DNA of 64,000 nucleotides, taken from contig JABLUY010000017.1 of the NCBI GenBank assembly GCA_013306675.1, positions 124,001 to 188,000 of the forward strand, read 5' to 3'. Below the pieces are notes generated by a model. That model searched no databases. It saw only the letters and a program-made list of their open reading frames with translations, and had not been told where the DNA came from. Of this stretch, positions 1 through 64,000 are shown piece after piece. The position numbers and the translations under genes were made by a program. How positions within the stretch are numbered: the stretch's first letter is position 1; each line of letters begins with the position of its first letter. Origin of the DNA: Thraustochytrium sp. TN22. Lineage: Eukaryota > Sar > Bigyra > Thraustochytrida > Thraustochytriidae.

Positions 1-2
1 CG

Positions 3-284
3 CTGCTCATGGCGCTCAAGAACATCGCCGTCTCCTCTGGCTCCGCCTGCACCTCCGCCTCGCTCGAGCCGTCCTACGTGCTGCGCGCAATTGGCGTCGA
101 CGAGGAGCTCGCGCACACCTCCATCCGCTTCGGCCTTGGCCGCTTCACCACCGAGGCCGAGGTCGACCTTGCCGTCGAGCTCTGCGTCAAGCACGTCAAC
201 CGCCTTCGCGAGATGTCGCCGCTCTGGGAGATGGTTCAGGAGGGTATTGACCTCAAGACCATCAAGTGGAGCCAGGATCACTGA
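3..284 (+). CDS. NFS1: Cysteine desulfurase Nfs1, C-terminal end (partial)
   Basis: The window opens inside this gene, and only the last 93 codons are present. Nfs1 is the PLP-dependent mitochondrial enzyme that takes sulfur from cysteine and passes it to the Isu scaffold for iron-sulfur cluster assembly, and it also supplies sulfur for tRNA thiolation. The visible part carries the mobile-loop motif SSGSACTS with the catalytic cysteine that receives the persulfide. It continues with the family-typical [11 protein letters not shown] and [16 protein letters not shown] segments and ends in IKWSQDH, close to the usual IscS/Nfs1 terminus. The stop is TGA. The frame is open to the left edge, so the ATG at 9 is an internal methionine and not the start. 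No frameshift is seen. Confidence 0.95.
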
Positions 285-1129
285 TGTGGGGGTGCGTGAG
301 CACGCCGTGGAATCCAAAAAAAACCAACAACAACACAAACACACACAAAAAAAAGTAATTAGCCTAGCCTACAGGTGGCGCGCTGACTCACAGGTAGTCA
401 CCGCCCAGGCCGTCGACGATCACGGCTGAGAGTCAGCCGCAGCAAGTCCAGCTCAACTACAAAACTCATTTTTGGCCTTTGCTTCCAAGGTTCGATCGTG
501 CGAGGTCTTGTCGCATGCTTTTGTTTTTCAACCAAAGCAAGGGCAATGCGGTGCATCTTTGCGGCGCTTTCCCTTCGGATGGGAGTTTGTGACACTTGGT
601 ACCACCTGGTGGTCCAAGCTTGCGTGCAGTGCCCGAGTCCTTGAATCGGCGTGATCATGATGGACGACCGGACCGACATGAACATCCTGGAAGCTGCTGA
701 CTTTGTGCGCTAGCACCCGACACTGGGCGCCACCCTTCGCCTTTTGCTTGAAGCAAGCTTCCCTGGCCCTGAGAGCCGCCACGCGAGAAGAAGAATGGCA
801 CAGACACAGACAGGACGTGATCGAAAAACGCCAGAGGAGCACGAGCCGTGCATGTGGCCTGCAAGCACGAAATGGGCAGACACAGCGTCAAGCACGCAAA
901 ACGGGAGAATCCGTTTGAGCAAACGACGGAGACAAAATTGTAGACGACGCTGCTGGACAGTCTATTCTAACGCTAAGGCCTTTCGATGAGGTCACGCTTG
1001 TGTTCGGATAATGATCAGATGTGACCTACCACGGAGACGCCGCAGCCGTGGTCGTTCTGCTCCCGCTGATAGAGGCAGACGTTGTGTACGAGGCGGCCTA
1101 CCAGGTACACGAGACGCTATCCTCCAACA
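285..1129. other. Gap between Nfs1 and anoctamin copy 1
   Basis: These 845 bases separate the convergent 3' ends of Nfs1 and the first anoctamin gene. The first 80 bases after the Nfs1 stop are A-rich, as expected for a 3' UTR. No complete gene is visible. A short plus-strand frame (about 1015-1191) reads like protein (for example LLPLIEADVVYEAAYQ) but has no start codon and no upstream exon I can see, so it is not called as a gene. Confidence 0.5.
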
Positions 1130-4078
1130 TCACAATGATGTCCTCGGTGACAAGGAAGGAGAGAGACCGAGAAAGCGACTGAATTCGGCCTTGGTGATGA
1201 CGCCGTCGCCGTCGACGTCGAGTGAGCTGACAAGGATGCCGAGTTCGTACTTGGAGAGGTGCTCGCCGAGCGGTGTTGCAAGGAGGGCCTTTTTCAGCTC
1301 CTTTAGTGAGAGGGTGTCGTTGTGGTTGCCGTCAGCCTCGGCAAAGATGTCCTCCCAGGTCCAGTTGTCGCCCATTGCGGTCATCATGAGGTCAGCGGTG
1401 CGCGCGGCGAGCTCAAGGACGTAAGGGTCGACGTTGTCGATAGAGCGGGAGACCGAGTAGCGGCGCGAGAGGCGCTTCTTGTCGTCCTCGTCGAGCGCCT
1501 CGTCGTCGCGCTCAAGGTTGAAAACCTTGCGGATGATGAACTCCTGACGGGCGAGCTGGATGCGCACGTCCTGCGGCACGTCGGGGACGAGGTAGTCGAT
1601 GAGCCACTTGAGCACGAGCACGACGGCCACGAAGATCACCCAGAGCCAAACCCGGGTGCCTCCGCTGGCAGTCTCCTCTGAGATGATGGAGGAAGAGAAG
1701 AGGATGACGGCGGCGTTGGAAAGCACGGCGATGAAACCCATGATCTGAAAGATCTTGCGCCAGGTACCGATGTCCTGGGCCTCCTCGAGCGCCGGGCGGC
1801 GCGAGAGGATGCAGACCTTGTAGGAATCCACGTGGACCTCAATGAAGTTGTTGATGAGCGCGAGGAGCGGCGCGATGGGGAAGGCCGCGACGAAGAGTGA
1901 GACGTAACCGAACTGGATGGCAAGCTCGAGATAGTCGTCGAAGGGAGACTCGTAGAACTTGAGGTAGAACTGGTGCTCGACGGGCGACTTCATGCGCTGG
2001 CGCACATTGGCATTCTCGAGGTCAGGCTCCAGCTTCTTCCCCCCGGCCCCTTTCTCGGCGTCGCGACGCACACCGAGGGCGGTTCCCATGTCGTCAAGGC
2101 CGCCCTGGATATCGTTGGCGGCCTCGTTGGCCTTCTTGGCGATGGCCTTGGCGTGCGCGCGAATGTCGAGGATGGCCTTGACCTTGGCCATGATGAAGGG
2201 GATGCCGACCTCCTGGATGTTGCCCACGACGATCTGGGTGCCGAAGATGATAAAGAGCGAGTACGCGAGCGAGCCGTAGCAGGCGTCGGCGTTGATGATG
2301 AGCTCCTTGTCGGCCTCGTTGGTGGTGAGAAGCTCCTCGGCCTCGGCGACGCAGAGCTGCGTGACGCCGAGGATGTCACGGCCGCTCTTGATGAAGGCGA
2401 AATAGGTGAGGGTGGCGTAGGAGTTGACAAAGGAGAAGATGAAGGTCTTGGTGATGAGCGCGTCCTCCCACTGGATGTTGGTGCGCCAGTTCTCCCAGTT
2501 GGTCAGGCCGCGCGCCACGACCTTGTAGACGTTACCGAGGATAAGAATGACGACGGCGTTGACGACAAGGGCGACCTGGGGCGCGGCCGAGGCTGGCAGC
2601 CAGCCGGCAGAGAAGTCGGGTGCCGACACGAAGACCTTGAGCACGAGGATGCCGACGATGGCGGCGATGACCACGATGATGGAGACAGCAATGATCGAGG
2701 CGGAAATCGTGAGCTTGCGCATGAGGTCGAAGCGCGAGTAGTACTCGATGGGCTCGCCAGTCACGGGATCCGGGATGACGTGGGTGGCGTGGAACTGCAC
2801 GCGGTTGCCGGTCTCGGCCTCGAAGTCGCTGGTGCCCCACTTGAGCGCGAAGCGGGCCTCCTTGCGCTTCCAGAACTCGATCAGCATGGACGCCCAGAGC
2901 GAGATGAAGAGCGCGAAGACGGGCGCCTCGGCCACCTGCGTGTACAGCTCCGTCGTGTACACGGTCTGCGTGTAGGTGTAGTTGTCGATGAGCGTGACGT
3001 TCTCGTACGAGACCACGACGGCGGCATTGCCAGAGCCGACGAGGTCCCAGCCGCCGGACTGCGCGTGCAGCTGGATGAGCTGGTGGAGGAAGATGATCGT
3101 GCCGATAAGGGCTGGCGCCACGAGCCACTTGGTATAGAAACCGAGAAAGGCGAAGTAGAGCGCCACCTTCTCGCCGGCGTAGTCGCGGATCTCGTCGAGC
3201 GGCTGGTCCCACGGGAAGCGACGCGCGCTGTTCCACTCCTCGAAAAGCTTGTCGGGCGTCATCTCCTTGGACTGCTCGCGCGCCGTGCCCAGCTGCAGGG
3301 GGTAGGCCGCCAGCATCTCCTTTTTGTAGATGAGCTTCTTGGTGTCGAGCTCCGCGCCGCACAGATGGTGCTTGGGGTCCTTGTGCTTGGAGCGCGTCAG
3401 CACTTTGCCGAGCAGCTTGATACGGTCCGCCGGGCGCAGGATGGTGTCATCGTTGTACGTCTTGTACACTTGCAGGCCCTGGTCCCTGAGGAAGCGCTTC
3501 TCCCAGGCGTCGCTGTAGCGCACGTGGAGGTCCTGCCACGGCGATAGCTTGGTGTACTGATGAATGAAGGCAGCGACCTCGGTCTGGCTCATGGAGCGCC
3601 AAGTCCCGTCCTGGCGCGACTTGTGCTTGAACTCGTGCGGGATGTCCACGCTCTCCGGGAACGGGTAGTCCAGGTAAAGCGGGCCGCGCTCTGCCACCCT
3701 GGTTTCGGCGATGGTCTTGATGTTGTCCTTGTCCAGCTTGAGCTTGTACTGCTGGATGTCGGCCTCCTTGAGCAGGCGGTCGTCCGTGGCGCCCACCTTG
3801 CAGAAGATCTGCCGCTTGGTACTGCTGTAGAAGAGCATGGTCACCAGGCCGGCGGCCGCCAGGTCGTCCAGCAGCGCCTCGCGCGCCTCATCCTGCGCCT
3901 CCTTGAGCTCGCCCTCGATCGCCGGGAACACCAGGCAGTACAGCCACGACACGCGCTCCTCGCGGTCGCGGTCGGCCTCCTCCTCGGCCTCGGGCTCCGC
4001 CCCGCTGAAGAGGCTGCCCATGGCCTTGGTCGCGATGACCTGCTCGAGCGAGGAAAGGCTGGCCAGCCACGTCCACAT
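1130..4078 (-). CDS. Anoctamin/TMEM16-family membrane protein with C-terminal EF-hands (copy 1)
   Basis: Anoctamins are calcium-activated phospholipid scramblases or anion channels with ten membrane segments. This 982-residue protein has a cytosolic N-terminal domain (about 1-300), then the TMEM16 core. Three calcium-site stretches are clear: GNIQEVGIP in TM6 (Glu near residue 623), DDYLELAIQFG in TM7 and INNFIEVHVD in TM8. Against mammalian ANO1, the TM6 Asn is Gly and the first TM7 Glu is Asp; the other acidic ligands are kept. After TM10 comes an EF-hand pair: DGNHNDTLSLKE, with Asp at the usual Gly position, and the canonical DVDGDGVITKAE. The fused EF-hands are not typical of animal anoctamins. 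The open frame runs upstream to a GTG; I start at the ATG at 4078. The ATG at 4021 (MGSLFSG) gives an N-terminus closer in length to the paralogues. Channel versus scramblase cannot be decided from sequence. Confidence 0.9.
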   Translation of the reverse strand: MWTWLASLSSLEQVIATKAMGSLFSGAEPEAEEEADRDREERVSWLYCLVFPAIEGELKEAQDEAREALLDDLAAAGLVTMLFYSSTKRQIFCKVGATDDRLLKEADIQQYKLKLDKDNIKTIAETRVAERGPLYLDYPFPESVDIPHEFKHKSRQDGTWRSMSQTEVAAFIHQYTKLSPWQDLHVRYSDAWEKRFLRDQGLQVYKTYNDDTILRPADRIKLLGKVLTRSKHKDPKHHLCGAELDTKKLIYKKEMLAAYPLQLGTAREQSKEMTPDKLFEEWNSARRFPWDQPLDEIRDYAGEKVALYFAFLGFYTKWLVAPALIGTIIFLHQLIQLHAQSGGWDLVGSGNAAVVVSYENVTLIDNYTYTQTVYTTELYTQVAEAPVFALFISLWASMLIEFWKRKEARFALKWGTSDFEAETGNRVQFHATHVIPDPVTGEPIEYYSRFDLMRKLTISASIIAVSIIVVIAAIVGILVLKVFVSAPDFSAGWLPASAAPQVALVVNAVVILILGNVYKVVARGLTNWENWRTNIQWEDALITKTFIFSFVNSYATLTYFAFIKSGRDILGVTQLCVAEAEELLTTNEADKELIINADACYGSLAYSLFIIFGTQIVVGNIQEVGIPFIMAKVKAILDIRAHAKAIAKKANEAANDIQGGLDDMGTALGVRRDAEKGAGGKKLEPDLENANVRQRMKSPVEHQFYLKFYESPFDDYLELAIQFGYVSLFVAAFPIAPLLALINNFIEVHVDSYKVCILSRRPALEEAQDIGTWRKIFQIMGFIAVLSNAAVILFSSSIISEETASGGTRVWLWVIFVAVVLVLKWLIDYLVPDVPQDVRIQLARQEFIIRKVFNLERDDEALDEDDKKRLSRRYSVSRSIDNVDPYVLELAARTADLMMTAMGDNWTWEDIFAEADGNHNDTLSLKELKKALLATPLGEHLSKYELGILVSSLDVDGDGVITKAEFSRFLGLSPSLSPRTSL

Positions 4079-4681
4079 GGAGCGCCGGCGGCTGGCCTGG
4101 CCTGGTTGTGAAGGGGCCTCGAGGCGCCGCGCCGCGCCGCGCCGCACAAGCGACCGCCCGCTCGGGCGACCACGCCGCACCGCACCGCGCCGCGCGCAGT
4201 GGCGGTGGACGAAGGGGCTTCACTCGCTCTGCAATTCCCTCTCTCGGCGCCGGGCTCTCTTGGCGCGGATGGCGCGCGCCATGGTCAGCGCGTGCAGCGC
4301 GTGTACAGACTGCTGCGGGCCAGGCGTGGGCGCTGCAGTGGCCGGGCGGGCCGTGGCGGCCGCCAGCTATCCAGCCCGGCGCCAGAGTCTACGGGTTGGC
4401 TAGCGGGCAGCCGAGGCGACCAGCAAGTCTGCATCGTCACGGTCGCTGCGGCGCTGGTCAGGCTGCAGTGAAGACCGTCCGAGTCGTCGCCGTGGTCAAG
4501 TGAACTTGAAGTCCGAGTCCCTCACTGGCAGTCACAAGGTTGAGTCCGTGTTGACAGCGACTCAGCGAGGTTAAAGGTGACTTCAATAGTTCAACTTCAA
4601 ATCCAACTTCAAGTCGCCACCGTGACCGTGACGGCCCGCTGGCCGGGGTTGTGGCGAGTTCTTGAATCGGAAAAAAAATCT

Positions 4682-4733
<52 letters not shown>

Positions 4734-4734
4734 C
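4079..4734. promoter_or_regulatory. Upstream region of anoctamin copy 1 and 3' flank of copy 2
   Basis: This 656-base gap holds the promoter side of copy 1 (right to left) and the 3' flank of copy 2. ACTTGAAGT or its reverse complement occurs near 4504 and 4605, with a close relative near 4591. From about 4632 the sequence matches the 3' flank of copy 3 almost base for base, followed by a GA dinucleotide run. No gene is visible. Confidence 0.5.
4688..4731. repeat. (GA)n microsatellite in the 3' flank of anoctamin copy 2
   Basis: About 22 uninterrupted GA repeats end a few bases after the copy 2 stop codon (minus-strand gene). The equivalent place beside copy 3 (10138-10180) has a shorter GA run broken by other bases. 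So the repeat was present before the duplication and then diverged in length. Confidence 0.95.
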
Positions 4735-7596
4735 TTAGAGGTTGAGGAAACGGCGGAACTCGGCCTTGGTAATGGTGCCGTCGCCGTCAACGTCAATAGA
4801 GCTGACCAGGATACCGAGCTCGTACTTGGAGAGGTGCTCGCCGAGCGGGGTGGCGAGAAGAGCCTTCTTGAGCTCCTTGAGCGAGAGGGTGCCGTTGTGG
4901 TCGGCATCGGCCTTGGCGAACATCTCCTCCCAGGTCCAGTTTTCGCCCATGGAGGTCTTCATGAGGTCCGCGGTGCGGGAGGCCAGCTCGAGAATGAAGG
5001 GGTCGACGTCGTCGATGGTGCGGGAGACCGCGTAGCGGCGCGAGAGGCGCTTCTCCTCGTCGTCGAGCGCCACGTCGTCGCGCTCGAGGTTGAAGACCTT
5101 GCGGAGGATGAAGTCCTGACGGGCGAGCTGGATGCGCACGTCCTGCGGAACGTCGGCGACGAGGTACTCGATTAGCCACTTGAGCACGAGCACGACTGCA
5201 ACAGAGATCATCCAGAGCCAAGGGCGAGCGTCCCCGCCGACGACATCTTCGGGGATGAGGTTGGAGGAATAGAGGATGACACCCGCATTGGAGAGCACGG
5301 CGATGAAGCCCATGATCTGAAAGATCTTTCTCCATGTGCCAATGTTCTGTGCATCCTCGAGCGCTGGGCGCCGCGAGAAGATACAGACCTTGTATGAATC
5401 CACGCGGACCTCGATGAAGTTGCTGACGAGTGCGAGAAGCGGCGCGAGGGGGAAGGCCGCGACGAAGAGGGAGACGTAGCCGAACTGGATGGCAAGCTCG
5501 AGGTAGTCGTCGAAAGGAGACTCGTAGAACTTGAGGTAGAACTGGTGCTCGGCGGGCGACTTCATGCGCTGGCGCACGTTGGCGTCCTCAAGATCCGGCT
5601 CCATGATCTTCTCCTCATCGGCCTCCTCATCGGCGTCGCGACGCGTGCCGAGGGCGGCGCCCATGTCGTCGATGTCAATCTGAGTGTCCTTGTTGGCCTT
5701 CTTGGCGAGGGCCCTGGCGTGCGCGCGAATGTCGAGGATGGGCTTGACCCGAGTTTTGATAAAGAGCATGCCGACCTCCTGGATGTTGCCCACGACGATC
5801 TGGGTGCCGAAGATGATAAAGAGCGAGTACGCGAGCGAGCCGTAGCAGGCGTCGGCGTTGATGATGAGATCCTTGTCGGCCGCGTTCGTGGTGAGAAGCT
5901 CCTCGGCCTCGGCGACGCAGAGCTGCGTGACGCCGAGGATGTCGCGGCCGCTCTTGATGAAGGCGAAATAGGTGAGGGTGGCGTAGGAGTTGACAAAGGA
6001 GAAGATGAAGGTCTTGGTGATGAGCGCGTCCTCCCACTGGATGTTGGTGCGCCAGTTCTCCCAGTTGGTCAGGTTGCGCGCCACGCCCTTGTAGACATTG
6101 CCGAGCAGAAGGATGAGCACGGCGTTGACGGTGAGAGCGACCTGGGGCGCGGTCTCGGCCGGCAGCCAGTCGGCGGTAAACTCAGGAGCCGACACAAAGA
6201 CCTTGAGTACAAGATTGCCAACGATGGCGGCGAAAACCACGACGAGGGAGACAGCAACGATCGAGGCGGAGACCGCGAGCTTCCGCATGAGGTCGAAGCG
6301 CGAGTAGTACTCGATGGGCTCGCCGTCCTCGGGGCTCGGAATGATGTGGGTGGCCTTAAACTGTACGCGGTTGCCAGTCTCGGCCTCGAAGTCGCTGGTG
6401 CCCCACCTAAGCGCGAAGCGGGCTTCCTTGCGCTTCCAGAACACCATGAGCATGGATGCCCAAAGCGCGATGAAGACCGCGAAGACGGGCGCCTCGTCCA
6501 CTTGCGTGTACAGCTTCGTCTCGTAGACGATCTGCGTGTAGGTGAAGTTGTCGATGAGCGTGACGTTTTCGTACGAGATCACAATGGCGGCGTTGCCAGA
6601 GCCCATGAAGTCCCAGCTGCCGGTCTGTGCGTGCAGCTGCTTGAGCTGATGGATGAAGATGCCCGTGCCAATGACGGCCGGCGGCACGAGCCACTTGGTG
6701 TAGTGGCCGAGGAAGGCGAAGTAGAACGCCACCTTCTCGCCGGCGTAGTCGCGGATCTCGTCGAGCGGCTGGTGCCACGGCAGTCGACGCTTGCTGTTCC
6801 ACTCCTCGAAGAGCTTGTCGGGAGTCATCTCCTTGGACTGCTCGCGCGCCGTGCCCAGCTGCAGAGGGTAGGCCGCCAGCAGCTCCTTCTTGTAGATGAG
6901 CTTCTTGGTGTCGAGATGCGCGCCGCAGAGACCATGCTCCGGGTCCTTCATCTTGGAGCGCGTCAGCACCTTGCCCAGAAGCTTGATGCGGTCCGCTGGG
7001 CGCAGGATGGTGCCATCGCTGTACGTCTTGTACACCTGCCGGCCGTGGTCCTTCAGGATGCGGTGCTCCCAGAAGTCGTTGTAGCGCACGTGGAGATCCT
7101 CCCACGGCGACAGCTTCGTGTTCTGCCTGATGTACTTGGCCACCTCGTTCTGGTCCAACGGGTGCCAGGTCCCGTCCAGGCGCGACTTGTACTTGAACTC
7201 GTGCGGCATGTCCACGTTCTCTGGGAACGGGTAGTCCAGGTACAGCGGGCCGCGGCCGTAGCGCTCCTCGTCGTCCTTGCTCTCGGCGATGGCCTTGATG
7301 TTGGCCTTGTCCAGCTTGAGCTTGTACTGCTGGATGTCGGCCTCCTTGAGCAGGCGGTCGTCCGTGGCGCCCACCTTGCAGAAGATCTGCCGCTTGGTGC
7401 TGCTGTAGAAGAGCATGGTCACCAGCTTGGCGGCCGCCAGGTCGTCCAGCAGCGCCTCGCGCGCCTCATCCTGCGCCTCCTTGCGCTTGCCCTCGGTCGC
7501 CGGGAACACCAGGCAGTACAGCCACGACACGCGCTCCTCGCGGTCGCGCTCCGTCTCCGCCTCGGTCATGATCGCGTCCACATCCGTCTTCGCCAT
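4735..7596 (-). CDS. Anoctamin/TMEM16-family membrane protein with C-terminal EF-hands (copy 2)
   Basis: A 953-residue paralogue of the flanking anoctamins with the same order: cytosolic N-terminal domain, ten-segment TMEM16 core, then an EF-hand pair (DADHNGTLSLKE and DVDGDGTITKAE). The TM6 calcium Glu is near residue 607 in GNIQEVG. The segment after it reads MLFIKTRVK rather than the IPFIMAKVK of copies 1 and 3. TM7 DDYLEL and TM8 FIEVRVD keep the acidic ligands. The start ATG at 7596 gives MAKTDVDAIMTEAETERDREERVSWLYC, shared with copy 3. About 57 bases upstream of the start are also shared with copy 3, so the promoter was duplicated with the gene. Several TM3-TM5 positions differ from both paralogues (for example SLVVVFAAIVGN), so this is the most diverged copy in the membrane core. 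Confidence 0.92.
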   Translation of the reverse strand: MAKTDVDAIMTEAETERDREERVSWLYCLVFPATEGKRKEAQDEAREALLDDLAAAKLVTMLFYSSTKRQIFCKVGATDDRLLKEADIQQYKLKLDKANIKAIAESKDDEERYGRGPLYLDYPFPENVDMPHEFKYKSRLDGTWHPLDQNEVAKYIRQNTKLSPWEDLHVRYNDFWEHRILKDHGRQVYKTYSDGTILRPADRIKLLGKVLTRSKMKDPEHGLCGAHLDTKKLIYKKELLAAYPLQLGTAREQSKEMTPDKLFEEWNSKRRLPWHQPLDEIRDYAGEKVAFYFAFLGHYTKWLVPPAVIGTGIFIHQLKQLHAQTGSWDFMGSGNAAIVISYENVTLIDNFTYTQIVYETKLYTQVDEAPVFAVFIALWASMLMVFWKRKEARFALRWGTSDFEAETGNRVQFKATHIIPSPEDGEPIEYYSRFDLMRKLAVSASIVAVSLVVVFAAIVGNLVLKVFVSAPEFTADWLPAETAPQVALTVNAVLILLLGNVYKGVARNLTNWENWRTNIQWEDALITKTFIFSFVNSYATLTYFAFIKSGRDILGVTQLCVAEAEELLTTNAADKDLIINADACYGSLAYSLFIIFGTQIVVGNIQEVGMLFIKTRVKPILDIRAHARALAKKANKDTQIDIDDMGAALGTRRDADEEADEEKIMEPDLEDANVRQRMKSPAEHQFYLKFYESPFDDYLELAIQFGYVSLFVAAFPLAPLLALVSNFIEVRVDSYKVCIFSRRPALEDAQNIGTWRKIFQIMGFIAVLSNAGVILYSSNLIPEDVVGGDARPWLWMISVAVVLVLKWLIEYLVADVPQDVRIQLARQDFILRKVFNLERDDVALDDEEKRLSRRYAVSRTIDDVDPFILELASRTADLMKTSMGENWTWEEMFAKADADHNGTLSLKELKKALLATPLGEHLSKYELGILVSSIDVDGDGTITKAEFRRFLNL

Positions 7597-8280
7597 CCTG
7601 GCCGCTCGCGGGGGCGTGCGGGCCTGCGGGCGTGCGCGCGGGCGCGAGAGGAACGAGGAGCGTGGGGGGAGCGCGTGGGTACGCGCGGGACGCGCGCGGG
7701 ACGCGCGCGGGAGCGCCGGGACGGGGTACCCCGCGGGCTACCCCGCTCGAACCGAAAGCCGCGCTTCGACCGGCCGCTGATCGGGCTCTACGCGGCGTCC
7801 TGGCCGGCGTAGCTCGCGCGCGAGCGCCCGGCGCGCGTGTGCATGGGCTGCGTGTCCGGAGGCGATACCCTGACTGTGTCCTCGGGTGCACAAACCGGCC
7901 TGAGCTCAGCTGCAGTCGGCCGTGCCTTCAAGTTCACTGCGCCAACTTCAAGTTGGGCTGTATGATCACTGATGACTGCAGCGCGCGCGAGTGCCGTCAA
8001 ATAGATGCGTGGAATCCCATCTTGCCGTAGTCAGGGGTGCCCACGCGGAAGCGGAGGAGCGGAGTTGGAAGAAAAAAAGGTTTTGATGCGCGCGATAAAG
8101 TTGCCCTCAGAGTGAGAACGTCCGCTTCAACTGAAAGTGCCACGCAGCCACTGGCAATTTGGCAAACGTGCCAAGGCGTGCTAAAGCTCAATTCCCAGTG
8201 TTCCCTTTTGGAAGGTTTGACTGCGAGCTGGGGGGGCAGCCTGCCGATGGCCACTCATTAACGTTACTCTTTTAAGTGAC

Positions 8281-8300
8281 TAGTAGCTAGCTAGCTACTA
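8281..8300. repeat. 20-bp perfect palindrome
   Basis: The sequence TAGTAGCTAGCTAGCTACTA equals its own reverse complement. It lies about 690 bases upstream of the copy 2 start. It has no spacer, so it could form a cruciform or bind a dimeric protein. Nothing nearby marks it as the end of a known element. Confidence 0.9.
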
Positions 8301-8843
8301 CTTAGGGTCTGTAGCTGACTCTAAGCTGAGGCCAAACTCTGTAGGCTGTAGGTAGTAGCTGAGCCATACTCGTCCAAAACGGAGTGTTGGTACGTCCCAA
8401 ATTCATTTCGGCGCTCTTTTGCGCTGGAATCTGGGGTTGCTCGGTAGTTGAATGCGGCGGTGGGTGACTCGGACCGTAGAACCCGGCCATGTTGGCATTG
8501 TTGTCGTCAAAATGACTAGCTTGGAAGGCCGCGGAAGGGGGGTCGGGTGGGGCAGGCTTCGGCATGCCGAAGCGGACATCGGCACTCGCGCGCGCGCCGT
8601 GATCGTACAGCCTGAGTCAGTGAGAGTCAGAGTCAGACGGTATCGCAAACTTTAGTGAAGCACTGGTCTTGACACATCGCTGCAAAATTTGCTCTTCTTG
8701 GTCAGAACTGCCCTTAAGCGCTGCAGCGCCCGCCTCAGCCTCGAAGCCTCGCACCCGCAGCGCCCCGCGGCTGCATTCCACAGCAGTGGCTTGGCTCCCT
8801 TCAGCTGGGTAGCCCAAGCACTCGCGCAGGCATGATCTACTAA

Positions 8844-9970
8844 TTGAAGTTTGCACCACCTGCGCAACTCGCTGTTTCCTGTAGACTACCCGTTGATTTG
8901 GTCGAAACTGGCGCTGATTCTTCGGAAGCGCTGCGTTTGTTCTTTGGACAACTGTCTGCGGATCTCTGCGACAAGTCGCTCCTCACCGTCTGCCTGGGAT
9001 TATTACGACGCACGTTCACAAACTCTCCAACCTCCGCGAATGGGCTCTCCGGCCTGCCGCAGGCCATCGCCGAGCTTGGCTTTTGTCCCTGATTTTCACA
9101 CGACTGCTTGGGGTCACATTGCACGTTCACAAGCTCTCTGACTTCCGCGCTTTTGAGGCGAGCCAAATTCCTTGCTGCGATACAAAGTGTGGGAGCCCAT
9201 GGCTCTCACCAAGCAACCTGTTCCAAGCTAGGAGGTTGCTACATATCTCCCAACACTTGATTGTGTCAAGCGAGGCTCCGCGTTGACTCGCAAGTCACCT
9301 CAGCTAACAATCCCTGCGCACCTCAAGGCCTACGTCTGAAATGATTGGCTCGCCATGGCCAGCGACATCGACTCGAGACCACTTCGTTCCGCGGCGATCG
9401 GGTTTGACGTTCGGACCTCATACGTATTGCGCCTTGACGCCATACAAAGCTGTTTTTGTGACAGCTCAGCATCTCTACTTACTCTGGATAGCCTCTCCAT
9501 CCCCTGCACCTCACAAGAGTTCCGCTTCAACGAAGCCATTGCGGTTGTGCGACCATTCGGCTCGCTCCAGAAGGATCAGGTTCAACGTCTGTGCTCTTGA
9601 ACTCTGGACTCGGAATTGCTGGGGCCAGGCGGCTTGTTGAGGTCCGCGATGGCAGCTTACAGATCACAGCTCGGCCGAGCGCAGCACCTGAGAAAGAACC
9701 GCTACGACTTCGCGCCATCGAGTCACTGTTTGATTCCCGAGCACTTATGCCAGTGGGTATGCGGGCCTTTGCCCGCCCGGCGGAGATGCGGGCGGGCAAA
9801 GGCCCGCATAGTCAGAAGTAGCGTCTTGCTCGACGTGGTGGTCGATCTCTTTACGGGCGAGCTAGGCGAGGCAGGCGTGCGCTTGGCCGACTCTACAGAG
9901 CTGCACTTGCTGTACAACATGCTCGCCAAGCGATTACGCGCGAGCTGGCGACTGCCTTCACGGGAACTCC
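8844..9970 (+). other. Possible decayed or multi-exon coding sequence
   Basis: Four consecutive plus-strand segments read like protein but lie in different frames: about 8910-9090 (SADLCDKSLLTVCLGLLRR), 9355-9597 (FRFNEAIAVVRPFGSLQKD), 9591-9750 (GLGIAGARRLVEVRDGSLQI) and 9815-9965 (SVLLDVVVDLFTGELGEAG). The third loosely resembles the G-box end of a histidine-kinase ATPase domain, but one motif is not enough to name it. The 53-bp palindrome at 9758-9810 lies between the last two. It could be a broken gene, unrecognised exons, or chance. Confidence 0.2.
9758..9810. repeat. 21-bp perfect inverted repeat with 11-nt loop
   Basis: Positions 9758-9778 and 9790-9810 are exact reverse complements over 21 bases, with core GGGCCTTTGCCCGCCC. 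The 11-base spacer (9779-9789) would form the loop. A GC-rich perfect stem this long is unlikely by chance. Possible origins are a miniature foldback element or a structured RNA. No target-site duplication was found. Confidence 0.92.
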
Positions 9971-10082
9971 GTCATACTTTGCTAAGCGAAACCCATGAAC
10001 CGCAAGAGAAAGTGAAAAAGAGAGATTGTGGTGACAGCACCTCTGTCGTCAGAAGCCATGCAGTCACACGTCCAAGACAACA

Positions 10083-10183
10083 CGGCCCGCTGGCCAGGGT
10101 TGTGGCGAGTTCTTGAATCGGAAAAAAAATCTTGGGTTGAGAGAGAGAGAGAAAGAGAGAGACACACACAGATAGAGAGGACC
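10083..10183. repeat. Duplicated 3' flank shared by anoctamin copies 2 and 3
   Basis: From 10083 up to the copy 3 stop, the sequence matches 4631-4734 beside copy 2, with one mismatch in roughly the first 60 bases and then a diverged GA run. It includes GGTTGTGGCGAGTTCTTGAA and an A8 tract. This shows that the duplication unit extended beyond the coding region at the 3' end as well as the 5' end. Confidence 0.92.
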
Positions 10184-13060
10184 TTAGAGGTTGAGGAAAC
10201 GGCGAAACTCGGCCTTGGTAATGGTGCCGTCACCGTCGACGTCGAGGGAGTTGACCAGGATGCCGAGCTCGTACTTGGAGAGGTGCTCGCCGAGCGGGGT
10301 GGCGAGAAGAGCCTTCTTGAGCTCCTTGAGCGAGAGGGTGCCGTTGTGGTTGGCATCGGCCTCGGCGAAGATCTCCTCCCAGGTCCAGTTGTCGCCCATG
10401 GAGGTCTTCATGAGGTCCGCGGTGCGGGAGGCCAGCTCGAGAATGAAGGGGTCGACGTCGTCGATGGTGCGGGAGACCGAGTAGCGGCGCGAGAGGCGCT
10501 TCTTCTCCTCGTCGTCGAGCGCCTCGTCGTCGCGCTCGAGGTTGAAGACCTTGCGGATGATGAAGTCCTGACGGGCGAGCTGGATGCGCACGTCCTGCGG
10601 CACGTCGGCGACGAGGTAGTCAATGAGCCACTTGAGCACGAGCACGGTGGCCACGAAGACCACCCAAAGCCAAACGCGAACGTCACCGCCGACGACATCC
10701 TCGGGGATCACGTTGGAGGAATAGAGGATGACACTGGCGTTGGAGAGAACGGCGATGAAGCCCATGATCTGGAAGATCTTGCGCCAGGTACCGATGTCCT
10801 GGGCCTCCTCGAGCGCCGGGCGGCGCGAGAGGATGCAGACCTTGTAGGAATCGACGCGGACCTCGATGAAGTTGTTGATGAGGGCGAGGAGCGGCGCGAT
10901 GGGAAAGGCCGCAACGAAGAGGGAGACGTAACCGAACTGGATGGCGAGCTCGAGGTAGTCGTCGAAGGGAGACTCGTAAAACTTGAGGTAGAACTGGTGC
11001 TCGACGGGCGACTTCATGCGCTGGCGCACGTTGGCGTCCTCAAGATCCGGCTCCATGACCTTCTCCTCATCGGCCTCCTCCTCGGTGTCGCGACGCACGC
11101 CGAGGGCGGCGCCCATGTCATCGATGCCAACCTGAATGTCCTTGGCGGCATCGTTGGCCTTCTTGGCGATGGCCTTGGCGTGCGCGCGAATGTCGAGGAT
11201 GGCCTTGACCTTGGCCATGATGAATGGGATGCCGACCTCCTGGATGTTGCCCACGACGATCTGGGTGCCGAAGATGATAAAGAGCGAGTACGCGAGAGAG
11301 CCGTAGCAGGCGTCGGCGTTGATGATGAGCTCTTTGTCGGCCTCGTTGGTGACGAGAAGCTCCTCGGCCTCGGCAACGCAGAGCTGCGTGACGCCGAGGA
11401 TATCGCGGCCGCTCTTGATGAAGGCGAAATAGGTGAGGGTGGCGTAGGAGTTGACAAAGGAGAAGATGAAGGTCTTGGTGATGAGCGCGTCCTCCCACTG
11501 GATGTTGGTGCGCCAGTTCTCCCAGTTGGTCAGGTTGCGAGCCACGCCCTTGTAGACGTTGCCAAGCAGAAGAATGACGACGGCGTTGACGACAAGGGCA
11601 ACCTGAGGCGCGGCCTCAGCCGGAAGCCAGCTGGCGGAGAACTCCGGGGCCGACACGAAGACCTTGAGCACGAGGATGCCGACGATGGCGGCGATGACGA
11701 CGATGATGGAGACGGCAATGACCGAGGCGGAAACCGTGAGCTTGCGCATGAGGTCGAAGCGCGAGTAGTACTCGATGGGCTCGCCGTCCTCGGGGCTCGG
11801 GATGATGTGGGTGGCCTGAAACTGCACGCGGTTGCCAGTCTCAGCCTCGACGTCGCTGGTGCCCCACTTGAGCGCGAAGCGGGCCTCCTTGCGCTTCCAG
11901 AACTCGATCAGCATGGACGCCCAGAGCGAGATGAAGAGCGCGAAGACGGGCGCCTCGGCCACCTGCGTGTACAGCTCCGTCGTGTACACGGTCTGCGTGT
12001 AGGTGTAGTTGTCGATGAGCGTGACATTCTCGTACGAGACCACAATGGCGGCGTTGCCAGAGCCGATGAGGTCCCAGCCGCCAGACTGCGCGTACAGCTG
12101 GATGAGCTGGTGGACGAAGATGACCGTGCCAATGACGGCCGGCGGCACGAGCCACTTGGTGTAGTGGCCGAGGAAGGCGAAGTAGAGCGCCACCTTCTCG
12201 CCGGCGTAGTCGCGGATCTCGTCGAGCGGCTGGTGCCACGGCAGTCGACGCGTGCTGTTCCACTCCTCGAAGAGCTTGTCGGGCGTCATCTCCTTGGACT
12301 GCTCGCGCGCCGTGCCCAGCTGCAGAGGGTAGGCCGCCAGCATCTCCTTCTTGTAGATGAGCTTCTTGGTGTCGAGCTGCGCGCCGCAGAGACCATGCTC
12401 CGGGTCCTTCATCTTGGAGCGCGTCAGCACCTTGCCCAGAAGCTTGATGCGGTCCGCCGGGCGCAGGATGGTGCCATCGCTGTACGTCTTGTACACCTGC
12501 CGGCCGTGGTCCTTCAGGATGCGGTGCTCCCAGGCGTCGTTGTAGCGCACGTGGAGATCCTCCCACGGCGACAGCTTCGTGTTCTGCCTGATGTACTTGG
12601 CCACCTCGTTCTGGTCCATCGGGTGCCAGGTCCCGTCCAGGCGCGACTTGTACTTGAACTCGTGCGGCACGTCCACGTTCTCTGGGAACGGGTAGTCCAG
12701 GTACAGCGGGCCGCGGCCGTAGAGCGCCTCGTCAACCTTGCTCTCGGCGATGGCCTTGATGTTGTCCTTGTCCAGCTTGAGCTTGTACTGTTGGATGTCG
12801 GCCTCCTTGAGCAGGCGGTCGTCCGTGGCGCCCACCTTGCAGAAGATCTGCCGCTTGGTGCTGCTGTAGAAGAGCATGGTCACCAGCTTGGCGGCCGCCA
12901 GGTCGTCCAGCAGCGCCTCGCGCGCCTCATCCTGCGCCTCCTTGCGCTTGCCCTCGGTCGCCGGGAACACCAGGCAGTACAGCCACGACACGCGCTCCTC
13001 GCGGTCGCGCTCCGTCTCCGCCTCGGTCAAGACGACCGCGTCCACATCCGCCTTCGCCAT
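10184..13060 (-). CDS. Anoctamin/TMEM16-family membrane protein with C-terminal EF-hands (copy 3)
   Basis: A 958-residue TMEM16-family protein. The N-terminal domain and both flanks follow copy 2 (MAKADVDAV, TEAETERDREERVSW). Stretches of the membrane core follow copy 1 instead, for example NYTYTQTVYTTELYTQVAEA and EVGIPFIMAKVKAILD, interleaved with copy 2 stretches such as HIIPSPEDGEPIE. That patchwork suggests gene conversion. Calcium-site stretches are GNIQEVGIP (Glu608), DDYLELAIQFG and INNFIEVRVD. The EF-hands are DANHNGTLSLKE and DVDGDGTITKAE. The start is the ATG at 13060, and the leader before it is shared with copy 2. The expected activity is calcium-gated lipid scrambling or ion conduction at the plasma membrane or ER, inferred from the family. 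Confidence 0.93.
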   Translation of the reverse strand: MAKADVDAVVLTEAETERDREERVSWLYCLVFPATEGKRKEAQDEAREALLDDLAAAKLVTMLFYSSTKRQIFCKVGATDDRLLKEADIQQYKLKLDKDNIKAIAESKVDEALYGRGPLYLDYPFPENVDVPHEFKYKSRLDGTWHPMDQNEVAKYIRQNTKLSPWEDLHVRYNDAWEHRILKDHGRQVYKTYSDGTILRPADRIKLLGKVLTRSKMKDPEHGLCGAQLDTKKLIYKKEMLAAYPLQLGTAREQSKEMTPDKLFEEWNSTRRLPWHQPLDEIRDYAGEKVALYFAFLGHYTKWLVPPAVIGTVIFVHQLIQLYAQSGGWDLIGSGNAAIVVSYENVTLIDNYTYTQTVYTTELYTQVAEAPVFALFISLWASMLIEFWKRKEARFALKWGTSDVEAETGNRVQFQATHIIPSPEDGEPIEYYSRFDLMRKLTVSASVIAVSIIVVIAAIVGILVLKVFVSAPEFSASWLPAEAAPQVALVVNAVVILLLGNVYKGVARNLTNWENWRTNIQWEDALITKTFIFSFVNSYATLTYFAFIKSGRDILGVTQLCVAEAEELLVTNEADKELIINADACYGSLAYSLFIIFGTQIVVGNIQEVGIPFIMAKVKAILDIRAHAKAIAKKANDAAKDIQVGIDDMGAALGVRRDTEEEADEEKVMEPDLEDANVRQRMKSPVEHQFYLKFYESPFDDYLELAIQFGYVSLFVAAFPIAPLLALINNFIEVRVDSYKVCILSRRPALEEAQDIGTWRKIFQIMGFIAVLSNASVILYSSNVIPEDVVGGDVRVWLWVVFVATVLVLKWLIDYLVADVPQDVRIQLARQDFIIRKVFNLERDDEALDDEEKKRLSRRYSVSRTIDDVDPFILELASRTADLMKTSMGDNWTWEEIFAEADANHNGTLSLKELKKALLATPLGEHLSKYELGILVNSLDVDGDGTITKAEFRRFLNL

Positions 13061-14889
13061 CCTGGCCGCTCGCGGGGGCGTGCGGGCCTGCGGGCGTGCG
13101 CGCGGGCGCGAGAGGAGCGGGGCGCGCGCGGGGGGGGCGGGGGCCGCCGCTCGCGCCGCGGGCGCGCTCGACCGGCCGCTGATCGGGCTCTACGCGCCGT
13201 CTGCCGCCGCCTCGGCGTAACTCGCGCGCGCGCGCCGGCGCGTGTGCACGGGGCCGCCTTAACGCGCGCCTCGGGCCCGCGGCCGCCGCCCGCGCGCGTA
13301 AGGCGCCGGCCCAGCGCGTGAACGGCGGGGTCCAGCCCGCGCGGTACGGCACGCCAAAAGTGGAGAGCGGCTGGCCTCCGAGTCCGAGTCCGAGTCCGGG
13401 GCGCGAGCGAGCGAGCGAGCGAGCGAGCGAGCGAGCTGCGAGCGAGCTGTGGCTGGCCATGGGCGCCGGGCTGCGCGCGCTGGAGTTCATGATGCAGAGG
13501 CATTGCAGACGTGTGCGCTGGGTCGACGCAATAACCACAGGCGCGCGGCAGCGATGGTGATACTTCCTTTTGGCAGCTGAAAGCCAGCGGGATGCATTTG
13601 CAACAACAGACGCTGACGCTGGGCTGCGGAACGCAACGGGAGGCGGTATCCGACATCCGACAGTATTCGACGGTATGGTTGATCGATGAGCGCGTCGGCC
13701 GCCGCACGTGCGCATGCCGCATGCGGCATGTTTCTCTCGATCACACTGGAGGACTGGCTACGGTAGCCTACGAATCTGTGATGACGAGGAAGGCGGCCAG
13801 CTCGCGACGCGGGCGTCGCTGTGCGGTGCGGCGCCGCGTGCAGCTCGTGCTCGGATACCTAACTTACTAATCAGATGCCCCTCAGGCTGCCCATGGCCAT
13901 CAAGTACTAACAAACATGCGCGCGCAGGCCGGCCTGACCGCCGCGGCCAAGAGCGGCGCCGCGCCGCCGCGACTCGCGGCCGGGCAGCCTGCCGCCGTTG
14001 GCGGGCCGTAGTGGTCAAGCCCTGGCAGCCGCAGCCCGAGCCCGCAGAACTCGAATGCGATGCGGACGTCGCCCGAGTCCTCGTCCTTCGCCACGACACG
14101 ACACGACGGCGCCGGGCGCTGGCCGCTCCTCTGCACAGCAGCATGAACACGGCTGGAGCCAGTGGAGCGTGGTGATGGCAGGCTCCACTGCCAGCAGCGC
14201 ACAATGCACGGCTGCAGTGCGAGCCGAGGCGCCTCTCAACGTCAACTTGAAGTCTTCTTCAGCAAGTTGAAGACCAGTTGACAGTGAGAGCCGCACTGCA
14301 GGCACGCGAAAGAAAGCGAAAGAAAGCGAAAGAAAGCACGCGGCGGAACGCGCGTGGGGGAACGCGGCTGACCCCACGCGCGCGCACACACGTGCGCGGT
14401 CGCCGGCTCAGCTCCGCAAGTGCGGCGTCGGCCGGGCGCCACTTGCAGAGGCGCGGGCGCCACTTGCGCGCGCCGCGAGCCCGACTTGCGGCGCGCGCCG
14501 CAAGTGGCGCCGCGCCGGCGGAGCACGCGCGCGCCGCGGGTCCAGGCGCGCCGAGCCCGACGCGCGCGGGGCGGCGGGCGCGCGCGCGGCAGAGCGCGAG
14601 AGGGCGAGCGGCGGCGGCGGCGGCGCGCGGCGGAGCGGCGCGAGCGGCCGGCGGGCGAGCGAGCGAGCGAGCGAGCGCGCGGGCGGCGGGCGGCGGGCGC
14701 GGGCGGCTGGGCGGCCAGCCAGGCAGGGCCTCGACTCCCTCGCTCGGCGCAGGCCCGCGCGAGGGCTGCGCTGCGCTGCGCGGAGCGGAGGAGCGCGGCG
14801 CGGCAGCTGGACGCAGCGGAGCTGGAAACGGAGCTGGAGCCGGAGCTGGAGCTGCAGCAGCAGCAGCAGTAGCAGCCGCGGCCGGAAGC
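13061..14889. promoter_or_regulatory. Divergent promoter region between anoctamin copy 3 and the SH3-LIM gene
   Basis: This 1.8-kb region separates two divergently transcribed genes. It holds the duplicated anoctamin leader (13061-13117). Further along are a GAGTCC run (about 13378-13396), a GAGC tetramer run (about 13400-13432), an 18-bp palindrome (13713-13730) and two ACTTGAAG-type sites (14245 and 14264). Three GCGAAAGAAA units (about 14306-14335) and a second GAGC run (about 14652-14675) follow, before a very GC-rich leader into the ATG at 14890. No gene is visible. Confidence 0.5.
13713..13730. repeat. 18-bp perfect palindrome
   Basis: CATGCCGCATGCGGCATG is self-complementary and spacer-free. 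It lies about 650 bases upstream of anoctamin copy 3 and 1.2 kb upstream of the SH3-LIM gene. It could be a binding site for a dimeric regulator. Confidence 0.85.
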
Positions 14890-16254
14890 ATGGCGGAGGA
14901 AGAGGGCACGATCGCGGTGGCGGTCTTCGACTTCGAGCCGCTGCGCGATGACCACCTGCGGTTCAAGGCCGGCGACGTGATCCTCGTGATCGAGATGAGC
15001 GACAGCGGGTGGTGGCGCGGGTCGGACGCCAAGGGCGTGGTGGGCTCGTTCCCGTACAACTACGTGGAGCTGCGCGACAGCGTGGGCGATAGCTTCCCGG
15101 TGTGCCGCGCGCTGTACGAGTACGAGGGCGTGAACGAGGGCGACATCCCGCTGCACGAGGGCGACCTGGTGACGCTGCTGCGCGAGCTGAGCGATGACTG
15201 GTGGCTCGGCCGCCTCAAGGACGGCAGGGAGGGCACCTTCCCGTCCGCGTACGTGGAGCGCACGGAGCTGGAGGACGTCGAGGCCGCCAAGGCCGAGAAG
15301 AAGCGGTGGTCCGCCATGCGCAAGGATGCGCAGCGCGCGCTCAAGGAGGCCACCAAGCAGCGCGCCTCGCTCGAGCGCCGCGCCGCCAAGGAGAAGGCCG
15401 AGGCCGAGGAGCGCGAGCAGCTCCTGCGCGAGGCGCGCGAGGCCGCCGAGCGCGCGCGCGCCGCCGAGGAGGAGCTCGCGCGCGTCAAGGCCGAGACCGC
15501 GCGTCTGCGCCGCGCCGAGGAGGAGCGCAAGGCGCGCCGCAGCATGCGCGCCTCCAAGCGCGTCACGGAGACCCAGCGCCGCGTGCGCGAGAAGGCCACC
15601 TCCGTCGCGCTCAAGTTCGACGGCCACTCCCCCGGCCCGCAGCCACTGCCTGAGGACCGCGATGCCTTTTCAGACGCCACGCGCAGCACGGGCCGCACCA
15701 CTAAGAAGACCGCGGCCGCGGACGACGACGACGACTTCTTCGGGGCGCCTGCCGACGAGCCGCCCGTGCCCGTGCGCAACACCACCTGGACCGACGCCTC
15801 CGCTGCCGCCGAGCCGCCCTCCGAGGAGGCGGACGCCGAGGACGCTGCCGCTGGCGACGCCGAAGACATTCCGCCGCGCGCCGGCACCGCGGCCGGCAGC
15901 GGCGCGAACAAGCCCAAGTTCAAGTACAACTCCAAGTTCGCCAACCTCGGCGGCGGCTCCCGCTGCACCATCTGCGGCAAGACCGTTGGCTACGCTGAGA
16001 AGGTCAAGGCGCTCGGCAAGGAGTACCACACGAACTGCTTCCGCTGTTCCACCTGCTCCGTCGTCCTGCGCCAGGGCGAGTGGCGCGGCCACGGCGACTT
16101 CCCTTACTGCCACAAGTGCCACGCCCAGGGCTTTGGCATCAAGGGCTTCGGCTTTGGCGGCTCCGTCGTCCCGGTCTCCGCCGGGGAAGGCAAGCCCGAG
16201 TCCGAGCTTGATGACAAGCCGCTCTTCAGCGTGCTCAAGCAGGACAGCGCTTGA
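14890..16254 (+). CDS. SH3-SH3-coiled-coil-LIM adaptor protein
   Basis: A 454-residue scaffold protein. Two SH3 domains lie at about residues 8-62 (AVAVFDFEPL, GWWRG, GSFPYNYVEL) and 72-127 (ALYEYEG, DDWWLGRL, GTFPSAYVE); both keep the ALYDY-like strand, the Trp pair and the terminal Pro-x-x-Tyr. A highly charged coiled coil follows (about 135-235), then an acidic linker. A LIM zinc-finger domain starts at CTICGK (residue 359) and ends at CHKCH (about 410). The family-level role is linking proline-rich ligands to the actin cytoskeleton; the exact partner is unknown. The open frame extends far upstream without an ATG, through GC-rich repeats. The ATG at 14890 sits directly before the first SH3 domain and is the sensible start. 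I know no close animal homologue with exactly this order. Confidence 0.88.
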   Translation: MAEEEGTIAVAVFDFEPLRDDHLRFKAGDVILVIEMSDSGWWRGSDAKGVVGSFPYNYVELRDSVGDSFPVCRALYEYEGVNEGDIPLHEGDLVTLLRELSDDWWLGRLKDGREGTFPSAYVERTELEDVEAAKAEKKRWSAMRKDAQRALKEATKQRASLERRAAKEKAEAEEREQLLREAREAAERARAAEEELARVKAETARLRRAEEERKARRSMRASKRVTETQRRVREKATSVALKFDGHSPGPQPLPEDRDAFSDATRSTGRTTKKTAAADDDDDFFGAPADEPPVPVRNTTWTDASAAAEPPSEEADAEDAAAGDAEDIPPRAGTAAGSGANKPKFKYNSKFANLGGGSRCTICGKTVGYAEKVKALGKEYHTNCFRCSTCSVVLRQGEWRGHGDFPYCHKCHAQGFGIKGFGFGGSVVPVSAGEGKPESELDDKPLFSVLKQDSA

Positions 16255-16780
16255 ACTGATTCTAACCTACGCCACACGTTCAGTTTGAGCGCGACTAGTC
16301 TGTCACGCGTCCCGAGTTCCCTCCAGCCGCTCACTGCTTTGACCACAGTCGACGCGCCCGTTCTTTCCTTTGGGCCGCGAGTCACGTCCGCACGCGCCGT
16401 GACGCACACCCACACACATCTTATAAAAGCTCTCCTCACCACTCACCACGAATGAGAAAGACAATCCTGTTCCTGTTGTTGTTTGATTTCCTCATCGATG
16501 ATCTTTTTTTTTTAGTTCCTTGTGCCAGAGGGTGCTGCTGTGGTTCGCACGGGCCTGAGCGAAGGTCTCCTCCCAGATCTAAGTTAGCTAAGTTCAGAGT
16601 TGGACAGGTCGGCGTACAAAAATGCTACTTTGCTACCTGGTACCTCCAGCTCCAGGCCTACCGCACCACATCTTTGCTTGCTCATCATCATCTCCGAGCT
16701 CCGGCTTTAGGTTTTTGTTTTTTTGCCAGCTGCTCTTGATGCTACTGCTGCTCCCTGGTACGTGATGTGCCTTGGAGTAT
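16255..16780. other. Gap between the SH3-LIM gene and the transposon
   Basis: The 3' flank of the SH3-LIM gene. A TATA-like TTATAAAAGC lies at 16421-16430, and an ATG at 16452 opens a 95-codon frame with a hydrophobic start (MRKTILFLLLFDFLIDDLFF). The rest of that frame is not protein-like and the ATG is very close to the TATA box, so it is not called as a gene. Confidence 0.4.
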
Positions 16781-16796
16781 GCGACACCATCGAGTA
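16781..16796 (+). repeat. Left terminal inverted repeat of the transposon
   Basis: GCGACACCATCGAGTA, exact reverse complement of 18686-18701. It lies 120 bases before the putative transposase ATG. Confidence 0.9.
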
Positions 16797-16900
16797 GTCA
16801 AAAGCTCGTTTTCGGCCAATTTTTTAGGTTGCGCATTCGGCCGAATCGTTGCGAACTGCCCGCGGCCATCCAGATCACCAGCGGCGCGCGCGCGGGCGCG

Positions 16901-18555
16901 ATGGCGGAGAGCAGCGCGGCGGCGGCGATGAGCGAGGTACACACCCGCGCCGACTAGTCTCGACGCGGCCAAAGCGGCAGAGTACTTCCGCAGTGGTCAA
17001 TGAGAGCAGCAAGAAGTCGCGCTTGACCAACGACGTGGACGCCGTCGAGGCGGAGATGAAGCGGATTCGTGAGCTGCGTGGTACAGGCCCTCTGACGCGA
17101 GATCTGTCTCTCGCAGCGCTCCACGTTTACTTTGGCATCGTGCTTGACGCACGCCAGCGCATGGCCAAGCAGAATCGCAAGTTCCCTATCAAAGCTGTGG
17201 AGCGGGCCGCGGCGCTGCTCGGCATTGCGCATTCAACCCTTGCCAAGATCGTGAAGAAGTGGTCCGATGCAGTCCAGAGCAACGAAGAGGCTCAGGTGAG
17301 CCAGCAGATGGAGGCCGTCCCGGCGGCCAACCGCACGCAGAAGCAGACTCGCGTGCCCAGGACAAAGCGCGTCAACTTTGCCGTGCGTGATTTCGTGCGT
17401 GAGAAGCGCGCAAGGCACGAACGCGTGACGGGCAACGAGGTCACAGACTTCCTCATCGAGCAAGGATTCGTGGACATTGCGAGAGATGCTGCAACCGGCA
17501 CTCCGTCTGCGAAGGACTGGCAAGCTGCCACTCGCGCGACACAACGCTACTTGGTTGTCGCAGGCTTTCGTCACGGCAAACGGACCGGCCAGGTGGCAGT
17601 CAAGGACGATCACATCATCGCGAGACACCGATACATCCGGACGCTGCTGGAGAATCGCGCGCTTCCGGCAGCGGAGCAGCGTCGGGAGGTCTACCTGGAC
17701 GAGTCCTACATCCACGAGCACTACCATCGGCACGAGAACTCCGTGTGGGACCCGAACGACGAGCAAGATCTCGAGTACAAAGTCTCGCCCAAGGGGCGCC
17801 GTTACTGCATCGTCGCTGCTGTGCAGAATGCGAGCCCTCGTGACCCAGACGCTGGCCCCGCTGGTCTTGTGCCAGGGTCCGTGTGGACGTTCTGTCCGCA
17901 GCACGCGAAGGCACACAGTGGCGACTATCACAAGAGCTTCAACAGTGCCAACTTCATGGCATGGTGGAAGGACCAACTCCTGGCGAACCTGCACGAGCCA
18001 TCCCTGATCATCATGGACAATGCTTCCTATCACCGTTGCAAGCCGCCTGACACGCCCAAGCCTTCCACCCTGAAGAAAGCGCAGCTTCAGGCGGAGCTTG
18101 CCAAGCGCGGAGTCGTGTACGATTCGAAGCTCTCTGCGGTGGAACTAAAGCGCCTGCTGGCTGACTGGCTGGACGCCAATGTGAAAATGGAGTGCGTGCA
18201 GCTCGCCGAGGCCGAAGGCCACGAGATTCTCTTCACACCGCCGCACTACCCTGACCTGCAGCCGATCGAGCTCGTCTGGGCGCTCGTCAAGGGCAACGTC
18301 GGCCGACAGTACACGAAAGGAACAAATCTGCCGGAAGTCAAGAAGCGGCTCGACCGAGAGTTCGAGCATCTTACGACACCCGAAGGCAAGACATCGATCA
18401 AGCGCATCATTGACTCGCGCGACCCCCTCATCAAGAAGTTCTCCGAAGAGCTCGACGAGGATTCTACAGAGAATGCTGACCTCGACTCTGATAGTGAGCC
18501 CGAGGACGACGAGAGCGAGGACGTTGAAGATCGCCTCTACGAGGAGAACCTCTAG
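16901..18555 (+). CDS. Tc1/mariner/IS630-type DDE transposase
   Basis: The transposase of the element. A helix-turn-helix region (ALLGIAHSTLAKIVKKW) precedes the DDE_3-type catalytic domain. The triad is Asp in VYLDESYIHEH (codon 17698), Asp in IIMDNASYH (codon 18016) and Glu in PIELVWAL (codon 18268). The last two are 83 residues apart instead of the usual 34-39, because of an insert (about 18070-18170) that looks like a SAP DNA-binding motif: LKKAQLQAELAKRGV, then AVELKRLLADWL. An acidic tail ends in EENL. The in-frame region upstream has no ATG before 17056. The ATG at 16901 (MAESSAAAAMSE) joins the frame if a 44-nt GTACAC...GGCAG intron (16937-16980) is removed. I use 16901 on that basis; 17056 is the fallback start and still keeps the helix-turn-helix. 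Confidence 0.85.
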
Positions 18556-18685
18556 CTCTCAACAGAGTGAATCAAAGCAAAGCTTCAGTCTACGCTAACT
18601 CGAATTGGGCGCGGCAAATCGGCGCTGCATGTGACCGTGCGAGGCAGGGCAAATAAGCCCAGCTTTTGGTGGCCTTAGAAATAAT

Positions 18686-18701
18686 TACTCGATGGTGTCG
18701 C
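18686..18701 (-). repeat. Right terminal inverted repeat of the transposon
   Basis: TACTCGATGGTGTCGC, exact reverse complement of the left repeat, 130 bases after the transposase stop. Confidence 0.9.
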
Positions 18702-18879
18702 TGACAGTGCATCGTCAGAACTTCGGCGCAAATCACCGCCGGATAATTAGGGTCCGTTGGAGATGTGCGCGGCCGCGATACGAGCCGGGGACACCGTGGC
18801 CACACAGCATCATCCGTCGGTCACTTTCTCTTCTTACTCTCTCACCGCCGCCGTGACCCCTGCCATCTCAGCCGCTGAC

Positions 18880-19025
18880 CGCTACGCTGGCCACGGCCAC
18901 GGCCACGGCCGCGGCCACGGCCACGGTCTCGACCTCAACCCCGATCTCGACCTCGACGCTAGGCGCGGCGCGGCGCGGCGCGGCGCGGCACGGCGCGGCG
19001 CGGCACGGCGCGGTCTGGTCGAACC
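18880..19025 (+). promoter_or_regulatory. Short tandem repeats in the leader of the WD40 gene
   Basis: Two repeat types abut the WD40 start codon. A GGCCAC hexamer array covers about 18889-18926, and a GGCGC/GGCAC pentamer array covers about 18962-19015, ending some ten bases before the ATG in the context ACCATGG. They lie in the probable core promoter and 5' UTR. Whether they bind anything is unknown. Confidence 0.6.
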
Positions 19026-22000
19026 ATGGCGGAGCCCTCGTCGCTCGCCGCGTCGCGGAAGAGGCGGCGCGTCAAGATGACGCAACAGTCGCTGACGCGG
19101 TCGTCGCTTCTGTACCTGCGGCAGCTGGCTGGGCATTCTCAACCCGTGCGCTGCTGCGCGTTTAACTCCAAGAGGCATCACGTCGTGACGGCATGCTCCA
19201 AAACGCTGCGGCTGTGGACGCTGCAGCGCGAGCTGCGCCGCATCGCCACGCCCACGCGCGAGCAGGGCTGTGCACCGGCGCTCTTCGACGAGATCTTCTT
19301 CTACGAAGCCGAGGAACTCTACCTGGTCGTCTGCGGCGGCGACCCGGCCAGCGCCTCGGCGAGCTACGCAGGCTTCGTGCTCGGCTTCCACGCCGGCCTC
19401 ACGCCGGCGCTCGAATTCGCCGCCCACGACGAGGCGCCCATCGTGGCGTCCTCCTTCTCCAATGAGACGCGCGAGCTTGTCACCTGCGACGCGCGCGGGT
19501 TACTCAAAGTGTGGGCCTTCCGGCGCCAGGACGGCGGCCGCCTGCGCGTCTTCCATCGCGCCACGCTCGACACGACCAGCGGCGGCGTCAACGCGGGCGC
19601 CTGCGCGCTCTCCGTCGTAGCGCACCTCGGCGTGTGCATCGCCGCCGACCGCGATGGTCGCCTCGCCGTGGTTGATCTGCGCAATCTCGAGGTGGTTGAT
19701 CGCTACGAGAGCGCCGCGGCGCGCGAGGGCCCCGCGGGCCGCCGTGCCGCTGCGCTGACCCGCATCGTCTTTGACCCCGACGCACAGCACCTGCTCGTCG
19801 GCTTCGACGACGGCTCCGTTGACCTCTTCTGCTTCTACGAGGCAGAGACCGGCCAGGCGCGCCACGTGCTACTCTACATGACGTCCTTCAGCTGCCACCA
19901 GGGCGCAGTCCGCGACCTCTGTCTCGTGCGCGGTACCGAGGGCGCCATCTCGTGCGGCGACGACGGCCTTGTGCGCCACTGGCGCCCACTCACCAGCGCC
20001 GAGGTCGGCCGCTACCAGCACGTGTCCAAGCACATCGCGCCTGGCGCGCCGCCTCCCAAGAGGCCCGACATCGCCGTGCGCCTGGTGCCCGTGCGCCTCG
20101 ACGTCGACGCCATGTGCGCCAAGCAGCTGCTCCTGGTCGTCGCCGGAGACCTCGTCACCGTGCTCGAGGTCCTCACGCCCTGCTTGCCCTTCGCGGACGC
20201 GCCCGCCATCATCCGCCGCGCGCTCCCGGTCCTAGGGCCCAGCCCGGTCATCGCCTTTGACGCTGGCCTCAACCGCTGGAAGCTGCAGCGTAACAGGCAC
20301 CACGTGGTCGCCTTCGCCGCCGACGCCAGCGTCACCGTGCTCGACGCCGTCTCCGGCAAGGCTGCCTTTACCTTTGGGCTGCCGCCACGAGCCCAGTTCG
20401 CAGAGCTCGAGGCCGCGCGGGCCTCCAAGCGCGCTCGCACGGCCAGCGCCGCGCCGCTGGCCCCCACCGGCGCGCCGCTGCGCCTCGCCCAGCGCGCAGC
20501 GTCACCCGCGAACCTCGACCCGGCGCTGCAGGTGACCGCAGCACGCGCCACGGCCACGTGCTACTGGTGGGAGCCTTCGCTCGCGCTGCACTGCTTCGGC
20601 TGGTCCGACGGCAAGCTCGACCTGCGCGACTCCAACGCCGACCTGCGCCACGAGCTCGTCCACGACAGCAGCCTGGTCGCCGTGCTCTGCATCGCTGTGC
20701 TCCAGACGTTCGGTCCCGAGGCAAAGCGCGTGCGCGACCTCGAGGCCGAGCTTACGCCCGCAGCTGGTTACGTCCCGCTCCGCCCCGAGTCCAGCCAGGC
20801 GCAGCTCCTCGTCGACTGCGACGAGGACGCAGAGCTGGCCTCCCTGCGCATCTCGCTTGAGGCCACGGACCGGTCCAACGACCCCTTCATCGAGTCCATG
20901 ACGCGCCGCCCCCGCGCGCAGACCTCGCCCAGCCGCTTGCGCGCCCTCGCCAAGCAGGGCCAGCAGCAGCAGCTCGAGCCCCTCGACCGCGGCCCGGCGC
21001 ACGCGCTGCTCGCGGGCAACGCCCAGGGCGCCCTGCACTTGTGGAGCGTCGAGAGCGCCACGGTGGTCCGGGCGCTCCAGGCGCACTCCGGCCCGGTTCT
21101 TGACGTTGGCCGTCTCGACCCGGTCGCCCCGGCGCGCCGCCTCCCCTCCGGCCAGGCGCGCTTCCCGGCGCAACAGTGCCTGTACTCCGTGGGCCGGGAC
21201 GGCTTCTTCAAGCTCTGGTCCTACCCGGCACTCCAGCTCGTAGGTCATATTGCGCTCGCGCTTGGCACCGCGCCGGTCTCCGCCGTGCTGCCGCTCCCGG
21301 AGCACGGCCTCGTCATTGCGGGCCACGAGAATGGCCTCGTGCAGGTCCATCCGCTCCCGGTCGACGCCAGCGAGCACCTCTCGTCCACGTTCGCGGAGCG
21401 CGTCCACACCAAGCGCATCACCGCCCTGCACTGCGCGCTCTCGGACCGCAGCACCGTCCTGTCCGCCTCGCTCGACCACGGCGTTACCATCTGGCGCTTG
21501 GTCGACGCGCAGCTCGTGCTCACGCGCCGCCTCACCTTTGCGGCGCCCGTCCAAGCCGCCTGCTTCACGCCTATCTGCGACGAGATCGTCGTCACCGTCG
21601 GCAACACCATGTCGCTGGTCTCCTACTGGGACCGCGACGGTGCCGCCACGGTCGCCGCCACCTCGCTCGCCGTCCTGCCTTCCGCCGCACCAGCGGCCAC
21701 GGCCGCCAGGGACCTCGACGCAGAGGAGGAGGAAGAGGAGGGGCTTGGGCAGCTTGACGACAAGAGGCACACGAAGGAGCGCGAGGAGGCCGCCGTCCGG
21801 ACGAGGCCCAAGCAAGAACTGCAGCAGGAGAGCCCACCGGCCACACTGGTACGGATGAGCACCGCGGCCTCGCGCGTCGTAACGCCTGCTGCGCGCAAGC
21901 TGCCCGAGGTGGATCCGGCTCGCTACCCGGACCTCATGCAGGTGCAGCTGGACGTGGTCCGCGCGGCCTTTGCCGACGAGGCGGTGGACGCCGACGTCTC

Positions 22001-25000
22001 CCTCGTCCCGCCTGAGAGCCTGCTGCGCATCCTCACCGCGCTCGGCTGGGAGGGCATCACCTGGGCGCACGTGCAGCCCGTGGCCAGACGCTGCGAAGTC
22101 TCGCTGGACAAGCCCTTTTTGCAGATCGCCGAAGTACTGCGCCTCGCGAACGACTTTGTGGGCTCCGCCGAAGCAGACTCGCTCCTGGGAGGAATCCAAG
22201 CACGCGGCGTGGCGCACCTGAGGCGGCTTGCCGACCTCCAAGACCGTCACGAGGCTCTCGAGCGCGAGGACGGCGACGGAGTGCGCCTCGGGCCCAAGCG
22301 CTACGCCGACATGTGCGCCACGCGCACGGTGTTTACTTACAATAGCCTCGGGGAGAAGAGCTTTCCCAGGGTCGTTGACGTCGCTGGCAAAATCTCCGAG
22401 CCCGGCCGCCTGCGCTGGAACGCGCACGCACGGGTGGACTCGCACCTGGGCGGCGCGCACGCCGGCGACGGTTCGCGCGAGATTCGCACCTTTCCGCACC
22501 ACTTCATGCATCTCTTTGAAGCGCACTACGGGCCAAAAGTTGCGGAGCGCATCGCCACACCAACGCTGCGCAAGATGCCGCTCGCGTCCATCGCCAAGGG
22601 CGTGCGCGCGGTCTTCCTCGAGAAGATCATGCTGGACGCGCTTGCGCGTGACCAGGGTCGCCCTCGCGTCTCCATGTCGCGCTGCATCGTCGAATGGCAC
22701 CTCCGCCGCTTCGGCACGGCCGCGCGCATGAGCCGAATTGTCGCGGAGCGCGTGCTCTCCTTTCTGAACGCGCTGCGCGCGCACGCCGCGGTCCTGCTGC
22801 CCTGTCGCACGCTCCTCGGCTTCGTGCTGCCCGGCCCGCATCGCCGCAAGCCGTCCACCGCGAATTTCTTCGTCGACCTCGTGGAGCAGCTCCTTCAGCG
22901 AGGCGTCGACTACGTGCCGCACCTCGCCCTCACGGGCACCGATGCAGTGCCGCCGCGCGAGGCCCTCGAGCAGGCGGTTCAGGCCGCGCTCACGCGCCAG
23001 CGCCGCCTCAAGAACGGCGTGCGCCTGGTGGAGGACCTCACCGAGGCGCTCGCGGCCACCCTCGACACCTCGCAGGCGCACGCGCTCGACCACCTCGCCA
23101 ACTGCTTCGACGCCTGGGCTGTCTTCGCGCCGCGTCGCAGCTCCTCGCCAGCGCCCTCCGTCTCCGATCTCGCCTCGCCCGGGCCCGTGAGCCCTGGCTC
23201 GCCCGTCTCGCCCACCGTTCAGGACCTCGAGCTCCCGGAAGCGCACAATGTGCTTCTGCTCAAACCCAAGCCGCTTCGCATGCTGTCCACCTTCGTCGGC
23301 ATCGATCAGGACGCTCACGATCACGTCAGGATGCTCAAGCGCCGCGAGACCCTGGCCGACACGGACTGCCCGCCCGAGGACGCCATCATCGACCTGCCCG
23401 AGGCGCACTGGCTCGCGCAGGATCGCCCGCGCTACATGGACGCGCCCGAGCTCAAGCTCGAGGCAGCCATGCTCCCTAAGCGCCGCACGCGCCTTGAGCA
23501 AATGTCGCCGCAGCAGTTGCAGGTCTCCGACTTCGGCCGTCGCGGTAAGAAGTCCAAGTTCGTGCGACGCGCCAAGCATCGCCGCGACAGCCTCAACGCC
23601 GCGGCCGCCGCGGCCGCCGCGGCAGGGGTGGACTTCGACCCATCATCCTGGCCCGCCTCCCCAGGCAACTCGCCTCACGACTTCGGCTCCGAGCCCAGCG
23701 ACGGCTCCACAGAGAGCTCGCTCTCCGACGCGGACGACCAGCCGCCCGTGTGGAGTGAGGAGGACGCCGACGCACAGAGCGACTGGGTCTTCGACGAGAT
23801 CCCCACCTCGGCGGCAGCCATTTCGGCCGTCAAGGACGCGGCCGCAGCCAGGGCGGCCGCCGCCGCGGCAGCTGCGGCTGCCGCGGCTGCGGCCGCCGCC
23901 GAGGCCAAGTCCCGGCGCAACTCGCCGCGCTCCAGCATCGACCTCGGCATGCACGGCCTCGACGGCGGCCAGCGCCGTCGCTCCATGCTCCAGGACGCCC
24001 TCTTCTCGCCACCCGCAGAGCCCAGCGACGATGGTGCCAGCGACGTCGGCGACGCTGACGCTTGGGACGACGAGGCCCACGACGAGGACGCCGCCAAGGT
24101 CGGCGGCAGGAAGCTGAGCGCAGCGGCGCGGCGACGATCCTCCGTGGCAGGTACGAGCCGGAGAGGCTCGCTAGAGGCTGGCGCGAGCAATGGCGAGTCC
24201 ATGGCGAGCGCGGAGTCCGCGGTGCTCGATGACTCTCGCGGCAGCGTGCCCTCGCTGTCGTCGCGGCCGGCGTCGCGGCGCGCAACGCTCTCGACCGAGG
24301 AGATCGCCATTGCGCGACGCTCCTTCAACGCGTCCTTCTCCCTCAAGGAACAGGAGGCCTTCGAGCTCAAGCGCCGCATGTCCAACAACCAGATCGCGCT
24401 GCAGGAGCTGCGACAGGCAGAGGCCGAGATGTCGGCCGAGGACGCCCAGAAGCGCGCTGCCGGGGCGCGCGCCATTCAGGCCCGCGCGCGCGGATTCCTC
24501 GTCCGCACCGTCGTGAATTCGCTCGTCTCGCCCTCGCCGCTTGGCACCGACCTGGGCGACGCCTTCGCGGACGGTGACGTCCTGTCGCCGCTGCACCGCG
24601 GCTCCGTGGACCCGGACCGGACGCACTTCTCCATTCCCGGCTTCGCGGCCGAGGACCGCGTCACCTTGTCTAGATCCAGCGCCGAGGAGTCTGAGGGCGT
24701 CCGCGTGCTCACCTCTGGCACCTCGTCCATCGACGTGAACTCGCTCATCTTCAACTCGACCGAGAAGGACCCGCTGCAACGAAATGGGGGTGGCTCCGGT
24801 CTCCTCGATTTGCCGCCGTCGCCGAGGGTCGCCGCCGCGGACGACATTGCGCCTGTCTCCCAGACCAACAGCGGCTCGAGGCGCGCGAATCGCTCTCTTT
24901 TTGGCAAAGGGGGGGGCGGCGCCTCGGCCGCCGCCGCGGCGGCGCAAGCCCGCTCGCAGCTCGACCTCGACCTGGACCGCGACATCGCTGCAGCCATGGC

Positions 25001-27518
25001 CGCCAATGCGGCCGCGAGCGCCGCCGACGTACAAGGCGGTGAGGGCGGTCTCGCCAGCCTCCTCGGCGAGGGCACCGACCTGGACCCGGACGACCTCGAC
25101 GCCGACGGCCTGCCGGAGAGCGACGACGTGGACGCTGGCGACAATCAGGAGTCGGGCGCGCCGGTCGCCGTGTCCTTGGCCGCCCGGCTGGCCTCGCTTC
25201 GGCGCGCCAGCGAGGCGGCAACTGGCCAAGACCTCGCCCCGGCCGCCGAGGTGGAAGAGGAGCCCCCGGCGGTGCTGGAGCCCGCCCTGAACGACGAGCT
25301 GCGCGAGCTCCTGCGGCAGAATCGCTACGTCCCGCGCGAGCACCAGCGCCAAATGGCGGCGGACGGCGCCGACAGCCTGCGCAGCAAGGCGAACTGCTTC
25401 GGCGACGAGATCCAGTTCGACCCGCTCACGCTCATGAAGCAGCTCGGGTCCATCCCGCACTGGAAGCCGTCAGAGAACGTGGACGCGGACGAGGAGGACT
25501 GGGCGCAGATCGAGAGCCTCGACATGCGGCGCGACCAAAAGGTGGCGCAGGGCGACCTCGACTTTCTCTACGCCAACGACGACGAGGACGAGGACAAGGC
25601 GGCTGCGGCAAAGCCGGAAGCCAGCGACATTGTCGGCGCCGACAGCTCCAAGCTCTGGGAGCGCTTTTTCAAGGAGATGGAGGCGCTCTTGAAACCGCAG
25701 GCCGCGACACACATCGAGACGGACCTGGAGCGCCAGGAGCGTAAGCTGCGCGAGCTGAAGCGCATCATGCAGGCCGAGGGCATCGACATGGGCCTGAGCG
25801 AGGAGGAGGTCGGCGAGACCAAAGCTGGCGCCGACGCCGGCTTCGAGGCTCGCGCCAAGCGCTACTGGAAGCAGCTGCAGCACGCTGTCAAGATCGGCAG
25901 CGCGCTGCGCAGCCAGCGCAAGGAACGACTGGAGCAGGCGTGCGCGGGCTCGCTCGAGGTGCAGGAGCTCACGCTGGGCGAGCCTGCGAACGCCGCGGCG
26001 GACGCGGGCCAGTACGCCTATTTTCGCTTCGTGGTGCCGGCCGCCGACAGCTTTCTTACGGTGAGCATCCACTCCACGGACGGCGACCCGGACCTCTTTC
26101 TGTCCAATATCGCCGTGCCGACGCTCAAGGACTACCTGTGGCGCACCTCGGCCATTGGGCGGCAGCGCATCGTGCTGCGGCCGGGAGATGAGAACTATCG
26201 CGCTGGCGTCTACGTCGCAGGCGTATACTCGCTGACCAAGGCGGCTTTTCACCTCGTGGCGGAGCTGCAGAACAGCGACTATGGGTCAGCACAGCTGGAC
26301 CACGTTACAGCGCTTACGAGCAAGTTCAATCGCTTTGCGGTGAACCCGCACCGGCGCAGCGTGGAGGAGATTGATCGTGAGCTCGAGGAGGAGCGCCGGC
26401 TAAAGGAGGCCGCCGCGATGCACGCGCGCCTCTTCGGGAACGAAAAGGCTGCCGCGGCGGACGTGCACGCGCACGCGAGAGCGCCAGGGGCCTCGGCGGC
26501 GCCGCCGCCCCTGGAACGGCGCGCCACCTGCCCGTCGCTGGGCGTCAGCATCAGAGACGAGGACCTCCCGACGCCCATCGGCAGCGGCGCCATGGACGAC
26601 CTCTTCACGACGCATGAGAACAACCGTGACGACGGCCTAGAGCGCAGGCTGGTAGCGCTAGGCCGCCAGGAGCTGCGGCGCGAGCAGCTCCTGGACCCTA
26701 GCCTGCAGGGCGTCCGCAACCAGGGCCAGGGCCAGGACGAGGGCGGCCTGGAGACCATGGCGCTCATGGACAAGGACAGCGATGCGGACTCGGTGACGAC
26801 CTGGGGAGGCGAGAGTCTCGTGTCGGAGCTCGTGCCGCCCAAGCGCACGCGCCTCGCCAAGCACCTGCTCGTCATGCCGCAGCCGGTCTCGTACGACTTG
26901 AACAAGTTCCACGCGGCGCGGGTCAAGGCGCAGCGCGCGGCGCTGGCGAGCCAGCAGGCGGCGCTGGAGCCGCGATCGAGGTATAAGCAGGCATTCCATG
27001 CCTTCAAGGAGCACGGATGCCTGCGTCGCGCGGTGAAGGAGGACCTCGGCCACGAGGTGACTGCCGAGGACCTCGAGCGCTGGCTCGCAGAGGTGGTTGG
27101 CGAGCAGACGCAGACCGCCGCTCTCGTGGCGGACTTTGACCGCTTCGAGAAGGTCCTTGTGGACCTTGAGAAGCGCGTCATCCAGCAGAAGCGCGCGCGC
27201 ATGGACGGCAAAGAGGAGGAGCTGCGCGAGTTGGACGAGCGCCTCGCGTTCCCACGGGCGCTCGGCCGCGTGGCCCTGGGCGTCGGCCCCCGTGTCGGGC
27301 TGGACGTGGCGCACCTGCCGGTGCCCAAGGAGCCAGAGGAGCCGCTGCCCAACTTTGCGGCCCTCTTTGCAAAGCCGCCGGCGGCCCTGGAGGCTGCACA
27401 GCGGCGCGCCAAGAAGCGTGCGGTGGACCACATTCGTCGCGTGCGTCGCGAGAAGCTCCTTCGTGAGAAGCTGGGCGACGCGGCGGTGGCCGAGATGCAA
27501 AAGAACGGCGGCTGGTAA
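19026..27518 (+). CDS. Giant WD40-repeat protein with IQ motif and PPC-like domain
   Basis: A 2830-residue single-exon gene, the largest in the window. Two WD40 beta-propeller regions cover about residues 25-470 and 500-870, with recognisable blades (TLRLWTL, LVRHWRPL, LHLWSVES, FFKLWSY, VTIWRLVD). A helical region follows (about 960-1420), then a long low-complexity, Ser/Ala/acid-rich middle with alanine runs. An IQ-like calmodulin motif (RAIQARARGFLVRT) is near residue 1815. Residues about 2310-2420 (YFRFVVPAADSFLTVSIHS, DPDLFLSN, AGVYVAGVYS) resemble the pre-peptidase C-terminal (PPC) beta-sandwich common in bacterial secreted proteins. The C-terminus is charged and helical. The ATG sits in a good ACCATGG context. 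Large WD40-IQ proteins are often axonemal, so a ciliary role is plausible, but no orthologue is recognised. Confidence 0.85.
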   Translation: MAEPSSLAASRKRRRVKMTQQSLTRSSLLYLRQLAGHSQPVRCCAFNSKRHHVVTACSKTLRLWTLQRELRRIATPTREQGCAPALFDEIFFYEAEELYLVVCGGDPASASASYAGFVLGFHAGLTPALEFAAHDEAPIVASSFSNETRELVTCDARGLLKVWAFRRQDGGRLRVFHRATLDTTSGGVNAGACALSVVAHLGVCIAADRDGRLAVVDLRNLEVVDRYESAAAREGPAGRRAAALTRIVFDPDAQHLLVGFDDGSVDLFCFYEAETGQARHVLLYMTSFSCHQGAVRDLCLVRGTEGAISCGDDGLVRHWRPLTSAEVGRYQHVSKHIAPGAPPPKRPDIAVRLVPVRLDVDAMCAKQLLLVVAGDLVTVLEVLTPCLPFADAPAIIRRALPVLGPSPVIAFDAGLNRWKLQRNRHHVVAFAADASVTVLDAVSGKAAFTFGLPPRAQFAELEAARASKRARTASAAPLAPTGAPLRLAQRAASPANLDPALQVTAARATATCYWWEPSLALHCFGWSDGKLDLRDSNADLRHELVHDSSLVAVLCIAVLQTFGPEAKRVRDLEAELTPAAGYVPLRPESSQAQLLVDCDEDAELASLRISLEATDRSNDPFIESMTRRPRAQTSPSRLRALAKQGQQQQLEPLDRGPAHALLAGNAQGALHLWSVESATVVRALQAHSGPVLDVGRLDPVAPARRLPSGQARFPAQQCLYSVGRDGFFKLWSYPALQLVGHIALALGTAPVSAVLPLPEHGLVIAGHENGLVQVHPLPVDASEHLSSTFAERVHTKRITALHCALSDRSTVLSASLDHGVTIWRLVDAQLVLTRRLTFAAPVQAACFTPICDEIVVTVGNTMSLVSYWDRDGAATVAATSLAVLPSAAPAATAARDLDAEEEEEEGLGQLDDKRHTKEREEAAVRTRPKQELQQESPPATLVRMSTAASRVVTPAARKLPEVDPARYPDLMQVQLDVVRAAFADEAVDADVSLVPPESLLRILTALGWEGITWAHVQPVARRCEVSLDKPFLQIAEVLRLANDFVGSAEADSLLGGIQARGVAHLRRLADLQDRHEALEREDGDGVRLGPKRYADMCATRTVFTYNSLGEKSFPRVVDVAGKISEPGRLRWNAHARVDSHLGGAHAGDGSREIRTFPHHFMHLFEAHYGPKVAERIATPTLRKMPLASIAKGVRAVFLEKIMLDALARDQGRPRVSMSRCIVEWHLRRFGTAARMSRIVAERVLSFLNALRAHAAVLLPCRTLLGFVLPGPHRRKPSTANFFVDLVEQLLQRGVDYVPHLALTGTDAVPPREALEQAVQAALTRQRRLKNGVRLVEDLTEALAATLDTSQAHALDHLANCFDAWAVFAPRRSSSPAPSVSDLASPGPVSPGSPVSPTVQDLELPEAHNVLLLKPKPLRMLSTFVGIDQDAHDHVRMLKRRETLADTDCPPEDAIIDLPEAHWLAQDRPRYMDAPELKLEAAMLPKRRTRLEQMSPQQLQVSDFGRRGKKSKFVRRAKHRRDSLNAAAAAAAAAGVDFDPSSWPASPGNSPHDFGSEPSDGSTESSLSDADDQPPVWSEEDADAQSDWVFDEIPTSAAAISAVKDAAAARAAAAAAAAAAAAAAAAEAKSRRNSPRSSIDLGMHGLDGGQRRRSMLQDALFSPPAEPSDDGASDVGDADAWDDEAHDEDAAKVGGRKLSAAARRRSSVAGTSRRGSLEAGASNGESMASAESAVLDDSRGSVPSLSSRPASRRATLSTEEIAIARRSFNASFSLKEQEAFELKRRMSNNQIALQELRQAEAEMSAEDAQKRAAGARAIQARARGFLVRTVVNSLVSPSPLGTDLGDAFADGDVLSPLHRGSVDPDRTHFSIPGFAAEDRVTLSRSSAEESEGVRVLTSGTSSIDVNSLIFNSTEKDPLQRNGGGSGLLDLPPSPRVAAADDIAPVSQTNSGSRRANRSLFGKGGGGASAAAAAAQARSQLDLDLDRDIAAAMAANAAASAADVQGGEGGLASLLGEGTDLDPDDLDADGLPESDDVDAGDNQESGAPVAVSLAARLASLRRASEAATGQDLAPAAEVEEEPPAVLEPALNDELRELLRQNRYVPREHQRQMAADGADSLRSKANCFGDEIQFDPLTLMKQLGSIPHWKPSENVDADEEDWAQIESLDMRRDQKVAQGDLDFLYANDDEDEDKAAAAKPEASDIVGADSSKLWERFFKEMEALLKPQAATHIETDLERQERKLRELKRIMQAEGIDMGLSEEEVGETKAGADAGFEARAKRYWKQLQHAVKIGSALRSQRKERLEQACAGSLEVQELTLGEPANAAADAGQYAYFRFVVPAADSFLTVSIHSTDGDPDLFLSNIAVPTLKDYLWRTSAIGRQRIVLRPGDENYRAGVYVAGVYSLTKAAFHLVAELQNSDYGSAQLDHVTALTSKFNRFAVNPHRRSVEEIDRELEEERRLKEAAAMHARLFGNEKAAAADVHAHARAPGASAAPPPLERRATCPSLGVSIRDEDLPTPIGSGAMDDLFTTHENNRDDGLERRLVALGRQELRREQLLDPSLQGVRNQGQGQDEGGLETMALMDKDSDADSVTTWGGESLVSELVPPKRTRLAKHLLVMPQPVSYDLNKFHAARVKAQRAALASQQAALEPRSRYKQAFHAFKEHGCLRRAVKEDLGHEVTAEDLERWLAEVVGEQTQTAALVADFDRFEKVLVDLEKRVIQQKRARMDGKEEELRELDERLAFPRALGRVALGVGPRVGLDVAHLPVPKEPEEPLPNFAALFAKPPAALEAAQRRAKKRAVDHIRRVRREKLLREKLGDAAVAEMQKNGGW

Positions 27519-27674
27519 ACATGGACGAAGGATTCTCTAGTGAGCGAGCTCAAGCGAGCTAGCTAGATGAAAGAGGCGGTGAACGCCGAGTGGCAGACCC
27601 GCCGGCCGGCCTCGGTAGGTTTTGTCACACCTGCTAACATAGGCTCTAAAAAAAAAGTGCTAAGAGGTGGTAAG

Positions 27675-30600
27675 CTAATCAATGGTGATGCTGCCGCTGC
27701 GGTCAATCCGTATGTTTCGCTGCGATGCAGAGTTGCCCGAGCCGTGTCCATTGCGGTCGTCTGGCGGAACGCGCCGCTGGCCGGCGGCGCCAGCTGCCGA
27801 GGAAGTGCCGGGCCGCGGCGCGCTCTGGTCCGAGCCTGAGGCAGAGCGGCCCTTGCCGGCAAGGACGCGCTTGAGGCGGGCATTCTCGGCGTGCGAGGCG
27901 ACGAGCTGCTTCTCGAGGTCGGTCAAGGACGAGAGCACCTCCTCGAGCTCGCGCGCAGCATTCGTCTTTTGCGAAGCAACACCCCGGAGCTGCGTGGAGG
28001 CGTTCTCAACGTGTGCGGCGAGGCGGTCACGTTCGGCCTCGAGACGCTCCATCTCGAAGAGGTTGTTACGCAGCTTACGCTTGAGCTCGATGACCTTGTC
28101 ATCGGACTCCTGCAGGCGCGCCAGGGCCTCGCGCAGCTGGTCGCGCTCGGCATGCAGCGCCTGCTCGAGCTCGTGTACACGTGCGCCGGGGGAGTCAAGA
28201 CCCACACCGCTCTCGTCGTCCAGCGCATGCATGGCGTCGAGGTCGCCGTCGTGGTCATTGCGCTTGCTGAGCCGCGTGATCTTCTCCTCGAGACGCGTGG
28301 TGCGGTCCTTCTCGGCCTCGAGCTGTGCGAGCAGAGCCCGGCGCTCGCGCTCAAGGCTGGCCCGATCCTCGTCGTCGATGCCGTCAGCCTCGGCGCGGAA
28401 GCGGTCAGCGCGCTTTTGCGCGCGCTGCGCGAGCTCCATGAGCGCGCGCACTCCGGCGTCCTCGTCGCGGTTGACGTCCGCGATCGCTTGCGCCTGCTTG
28501 GCGAGCACTTGGATAATGTCGCGCAGGCTCTGGGAGGCTGTGGCCGTGGCGACGGGGGCGGGCGGCGCTGCTGTGGCAGCGCCGCCGCGGCGGTCCCCAT
28601 GATCGTAATCGTCGACAAGGTCCTGAATGGCGGCGCGGCGCGAGCCGAGCGCCTCGTGGAGCTGTGCGAGTTGGCGCGAGAGACCGACGAGCTTGTTCTT
28701 ATGCGTGCGAGCCATGTGCGGGCCGCCGAGCGCGGTGCTCTCCTGCGCGGCCTCAAGGGACTGCTTCTCCTCCTCGAGCGAGGCGAGCGAGACCTCGAGG
28801 GAGTCGATCTTGTCCCACAGTTCGCGGGACTTGGCGCGTTCCTTGTCGAGCTCGTCCTGGAGCGCCGCCTCGTTGCTGTTGTCGTCGTTGTGGTTGTTGT
28901 TGCTGCTGCTCCTGCTGTTATACTCGCCATCGTCATTGCCGGTGCGCGGGCGGTCCTTGAGCGCGGCACGCGGCGCGGAGGCGCGGCCGGCGTCGCGCAG
29001 CGCGGCATCGCGCTGCTGCAGCGCAATATCGCGCACGCGGAGCACGCTGCGGAGCTCCTCGCGCAGCGCGCTGGCCTGACGCTCCGCGACCTCCATTTCC
29101 TGCTCAGCGTTGACGCGCGCTTCGTCGGCGCGGTCGGCGACGGTGCGCGCGTCGGCCTCGGCGCGCTGCGCGTCCTCGAGGCGGTCGGTGGCCTCGGCGA
29201 CCTCGGCCTGGAGCGCGTCGACCTTGGCCTGGAGGTCGGCGAGCGCCTGCGCATCGCGGTGCTGGCGCATCTTGAGGCGCGCATTGTCGTTTTCGAGCGA
29301 GGAGGAGCCCTGGAGCGCCTTGTCGCGCGCCTGGAGCGCGTTCTTGCGGTCGCCGAGCGCCTGGTCGAGGCGCTTCATGGCGTTCTCCTGCTCGCGCAGC
29401 GCCGCATCTCGCTCCATGACAAGCGCCTCCTTTTGCTGCTCGAGGATGGCGACGTCCTGCTGCGAGGCGGCAGCCTTGCGGCGCGCGGCCTCGAGAGCGC
29501 GAGCCTGCGCGTGCAAGTCCTTCTCGAGGCGTTTCTTATCGTCCTCTGCGTTGCGGCGGGCCGTCTCTGCGGCCTGGACGTCGGTGCGCGCGCGCTCGAG
29601 GTCCTGCAGCCCCTGCAGGTACTTGCGGTTGGCGTCGTCCATGGCAGCTACGGCGCGGTCGCGCTCCTCCATGACCTGCTTCATTTCGTCAATGAGCGCG
29701 CTGTGGCGGCTCTCCGCGGCGCGAATCTCGCGCATGGTCACCTCGCGGTCGCGGTTGGCCTTCTCCAGCTGCGACTGCAGCGCGCGCCGCTGGTGGCGCT
29801 CCGTCTCCATCTCCTCCTGGCCGATGCCGTGCACGAGCGCGAGGTCGTCCATGGACGCCTGCGTCTTGTCGAAATTGTCCTCGGCAGCGCGTAGCGCGCG
29901 CGCCAACTTGTCCTTTTCCTTGCGCTCCGTGGCGAGGCGGCGCTCCAGGTCGCGCACGCGGCCCAGCAGCTCGCGGCCCACGCCGCTGCCGCCGGCCTCC
30001 GAGGCGGCGAGCGCGTCCGAGGCCATGGACGAGACCGATGACGAGGAGGACGAGGGCCGCCGCGCCAGGTCGCCGCCCGCGCCCCGCGGACCAACCAGGT
30101 CGACGGCGCCGTCCTCGCCGATGCGCATACCGCGCACGCGCATGCGCCGCCGCTCGAAGGTGGGCGAGCTTTCGCGGGACGCGACGCTCGCGACGGCGGC
30201 GCTGCCGCGGCGCCGCGGCGAGGCGGTGGACACCACGTCACCGCCGCCGCCGCCGCCGCCGTTGGCGCTCCCGTTGGCCTGCTTGAGCGCGCGGCGCAGG
30301 CGCTGGATCTCGCGCTCCGCGTCCTGCAGCTCCGCTTCGGTCTGTCGCAGCAGCGTCTGACGCTTCTCGTCGAAGGCTCGCTCCTGCGCCTGCAGCTGCT
30401 TGCGCAGGCGCGCCAGCTCGGCGTCCGAGTTGGCCGCGTCCGAGTTGGTGCTCATGCCAAAGGCGCCCAGCTCGCTGCGGTGGTCGTCCTTGAACGGCCA
30501 CACCTGCGCGGACTTGGCGCGCTGCAGCTCCTGCTCCAGCTCCTGCACGCGCGCCGCCAGCTTGCGCGCGCGCGCGCGCTCGCGCGCCGCCTCGGCGCTC

Positions 30601-31091
30601 TGGTCCGCCGCCTGCTGCAGCGCGTGCGGCTGCTGGCGCGCGCCGGACCCGAGCGAGGCGGCCGAGGCCGAGGCCACCGAGGAGGAGGCCGGCCCGCGCG
30701 TGAGCAGGGCGTCCTCGCCCTCCTCGTCCTCGCGGAAATCGAAGCCGCCCTCGGCGCCGGCCGCCAGCGACGACGGCGCGAAGGTGGCGGCCGGCAAGTC
30801 CAGCTGCGCCTCCACCAGCAGGCGCTGCAGGCCCTGCTGGAACTTGCGCAGGTCGTCCAGCGCCGCGCGCACGGGCGCCTGCTGCCGCGCGCCGCCCGGC
30901 ACGCGCCGCCGCAGGCCCGCATTCTCCTGCGTGAGCGCCTGGATGGCGCTCCCGTGCGCGGCCGTGCTGTCCGCCAGCGCGTGCTTGAGGAACTCCACCT
31001 CCCTGCGCCGCCCGCCCAGCTCGCCCTCGAGGAAGAGCACCTCGTCCACCACCTCGCTCAGGCGCGCCTTGGTCTCCGCCAGCTCCGCCAT
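27675..31091 (-). CDS. Long coiled-coil protein (unrecognised)
   Basis: A 1138-residue protein dominated by heptad-rich, Glu/Arg/Ala-rich coiled coil from the N-terminus (AETKARLSEVVDEVLFLEGE) almost to the end. Ser- and Gly-rich breaks lie near residues 260-300 and 340-380, and a short tail ends in IRIDRSGSITID. A segment near residues 830-900 (SRQLAQLHEALGSRRAAIQDL) could pack as a helical bundle. No catalytic or targeting motif is seen. Such proteins serve as scaffolds at centrosomes, basal bodies, Golgi or axonemes, and sequence alone does not say which. The gene is tail to tail with the WD40 gene, 156 bases apart. The ATG at 31091 is preceded by a GC-rich leader with CGCGAGC-type repeats. 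Confidence 0.82.
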   Translation of the reverse strand: MAELAETKARLSEVVDEVLFLEGELGGRRREVEFLKHALADSTAAHGSAIQALTQENAGLRRRVPGGARQQAPVRAALDDLRKFQQGLQRLLVEAQLDLPAATFAPSSLAAGAEGGFDFREDEEGEDALLTRGPASSSVASASAASLGSGARQQPHALQQAADQSAEAARERARARKLAARVQELEQELQRAKSAQVWPFKDDHRSELGAFGMSTNSDAANSDAELARLRKQLQAQERAFDEKRQTLLRQTEAELQDAEREIQRLRRALKQANGSANGGGGGGGDVVSTASPRRRGSAAVASVASRESSPTFERRRMRVRGMRIGEDGAVDLVGPRGAGGDLARRPSSSSSSVSSMASDALAASEAGGSGVGRELLGRVRDLERRLATERKEKDKLARALRAAEDNFDKTQASMDDLALVHGIGQEEMETERHQRRALQSQLEKANRDREVTMREIRAAESRHSALIDEMKQVMEERDRAVAAMDDANRKYLQGLQDLERARTDVQAAETARRNAEDDKKRLEKDLHAQARALEAARRKAAASQQDVAILEQQKEALVMERDAALREQENAMKRLDQALGDRKNALQARDKALQGSSSLENDNARLKMRQHRDAQALADLQAKVDALQAEVAEATDRLEDAQRAEADARTVADRADEARVNAEQEMEVAERQASALREELRSVLRVRDIALQQRDAALRDAGRASAPRAALKDRPRTGNDDGEYNSRSSSNNNHNDDNSNEAALQDELDKERAKSRELWDKIDSLEVSLASLEEEKQSLEAAQESTALGGPHMARTHKNKLVGLSRQLAQLHEALGSRRAAIQDLVDDYDHGDRRGGAATAAPPAPVATATASQSLRDIIQVLAKQAQAIADVNRDEDAGVRALMELAQRAQKRADRFRAEADGIDDEDRASLERERRALLAQLEAEKDRTTRLEEKITRLSKRNDHDGDLDAMHALDDESGVGLDSPGARVHELEQALHAERDQLREALARLQESDDKVIELKRKLRNNLFEMERLEAERDRLAAHVENASTQLRGVASQKTNAARELEEVLSSLTDLEKQLVASHAENARLKRVLAGKGRSASGSDQSAPRPGTSSAAGAAGQRRVPPDDRNGHGSGNSASQRNIRIDRSGSITID

Positions 31092-31663
31092 CTCGCCTCG
31101 CCAGCCGCGCAGCCGCGCGAGCCGCGCAGCCGCGCGAGCCGCGCAGCCGGCTGCCGCGCTCGCGCTGCGCCGCGCACCGCGGGCCCGGCCGCGCGCGCGC
31201 TCCGCCGCCGCCGGCGGAGGACTTGCCTTTGCAGGCCTGCTGCCAGCCGGGCAACGCGAGAAGCTCTGTCAGACATGAACAGAGTTTTACTTATCATCAG
31301 CCACAGAAGGAGAAGAGAAGTCAACCTGAACTTGCCTGTGTGGCACTGCCAACCAGAGGCAACGAGCAAGAGAAGGAAGACAGCAACATGACTGACAGCA
31401 ACACGTGAAGACGAGACGAAGACGAGACGAGAGTGAGACGAGACTAGGAGACAAGAGACGAGCAAGAGACAGGAAACAAGAGGCAAGAGAGCAGAGACGA
31501 ACAAGACAAGAGACAGGAGCGAGACAAGAGACGAGCCAAGGGACAAGAGACAAGAGACAGAGGAGACTCGTGACGCGAAGTAGGTCAGTAAGTCAGTTGT
31601 TTGGTTGCTTAGTCACTCAGTCACTCATCTGCTCGTCCGCTCCGCCGCATGCTCGCTCCAAGG
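31092..31663. other. Upstream region of the coiled-coil gene
   Basis: The first 120 bases are a very GC-rich leader with repeated GCGCAGCCGCGCGAGCC-type units. Then GC drops sharply and 31400-31570 becomes a purine-rich, imperfect AGACGAGA/GAGACAAGA simple repeat. No gene is visible. Confidence 0.5.
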
Positions 31664-32070
31664 CTACACAAGGCCATTGCCTAGCTGGAGGTAGAAGTGC
31701 ACAGGCGGTGCTTGGCCGTTCAGGTGCAGATAGGTCATGTTCTGCGCGACCATGCGCTTGCTCGTGCGTTGATCGTAGTTGCCACGATTGAGCACGTGAT
31801 CCGAGTAGACGTACTCGTGGGCGTGCCCGATCCTCCAGTAGCCGCCGTAGTGGATGGGGCCAGTGGGCGTCTCGCGCCAGGAGAAATTCTTGCGGTCGAT
31901 GCCGGTGCCTGACGTGCGGAAGGGCACCACCTGCCACACCCACTTGCCGACCACCGCGGGATCGACAGGAGTGCCAGTCTCGGCGGTGACGCTGGTGGTA
32001 GTGTACTCGAAGAGGGTGCCCCGCGCGATCTTTACCTTCTTGAGGACGAAGTAGCACTCATCGTACTGCA
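31664..32070 (-). pseudogene. Unidentified coding fragment, minus strand
   Basis: A minus-strand frame of about 135 codons without an ATG start reads like a real beta-rich protein C-terminus, for example VGKWVWQVVPFRTSG, ETPTGPIHYGGYWRIG and HFYLQLGNGLV before the stop. I recognise no family. It abuts, head to head, a plus-strand fragment of different character. Lower GC than the neighbouring genes, no start codon and the abrupt border suggest a truncated gene piece carried here by rearrangement. A short real gene with an unseen first exon is the alternative. Confidence 0.35.
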
Positions 32071-32073
32071 GAA

Positions 32074-32448
32074 GCTCAACCACTGGCTGGCTGACCCGAC
32101 GCAAGGCTACGAGATCCTCAACGGCCCGCAGGCAGCGTCACAGGCACTCAACAAGTACCTCAAGTTCAACGAAGACAGGAGCAGGGAGCTCAACCGCGAG
32201 GAGGCTGAGCGCATGTACATCATGTCGCGCTTCAAGCTGTATGGCGCCGTCGTGAATCGCGATACGGACGGCCCCTCGACGTCACCGTCGCGCACAAGCA
32301 CGACTTCGACATGGCAGAAAAAGCGGCCGGGCATTTCTCCAAGGCACTTTTTATCTACGAGGCGATTGGACCGCAAGGTAGCGTCGCAGCAATGGACGCC
32401 AGAGACCAGCTCGACCGCCTCAAGCGCAGTGAGGCAATGGATTCCTGA
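32074..32448 (+). pseudogene. Unidentified coding fragment, plus strand, probably broken
   Basis: A plus-strand segment that reads as helical protein: LQKLNHWLADPTQGYEILNG, then REEAERMYIMSRFKLYGAVV, and in another frame MAEKAAGHFSKALFIYEAIG before a stop. The last part looks like a TPR-type helix pair. The frame change within 375 bases and the missing start argue for a decayed piece of a longer gene. The parent is not recognised. Confidence 0.3.
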
Positions 32449-32456
32449 ATTGATCG

Positions 32457-33103
32457 TTATTCGTTGGTAGGTACAGCTCGTGCGCATGCGCCCGTCGCGC
32501 CCTCGTCCTGCTCGATCTTGCCCCCGGCTCCCGCGAGCTTGGCGGAGCAGCCCCTGTCAAACTCGGCAATAAAGATTTCCTTGCTGAGCGTCGCACAGTC
32601 GGCCAGGAGTGTGGTCCTCGCCAAAGCTGAGCCGAGAAAGTAGCATTCTTCTGGACGATACCCTTGAAGTCAGCCGGGAGCGCTTCCAGGTGTGTGCTAT
32701 CGATGACCGCTTTGGCGAGGTCCGAGTGAGCCGTGATCAGAATGGCTAGGTATGACGCGGCACGCACAAGCCCCGAGGGTTTCGTGAGAAAAGAAGGCAT
32801 GGCCAGCACATCGGCACAAGCCACAGCGCTTACCTGGTTCGCAAGGAGGAGTTCCTGCCACTTGAACCAGAAACCAGCGGCAGAGGCCAGCTCCATGGTG
32901 CGCTCGCCATCTTGTTCGCATCCGCACCGCCGCCCGCAATCGCCATGGCAGTCGGGCTCAGAGTCGGGCTCGGGCTCGGGCTCGGACTCGGACTCGGACT
33001 CGGACTCGGACTCGGACTCGGACTCGGACTCGGACTCGGACTCGGACTCGGACGTCCCAACACGCGCAGCACCGTCTGCTGAGTGGGGCTTGCAGCCTTC
33101 CAT
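32457..33103 (-). pseudogene. Unrecognised gene or gene remnant with a Ser-Glu repeat N-terminus
   Basis: An ATG at 33103 opens a frame that runs through a Ser-Glu dipeptide array, encoded by a tandem hexamer. It continues into a helical segment (FWFKWQELLLANQVSAVACA, SFLTKPSGLVRAASYLAILI, DLAKAVIDSTHLEALPADFK). After that the frame stops looking like protein, while a neighbouring frame does (CATLSKEIFIAEFDRG) up to a stop at 32457. Either a short intron of about 35 nt with GT and AG ends lies between them or the gene is broken. No family is recognised. Confidence 0.35.
32963..33053. repeat. (GACTCG)n tandem hexamer array
   Basis: About 15 copies of GGACTC/GGGCTC. On the minus strand it reads as alternating Ser and Glu codons inside the gene or remnant at 32457-33103. 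Related GAGTCC runs occur near 13378 and 33678, so the motif recurs in the window. Confidence 0.92.
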
Positions 33104-34081
33104 GGTGCCGCCCTCGCCGTCGTTTTCGCAGTCGCACTACGCTCCAACGAGGCTCGAGGACGGGCAAAAGCAGAACCCCAGGCAGACCGTGACGTGCCTT
33201 CAGGAGGCACTGCACTGCCAGTGCGACGAAGGGACTGGTCCAGATTGTTTCATTGCGAGGTGCCCAAGCTTTCTCAGCGTCCGGGGCTCTGAAGCTGCAA
33301 ATGCATGCCGAGAGGAGGCGGGCGACAGCCTGAGCAGGCCCGTAAAAAGGCCAGGCGGTATCTCTTCGTCGACCAAGCGAGGCGTTGAATCACAGCCGCA
33401 TCGAATGCAACAAATCGAAAGAACTCCGAGCCTGCGGCGCCACCGCCGAGAGAGAGGCCCGGCGTGCACGTGCTCGTGCACAAGCCAGACTACGAGCTTC
33501 CAAATCGTTACCTACCTCCCTCCCTCCCGCGGCCAGCGGCAGCTGTGCAGTGGCAGTGCGTTCGCGGCGTTGCTGCCTGGTGACGGCTGTAAGTTAGGTG
33601 TGCCATCCACCATCCACCAGCGCGAGCCGGGCGAGCTGCCGCTGCTGGCCAGGCTGCCGCTGCTGGCTCCCAGCGCCACCGAGTCCGAGTCCGAGGCCGA
33701 GTCCGAGTGCGAGTCGGCAGCTGTAGCTAGCTCTAGCTGGCTGTGCGTGAGCGAGCGAGCGAGCAGCAGGCGCGCGGCCAACTCGTAGCTCTGGCGCTGC
33801 TCCGAGTCCAGCTGGCCGCCGCGCGCTGGTGCTCGCGCGTGCAGCGGCCTCCCTCGCTCGCGCGGCGCGGCGAGTCGCGCGCGCGGCGCGGCCTGGACCC
33901 GGAGCGCGGGCGGGGCGAGGCGCCGGACTCGGCCAGCGGCAACGCGCGCGCTGACCCGGGCGTTGACGGACTGCGAGGGAAGGCAGGCGCGAGATCCGAG
34001 TCCAGGGCCGCGCGCGCGGCAAAGAGCTATCGGGCGGCGCGAGCGGCGGAGCGGCGGCGCGCGGGCGGCGGCAGCGGCAGG
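33104..34081. promoter_or_regulatory. Upstream region of the unknown membrane protein gene
   Basis: This gap has no convincing gene. It carries a GAGTCC-type run (about 33678-33715), a GAGC tetramer run (about 33750-33767) and a GC-rich leader immediately before the ATG at 34082. The left part (33150-33550) is ordinary lower-GC sequence with only weak, short open frames. Confidence 0.45.
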
Positions 34082-35218
34082 ATGGGGGAGGATGAGTCGG
34101 AGTCGCTGTTCGCGAGCGTGATGAGCGCGACGGACCCGCGCAAGTCGTCGAAGAAGAAGCGGTCGTCGGCGAAGCGCGACGAGGGCGCGCTCACCATGAG
34201 CGACCGCGTCGCGAATTTGATGCCGGTGCTGCTGGCGATGGAGGAGGGCGTGGCCAAGGTGGTGGTGTTCGTGTCGCCGTATGTGAGCCAGGGCATGAAG
34301 GCGTACGATCAGCTCATGGTGGAGCTGGAGCCGTACGGCCCCAAGGAGATCATGGGCATGCTGTACGGCGTGGCGCTCATGTTTTTCGGCGGCTCGTACA
34401 TCTCGACCATCGCCACGCTGGAGGCCATCGACCAGGGCGGCCGCCACGACCTCGTCAAGGCCCTCAAGGAGCTGCACGAGCAGGCCTCCTCGGTGCGCGA
34501 GGCGAACCGCGAGGACGACCAGCTCGACGAGGATGGCGACGGCATCGCCGACGTGAAGCAGATCTCGCAGACCGAGCTCACCGTGCGCAAGTTCAGTCTC
34601 TTTCTGCGGTCCTGCAACCCGGAGAAGGTGTCGGAGGCCTTCGGCCGCCTGTACCAGATCCTCGCCATGGTCATCGCCACGCTCCAGGTCAAGTTCGCGC
34701 GCGCGCTCAGCCTGGGCGTCTCCATCGGTAATGTGCTCTCGCAGACCGTGCTCAAGGGCGCCGGCCCCGTTGTTAAGCCCCTCATCGACGAGGCGTACTG
34801 GCCCTGGGTCCCGGTCGTCACTCGCTACATTTGCCGCATGATTGGCATCTCCGTCGCGTTCTCCGTGCAGCGCGTGCTCTCCACCGTGCACACCGCGCTC
34901 AACGGCGCCCGCATCGCCACGGACGCCTTCACCCGCTGGTGCGAGGCCCGCGACCTCCACTACCTGAGCGACGGCTACTGGGACGACGCCACCGCCTTCG
35001 TGCTGGCCTTCCTCGGCATCTACGGCCAGCTCTTCATGTACTCCAAGCTGCCCTTTATCATCAAGCTCATCCTCTTCCCTGCCACCATCTCTGAGTACTT
35101 CCTCACCTTTCTCGTCTCCTCCTCGGTCGCGCGTGGCACCACTACCGTCAACCAGCAGCAGGGCTTTGGCCACACGGCCCCGCCGCCCGGCATGGCCGGC
35201 ATGGCCGGCCAGCTCTAA
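34082..35218 (+). CDS. Unrecognised multi-pass membrane protein
   Basis: A 378-residue protein. The N-terminus is charged and cytosolic-looking (SSKKKRSSAKRDEG). Hydrophobic segments follow at about residues 95-115 (IMGMLYGVALMFFGGSYIST), around 195-215, around 245-270 and 300-350 (AFVLAFLGIYGQLFMY, LPFIIKLILFPATISEYFLT). Residues about 145-160 hold LDEDGDGIAD, which resembles a calcium-binding loop but is not a full EF-hand. The C-terminus is rich in Gly, Met and Pro. The open frame extends upstream without an ATG; the ATG at 34082 is the first and follows a GC-rich leader. I do not recognise the family. It is followed 14 bases after the stop by a 21-bp minisatellite. Confidence 0.75.
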   Translation: MGEDESESLFASVMSATDPRKSSKKKRSSAKRDEGALTMSDRVANLMPVLLAMEEGVAKVVVFVSPYVSQGMKAYDQLMVELEPYGPKEIMGMLYGVALMFFGGSYISTIATLEAIDQGGRHDLVKALKELHEQASSVREANREDDQLDEDGDGIADVKQISQTELTVRKFSLFLRSCNPEKVSEAFGRLYQILAMVIATLQVKFARALSLGVSIGNVLSQTVLKGAGPVVKPLIDEAYWPWVPVVTRYICRMIGISVAFSVQRVLSTVHTALNGARIATDAFTRWCEARDLHYLSDGYWDDATAFVLAFLGIYGQLFMYSKLPFIIKLILFPATISEYFLTFLVSSSVARGTTTVNQQQGFGHTAPPPGMAGMAGQL

Positions 35219-35232
35219 ATGTTCGAGGAAAG

Positions 35233-35526
35233 CACGCAGACGAGCAAGCCAAGCACGCAGTCGAGCAAGCCAAGCACGTAGACGAGCAAGCCAAGCATGC
35301 AGACGAGCAAGCAAAGCATGCAGACGAGCAAGCAAAGCATGCAGACGAGCAAGCAAAGCATGCAGACGAGCAAGCCAAGCACGCAGACGAGCAAGCCAAG
35401 CACGCAGTCGAGCAAGCCAAGCACGCAGACGAGCAAGCCAAGCATGCAGACGAGCAAGCCAAGCATGCAGATGAGCAAGCAAAGCATGCAGACGAGCAAG
35501 CAAAGCACGCAGACGAGCAAGCAAAG
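35233..35526. repeat. 21-bp minisatellite, 14 copies, in the 3' UTR
   Basis: Fourteen head-to-tail copies of a 21-base unit of the form CAYGCAGACGAGCAAGC plus MAAG, starting 14 bases after the TAA of the membrane protein gene. Variants (CACG/CATG, GACG/GTCG, CCAAG/CAAAG) fall in a partly repeated order, so blocks of units were duplicated together. The length is a multiple of three with no stop in the unit, which leaves long repetitive frames open on both strands. These are not genes. Confidence 0.95.
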
Positions 35527-35727
35527 CACACAGCCGAAGTATGATACCCGTTGCACGACGGCCCAACCAAACAACAACAAAAGTTTTCTTTGAGATGAAT
35601 TGCCAAACACAGTCATACACACACATGCACACGCACCGACAGCCCGAGCTTCCTGGGACTTTTTGGAGGGAGGGAGGCTAGAGCCGAGCGGGCTCGCTGC
35701 CCGTCTTCCTCTCGCACCGTTCCGGCC

Positions 35728-37789
35728 TCACGCACCGTTCCGGCCACGACGATGGTCCTCATCGTCGTCATGGTCCTCATCGTCATCATCATCATCATTC
35801 ATGGTGCCGATTGCGCTGCGCTGATCGTAGGCACGCTTGGCGGCGGGCATGGAGTCAGCGTAGCCGTGGGCAACGTCGCGGCCATCCGTGAGCGGCTGGG
35901 TCAGCTCGTTGTCATTCGAGATGGCGTAGCACATGAAGATGGTGTCGATGGTGTTGAGCATAAAGTCGCCCTGGAAGTTGACAACGAGGTGGGTCACGCA
36001 GGCCACAAAGACACCGGCCATGGGCGCGAAGAGCTGCACGGAGCCGGAGACCCAGGCAAGGAGCGTGTCGTTGACCAGCGCGATGATGACGAGTCCAAAG
36101 AGCGGGCGGCGCGTGAGGTAGGTGGCGAGCACAACGAAGAGGAGGAAGCCGCCAATGCCGCCAAAGACACCACTGGGCGCCGCGGCGTTCTGAAACGTCT
36201 TCCAGTTGTTGACGCGATCGATGCGGACCCAGACGAAGGCGCCCATGACGAGCGAGAGCGCCGCGCTGCCGGCGCGCACCGCAGAGATGAGGATGCGGTC
36301 CGCCACATAGGCCTTGACGAAGTTCCGCTTCAGCAGCTTGGTCGACCGGTACGCCGAGGGACCGAAGCCCTCTCCGGTGAAGGCGTGCGCAATCATGCTG
36401 AAACGTGTAAAGGGCGTCACGCAAGACCGCAGGATGAAGGTGAGTGGGCGCACGATGAGACCGAGCGGGTCGAGCCACCAGAAGCGCGAGCCAGCGCGCT
36501 CCACCATGTAGTCGACAAACTCGGTGATGATGGAGCCGCCGGCCACGACGCCCATGCTCGTGGTCAGGGTGGTGCGGAGCGCCACAAACTCCGCGTACGC
36601 CGGCACGGCCCGCTGCTGCAGGAACCAGGAGCCGACGCACATGGAAAAGATGACGAGCTTGGCGGACTTGCAAAAGGACACCACCCACACCATGACGAAA
36701 AACATGAACTTGGCCACGGCCGTCACGGTGCGCGGCGTGTACGCCTCGCACGAGGTCATCACGTCAAACCGCACAATGTCCGAGGTCTGCATCATGACCG
36801 CCCAGTGCCATGAGAGGAATAGAACCAAGAAGATGAGCAAAATGTACACGGAGCGGAAGACGTGGCGGTTGTGGAAGAGCACCGTGCTGGCGATGTGCAG
36901 GTGCTCTCCCGTGGCGGTGATGGACTCGCGCGAGAAGAGGACCACGACGAGCGGCAGAAAGGCCGTCGCGAAGAAGATCCCTGCAATGACCGTCGTGCCC
37001 TCCGTGCTGCTCAAGAGCGCCACGGCGACGAGGAGGTAGACCAGCGGATTCCATAGCGCCGCGCACCATGCGCTGGCGTACGGGAACCGGAAGAGAACAA
37101 AAAGCCAGATGGCGCCCAGCAGCGGCGAGATAGTCATCGTCGCGATCGGCACGTACTGCGACTCCTCCATCACGCACCACAGCGTGTTGCACGCGTCAAT
37201 GGGACTCCCCCCCCGACAGGTACTCCGTGGTGTCGGCCAGCCTGCGCACCGCGCCGCGGTCGCCTCCCGGGGCGCCCTCGAAGCGGTTGCGAGCAGCCGT
37301 GAACACGTACGACTCCTGCGCATCTGACGACGCGAGAACGCGCCGCGTCCCGTTGGTGCCCGCGCCCCCGGCGCCGCCCTCGAGTTCCTCCAGGGCCACC
37401 AAGCAGGCCTCCAGGCTCGCCGCCGCCGTGTCCGTCACGTAGACGCCCGTCGCGTTGGTGAAGCGGTTCTGCCCGTGGATGACCATGCCGCCGAAGATGA
37501 TGTGGCTAATGAGGCACAGCAAGAAGATCACGGCGAACATGTAGTCGAGGCGCGCCACGCGCCCGCTGCGGCTCAGGAACTCCACGCGCGGCGGCAGCGC
37601 CGCGTTGAGCGGCGCCGCGCTCATCTGCGAGATGAGCGACTTTATCGACAGCTGATTCTGCATCATGGCGCGCAGCGACTTGACGCGCGCCGCGTCGTTC
37701 TCCGCCGAGTCCTCGGTGAAGGTCACCGACACGCTGTGCAGCGGCGACGCCGGCGCCGGCGCCGCGGCCGCGGCGTCCTCGCCGCCCAT
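35728..37789 (-). CDS. Choline-transporter-like protein (SLC44/CTL family) with an apparent frameshift
   Basis: About 686 residues if read through. CTL proteins are ten-pass membrane transporters linked to choline or ethanolamine uptake in the plasma membrane and organelles. Landmarks: an N-terminal cytosolic region, a first TM (MFAVIFLLCLISHIIFGGMV), a large loop, then the multi-TM core with the CTL signature region (AHAFTGEGFGPSAYRSTKLL, RNFVKAYVADRILISAV) near the C-terminus. The two halves lie in different frames that meet at a run of eight C (37207-37214 on the plus strand). Dropping one base joins EYLSGG to SPIDACNTLW. A homopolymer miscall is the simplest explanation; a real frameshift is possible. 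The ATG at 37789 follows a GC-rich leader and a GAGC run. The substrate is inferred from the family. Confidence 0.85.
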
Positions 37790-39772
37790 GCCGCCTGCCT
37801 GCGCGAGCCCGCGTCAGGCTCTGCCGGCGTCCTCCTCCTCGCCGCGCTGCGCGCCGCGTGCCCCTGGCGCGTCAAGCTGGGCACGCGCGCTCGCACGCCC
37901 GGATGCCGCCAGCGCCGCCGCCGCTCGCTCGCTCGCTCGCTCGCTCGCTCGCTCGCTCGTGCGCGGGGGGCGGGGGCGCCGCGCCGCGCGCGCGCCTGCG
38001 AGCGGGCGCGCCGACGCGCGCGGACTCGGAGAGGAGCGGAGGCGGCAGGCAGGCAGGCAGGTAGTCGTCTGCCGGGCACTGGCAGCGACGCTGGTCCTCG
38101 CGCCGAGTGGCGCCGCGCGGCGCCGCGCCCCGCCGTCGACGCGCCCGCTGGCCGGCGGGCCGCGCCGCGCTGCGCTCGCGCCGGCTGCGCCCTGGCTGGC
38201 TGGCTGGCGGGCGGGCGGCGCGCGCGGTCGCCGCGTTGCGGCTCTGCAGCTGTGCGTGCAGCCTGTGCAGCCTGCCAACCTGACAGCGACCTCGACGCCC
38301 GTCTACGAGCACTGCTAGTACTAGGGCAAGTGCACGCCAGACTGGTCGAACTCGTCAGCCACAGTGACAGCCACTGCGCTGCGGCGCCGCGCTTGGCAAC
38401 TTCTAAGATAGTTAGAATCGAATCGAGGTTGACGCAAGCTCAGCTGGCCGGCGGCTGAAGGAGGAAGCGGAAGCGGGAAGGGAAGGAGCTCCTGCAGAAG
38501 CGCGTGCACGAGTTCGGGCGCGCCGGCGATGCACGACGCGGAGTCCACGCCGCGCAGCGACGGCCGTGCACGGCACGGCGACGGCGAGCGCGAGATTGTT
38601 GGTGGAGCGCCGGCGGCGGTCAGCGGGGACGATGGCGAGCAGCGGGCCGGGCCTCTGCTCGCACCCACAGGATGTCGAAGCCGCTTCATGATCTTGACAG
38701 AGCTGGGGGGTGGAGGTACGGTCCATGGCGGTGCCGGTGGGCTTGTGCCGGAAGGTGCCAGGGCGGGCGGAGGGGGCGCCGGCGGGTCGGGTCTGTGCTC
38801 GGGCGAGCTGACGTGAACAGACTGCGGTTTGCTTTCGAGGCGCAGAAGATAAAGTTCTGTTCCGCACGTAGAGCAGGCGCGGTGTCCGAGTTGAAGTTTC
38901 GCAGCGCTTTGCTTGGCGCGTTAAAAGAGGCGAGACGCGACGCAAGCCGGGAGCTGCGCAGAGTCTATCTCCGATGATCAATCTCCTCGTGGCGTTCCCG
39001 ACGCGCTCCGACCAGGACGAGTAATCATCGTCAGTGAGCGCGCGTACAGCTACTTCTCGCCATCATTCTTGTTGATGGCGAGAAGCAGCTGTGCGTGCGA
39101 ATGAACGCAAAACGCGTGTCCCCTGGAGGTACTCGGCACGACCCCGATCCACGTCACGTCAGCAATGCTGCGTCGCACAGGAGCGCAAAGTCGACCAGAA
39201 CGGTCTCGTCCGCGCGGAGACCGGCATCGACTGCATGCACCTCTGGGAAGTTCGTTTGTTGCTATCGCCGTGCACGAGGCTTGCCAAGCAAAACCGAAGT
39301 CAACGGCGGAACCGACTAAATGATGAGCTCCGAAATTGGCCATGACCACAGCGGAGCCTCTGACTGTGAGGAGCGCACCGCACCATGCGAACGACGACCT
39401 CTCGTGCGAGACGCGCCGCGGGGAGCAACTGCAGTTCGCGGAAACGACGCGGTTCCTTGGAGAGCTTGGACTCTAGCCAAGGCGCTCAGAAAAGGCCGCT
39501 GTAGTTGACGAAAGGTTGACCCTCAGACGTGCAGTACTTAGCAGCAGTAGTAGCTTGGTCGCAAGGCTCGCCAATGCGAAACGTCTCTGGTGTGAACGGC
39601 TAGGACAACGTTGATGGAAGGGCCGTTTCGGACGTTGTACGCCGACGGGCAGACAGACCTCCATCCTGCGTCTTGCGCGCGCGGTGCGGCGCGCGCGCGC
39701 GCGGGCGGGCGGGCGGGCGGGCGAGGACGCTGCCCGGCGGCCCGCCGCGGCCTGGTCCCGGCCTCCAGGCCG
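37790..39772. promoter_or_regulatory. Divergent gap between the SLC44-like and CEP83-like genes
   Basis: A 2-kb intergenic region between divergent genes. Next to SLC44 is a GC-rich leader with a CTCG tetramer run (about 37920-37959; GAGC on the gene strand). The centre has lower GC and holds a 27-bp imperfect hairpin (39039-39099). The right end has a GGGC run (about 39700-39722) before the CEP83-like ATG. Weak open frames at 38.4-39.4 kb on both strands do not look like genes. Confidence 0.5.
39039..39099. repeat. 27-bp imperfect inverted repeat with 7-nt loop
   Basis: Positions 39039-39065 and 39073-39099 are reverse complements at 24 of 27 positions, including a perfect 13-bp inner stem (CTTCTCGCCATCA). 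Two of the three mismatches would be G-U pairs in RNA. The loop is TTCTTGT. It lies in the SLC44/CEP83 divergent gap. It could be a foldback remnant or a hairpin RNA; no flanking motif decides. Confidence 0.9.
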
Positions 39773-42256
39773 ATGCAGGCGGAGGACGCGGCACGCGAAC
39801 CCGCGCCCGCCGGGCAGGGCGGGGACTCGTCCGGCGACCAGGGCGGCGACCACTCCGTCCACTTCGACGTGAGCGTGGAGGAGCACAGCCGGGACCAGAG
39901 CCACGACCAAAGCCATGAGCAGAGCCACGAGGAGAGCCGAGCGCAGAGCCAGGACCAGGGGCACGTCCAGGGGCTGGAGCAGGACCGCGGGGCGCAGGCC
40001 GGCGAGTACCAGAGCTCGTCGAGCTCGCACCGCAGCCGCGGGCCGGTGTTCACGGAGTCCGGGTTCTCATCAAGCTCAAGCTCTAGCTTCTTGGGGCCGC
40101 AATACGGGCTGCCGCACGCGCAGGGCGCCAAGGACGGCTTCGGGCACCGCGTGTACCAGGAGCGGTACATGGCGATGCTCAAGGAGCAGCAGCGGCGCGC
40201 CGCGGCGGACGTGGGCAGCGGGAGCGGGAGCGGGCACGGGGGTTCGTACGAGGAGCTGCTGGGGCAGTTCGGCGCGCTGTCTCAAGATCTGGCCAAGGTG
40301 GTGGCACGGTCGCAAAAGGTGGAGGACATGAACGCGGAGCTGCACGAGGCGTACGAGCGGCTCAAGGACCAGCACCTGCGGCTCATGGAGCGCTACCGCG
40401 ACGCACGAAAGATGGCGAACGGCGAGGCGGAGGCGCGGCGGCAGACGGAGCAGCGGCTGGAGGAGATGGTGCAGGGGCTGGCGCGGCAGCTGGAGGCCAA
40501 GGCGGAGGAGTTCGCCGAGCTGCAGGTGCAGCTGTCGCTGCCGCGCGACGTGAACGTGATCCGGCAAAAGGTCAAGCAAGAGCTGGAGGGCGCGCACCGC
40601 GCGCAAGTCTTCGCGCGCGAGCGCGAGCTGGACAAGGCGCGCGCCGCGCTGGCCAAGGAGCGCAACGCGCACGAGCTGCTCAAGACGGAGTTCGAGCAAT
40701 TCACGGTGAACCAGAGCGCGGAGAAGGAGGCCTTGCGCGCGGAGAGGCGCGCTGCCGTGGAGGAGCTGCGCGCCCAGCTGGGCGCGCTGCGCGCCGAAAT
40801 GGAGGAGGCCAGCAAGCAGGAGCAGATCCGGCTGCGATCGCTGGACGTGGCGCAGACGCGCGCCGAGCGCGACGGCCTGCGCGAGCAGCTGGCGGCGGCG
40901 CGCGCCGACCTGGAGGCGGTGCGCACACGCGCCGATGCGCTGGCGGGCGCCGAGGACCGCGCGCGCCTCGAGGCGGCCACGGAGCTCAAGGAGGCCAACC
41001 TCGAGGCGGCGCGGCTGCGCCGCCAGCAGGAGCACCACGAGGCGGAGCGGCGCCGCCTCGAGGACGCGCTGGACAAGGCGAACGCGGCGCGCACCGAGCA
41101 GCAGGCCGAGGCGGCCAAGATGGCGGCCGCGCAGGTGGCGGCCGCCAAGGCGCTGGACGAGGAGCGCTCCCGCGCCTCGCGCGCCGCCTCGGAGGCCGCC
41201 ACGCGCGCCGAGCGCGACCGCCATGAGCTGCGCGCGCAGGTGGAATCGCTCGAGGCGCAGCTCACGCGGCTCAAGGCGCGCCACGCTGACCAGGACAAGC
41301 TGCGCGAGGAGCAGCACGTCACCGCGCAACAGGAGGCGGAGCGCGCGCGCGACCGCGCGCTGGCCGCCGTCGATGACGAGCGCCGCGCGCGCCAGGCCGC
41401 CGAGGACGCCCTGGCTGCGCTGCGCGCCCGCGTCGAGGACCAGACGCGCGAGTTCGCCGAGGCGCGAGACCGCCTCAGCGAGCAGCGCGACCTGCAGTCT
41501 GGCGACGCGCGGCGCGCCAACCAAGAGAAGGAGGCGCTGCACGAGCGCCTCAAGGTTCTGGCCGTCAAGTTGGAGGCCGCAGAGGCGCGCTCCTCCGAGC
41601 TCGACACCGAGTACCGCGACCTGCAGGACAAGCACCGAAGCGCGCTCGAGGCGGCGCGGGACGCCGGCGAGCGCGCACAACGCGCCGAGGCCCGCGCCGC
41701 CGCGCTCGACGAGGAGCTTCGCGCCGAGATCGACGACAAGGGCCGCCTCCGCGACGCCATGGCCAGCCTCTCGCAGCGCGCCGAGGCGGACCACGTGCGC
41801 GCGCGCGACAAGGAGAACGAGGTGCAGCACCGCCTGGCCGAGGCGCTCGTGGCGCAGACCGACCGCCGCGCGCTCGACAAGCTCGAGAAAAAGCACGTCG
41901 CCTATCACGACGCCCTGCTCAAGTGCAAGGCGCGCATCAAGGACCTCCGCGCCAAGCTGCACGCCTCGCAGCGCGACCTTGCCGCGCACGCCGCGGCCCG
42001 CGACCGCTTGCAGCGCCGCCTCAAGGACCTCGAGCGCTACCGCGACCTCTACTACGCGATGCGCTCGCGCCACATTGGCTTGGATGCAGGCGCCGCCGCC
42101 GCCGTCGACGAGGACGACCTTGGTGCGCCTGCCGGCTTCATGGCCGACTTGGACGAATTTCCGCGCGAGGCTGGGGCGGCCGCCGCGCGACCGATCCATG
42201 TCGGGCCTCCTCTCGACGCCGACGACGATGACGAAGATGAGGTTAATAATACATAA
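39773..42256 (+). CDS. CEP83-like basal-body distal-appendage protein (coiled coil)
   Basis: An 827-residue, almost fully coiled-coil protein. From about residue 185 the order matches vertebrate CEP83/CCDC41: AELHEAYERLKDQHLRLMER, then an EAKAEEFAELQVQL stretch, LPRDVNVIRQKVKQELEG (about 255) and a KTEFEQF stretch. These align in register with the CEP83 regions containing LEEMKLQI, LLRAQIQQELE and LKSEFEH. The C-terminal RLQRRLKDLERYRD likewise resembles TRLQKRLKDIQRRHNEF. CEP83 anchors distal appendages so that the mother centriole docks at the membrane to build a cilium. The Gln/His/Ser-rich N-terminus (1-130) is lineage-specific. The ATG at 39773 follows GC-rich, leader-like sequence; an in-frame ATG at 39614 would add 53 low-complexity residues. 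Coiled-coil matches can mislead, so the name is moderately sure. Confidence 0.6.
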   Translation: MQAEDAAREPAPAGQGGDSSGDQGGDHSVHFDVSVEEHSRDQSHDQSHEQSHEESRAQSQDQGHVQGLEQDRGAQAGEYQSSSSSHRSRGPVFTESGFSSSSSSSFLGPQYGLPHAQGAKDGFGHRVYQERYMAMLKEQQRRAAADVGSGSGSGHGGSYEELLGQFGALSQDLAKVVARSQKVEDMNAELHEAYERLKDQHLRLMERYRDARKMANGEAEARRQTEQRLEEMVQGLARQLEAKAEEFAELQVQLSLPRDVNVIRQKVKQELEGAHRAQVFARERELDKARAALAKERNAHELLKTEFEQFTVNQSAEKEALRAERRAAVEELRAQLGALRAEMEEASKQEQIRLRSLDVAQTRAERDGLREQLAAARADLEAVRTRADALAGAEDRARLEAATELKEANLEAARLRRQQEHHEAERRRLEDALDKANAARTEQQAEAAKMAAAQVAAAKALDEERSRASRAASEAATRAERDRHELRAQVESLEAQLTRLKARHADQDKLREEQHVTAQQEAERARDRALAAVDDERRARQAAEDALAALRARVEDQTREFAEARDRLSEQRDLQSGDARRANQEKEALHERLKVLAVKLEAAEARSSELDTEYRDLQDKHRSALEAARDAGERAQRAEARAAALDEELRAEIDDKGRLRDAMASLSQRAEADHVRARDKENEVQHRLAEALVAQTDRRALDKLEKKHVAYHDALLKCKARIKDLRAKLHASQRDLAAHAAARDRLQRRLKDLERYRDLYYAMRSRHIGLDAGAAAAVDEDDLGAPAGFMADLDEFPREAGAAAARPIHVGPPLDADDDDEDEVNNT

Positions 42257-42369
42257 GGGTGGATTTTGTACACGCTGCACGGCCACATGGCGGCCTTGCA
42301 GGCATATCCTGCAGTGCAGGATTGCATCAGCCCTGCACGCAGAGGATGCAAGGCCGTGTCCTGCACGAT

Positions 42370-42909
42370 TCACTCGCTCGGTGAGTCTTGCGCAGCTTCT
42401 TCCTGGCGCCGGCGACGTTCAGCTTCAAGCTTTTCGAAGCGTCGGAGCTGAGCTGCAAAGCCCAGGTTGGGCTCGGCCTGTGGCCTGGTCTCGCGGATCT
42501 CGTCGAGCGCCTCGAGGAAGCCGAGGCCGTAGCGACGCATGAGCCACGCGGCGACCACCGTGACGGAGCGCGACTTGCCCTGAAAGCAGTGCACGAGCAC
42601 CCTCGCGTTCTCGTCGCTCTTCTCGTCCTCGTCGTCGTCGTCGTGATCGCTGCCGCCGCCGCCGCCGCCGCCTCGCAGGGCGCCGTCGATGAACGCGAAG
42701 ACCTCGTCGAGGCGGCTCAGCAAGTCCTCGTCGGGGCGGTCGTACACCTCCACGCGCAGGTACCGCACGCCGTCCTCCGCGAAGGGCGTGCGCAGGCCTG
42801 CGCCGACCGCCACGACGTGAGTGACGAGGTGCGCGCGCAGCGTCTCGCGCGCGTAGGCCGCGCCCACCGAGCCGACGAGCACGCGGCCGGCCGTGCGGCG
42901 CGGCGCCAC
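42370..42909 (-). CDS. Dual-specificity protein phosphatase (5' end unclear)
   Basis: A DUSP-type cysteine phosphatase domain on the minus strand. It starts with the usual strand GRVLVGSVGAAYARETLRAH and continues with THVVAVG. The general-acid region is VEVYDRPDEDLLSRLDEVFAFID. The P-loop is VHCFQGKSRSVTVVAAWLM, a complete HCx5R motif with the catalytic Cys. A Gly run and an Asp/Glu stretch interrupt the domain between the acid region and the P-loop. It should dephosphorylate Ser/Thr/Tyr on MAP kinases or similar targets. No ATG lies in frame upstream; ATGs at 42970, 43061 and 43120 are in other frames, separated by GC-rich homopolymers. So an intron or a sequence error is likely near 42.9-43.0 kb. 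The end given at 42909 marks only the sure domain. It is head to head with glutaminyl-tRNA synthetase and tail to tail with the CEP83-like gene (113 bases). Confidence 0.8.
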   Translation of the reverse strand: MAPRRTAGRVLVGSVGAAYARETLRAHLVTHVVAVGAGLRTPFAEDGVRYLRVEVYDRPDEDLLSRLDEVFAFIDGALRGGGGGGGSDHDDDDEDEKSDENARVLVHCFQGKSRSVTVVAAWLMRRYGLGFLEALDEIRETRPQAEPNLGFAAQLRRFEKLEAERRRRQEEAAQDSPSE

Positions 42910-43138
42910 GGGCGCCGGCGCCGCGTCGCGCAGCGCCAGCGCCCCGCCGCCGCGCGCCGCGCGCCCCCATGCGCGCGCCGCGCCGCCCGCCCGCCCGCGC
43001 CCGCCCGCGCCGCGCCGCGCCGCGCCCGCGCCGCGGCGGTTGGCGGCTCTGCGCGCGCCATGACGACGCCGGCGACGACGAGACGGACGGCTCCGCGCGC
43101 GCGCGCGGAAAGGGCGGCAAAGGCGGATCCGGGCGGGC

Positions 43139-43172
<34 letters not shown>

Positions 43173-43230
43173 GCGCGGCGGCGGCGAGGGCGGCGGAGGC
43201 GGACCGCGGCGGCGCGCGGCGCGAGGCAGG
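42910..43230. promoter_or_regulatory. Bidirectional promoter between the phosphatase and GlnRS
   Basis: About 320 bases of extreme GC with CCCGCCCGCG-like and GGC-trinucleotide runs (GGC run about 43139-43170) separate the two divergent genes. It must contain both 5' ends, including the missing phosphatase start. No TATA-like element is seen. Confidence 0.5.
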
Positions 43231-45432
43231 ATGGACGACGCGCTGGTGGAGGCGTACGGGGCGCTGGCCGCGGGGTCGGCGCGGCCCACGACGGACGAGG
43301 AGCGCGCGGCCGCCGCGGAGCTCAAGGCCAGGCGCGACGCGTGGCTCAAGGAGCAGGCGGCCAAGCTCGGGTACGAGACGCCCGGCGTGCTGGAGAAGGC
43401 GCTCGTGAAGGCGCTGCGCAAGCTGGAGAAGAAGGCGGCCAAGGCCGACGGCAAGCCCGCGGCCGCGCAGGCCGCCGCGGCGAGCGGCGGCGGCGAGAAG
43501 CAGGCGGCCGGCGGCGGCAGCCAGGCCGCCGCCGGCGAGAAGCAGGCGACGGCGGCCGCCGCGGCGGCGGATGGCCAGGACGGCGAGGCGGCCGGGTCGT
43601 CGCTGGACGAGACGCTGCGCAGGATCCTGGGGGACCCGCGGGAGAACCACGGGCGCGGCAACTACTTCGTGAACAGCGACGAGGTGCTCCAGAAGCACCT
43701 GGCGGTGACGGGCGGCAAGTACAGGCTGCGGTTCCCGCCCGAGCCGAACGGGTACCTGCACATTGGCCACGCCAAGGCCATGTCGGTGAACTTCGGCACG
43801 GCCGAGGCGAACGGCGGCGACTGCTACCTGCGGTTCGATGACACCAACCCGGAGGCAGAAAAGCAGGAGTACATTGACGCCATCGAGGAGAACGTGCGGT
43901 GGATGGGGTACAAACCATTCCGCATCACCTACACCTCGGACTACTTTGAGGAGCTGTACGAGCTGGCGTGCGAGCTGATCCGGCGCGGCAAGGCATACGT
44001 GTGCTTGATGCCGGCGGAGCGCGTGACGGAGCAGCGCAACGCGCTCAGGATCTGGCACAACGAGGTGGCCAGCAACCCGGACACGCCCTTCCCGACCGAG
44101 GCGACCTTCGACGAGGGCCGCGAGGTGCGCACGCCCGAGGAGAACCTGGCGCTCTTCCGCAAGATGCGCGAGGGCCGCTTCGCCGAGGGAGAGGCCACGC
44201 TGCGCCTCAAGAGCGACTTCCGGTCCCCGAACCCCAACATGTGGGACCACATGGCCTACCGCATCATGTACAAGGAGCACCACCGCACGGGCGACAAGTG
44301 GTGCATCTACCCGACGTACGACTACTCGCACTGCCTCGTGGACTCCCTGGAGAACGTGACGCACTCGCTGTGCACGCTCGAGTTCGAGACGCGCCAGGCC
44401 TCGGACTCCTCCTACCACTGGCTGGTGGACGCGCTCGGCATGTTCCACTCCAAGACCTGGGAGTCCTCGCGTTGCTCCATCTCCAACAACGTCATGTCCA
44501 AGCGCCGCCTGCAGCGCCTCGTCCACGAGGGCCACGTCAACGGCTGGGACGACCCGCGCCTGCTCACCCTCGCCGGCCTGCGCCGCCGCGGCTACACGGC
44601 CGATGCCGTGCGCGCCTTTTGCCGCGACCTCGGCGTTGCGCGCTCCTCCAACGAGGTCTGCGTGCCCATTGAGCGCCTCGAGAGCGCCATCCGCGCCGAG
44701 CTCGACATGACCTCGCCGCGCCGCTTCGCCATCGTCGACCCCGTCAAGCTCGTCATCACCAACTTTGACGACGCCGCCGTGGCTGCGCCTGCCTCCGTCA
44801 CTGTGCCCAATCACCCGGCCAAGGGCCGCGAGGACATGGGCTCACGCGAGGTTGCCTTCTCCTCCACCGTCTACATCCCCGGCGAAAAGTTCCGCCTCGA
44901 CATGGTCAAGGGCTACAAGGGCATGGTGCCCGGCTCTGCCAAGAATGAGTCCATCAAGCTGCTCAACGCGCCCATTGTCACCTACGAGTCCCACGAGACC
45001 GACCCGGCCACCGGCAAGGTCTCCTGTGTTTACGTGCGCCTCGAGGCGCCCGACACCCCGTACAAGGGCATGCCCACGGTCGCTTGGGTCTCGGACCAGG
45101 CGCCGCGCGTCGACGCCCGCTTCTACGACAGGCTCTTCCGCGACTGCGAGGTCGACGGCGTCGAAGTAAACGCGGAGAAGGCCGCCAAGGAGAAGGGCGT
45201 GGACTTTATCGAGCTCTTCAACCAGGACTCGCTCCGCGAGACCACGCTCCTCGTCGAGCCCGCCGTTGTTGACGAGGTCGCCGCTGCGCTCAAGGCCTCA
45301 GAGACTATCCGCTACCAGTTTATTACCGTCGGCTACTTTTGCGCCGATGTCAAGGACTCCACCCCGGACGCCCCCGTCTTTAACCTCATTGTCTCGCTCA
45401 AGGAGGACAAGACCAAGACCAACCTGCGTTAG
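43231..45432 (+). CDS. QARS1: Glutaminyl-tRNA synthetase, cytosolic type
   Basis: A class I synthetase that charges tRNA-Gln in the cytosol. The protein is 733 residues, slightly shorter than animal enzymes. After a Lys/Ala/Gly-rich N-terminal extension (1-130) comes NYFVNSDEVLQKHLAVTGGK. The catalytic domain follows, with FPPEPNGYLHIGHAKAM (HIGH motif near residue 177), FDDTNPEAEKQEY and the KMSKS-equivalent NNVMSKRRL (near residue 420). The C-terminal anticodon-binding beta-barrels include GSREVAFSSTVYIPGEKFRL and end at KTKTNLR. Bacterial GluRS lacks this architecture, so the assignment is firm. The frame is open upstream past 43060; the ATG at 43231 (MDDALVEAYGALAAG) is the first that starts a plausible helical N-domain. 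The stop is TAG. Confidence 0.95.
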   Translation: MDDALVEAYGALAAGSARPTTDEERAAAAELKARRDAWLKEQAAKLGYETPGVLEKALVKALRKLEKKAAKADGKPAAAQAAAASGGGEKQAAGGGSQAAAGEKQATAAAAAADGQDGEAAGSSLDETLRRILGDPRENHGRGNYFVNSDEVLQKHLAVTGGKYRLRFPPEPNGYLHIGHAKAMSVNFGTAEANGGDCYLRFDDTNPEAEKQEYIDAIEENVRWMGYKPFRITYTSDYFEELYELACELIRRGKAYVCLMPAERVTEQRNALRIWHNEVASNPDTPFPTEATFDEGREVRTPEENLALFRKMREGRFAEGEATLRLKSDFRSPNPNMWDHMAYRIMYKEHHRTGDKWCIYPTYDYSHCLVDSLENVTHSLCTLEFETRQASDSSYHWLVDALGMFHSKTWESSRCSISNNVMSKRRLQRLVHEGHVNGWDDPRLLTLAGLRRRGYTADAVRAFCRDLGVARSSNEVCVPIERLESAIRAELDMTSPRRFAIVDPVKLVITNFDDAAVAAPASVTVPNHPAKGREDMGSREVAFSSTVYIPGEKFRLDMVKGYKGMVPGSAKNESIKLLNAPIVTYESHETDPATGKVSCVYVRLEAPDTPYKGMPTVAWVSDQAPRVDARFYDRLFRDCEVDGVEVNAEKAAKEKGVDFIELFNQDSLRETTLLVEPAVVDEVAAALKASETIRYQFITVGYFCADVKDSTPDAPVFNLIVSLKEDKTKTNLR

Positions 45433-46208
45433 CTACAGAGGCGCTCAGAGGCGAAGTGAGCGAGCAAGCGCGCGGGATGTTGCGCACAGGGATGCAAAAA
45501 GACAGAGCGGGCGTGCGAGAGGGACGAATGGGCGAGATCTGGACGGACAGTCAGTATGAGCGAGCAAGCAAGCTGAGGAAGTGAGTGAGTGAGTAAGTGA
45601 GTGAGAGAGCATGCGGGAGGATTAGACTTTCTTCAAGATGTAGAGGACCAACACGATACGACGAAGGATTGAAAGCCAAGACGCATCACGTCGAATCCTC
45701 TTTCCGCGATGTCACAGAGTTCATCTTCTCTTTCTGTCTGTATGATGCGATATTCTTGTCCGTCTTTCTGGCGCGAAACACACACAAAGTGAAAGCGGAG
45801 CTGAAGAGGCACGCGATTGCATCCAAAGAAAAGTACGCAAAGGAAAGGCCTTTGACTTTTTTCGCTGCAAACGAATACGCGCTGTTCTGTTCACGTGAAA
45901 GCTTTTGTCGGCACCGCCCGCCTGGGCAACCACTTCAAGTTCATCATCGTCCGGCCAGCTTTGATTTGATTTGATAATCTGATTCCTTTTACTGTTTCTT
46001 TCTTTGGGGTATGAATGCGCGAACGATCTCTTCGTCGCAGTGACCTCTTTCACTCACTCTCAACAACAACAACAACAACAACAATATGTCGCCTCCAGTG
46101 CACAACAAAAGCACGACCGGGGGAGGGAGATAGGGGTCGAATGGAGGAAGAGAGAGGGCGGCACGAGAGAGAGAGAGACCTGTCCGAGTCGCCTGAATGT
46201 CGCCAACC
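45433..46208. other. Convergent 3' gap between GlnRS and myosin
   Basis: This 776-base gap holds two 3' UTRs. It has GAGCGAGCAAGC and GTGA repeats near 45540-45605, lower GC around 45.65-46.05 kb and an (AAC)n run at about 46061-46085. No gene is visible. Confidence 0.55.
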
Positions 46209-49200
46209 TTAATGCACGACGGAACCACGCTTAACGGGAGCGCCATCGGCACGGGACTTCTTGCTGAGCGCGTGCAGGCGGTCCTTGCACTCGAGAATGG
46301 TGCCGTAGACCTGCGCAGCGCGCGCAGCGAGCTGGTTGGCCTCGTCCGAAACAGCAGGATCCTCGGGCGCAGGCGGGCGGCGCAGGACCGAGCCGCGACG
46401 GAGGACCGAGGCACGGCGCGTGAAGCGCGGCGCGGGTGCCATCTGCTTGGCGACCTTATCTGGGTCCATGGTGGCCATGAGCACAGGCTCGACATCCTGA
46501 ATGACCTGATAAAGGCCCGGCGGCAGCGTGGTGGTGCCATAGGTCTCCATGGCGACGATGACAGCAAGGTACTCGTCGACGAGGGTGCCAACATGGTTGA
46601 CCTGGGCGAGGGTGAGAATCTTGTTGTGGGAGACGACGCGAGTGATGTCCATGGGCAGATTGAAGAAGTCGCGAACGAAGCTGAGGGTGAAGAAAGACTT
46701 GATGCTGCGCGAGGCGGTGAGGACCTCGAGCATGAACTGCTCAATGCGCACGCGTCGGTGCTCATCGATCATTTCCTTGAGCGCGGCGGCGCGCTCGTCG
46801 GCGTCGAAGTCCGGGTTGGCGTTGAGCGCGCGCTTGTGCTCCTTCTTGGGATCGGTGGGGAACTTCTCTGGGAGCTTCTTGCGGTCCTTCTCCGGGAGCT
46901 TCTCCTTCTCGCCGGGGGCGGGCGCCTCGAGGCGCATCATGAAGGTGTTGAAGCCATTCCAGGAGGTGCTGAATTCGAACTCCTCGACAACCTGGCGCGC
47001 GTGCTTGCTAAAGTCATGCATCGTGACCCCGAAGACAAAGGTACTCACGTTCCGGCCCTCTTCCGCGTCATAATGAGACTCAACGATGGGCGTCATCACG
47101 ATGATCTCCTGCTGCGTGCCGGTGCTGACGGTGATCGGGTAGCCCTCGCCCTCCTTGGCGTTGATCTCCTGCAGCGCGCGCTGCTCATCGAGGAACCTGT
47201 CGCGCGCCTTGTACTCGGCCACGACGTCTTCGAAGGAGGCGTCGAGCGGGGCGGCGCAGTACTCGCAGCGCTCCGGGCCCCGCTCGTCGGCCGGGACAGT
47301 GACGGCCTCGCCGCAGTCCTCGCAAACGATGCGGCGCGGCGGCTTGTCGCCGTACATGAGGTCGATGCCAGCCTCGTTGGCCGAGAGGGTCTCGGCAATG
47401 ACGGTGTCCAGCTCGACACGGTCGAGAACGCCAAGGCGGTACCACCGGTACGCCTCGAGGATCTCGGGGTACTTGGGATGCGAGGGCGGGACGTGGCCGA
47501 GGTTGAGGAAGATCTGCACGCCCTCGCCGTACGCCTCGGAGAGCTTGACGCCGCCCTCGGACTCGGTGACCTGAAAGAGAACGTGGCGGCCGGGCGCATC
47601 CGCGTACGGGTGCACGGTGACCTTGAGGATTTGCTCGCCCTCCACGGCACGGTCCACGAGCTCCATGCTGGCACGGTCAGGCGATACAATGATCTCGCCC
47701 AGCGGGCCCTCGCCGACCGGGTTGGGCGTGCCTGCGCCGCGAACACTGCGGAAGAAACGCAGCTGCGCGCCGGTAAAGATAATGCTGCACGTGCCCCAGT
47801 CGTCCCAAGAGGCGTAGAGACGAGTCAGAGAGTCGCGCGGCTTGCTACCGCGCCGCAGCATGCGGCCGAGCGGGTTCGGGTTGCGCTTGAGCTCGCGCTC
47901 GGCGTAGCGTACGTCAATAAAGACCGGCGGCACGTAGACGGGGGCCTCCGGGATGGCCTCGTCGGCGGCCTCGTCGAGGTCCTCGGCGCTGATCGGTTGG
48001 CCGTGGGCCTGGGCCGAGGCGTTGACCTGGCGCGCGCGCTCGAGAATGCCTTGGATGGTGGTGGAGCCGCGGGACGTGCCAGTGGTGGCGCGCGTGCGGC
48101 GCGCGCGGGACTGGTCGGCCACGGTCATGTTCTCCTCGTCATCATCAAGGTCGTCGTTCTCGACGTTGGCGAAGGAGGCCTTGTGCTGGCGCTCCTCGTC
48201 GAGCTTCTCGGCGAGGGCCTCCTCGCCACCGACCTCCTCCTCGGCGCGCAGGCGCTCGGCCTCCTCCGCGGCCTCGGCCTCGCGCGCGGCGCGCTCGCGG
48301 GCCTCGAGCTCGGCCTGAAGCTTGGCCTGGGCCGCGGCCTCGGCCTCGGCGCGGGCCAGCTCGGCGAGGCGGCGCTCCTCGGCGAGGAGCTCCTCCTGGC
48401 GCAGACGCTCGGCCTCGGCGCGCTTGTTGGCGGCCTCGGCGGCCTCGCGGGCCGCGCGCTGCTGGGCCTCGATCATGGCCTGGCGCTCGGCCTCGCGGCG
48501 GGCCTCCTCCTCGCGGCGGCGCGCCTCCTCCTCGCGGCGGCGGGCCTCCTCCTCGCGGCGGCGCGCCTCGCGAGCGCGGCGCTTGGCGAGACGCTGCAGG
48601 ATGGTGACGGCCGACTGGCGCTTGCGGTTCGCCTTGAGGATCTCGTTGAGCGCGTTGTAGGCGAGCATGGCGGCGAAGATGGAGCCCCAGCGCGAGCGCA
48701 GCAGCGAGGTGCGGAAGCGGGCCACGACCTCGTCCGGAATGGAGCCCGAGGCGCCCACGGAGAGCACATGGTTGACCTCGTCGAGCATGCCGTTCTTGAA
48801 GAAGACGCGCGTCTGGCCGATCTTGTAGGCGTCCGGGTCGATGCGAAAGGCTTCGAAGAGCGCCTTGACGAAGCGGCGCTCGTCGCCGCCGGCCAGCACT
48901 TCAAAGGCGTGCAGGGCGTCGGGCGGCATGAGGCCCTTGTAGGTGTGGACAAAGTCCGAAAAGATGATGCGCGTGGGCAGGCCGCCGCGCAGCACCTCGG
49001 CGGTCTGCGGGATGCTGAGGCTGTACAGCTGCGGAATGACGTACTGGTTGTCGAACCACTCCTTGCTGGCGCCCTTGCGCTCCATGCGCGAGTTGGGCTT
49101 GATGCAGCGGATGAAGGAGGCGCGGGTGGCGTCGAGCGTGCTGATGAGCGCCTCGATGGACGCTTGGAAGCGGCCCGTGATGCTGGTGGTGGCCTTGGTG

Positions 49201-51140
49201 AGCGCGCGGCCCGTGCGCTGCGCGCGCTGCAGCGGCGAGGCGCCCTCGTTGCCGGACGGCGCGAAGATCTCGCTCAGCACGGGCGAGGCGCTGGCGGCCA
49301 GCACGCGGTTCACCTCGTCCGGGACGCGGTCCACGTTCTTCTCGATGAAGTGGCCGGTCGTGTACTTGACCTCACCGGCGTAGTGGCGCACGGCGAAGCA
49401 GTACTTGGCGTCCTTGGGGTGCACACGCACGTAGGCGCCCGCCTCGGCGGCGGTGCTCTTTTGGTACACGCGATGGATCGCGGCGTTCAGCTTGCTGTCC
49501 GAGGGCTGCGGCGACTTGGTCTCGTTGTCGATGAGACGCAGAATGCCGGGCTGCGCCGAGTCGCCGTGCACGCCGGCGAGAAGCGCCATCACGGCGCGGT
49601 TGGCCGCCGTGGACGCCACGGCCGTGTCGTTGGTGCCGACGAGCAGGCCCTCGTTGCGGAAGAGGGCGGCCTCGGCCTCAAAGATCTGCGCGTTGAAGGT
49701 CTCCTGCAGCGCCTCGTTCGTGTAGTTGATGAGCAGCTGCTCGAGGTCGTTGCGGCGGAAGCTCTCAAAGCCGAAGATGTCCAGCACGCCGATGAACGGG
49801 TTGGACGTGAGCTCGTCCGAGTCGCACAGACTGGCCGAGATGCAGCCCACCAGATAGTCGAAGAGCTCCGTGTAAATGGTCTTCACCACCGAGTCCACGG
49901 CCACCTTGGCGGACTCCGAGTCACGCTTGACCGTGATGCTCTCGCCCATGGCGCGCACCTGGCGCTCCAAAAAGAGCGCCTGCAGCGCGTCCGCCTCCTC
50001 GCCAAGCAGGTCGGCGGCGTACGAGAGCGCCTCCGGGTTGCGGATCTCGCACTCGTCGGCCTGCGCGTCCTCGACGTCGTCAAACTTGATGTTGCCCAGG
50101 TGCAGCAGGCCGGCCAGCACCTGGAAGACCGCCATCTTGTCGACGCCGACGGAGTCGAGCGCGTCGCAGAGCTCGTGGAAGCGCGCCTCGTCCACGGCGC
50201 CCAGGCCGTCCAGCTTTGCCACGCTCTTGGCGCGCTTGCGGCCGCCGCCGTCCGCAGAGGCCGCGGCGCGCAGGTACGCGAAGGAGCGGCGCAGGCCCCA
50301 CTTGTCCTGCGTGTCGTCGTCCAGACCCTCGAGCATCTCGTAAAACACATGGAAGCCGCGCTCGCCCACCGTGTGCTGCGTGATGCGGCTGCGCTCCAGC
50401 AGGTAGGTCTCCACAGACGCCGCGCAGATGGCCATGCCGCGGCCCGAGGCCGCCGGCGTGAAGTGCAGCTTGATGAACTTGCCGAAGCGCGACGAGTTCG
50501 AGTTGCGCTTAGTGGCGGCGTTGCCGAAGGCCTCCAGGATCGGGCTGCTGTCCAGCAGGCGCTGGTCCAGGTGCGCGTCGCCCGAGCCCGTCGCGTAGCT
50601 GCGCTCCACCAGGTGTCGCAGCACCATCTTGCTCGACTCCGTCTTGCCGGCGCCCGACTCGCCGCCCACCACGATGGACTGGTCCGTCTTCTCGCCCAGC
50701 GACGGCCGCGACACCGCGAAGCTCAGCTGCCGGTACGCCGCCTCCGCGATCGCGTACGGGTGCGCCACGCTCACCGCCTCCGGGTGGCCCAGCACCTCGG
50801 CCGCCTTGCCCAGGTCGCGCAGCGGGTTGACGGCCACCAGCACGCTGCCGCCCAAAAAGGTGTACGGCTCGTTGTCCAGCGAGCGCTCCCGCACGTTGTG
50901 CAGGATGCCCGGCACGTGAAAGTACTGCAGCGACGTCATATCCGCCACCACGCGCCGGTTCGCGCGGAAGACCGTCGACCGCTCATCGTCCAGGTTGTAG
51001 TGCCCCTTGCCCAGCCCGCTCTTCACCGTCACGTACGGCCCATCGCGCGACGTCACCTGCCCCGGGTAGTACTCCATCGCGCCGTGCTCCTCCGACGCCA
51101 CCCACACCTCCGACCCCACGCCCATCTTGTCCACCTCCAT
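46209..51140 (-). CDS. Unconventional myosin with coiled coil, zinc ribbon and PX-domain tail (class XXX-like)
   Basis: A 1643-residue actin motor. An SH3-like N-terminal region (VGSEVWVASEEHGAMEYYPG) leads into the motor domain. The P-loop is GESGAGKTESSK (near residue 160), switch I NSNSSRFGKFIKLHF and switch II LDIFGFESFRRND. After one degenerate IQ motif (AVTILQRLAKRRAR, near 845) comes a charged coiled coil with EEARRR repeats (about 850-990). The tail has a PH-like stretch (SWDDWGTCSIIFTGAQLRFF), a zinc-ribbon pair (CEDCGE and CEYCAA, about 1272-1295) and a PX-like domain (about 1340-1500) ending RIEQFMLEVLTASRSIKSFF. PX tails bind phosphoinositides, so membrane cargo is expected. A PX tail is the hallmark described for oomycete class XXX myosins. 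The ATG at 51140 (MEVDKMGVGSEVW) is preferred over the longer non-ATG frame. Confidence 0.9.
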   Translation of the reverse strand: MEVDKMGVGSEVWVASEEHGAMEYYPGQVTSRDGPYVTVKSGLGKGHYNLDDERSTVFRANRRVVADMTSLQYFHVPGILHNVRERSLDNEPYTFLGGSVLVAVNPLRDLGKAAEVLGHPEAVSVAHPYAIAEAAYRQLSFAVSRPSLGEKTDQSIVVGGESGAGKTESSKMVLRHLVERSYATGSGDAHLDQRLLDSSPILEAFGNAATKRNSNSSRFGKFIKLHFTPAASGRGMAICAASVETYLLERSRITQHTVGERGFHVFYEMLEGLDDDTQDKWGLRRSFAYLRAAASADGGGRKRAKSVAKLDGLGAVDEARFHELCDALDSVGVDKMAVFQVLAGLLHLGNIKFDDVEDAQADECEIRNPEALSYAADLLGEEADALQALFLERQVRAMGESITVKRDSESAKVAVDSVVKTIYTELFDYLVGCISASLCDSDELTSNPFIGVLDIFGFESFRRNDLEQLLINYTNEALQETFNAQIFEAEAALFRNEGLLVGTNDTAVASTAANRAVMALLAGVHGDSAQPGILRLIDNETKSPQPSDSKLNAAIHRVYQKSTAAEAGAYVRVHPKDAKYCFAVRHYAGEVKYTTGHFIEKNVDRVPDEVNRVLAASASPVLSEIFAPSGNEGASPLQRAQRTGRALTKATTSITGRFQASIEALISTLDATRASFIRCIKPNSRMERKGASKEWFDNQYVIPQLYSLSIPQTAEVLRGGLPTRIIFSDFVHTYKGLMPPDALHAFEVLAGGDERRFVKALFEAFRIDPDAYKIGQTRVFFKNGMLDEVNHVLSVGASGSIPDEVVARFRTSLLRSRWGSIFAAMLAYNALNEILKANRKRQSAVTILQRLAKRRAREARRREEEARRREEEARRREEEARREAERQAMIEAQQRAAREAAEAANKRAEAERLRQEELLAEERRLAELARAEAEAAAQAKLQAELEARERAAREAEAAEEAERLRAEEEVGGEEALAEKLDEERQHKASFANVENDDLDDDEENMTVADQSRARRTRATTGTSRGSTTIQGILERARQVNASAQAHGQPISAEDLDEAADEAIPEAPVYVPPVFIDVRYAERELKRNPNPLGRMLRRGSKPRDSLTRLYASWDDWGTCSIIFTGAQLRFFRSVRGAGTPNPVGEGPLGEIIVSPDRASMELVDRAVEGEQILKVTVHPYADAPGRHVLFQVTESEGGVKLSEAYGEGVQIFLNLGHVPPSHPKYPEILEAYRWYRLGVLDRVELDTVIAETLSANEAGIDLMYGDKPPRRIVCEDCGEAVTVPADERGPERCEYCAAPLDASFEDVVAEYKARDRFLDEQRALQEINAKEGEGYPITVSTGTQQEIIVMTPIVESHYDAEEGRNVSTFVFGVTMHDFSKHARQVVEEFEFSTSWNGFNTFMMRLEAPAPGEKEKLPEKDRKKLPEKFPTDPKKEHKRALNANPDFDADERAAALKEMIDEHRRVRIEQFMLEVLTASRSIKSFFTLSFVRDFFNLPMDITRVVSHNKILTLAQVNHVGTLVDEYLAVIVAMETYGTTTLPPGLYQVIQDVEPVLMATMDPDKVAKQMAPAPRFTRRASVLRRGSVLRRPPAPEDPAVSDEANQLAARAAQVYGTILECKDRLHALSKKSRADGAPVKRGSVVH

Positions 51141-52179
51141 CCTGCCCTGCTCCTCCTCCTCCTCCTCCTCCCTCTGGCCCTCCTCCGCGCCGCGCCGCGC
51201 GGATCTCCGCTCTCGACGCTCGACCCTCGACTCTCGACGCCGCGCGCCGGCCGAGCCGCGCTGCGCCGCGCCGCGCCGCGCCGCCGCCGCCGCCGCCGCC
51301 GCCCGCGCGCGAGCCGCCGCGCGCCCGATCACGGTCTGCGCGCGCGCGCGCGCGCGCGCCGCCTCGCCTCTCTCTCTCTCCTCTCTTCGTCATGTCTGCA
51401 TGAGCGGCGGCGGCGCGTGCCGCGCGCTCGGCGCGTGTGCGGCGGCGCGGCGGCGCGGCGCGGGGCGCGGCGGCGCGGGCGCGTGTGCGGCGGCGCGGCG
51501 CGCGGCCGCCCGCGGCGCGGCGCGCGCGGCGCGGCGCGCGCGGCGCGGCGCGGCGCGCGGGGGAGGGAGGAGGCGCCGGCGAGCGGGGGCGGGCAGGCGC
51601 CCTCGCCGCGGCGTGTGCACGCGCCGGAAAGTATGAAGACGACGACGGAGAGGGCGCGAGCGCGCGGAGGGAGGCGAGCGGGCTGGCGAGCGAGGAGCAG
51701 CGCGAACGGGGAGCTGCCGCTGACGGGATGGGCAGGAGACGGCCGTCCAGCGAGCGAGCTAGCGAGTGAGCGCCGGCCAGCAGGGACGAGACGAGGACGG
51801 CAGTGGGCTACGATCCGGAGCGCGTGCGTGCCGGTTCGGCCTCCGCCTCCGCGGTGCAGGTTGCTCCCAGGTTCTTTCTCGACAGTGGCCTAGTAGCAGT
51901 CGAGCGACGAGACCTGGCGCAGAAAGTGTCGTGTCGTGCCGGGGACCGACCACGACTCACGCTTTTAAGCACGCGCTATCACTGTCACAGTGTCAGTCAG
52001 ACTCAGACGGCAGTGATCGTCACTGATCGATGAGGGCTGCGCGCGCTGGGCCGGCCGCCGGCGGGGGCACTCGCCTGCGTGATCACTTGCTTCGTCTTTA
52101 TTTTCTTTTTACCACCATGATAAATCGCGCATGTGTTTATCTTCCGATTCTCGGTCAGGCAGGCAGGCTCGTAAGCTAG
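51141..52179. promoter_or_regulatory. Upstream region of the myosin gene and 3' flank of the WW gene
   Basis: The first 500 bases are extreme GC with GCGCG and GGCGC runs, plus a TCTC run near 51370. A GAGC-type stretch lies near 51750. Around 51979-52030 a cluster of CACTGTCA, CAGTGTCAG and CAGTGATCG words includes CACTGTCACAGTG, a short palindrome with a one-base centre. The last 100 bases are the AT-richer 3' flank of the WW gene. No gene is visible. Confidence 0.45.
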
Positions 52180-53823
52180 CTAGTCAGAGTCCTCGCCGAA
52201 GGGGTTGGACACGACGCTGTCGTTGTCATCGTCGTCATGGTCGCCAAAGGAGCTGTGTGCAGCGTCGCGGGCGGCGGCGGCGTCCTGGTCGACGCCAGCC
52301 TTCTTCTCCGTGTCGCCCAGGCGCGTCTGCGAGGTGCGGAACATGACGTTGTTCTTGAGCGCCTCCAAGAGGCTGGGACCGCTGCCACTGGGCGCTGGCG
52401 ATCCGCTGCGCGCGGGCGAGGACTCTGCCTTGCGCGGCACAGACTTCTTCAGCTTTACGGCCGCCAACATGTCGGCCGAAATCATTCCAGTGGCCGCGGC
52501 GGCCGCCGAGGCGGCGGCGGCGGCGGGCGCCGCCCGCGCTGCGGGCGAGACCTCATCCAGGACGCCCGTGGACGAGGCGCGCTTGATCTCGCGCTGCTGC
52601 AGCTGCGCCTGCAGCGCACCGACATTAATGAAGGGGTGCGGCCCAGAGAACGGGTTGTTGGGCGCCTCGCGCAGTGGCGAGAAAGCCTCGCTCGCGCTTG
52701 GGCTCCCAGGAGAGCTCGGCTTCGGCGTCTTGGGCGCAGCAGCCGTCTCCATGACGGGCCGCAGCGAGCGAGGCGCCACCGCGAGCCGCTTGCCGGCCAC
52801 CTTGACCACCACCAGCACCGGGTCGCCGGGGCTATTGCCTTGGGCGGCCGCGGCGCAGCCCACCACGTCGCCCGTCATGCCGTCCAAAATAGTGAGCGCG
52901 CCGTCCAGCCCGTGCAGCGCCACGCGGGCGCCCGTCACCAGGCCGTCCGCCGCCAGCGCGCGCGGGGCCGGCACCATGGGCCCGTGCGTGATTGCCTCGT
53001 AGGCGGCCACCAGCGTGCCCCTGGCGTCGCTCGTACTTGTCGTCTTCGCCGCCGCCGCCCTCGTCGTCTTCGCCTTGGTCGCCTCGCGCTTCGCCTCGCG
53101 CACGCTCGCCTCCGCCTTGCTCTCGAGGCGGTCTGCGACCATTTGCGCGGTGTGTGGCGCCGCGTCCGCGTCCGTGCCGGCCAGGCCCAGCCCGCGCAGC
53201 GCCTCTTGTGTTTCCGGTGGCGTCCACGTGCTGCGCCGCTCGCGCCGGTTGTACCAGTACGGCAGGTTGAAGTGTTTGTGGAAGTGCTTCTCCCAGCCGT
53301 CGCCGTCGGCGCTCCCGCCCGCGTCCTCCTCGTCCGTGGCGCCGTCTTCGCCGGATGCCCACGCGTCCACGGGTCGCAGCATGCGCGCTGACGCGGGCCG
53401 CCGCTTGCTCGCCGAAGACGCCGAGGCCGCCGCGGCGCCGGCGCCGGGCGCCTTCTTGGCCGAGCTGGCCGCCGCCTGCGTCTTCTTCTTGCCTGTCTTG
53501 GCGCCGCTCGCCTTGGCCGCCACGCCGGCCTTGGGCTGCGACATGTCGCCCATGTGCCAAGACGAGGCGTGCTGGATGCCGGGCCTATCGTCGGCGGACC
53601 TGCGCCGGCGCTCCGCCTCGTCCAGCACCGCCGACGGCGGCGTCCACGTGCTCTTGCGCGACGCGCGGTGGTACCAGAACGAGCGCTTGTACTTGGGGTG
53701 CATGACCTCGGTCCATTCCCCCGCCGCGCCGCGCTCCTCCGCCGCCACGCCCGGCTCGCCGTCCGTGGCGTCCTCCGCGCGGGCGGCGCCCGTGCCGGCG
53801 CCGGCGTCCGCCGTCGTGATCAT
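52180..53823 (-). CDS. Double WW-domain protein
   Basis: A 547-residue protein with two WW domains at about residues 34-62 (WTEVMHPKYKRSFWYHRASR, then STWTPP) and 174-202 (WEKHFHKHFNLPYWYNRRER, then STWTPP). Both have the two signature tryptophans and the final prolines. WW domains bind proline-rich peptides. A short beta-rich module at about 299-360 (GARVALHGLDGALTILDGMT, GKRLAVAPRSLRPV) looks like an SH3/KOW-type barrel. The rest is low complexity, with Ala/Lys linkers and an acidic C-terminus ending VVSNPFGEDSD; NPF is an EH-domain-binding motif, so an endocytic or vesicle adaptor role is possible. The ATG at 53823 precedes WW1; upstream codons are GC-repeat sequence without an ATG. No orthologue is recognised. 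Confidence 0.8.
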   Translation of the reverse strand: MITTADAGAGTGAARAEDATDGEPGVAAEERGAAGEWTEVMHPKYKRSFWYHRASRKSTWTPPSAVLDEAERRRRSADDRPGIQHASSWHMGDMSQPKAGVAAKASGAKTGKKKTQAAASSAKKAPGAGAAAASASSASKRRPASARMLRPVDAWASGEDGATDEEDAGGSADGDGWEKHFHKHFNLPYWYNRRERRSTWTPPETQEALRGLGLAGTDADAAPHTAQMVADRLESKAEASVREAKREATKAKTTRAAAAKTTSTSDARGTLVAAYEAITHGPMVPAPRALAADGLVTGARVALHGLDGALTILDGMTGDVVGCAAAAQGNSPGDPVLVVVKVAGKRLAVAPRSLRPVMETAAAPKTPKPSSPGSPSASEAFSPLREAPNNPFSGPHPFINVGALQAQLQQREIKRASSTGVLDEVSPAARAAPAAAAASAAAAATGMISADMLAAVKLKKSVPRKAESSPARSGSPAPSGSGPSLLEALKNNVMFRTSQTRLGDTEKKAGVDQDAAAARDAAHSSFGDHDDDDNDSVVSNPFGEDSD

Positions 53824-55296
53824 CCCGCCCGCGCCGCCGCGGTCCCGCGCGCCGCCGCGCGCGCCGCGCTCGCGAGCCTCGCCCCGCGCCGCCGCGCGCG
53901 CATGCACAACGACAAGCAGGCAGTCGCCGCGCCGCTCTCGCCGCGCCGCCGCCGCCGCCGCCGCCGCCGCGCCGCGCCGCGCCGCGCCGCGCGAGCGCCG
54001 CCGCCGCTGCCGCCGCTGCCGCCGCCGCCGCCGCCGCCGCCGCCGCGCGCGCGCGTGGGGAGAGAAGAAGCGAGTTGAGCGTCTGCCGGGCTCGGCGCGC
54101 TTCGCGCGTTTGACTGCGCGCGCTGTGCGCGTGCACATGCCACAGCTGCGCTCCACAGCGTGCCACAGTGGGCGGCGTCGAGATCATCTCTGGCGGTCCT
54201 GGCCAGGCGAGCAAGGCCGCGCCGCGAGGCCCGCGCGGTCGACCCGGGGGCGCTGCGCGGCCTGGGCTCCGCGGCAACCATGGACGGGAAACGCAGGAAG
54301 CGAAGGTGAGCGTGCGGTGGTTATGAAGTTGTGTGGGACGGGATGAGAGGCTGGCAGGCGCGCGTGCGATGCGGGGCGAGGCGCCGACGGCCAGCGAGCC
54401 GAAGCGAGCCGAGCGCGTGAGCGCGGAGGATGAGCTGAAGGATGGATCGGTGGGTGGGTGGGCATTCGTCAGCTGGCATGCAAGTGTCCCGACATCGAAA
54501 GTAGCAACTCGCGGCAATACCGCACGTTTGCGCCAGCTCGAGGTTGACAACGCGACGAGTAGCAGCTTCTCCTTGACGCAGAACATGAGCTTACCGACTT
54601 TAGCTTGATCTCAGGCGAGAACACCTTCTCGCCCAGTACGCCTGCCGTCGAGAACTTATCGCTTCTTCAAGTTGTCGGCATCTTCCGTGGTGAGATTGAC
54701 CGACCAAGACCTTTCGAGGACATTCTCGCTGACCTTGCGAACAGTCCGATCACCGTCTACGTCGCAATACACGTTCTGACGTTGTCGGTACCTGGTAAGT
54801 TTTCTTCTTTTTTTTTTTTTTGCATTTGCTCCACGAGGTCAACGTCCGACATTCGACGAACGCGACCGACCGTCACGTACACCTGAGCGTCCGTCACGTA
54901 GTCAATAATGCTCAGAAAGGAGCGTGGATCGGTTCACAAACGCGTGCGCCGCGACGTGCGGGACGAGCACGCGCGCCCCAAGAGTCCAAGATCCCCCCCT
55001 TGAGCGGGCACCAATTTCCACGTACCGCAGCGACCGTGCGCCTCTTTATGATTTTGCAGTGGACGGCCGGCGCAAGGTCCGGGCGCGCGCGCGCGCACGC
55101 GACCGCGGACTGCGCCTGCTCCTCCGTCGCGCACGGGCAGTCCGCCAGAGGCTCCTAGGCGTCCCGTCCACGGGCCCGTTGAGTCCGAGTCGCGTCCCAG
55201 TCCCAGTCCCAGGCCCAGGCCCAGGCCAAGCGCGCGAGGCCGACCGGGCGCGGCGCGGCGCGGCGCAGCGGGCGCGGACGCAGGCGGCGCGGCGCG
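53824..55296. promoter_or_regulatory. Divergent gap between the WW gene and the EF-like/coiled-coil gene
   Basis: The left part is a GC-extreme leader of the WW gene with CCG trinucleotide runs (about 53940-54045). The middle (54.4-55.0 kb) has much lower GC and holds a possible orphan exon. The right part is the leader of the plus-strand gene with a CCCAGT/CCCAGG hexamer run (about 55195-55230). Confidence 0.5.
54563..54797 (+). other. Possible orphan exon with a consensus 5' splice site
   Basis: A lower-GC plus-strand frame of about 77 codons reads like real protein (DAEHELTDFSLISGENTFSP, NLSLLQVVGIFRGEIDRP, SPITVYVAIHVLTLSVPG). It ends at GGTAAGT, a consensus splice donor, followed by a pyrimidine tract including a long T run. 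No ATG or partner exon was identified. It could be an exon of a low-GC gene, a decayed fragment, or chance. Confidence 0.3.
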
Positions 55297-58200
55297 ATGG
55301 AGGGCGTCGAGGCGCTGGACGCGCTGCGCTGGGTGGCGCACTGGCCGCTAGAACAGGTACAGGTGGTGCAGGAGCGCTTCAGGTCGTGGTACAACCCGGG
55401 CATGCAGTGCGTGGAGCTGCAGGCCATGCCGCGCGCGGACTTCTGGGCGCTGCTGGTGCGCGCGGCAGGCCGCGCGCCGCTTGTGCCGGACCATGTGGCA
55501 ACCACCATGGCGGACACCTTCGCGGACGAGGATGGCGAGGTATTCATGCCAGAGGCGCTCACCGGCCTCGCGCTGGTCTGCGAAGGTTCGCACACCGCCA
55601 AGCTGGCCTTCATCTTCGAGCTCTTCGACGATGATCGCTATGGTGAGCTCCTCGAGGACCAGGTCGTCTCGCTCTGTACCGTGGCGGCGCGCGCCGCCTC
55701 GCGGATCGGCGGCCTGCTCGGGCCCGTCTCGGACGACACTGTGCAGTCGTGGGTCGACACACTCTTCCGCCGGCTGCACGCCGCGCAGCCCAGCGCGCGC
55801 CGCGCCAGGCTGAGTGCCGACGACTTCGCCACCTGGGTCTCCTCCAGCGTTGAGCTGCGCCGTCCGCTGCTGCTCCCAGAGTGCGTCTACGCCTACGAGC
55901 GCGCGCTCGACTGCTTGCACCTGAGCGTGGACGACCTGCCTCGGCCAGACCCCGACCAGCCTCTTGTCACCTCGCGCAATGCCTCTAACACGCTCGAGCC
56001 GGAGTCGGATTGCGACGAGCCAACCTGGGTGCTCGCCGGCCCCTTCGTCGCGGTCGAGCCCTGTGGCACTCACACCCTCATCGCGCGCGTTTCGCGACCG
56101 CACGCCATCCTCGCCTACCGCCTCAGCCTTCTGGACATGCCTGCCGCCTCGCCTGCCGCAAACTTGGTCGGCTACGCGCCTGACCCAGCCTGGACCAACT
56201 GCGTCCACAGCGGCTCATGTCGCGCGGATGACGCAGGTCTCGTGAGCCTCGGCCTGCCGGACCATGTGCTACCGCTCGGCGCTCGCCTGCGCGTGGCCTG
56301 CGAGACCGTCTCGGCCCACAGTCGCGAGCTCACTTTCGTCCCGGGGCCGCCGCGACGCGTAGCCATTCTTGCCACGGCCGCCGTGCCCCCCACCTACGGG
56401 CAGCCCGACGCCTGCGACGCCGTCCTCGTCCCGGACGACCCCCTCGACGTGAGCCAGCCTGGCCTCGACGTGCAGAACGCGACGCTGCTCTCGCTTGGGG
56501 CGCAGAGCAAAGGCTTTCGCGACGTGCAGCTCCAGGGCGGTGGCCTCTTGCTGCTCTGTAAGCCGGAGCTTTTCGAGGCGCATCTCCTGTCCGCCAGCTT
56601 GCGAGAGCAGCTGGCGGGCGTCGCCGGACCGGAGACTCGGACGCTCACGTTCGTCTTCGATCGACGCCTGCCCCTGCTGGGCCATCGGCGCCAAGTCCCG
56701 GTCCGCGCCGACCGCATCGTTAACGAGGAGCTGCTCTTCGCACTGGCCGAATGGCAGACCGCCGCGGAAGCCGTGGGTCCGCGCGAGGTCAACATTGTCA
56801 TTCCTCGTGGCGCCGCGTCCGACGCTGGCTGGACAAGCATCGTGCAGGCCCCCGCGCTGGGCCAGGCTCGCCTCCACCAAATCGTGCTCTCCGCCGAGCA
56901 GCCTGCCGCGGGGCGCAAGCCCGTGCTCGAGGCCTCCTCGCTCAAGGACGCCTTCACGGTGGGCCCCAGCACAGCCTCAACGCATGTCACGGACATGACC
57001 TCTTTCCTCACGGCAGCGGCCAGCGACCCACGTGGCGAACCACCGCGGCCGGCCATCATCACCTTCGGCCCGGCCGTGGCGCGCGTGACGCCCACCTCGG
57101 CCATTATTGTGTTCGAGACGCACGAAGCATGCGCGATCGAGGTCTGCGTGCTCCTCATGAGCGAACGAGGTGAGCACGTGCCGGCCGCGCTCTGCGACCG
57201 CCGTGCGCTGCGCACCGAAGCTGGCCGTCCCATCGCGGTGACTTGTCACGGCCTCACGCCGGGCAGGGAGCACCGCGTCGACCTCCGCATCGACCTCGCC
57301 GGCATCCAGACCGATGCTGCGCGTATCAAGACGCCGCGGAAATCGCAAGAGCAGCTTTCATGGGCCCTGGCGAACGGCGCGTCCAACACGCTGGGAGCGA
57401 TGGATGCGCTTGAAGGTGTGGGCGCGGACACGAGCGCTGTTGTGCACGTGGGTGGCTGGGTCCCCATGGACGAGCTGCGCTCGTTGCAGACCGAGGACGC
57501 AACCCGCCTCGCGGTGCGCGCCTGGATTAACGCGAGACCCGCGCTTCGCAGCGTGCTCGCCACCAAGCACAACGTCGTCCTGCCACCGCCGTACGAAGAG
57601 CTCCCTTCCGCCTGCGCGCGCGCTCTGCAAGAGTACCTTGCCCCTTTCACCGTCGCCAGCACGGACCTTCTGCCCCCCCACCACGAGCTTCTCGCGCAGT
57701 CTCGCGCGAGCGAGGTGGGTGCCGCCCTGGACGGCCTCCTCGCCCGTGGCGACGACTTCCTTTATGCCCTGCAGAGCGCGGTGGTGGTCGTGGCGACGCC
57801 CATTGTGCACCCGGGCTCGGAGGCCTGCTCCAACACGCTCGAGGGCCTCCTAGAGACCCTGATCCGCTTCGCACTTGCTGTGCAGCGACGCACGGGCGGG
57901 GAGGCCCCGACACTCACGCTCGTGCACCCGTGCCCGGCCGCTGGCGCCGGCTACGCGGCGTCGGTAATGGATCACTGCACAAGCATCTTGCTGCGCGAGA
58001 TTTGCCTGCCCCGAAGCTGCGACGACGTGAGCGCCGCGCTCTGCGGGGACGACTCGTGGTCGAGGCCCTCGAGCGTACTGGGCTACAAGGGCCGCTTTCG
58101 TCGCTCGACAGCGGACGACAGCCAGCTCGTGCGCGGCGGCGTGGGCCTCGCCGTTGCTGAGGCTGCGCTCGCCAACCTGAAGGTCACCGGCAGGGCTCCT

Positions 58201-59007
58201 CGCGTCAGCGAGACGAGTCTCGAAGACGCCGGGGCGCTGCGCGCGCTTCGGGACCAGGCGCTGGCGAACCTGGACGCCAAGGCGAGGCGCGAGAGAGACC
58301 TAGCCGAGGTAGAGGCGGACCTTGCGGTGGCCGTCGCGGAGCTGGCGTTGAAGCGCGAACGTCTCAAAAGCAAGCGCATGGAGCTCTTCGACGAGCGGTT
58401 GGCTGAGATCAAGACCCGCGAGTCGCGCAAGGCGGCCTTCGCGCAGGTGTCGCCGCTCAGCATGGAGGCCGTGGAGAGCTTGCAGCGCTATTTCTCCGAG
58501 CTCCCGGAGGTAAAGAGGCGCGTCCCGGCGAAGCAGTCCGCGGAGGCCACGAAAGAGCACACGCTGTCGTGCGCAACAACGCAGCTGTTTTTACGCATCG
58601 ACGGTCTGTGCCCCGAAGCGCACGAGGCCATGGTGGGCGCCGCAAACGTGCTCACGGTGCAGGGCGAGGTGCGTCTGAAAAAAGACGGCAGCTACGACTT
58701 CTCCGAGGACCTCGCCAAGGCAGCCTTGAAGCGCATGAGCAAGCTCTTCGTGCGCAAAATCGCCCAGCTCGAGAAGGACGACAAGGCATCCCATGAGCGC
58801 TTTCGAGGCCTCTTGGAGCACCTGCACGAGTTGCGCGGGCCGAGCCTGGTCGAGTCTGGCGCACGCGTTGATGACCTCAACGCGCAAAGAGCTGCGTGCG
58901 AGACCGACATTGAGGCGCTCGGGGCGGCGCTGCAGGAGGCAAGGGTCGAGGAGACGCGGCTCGTGGCCTGTCTTGCGCCAACGGTTTCGGAGTCTCCAGC
59001 GATGTGA
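55297..59007 (+). CDS. Large unrecognised protein with EF-like N-terminus and coiled-coil C-terminus
   Basis: A 1236-residue single-exon gene. Residues about 60-190 are helical, with the spacing of a recoverin-like EF-hand module (AFIFELFDDDRYGELLEDQV), but the loop is not fully canonical. Two segments (about 245-360 and 585-680) look like beta-sandwich, Fn3-type repeats, each with a V-x-P opening strand (for example VARVTPTSAIIVFETHEACA). A mixed alpha/beta region follows. A coiled coil lies at about 1000-1050 (AELALKRERLKSKRMELFDE) and another near the C-terminus. No catalytic motif or membrane segment is evident. The ATG at 55297 follows a GC-rich leader. The layout suggests a calcium-tuned structural protein, perhaps of the cytoskeleton or flagellum, but this is a guess. 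Confidence 0.78.
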   Translation: MEGVEALDALRWVAHWPLEQVQVVQERFRSWYNPGMQCVELQAMPRADFWALLVRAAGRAPLVPDHVATTMADTFADEDGEVFMPEALTGLALVCEGSHTAKLAFIFELFDDDRYGELLEDQVVSLCTVAARAASRIGGLLGPVSDDTVQSWVDTLFRRLHAAQPSARRARLSADDFATWVSSSVELRRPLLLPECVYAYERALDCLHLSVDDLPRPDPDQPLVTSRNASNTLEPESDCDEPTWVLAGPFVAVEPCGTHTLIARVSRPHAILAYRLSLLDMPAASPAANLVGYAPDPAWTNCVHSGSCRADDAGLVSLGLPDHVLPLGARLRVACETVSAHSRELTFVPGPPRRVAILATAAVPPTYGQPDACDAVLVPDDPLDVSQPGLDVQNATLLSLGAQSKGFRDVQLQGGGLLLLCKPELFEAHLLSASLREQLAGVAGPETRTLTFVFDRRLPLLGHRRQVPVRADRIVNEELLFALAEWQTAAEAVGPREVNIVIPRGAASDAGWTSIVQAPALGQARLHQIVLSAEQPAAGRKPVLEASSLKDAFTVGPSTASTHVTDMTSFLTAAASDPRGEPPRPAIITFGPAVARVTPTSAIIVFETHEACAIEVCVLLMSERGEHVPAALCDRRALRTEAGRPIAVTCHGLTPGREHRVDLRIDLAGIQTDAARIKTPRKSQEQLSWALANGASNTLGAMDALEGVGADTSAVVHVGGWVPMDELRSLQTEDATRLAVRAWINARPALRSVLATKHNVVLPPPYEELPSACARALQEYLAPFTVASTDLLPPHHELLAQSRASEVGAALDGLLARGDDFLYALQSAVVVVATPIVHPGSEACSNTLEGLLETLIRFALAVQRRTGGEAPTLTLVHPCPAAGAGYAASVMDHCTSILLREICLPRSCDDVSAALCGDDSWSRPSSVLGYKGRFRRSTADDSQLVRGGVGLAVAEAALANLKVTGRAPRVSETSLEDAGALRALRDQALANLDAKARRERDLAEVEADLAVAVAELALKRERLKSKRMELFDERLAEIKTRESRKAAFAQVSPLSMEAVESLQRYFSELPEVKRRVPAKQSAEATKEHTLSCATTQLFLRIDGLCPEAHEAMVGAANVLTVQGEVRLKKDGSYDFSEDLAKAALKRMSKLFVRKIAQLEKDDKASHERFRGLLEHLHELRGPSLVESGARVDDLNAQRAACETDIEALGAALQEARVEETRLVACLAPTVSESPAM

Positions 59008-59146
59008 TCAAGCTATAGCAGGCGCGCAGGTATCACAGCTCGAGGAGGGGCACAAGAAGGCGTCCCAAGGCGACTGTGATCAAAGCTATAGCAGGTGCGC
59101 AGTTATCACAGCTCGAGGAGGGGCACAAAAAGGCGTCCCAAGGCGT
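59003..59146. repeat. 72-bp direct tandem duplication spanning the stop codon
   Basis: Two adjacent copies of about 72 bases (59003-59074 and 59075-59146) differ by a few substitutions and one inserted A. Each contains CTATAGCAGG and CACAGCTCGAGGAGGGGCAC. The first copy begins at the TGA of the preceding gene, so the duplication lies in its 3' UTR. Confidence 0.92.
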
Positions 59147-59477
59147 CCCGTCCCACAAATGCTTCCGAGGAAGACTTGCGCGGACTGCGCCTGGGCGCGT
59201 GCGTTCGCGATTTCACATCAGGGCGTGCACGCACGCGCGCGAGGCCGACGCAACTCCGGGCGCAAGAATCGAGAACGCACAGCTCGGGGTCAGCCCTTGC
59301 GCCACGAATGGCAGTGTTGGAGTCTCTGGAGGTTTTGATTACTAACAGTAAACGTTATGTGGCAAATGGTCTCCATCTCCCACGTACATTGTTTCTGGCT
59401 GGCCAAAGAGGCTGGCTGGCTCGTTGGGGGTTGAGTCATGTCTGTCTTGTGTGTGTCTGTGCCTGGTCCTTCTTCGT
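59147..59477. other. Convergent 3' gap before Nup160
   Basis: The rest of the 3' gap between the unknown 1236-residue gene and Nup160. Mixed composition, no repeats of note and no gene visible. Confidence 0.5.
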
Positions 59478-62400
59478 TCAAAAGGGCGTCCTCTGCATAA
59501 ATGGCTGCGAGGCAAGGTCGTGCAGCGCCTGCTCGACGCGGGCGACGGGGGCGTCGAGCGCAGGACTGCGGCGCGCTCGCGTGATCAAAACGTCCAAAGT
59601 CTTGACCGGGAGCACAATGGGGCTGGCCGCAGAACCCTCAGAGAGGTAGGTGGCATCCTCGAGCAGGTCGGCGGCGAGCGCGCAGGCCTCGTCGAGGCGG
59701 TCGTAGCGAATGAGGGTGCGCAAGAGGCGCGCTGGGTCCCGCGCCTGGTCCGCGGTGGCGGGGCGCGTGAAGACGCTGTCGTCGGGCGACTGCAGCCCGC
59801 GACTGAAGTTGCCCCACCAGCGAAAGGACGCGCGCAGCCATTGCGGCAGCTCCACGTCCGGCTTGGCGCGCAGCAGCGTCTCGAGCACGACCTCGTGGTA
59901 GCGGTAGGACTGCACGGTGCCCTTGGCCAGATGCACGGTGTCGAGCGTGCGCAGCTGCTTCTGCAGCTCGGACCACGGCTGGCGGTTCTGCAGACACTCC
60001 AGCGTCAAGTACTGGAAGACCTGGGTTGCGTCCATCTTGAAGCGCACGACGAGGTCGGTGGCGACGTCGCTGAGGCCGGCGTCGAGAAGTCGCGGCACGA
60101 GCCAGGCGGCGTCCAGGCTGACGCGGAGGTCGGCGTTGGCGTCGGCGTCGGCGGGTGGCGCGGCGCGGCGCGCGTGCCAGGCCGTGAGCAGGTGAGTGGC
60201 ACCCGTGGCGTTGGCGAAGAGCGCCTCGATGTCCTCGATGGTCTTGGTCTCGCAGGCGGCATCGCCCGAGACAAAAAAGAGCGTCGTGTTGCCGTCCGCG
60301 ATGAGGCGCAGCGCCATGAGACAGGCGGCGAGCGCGTCCTGCAGACTACGGACCTCGTCAAGCGACCAGTGGTTGTCGTAGTTGATGCGCACCGAGAGCT
60401 CGAGGCGGCGCGCGAGGTCGAACATGCTGGTGGCCGCCTCGTGGTAGCGCGCGTGGTGGATGCAAAAGGCGAAGAGCGTGTGAAAGTAGGTGCACTGCCC
60501 GCGCGCCGAGGGCAGCGCGGCCTCCTCCTGCGTCTTGCGCTCGAGCGTGCGCATCACGACATCCTTCCACGTCTTTTCGCTGTAGCACTGGAATGGCAGC
60601 TCGCACAGCTCGCGCACCTCGCCGCGCTCCACCATGGTGGAGACGAGCTGCGCAATGTACTTGTCGCCCTCGGCCTCGGCTTCCTCATCGTGGCCGTCGT
60701 CCACAATCGTGGCGTCGCCTTCCTCGTCATCCGCGAGAGCGCCGCCGGGGCCGGCGCCAGCGGCCGGGTTGGCCCGCGCGCCCGGCGGGTAGAGGCGCGC
60801 GGCGCTGAGCGCGAGCCGGTAGTCGCGCACGTCGGCGTCGAGCGCGAGCGCGAAGAGGCGCGCGCAGAGAAAGCCGCGGTCGCCCGGCGCGCTCCGACCC
60901 AAGCTCTTGAGCGCGCGCAGCGCAAACTCGATGGCGTTGCGCGGCTGGCGCGCGTGCTCGAAGAGCTTCATGACCATGATGTAAAAGGCGAGCGCCTCGG
61001 GCTCGCCCGTGGGCGTGGCGGCCTGCAGCAGCTCGTAGGCCGAGCCGGTCCCGCGGGTCGCCGCGGCCGGCGCGTTCCGCGCGCCGGCGTGGCGCGACGA
61101 GGTCCAGAGCTTGGCCTTGGCCAGGAGGAGGCTCGCATAGCGGCCGCGGTCGCCGGGCGCGCCCGGATAAAAGTGCGCGTAGCCAGGGCAGCACGGAGCG
61201 GCCGGCGAGGGCGCGTCGGTCTGGCGCACAAAGTGCGCGAGCGCCGCGAGCACCTCGTACTGCTGCTCGCGGTCCGCGAAGGGCAGGAGATCGCCCTCGA
61301 CGTCGCAGAGGCGCGCCACCAGGGCGTCTAGGTCCGTCATGGACAGCCCGCGGCGCAGCGCGTAGTCCACCCAGAGGCCGAGCACCGAGGTGGGCGCTTC
61401 GACGAGGCGCGGCCCGCTCGCCTGTTGGCTGGACGGCAGCGTCAGGCGGCGCAGCCACTCCATGGAGCGCGTCATGGAGCAGGGCCGTGCGCGACCGAGC
61501 ATGCGCGCGAGCAGAAGCGCCAGCGAGGCGTGCGCCGCAGCGTCCACCGCCGCGGGCACCGCTTCGTGCGTGAAGAAGGCGCGCGCGTGCGGCAGCCCCG
61601 GCAGTCCGCGCGAGAGCACGCGTGCCGTCAGCAACGCCGTGAGCGCGAGCCGCGCGCGCGCGTCCAGCATCTGCTGCAAGGCGGCGCAGTGCAGCTCGGC
61701 CTCGGTGGTACGACGCGCCGCGGTCACGGCGCCGCTGGCGCCGCCCGAACCGCCGCGCGCCTGCTTGACCATGGCGGAGGTAATCGTGGCTGCGGGCTCG
61801 TCGTTGTCCGGGTCGGTGGCTGCGGTCGCGCCGTCATCGAGGTCGTCGGCGTCGTCGGGAGAGTCCACGGCGGCGCGGGCGCTGCCGCCACCACGCCGGG
61901 GCGCGAGCCGGGCGAGGACGGCTTGCAGACGCGCAAAGACGGCGCCCGGCTCGCCCCAGGCCTGGACCAGCGGCGCGAGGCCGGCCAAGAGGGCGGCGGG
62001 CTCCTGCGTGTCGAGGCAGCGGTCGAGGCGCGCCAGCAGGCTTGCCGGGCAGGTGGCCGAGACAACGGCGGCCTCGAGGCGCGCCAGCACGGGGGCCAGC
62101 GCGGTGGCAGCGCGGGCGAGCGCCGGGAGGCCGTCTCGGTCGCGCGCCTCGTCCGCGGCCGGGTCGAGCACAGAGCCGGCCAGGGCGTCGCGGAAGAGCG
62201 CGAGCTCGGACCAGTCGGCGGGGCGAAAGGCGAAGGCGCCCGTGCGCCGCACGATGACCGGGCGCCCATCGCCCGTGACAGCCAGCCCGAGCGGGCGGTG
62301 GCCCTGGAGCCAGGCGTGCTCGCAGTCCTCGAGCAGGCGCTCGCACGCCACAGCGGCGTCCTGCAGCGAGTCGGTCTCCTGTACGATGTGCGCGCGCAGC

Positions 62401-64000
62401 AGGCGCTCCGCCAAGCCGAGCGCCGCCTCGCGCGTGACGCGGCCGTCCGCGGTGCGCTCCGCGTCCAGCCCGCGCGAGGCGCGGCTGCCGAAGGACGCGA
62501 CGAGGCCCTCGCACAGGTCCAGCGTCGAGAAACGGCCGGGCACGTCGAGGCGCGCAACGCAGGCGCGCAGAACGTCCTCCTGCGAGAGCGGCGCGAGACC
62601 GCCGAGGCCGCCCCAGAGCGCGGCGGCGTCCTCGCCACCGTCGTCGGCCAAACCCATGGCGACAGAGGCGGCGGGCGAGGCGAGCACGTGGGCGTCCGCA
62701 TCGAGCCCCAGCGCGGCGCGGTCGGCATCCTGCAGCACGTGGCGGTCCACGTCGAGAGGGACGGCGCGCGTGGCCGGCTGCGCGGCCGGCTGCGCGGCGG
62801 CGCCGAGCGGCTGCCGCAGGACGACCGTGCTGGACCCGCTGGACGGCCGCCACCAGACGGAGCGCACGGCGTCGCCGGCGCCCTCGAGCGCCAGATCGAC
62901 GAGGCGGAAGCCGCGCAGACGCTGGATGTCGTCCTCGTGCAGGAGCTGCTGCACGGCGGCCTCCAGGTTGACGTTATTGATCGCGAGCCAGCCGTCGAGC
63001 GCCAGCACCAGCGGGCGCGCAGTGGACAGGCGCAGCGCCACGACCAGCGTCAGCTTGCGCTTGGTGCCGAAGGCGTCCTCAAGGCCGCCCAGACGCGTCT
63101 GCACCCAAGCCTCCTCGACGCGCGCGCGCGTGGCGGCGGAACCCGCGGCACTGGGGCGGCCTGCGGCGTTGCCGCCGCCATGGGCGGCGCTGCCGTCGTC
63201 CGCCGCCAAGAGGTCCACCTCGCTGCGGCAGGCGCGGCGCGTGACAGACCACAGGCGCGCTTTGCCGTCCGAATACACCGCGGCGATGAAGGTCTCGTCG
63301 TTCTCGGACTGTTCACGGCGCAGCGCGGCGAGCTGCACGACCTGCACGCGCGGGCCGGCGGACTCGCCGGTGGACCGCCGCAGGAACCCCGTCCACAGGC
63401 GCTGCGTGAGTGAGGTCTCGGTGAGCTGGAAGGGCGCGGTGTCTGCGCCGGCGCCGGCGCTGCCCGCGCCCGCCTCGACGTCCAGGTCGTCCGGGAAACA
63501 GGTGCACGTGATGGGCGGCAGTGCGCTGCCGGCAGCGCTGCTGCCGGCGTCGGACGCGGAGTCACTGGCCGCCGCGGGTGCCGGCGTGGCCGGCGCCGCG
63601 TCCGCGTCCGCGTCGTCGCCGGCGAGCGACGGCCCGCTTGCGAGGTGAATCAGCTCGCGCGCGTCGGCGAACCAGCAGCAAGCGCCCACCGAGGCGATGC
63701 GGTCCTGGTGCAGCACGCGCAGCAGCGCGCCCTCACCCTTGTCGGAGAGGAAGGACCGGCCCAGGAAGCAGCGGCGCGTCTCGTCCCCCGTGAAGGGGTG
63801 GTTGCGAAAGCACAGCGTAGCGGCGGTGCCGTCCGTGAAGCACACGCACAGCACGAGGTGACCCGCCTTCTCGAGCCAGCGCACGCCCCCCGGCGCCAGC
63901 CGCCGTCCCTCGGGCAGCTGGAAGCGCACGGCGCAGTCCTGCAGATCCGCGCCCAGCGAGACGTCCAGCACATCCAACGTGTTCCCGCGCGCCAGCGCGC
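59478..64000 (-). CDS. NUP160: Nucleoporin Nup160/Nup120-family protein (5' end beyond the window)
   Basis: At least 1507 residues are visible, and the frame runs off the right edge without an ATG, so the start lies outside. Nup160 (yeast Nup120) is a core of the nuclear pore Y-complex that builds the pore coat. The N-terminal half is a beta-propeller (for example GGVRWLEKAGHLVLCVCFTD, then SVWWRPSSGSSTVVLRQPLG). The C-terminal half is an alpha-solenoid. Its most typical segment is YFHTLFAFCIHHARYHEAAT followed by SMFDLARRLE and LMALRLIADG, matching the Nup160 pattern of an FHIYR-like helix, an EYGxRL-like helix and ALNCLRLI. Acidic and Ala/Gly-rich inserts interrupt the domain in places. The C-terminus ends at MQRTPF. 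It is probably single-exon in the visible part. Confidence 0.85.
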   Translation of the reverse strand, partial: ALARGNTLDVLDVSLGADLQDCAVRFQLPEGRRLAPGGVRWLEKAGHLVLCVCFTDGTAATLCFRNHPFTGDETRRCFLGRSFLSDKGEGALLRVLHQDRIASVGACCWFADARELIHLASGPSLAGDDADADAAPATPAPAAASDSASDAGSSAAGSALPPITCTCFPDDLDVEAGAGSAGAGADTAPFQLTETSLTQRLWTGFLRRSTGESAGPRVQVVQLAALRREQSENDETFIAAVYSDGKARLWSVTRRACRSEVDLLAADDGSAAHGGGNAAGRPSAAGSAATRARVEEAWVQTRLGGLEDAFGTKRKLTLVVALRLSTARPLVLALDGWLAINNVNLEAAVQQLLHEDDIQRLRGFRLVDLALEGAGDAVRSVWWRPSSGSSTVVLRQPLGAAAQPAAQPATRAVPLDVDRHVLQDADRAALGLDADAHVLASPAASVAMGLADDGGEDAAALWGGLGGLAPLSQEDVLRACVARLDVPGRFSTLDLCEGLVASFGSRASRGLDAERTADGRVTREAALGLAERLLRAHIVQETDSLQDAAVACERLLEDCEHAWLQGHRPLGLAVTGDGRPVIVRRTGAFAFRPADWSELALFRDALAGSVLDPAADEARDRDGLPALARAATALAPVLARLEAAVVSATCPASLLARLDRCLDTQEPAALLAGLAPLVQAWGEPGAVFARLQAVLARLAPRRGGGSARAAVDSPDDADDLDDGATAATDPDNDEPAATITSAMVKQARGGSGGASGAVTAARRTTEAELHCAALQQMLDARARLALTALLTARVLSRGLPGLPHARAFFTHEAVPAAVDAAAHASLALLLARMLGRARPCSMTRSMEWLRRLTLPSSQQASGPRLVEAPTSVLGLWVDYALRRGLSMTDLDALVARLCDVEGDLLPFADREQQYEVLAALAHFVRQTDAPSPAAPCCPGYAHFYPGAPGDRGRYASLLLAKAKLWTSSRHAGARNAPAAATRGTGSAYELLQAATPTGEPEALAFYIMVMKLFEHARQPRNAIEFALRALKSLGRSAPGDRGFLCARLFALALDADVRDYRLALSAARLYPPGARANPAAGAGPGGALADDEEGDATIVDDGHDEEAEAEGDKYIAQLVSTMVERGEVRELCELPFQCYSEKTWKDVVMRTLERKTQEEAALPSARGQCTYFHTLFAFCIHHARYHEAATSMFDLARRLELSVRINYDNHWSLDEVRSLQDALAACLMALRLIADGNTTLFFVSGDAACETKTIEDIEALFANATGATHLLTAWHARRAAPPADADANADLRVSLDAAWLVPRLLDAGLSDVATDLVVRFKMDATQVFQYLTLECLQNRQPWSELQKQLRTLDTVHLAKGTVQSYRYHEVVLETLLRAKPDVELPQWLRASFRWWGNFSRGLQSPDDSVFTRPATADQARDPARLLRTLIRYDRLDEACALAADLLEDATYLSEGSAASPIVLPVKTLDVLITRARRSPALDAPVARVEQALHDLASQPFMQRTPF

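Follow-up and report, generated by a model that had tools for sequence, protein, structure and literature searches.

Three adjacent TMEM16 genes with a C-terminal EF-hand pair in Thraustochytrium sp. TN22

Gene layout and domain order

Three adjacent TMEM16 (anoctamin) genes, each a single ORF, are located on the minus strand of the window, the 64-kb stretch of DNA that was analysed as a whole (Table 1). The frames are free of stops on the minus strand over positions 1130–4219, 4735–7737 and 10184–13189 (1029, 1000 and 1001 codons, stop to stop), and counted from the first ATG the proteins are 982 aa (gene 1), 953 aa (gene 2) and 958 aa (gene 3) long. From the N to the C terminus, all three consist of a dimerisation domain (Anoct_dimer), a complete Anoctamin domain and an EF-hand pair (EF-hand_7), every one of them above the curated Pfam cut-off. 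The Anoctamin match scores 387–414 bits against a cut-off of 28 and spans profile positions 1–460 of 460 in each gene. In gene 3 the EF-hand pair starts at residue 895, 76 residues past D819, the residue aligned with the TM10 aspartate of TMEM16F. Hydropathy of the gene 3 protein gives ten peaks over the threshold, two of which overlap and some of which are just above it.

Three neighbouring TMEM16 genes with an EF-hand pair after TM10 had been proposed in a preliminary description of this DNA, and the Pfam domains, held in one frame in each of the three genes, bear this out. The coordinates given there are also correct, with the qualification that the start of gene 1 is more likely the in-frame ATG at 4021 (MGSLFSG...) than that at 4078; the former coincides in position with the starts of genes 2 and 3. 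Read from 4021, gene 1 would begin with a putative N-myristoylation start, MGSLFSG presumably resembling the signal for this modification; genes 2 and 3 have no such start.

A separate downstream origin of the EF hands, one of the outcomes named beforehand as refuting the idea, was looked for. In each of the three genes the core and the EF-hand pair are read in one frame without interruption, and the pair is thus not a separate gene. A separate transcript, or three copies created by an assembly error, is likewise very improbable. Both the linker and the tail are conserved across the three genes, the copies are 9–18 % apart in protein, and matches between their flanks are limited to 94–114 bp at E ≤ 1e-5.

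The GC content of the window is 67 %. On its plus strand, a frame at 3–281 corresponds to the C-terminal end of an IscS-type cysteine desulfurase (91 residues fit the end of the model, E 2.4e-47; no Pfam match at 0.001), and a frame at 14251–16254 contains two SH3 domains and one LIM domain.

Table 1. Positions in the window of the three TMEM16 genes, their domains and their EF loops
Feature	Position	Strand	Evidence
Gene 1, TMEM16 with C-terminal EF-hand pair, stop TGA	1130..4078	−	single ORF, Pfam
Gene 1 anoctamin dimerisation domain PF16178	3197..3940	−	E 4.7e-9
Gene 1 Anoctamin domain PF04547	1544..3190	−	E 1.4e-123
Gene 1 EF-hand pair PF13499	1172..1354	−	E 3.6e-9
Gene 1 EF loop DGNHNDTLSLKE	1298..1333	−	
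Gene 1 EF loop DVDGDGVITKAE	1184..1219	−	
Gene 2, TMEM16 with C-terminal EF-hand pair, stop TAA	4735..7596	−	single ORF, Pfam
Gene 2 anoctamin dimerisation domain PF16178	6763..7518	−	E 1.4e-6
Gene 2 Anoctamin domain PF04547	5116..6756	−	E 1.8e-115
Gene 2 EF-hand pair PF13499	4747..4929	−	E 2.6e-11
Gene 2 EF loop DADHNGTLSLKE	4873..4908	−	
Gene 2 EF loop DVDGDGTITKAE	4759..4794	−	
Gene 3, TMEM16 with C-terminal EF-hand pair, stop TAA	10184..13060	−	single ORF, Pfam
Gene 3 anoctamin dimerisation domain PF16178	12224..12979	−	E 3.7e-7
Gene 3 Anoctamin domain PF04547	10568..12217	−	E 1.6e-120
Gene 3 EF-hand pair PF13499	10196..10378	−	E 4.2e-11
Gene 3 EF loop DANHNGTLSLKE	10322..10357	−	
Gene 3 EF loop DVDGDGTITKAE	10208..10243	−	

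The EF-hand tail and the calcium sites of the core

All six EF loops have D at position 1, D or N at positions 3 and 5, and E at position 12; the glycine at position 6 is absent only from loop 1 of gene 1. The motif DVDGDGTITKAE, which the preliminary description had quoted for the tail, holds for loop 2 of genes 2 and 3 and fails for gene 1, which has DVDGDGVITKAE. The top PDB matches of the tail are calmodulins (E 1.5e-12), and NCBIfam finds an EF-hand resemblance below its cut-off (30.4 of 120 bits). Modelled alone, the tail of gene 3 forms two helix-loop-helix units, with a block-mean pLDDT of 65–82 over most of the pair and an overall pLDDT of 59.5. Foldseek with this model, which includes the low-confidence linker, returns calmodulin first (E 3.6e-4, TM-score 0.37, rmsd 14.9), with poor superposition overall. 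Three of the 501 Foldseek matches are at E ≤ 0.001, and almost all of the best 50 of the 501 are EF-hand proteins, calmodulin among them, or sensors derived from such proteins. A full-length AlphaFold2 model, built with three sequences, has a mean pLDDT of 33.5, too low for use. The linker from core to tail is strongly charged (ERDDEALDDEEKKRLSRRYSVSR in gene 3) and is a possible partner of the EF lobe.

For the core, calcium ligands were mapped by alignment of gene 3 to solved TMEM16F, with genes 1 and 2 placed through a MAFFT alignment with gene 3; the roles of the ligands and of the third site in TMEM16F follow passages of PMC8640346. Residues E624, E667, E670, E699 and D703 of mouse TMEM16F correspond to E, D, E, E and D in all three genes, so that the acidic ligand positions of TM6–TM8 are acidic in five of five cases. 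An aspartate at the E667 position is also present in fungal nhTMEM16. N620 is G throughout (asparagine kept in 0/3), and N695 is kept in genes 1 and 3, with S (S725) at this position in gene 2; therefore the primary site is not identical to that of TMEM16F. The earlier statement that the TM6–TM8 ligands are mostly kept is accurate with these asparagines as the exceptions.

At the third site (TM2/TM10), all three genes keep K398; the glutamate E395 is present in genes 1 and 3 but missing from gene 2, where the equivalent is V385. The position of TMEM16F D859 is D in all three genes by a direct alignment that is weak (−2.9 bits). D615 of TMEM16K aligns, in an 87-bit stretch, with an aspartate of L004, a further anoctamin of the same genome, and that aspartate aligns with D819 of gene 3.

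The inner-gate residues F518 and Y563 of TMEM16F correspond to A and S in the trio, which may be a hint, and only a hint, of a scramblase-type gate. At first sight, A and S at these positions resemble gain-of-function gate residues as described in passages of PMC8640346. The idea that a leaky gate of this kind makes the tail a needed brake was tried and dropped, as solved TMEM16K, a Ca2+-activated scramblase, has A and C there by two chained alignments. This weakens the case for a tail that is autoinhibitory or inactivating, in which Ca2+-loaded EF hands would shut the protein (desensitisation), a sign opposite to sensitising. The position of the tail close after TM10 would suit such a brake and calmodulin-driven inactivation of other channels offers a precedent, and overall an inhibitory tail seems quite improbable.

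Duplication, selection and related frames in the genome

Identities and Ka/Ks were computed pairwise among the three genes with our own Nei–Gojobori-type script. Protein identity is 0.906 between genes 2 and 3, 0.876 between genes 1 and 3, and 0.819 between genes 1 and 2. The EF pair gives Ka/Ks values of 0.076 (1 vs 3), 0.093 (1 vs 2) and 0.231 (2 vs 3), and the TM core 0.244, 0.315 and 0.263, respectively. The low EF-pair values of gene 1 result from a high Ks (0.79–0.87); Ka, at 0.06–0.08, is like that of the core (0.05–0.10), so that constraint on the tail is about that on the core in absolute terms. These values suggest that gene 1 has an older tail, or one that has undergone less conversion. 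In the comparison of gene 2 with gene 3, the EF-pair Ka/Ks rests on 11 changes and the linker Ka/Ks of 0.93 on 4 changes. The tail thus evolves as protein, and comparisons of gene 1 with the others show purifying selection on the EF pair.

Patterns of shared sites along the trio are blocky: they form 167 runs, shuffling gives 247 on average, and none of 2000 shuffles is as low. For instance, residues 361–400 show zero third-position and zero amino-acid changes when gene 1 is compared with gene 3, and genes 2 and 3 have 7 third-position differences (319 positions compared) in their first 320 residues. Such a mosaic of shared sites across 1130–13060 fits gene conversion. The downstream flanks of genes 2 and 3 share a 107-bp match (91.6 %), and their upstream flanks share two matches, one of 114 bp (84 %) and one of 94 bp (82 %). 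The downstream flank of gene 1 has no match to the flanks of genes 2 and 3 at E ≤ 1e-5, and its upstream flank, which is the downstream spacer of gene 2, shows the 107-bp match alone. From this pattern, the more recent duplication is probably the one that gave genes 2 and 3. By eye, an inverted repeat of about 20 bases per arm is seen at 9757–9811, in the spacer of genes 2 and 3.

The assembly searched comprises 37.9 Mb in 453 contigs and was read exon by exon, so that counts are lower bounds. A six-frame search for the anoctamin family found at least five places, namely the trio and one each on contigs C415 and C423. The last was rejected as an anoctamin: although the six-frame search gives it 31.3 bits, above the cut-off of 28, its full frame scores 26.8 bits and matches TMC above the cut-off. 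Gene 3 as query against its own genome returned the trio and C415, plus one EF-hand match. L004, the frame on C415, is TMEM16K-like (best solved match Anoctamin-10/TMEM16K, E 1.9e-58) and has no EF-hand match in Pfam up to E 1. A vestigial EF hand was considered for L004, as MAFFT placed part of its C terminus on the EF loops; Pfam gives none and 0 of 18 matches to the tail fall on C415, and the placement was put down to chance. Because L004, the only other clear anoctamin found in the genome, is without an EF-hand match, the fusion probably arose once, followed by tandem duplication with gene conversion.

The 18 matches come from a six-frame search of the genome with the tail, in which the trio is found at E ≤ 1e-72 and the next 15 matches begin at E 3.8e-5. 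Five frames were scanned among these 15 outside the trio, and three also hold C2, PI-PLC or Ion_trans domains; one, L028:1–1887, is an Ion_trans channel frame with an EF-hand pair after the channel domain. Elsewhere in the genome, C124 (L006–L010) has a PUFA-synthase-like frame of 3044 aa (2539.7 bits to the PfaA model, cut-off 1010.1) and an opposite-strand neighbour of 2083 aa that matches the PfaA model too. Chlorophyll-binding proteins have no match in the genome at E ≤ 0.001. Taken with the GC content of the window, these features suggest a thraustochytrid, given the biology of that marine group.

The company that EF hands keep in three of those five frames suggests that such tails may serve various ends, and the acidic ligands of the TMEM16 core are intact by themselves. 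Both points favour a tail that is a structural or partner-docking module, or a local Ca2+ buffer, and does not set gating, the core alone sensing Ca2+. Set against this, the canonical ligand positions of all six loops and the purifying selection seen with gene 1 fit a Ca2+-binding use, and a mere docking or buffering role is somewhat unlikely.

Known relatives and a proposed second calcium input

Within the trio, gene 3 was the query for a whole-protein search of the PDB, and the best 60 of 215 matched sequences were examined. Its best solved relative is Anoctamin-6/TMEM16F (E 1.2e-63). The best 60 include 20 TMEM16 chains, all with their best stretches within the core; matches to the tail come from calmodulins, and none of these 60 is a solved TMEM16 with this tail as the best-matching stretch. 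TMEM16F (e.g. 9o1p, 6p46) is like the trio in its acidic TM6–TM8 ligands, third-site K398 and, by weaker alignment, D859, yet it is matched over the core alone and differs at F518/Y563 (A/S in the trio) and N620 (G). Fungal nhTMEM16 and afTMEM16 have a homologous core (E 3.9e-37 for 4wis and 1.3e-33 for 6dz7, to gene 3), likewise matched alone and more weakly than TMEM16F. Anoctamin-10/TMEM16K is also homologous (E 3.5e-47 to gene 3) and is the nearest type for L004, unlike the trio.

Second calcium elements have been described in other settings. Passages of PMC8640346 relate that an EF-hand-like N-terminal Ca2+ reservoir was proposed for TMEM16A by Tak et al. 2019; like the tail of the trio it is a second Ca2+-responsive element outside TM6–TM8, but it is an acidic stretch in the N-terminal region, whereas the trio has an EF-hand pair after TM10. 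PLSCR scramblases carry one EF-hand-like loop (passages of PMC8202325) and so resemble the presumed scramblases of the trio in having an EF-hand-like Ca2+ motif within the protein, although they belong to a different protein family and have a single unconventional loop. A calmodulin lobe is the best sequence match of the tail, the trio having one lobe only, fused in cis.

Searches of viral contigs confirmed 0 of 4 pattern matches with gene 3 as query and 0 of 104 with a four-protein alignment, and in prokaryote genome contigs 0 of 10 were confirmed with gene 3. Among the matches listed in the open-licence literature on TMEM16/anoctamin with EF hands, on fusions and on such organisms, no TMEM16/EF-hand fusion was found, and the main text of PMC5868767 has 0 occurrences of EF-hand. 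The core is known and the tail is known; their union appears unusual, though proteins built this way may already be present in protein databases without comment.

Both termini of TMEM16 family proteins face the cytosol. The trio proteins would be dimeric, as in the rest of the family, and the core would open on cytosolic Ca2+ bound between TM6, TM7 and TM8. This core is most likely a Ca2+-activated phospholipid scramblase, perhaps passing ions too. The calmodulin-like EF pair would sit on its charged linker just past TM10, presumably on the cytosolic side, and its ligand positions suggest that it binds Ca2+. When Ca2+ is raised, the pair would close onto either the linker that carries it or the cytosolic domain and pull TM10, which would contribute to both the third regulatory Ca2+ site and the dimer contact. 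Being close after TM10, the tail could thus act on the third-site and dimer region, and the pull may tune the Ca2+ sensitivity or the run-down of the core. For this account as a whole, a TMEM16F-like Ca2+-activated scramblase or channel whose gating is tuned through TM10 by a tethered calmodulin-like lobe, we put the chances as about even. The EF hands would then, we infer, form a second tier of Ca2+ control on the same chain.

The trio might further represent a lineage-specific TMEM16 class, in which a cis calmodulin lobe serves as a second Ca2+ input and determines the range over which the core works, and in which the paralogues have been tuned apart for different Ca2+ levels or membranes, gene 2 being without the third-site glutamate and an asparagine ligand and gene 1 perhaps N-myristoylated. 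This wider proposal is speculative and, taken whole, rather unlikely.

A passage of PMC5868767 describes early claims that TMEM16 requires calmodulin, and purified ANO1 that later proved to need none and to be Ca2+-activated without an accessory protein. No EF hand is therefore needed for Ca2+ activation. Calmodulin tuning of TMEM16 has been disputed, and a built-in EF-hand pair offers a clean natural test of calmodulin-like input, with the trio also supplying natural variants in which the third and primary sites are altered. In these proteins, one chain may read Ca2+ in two separate ways.
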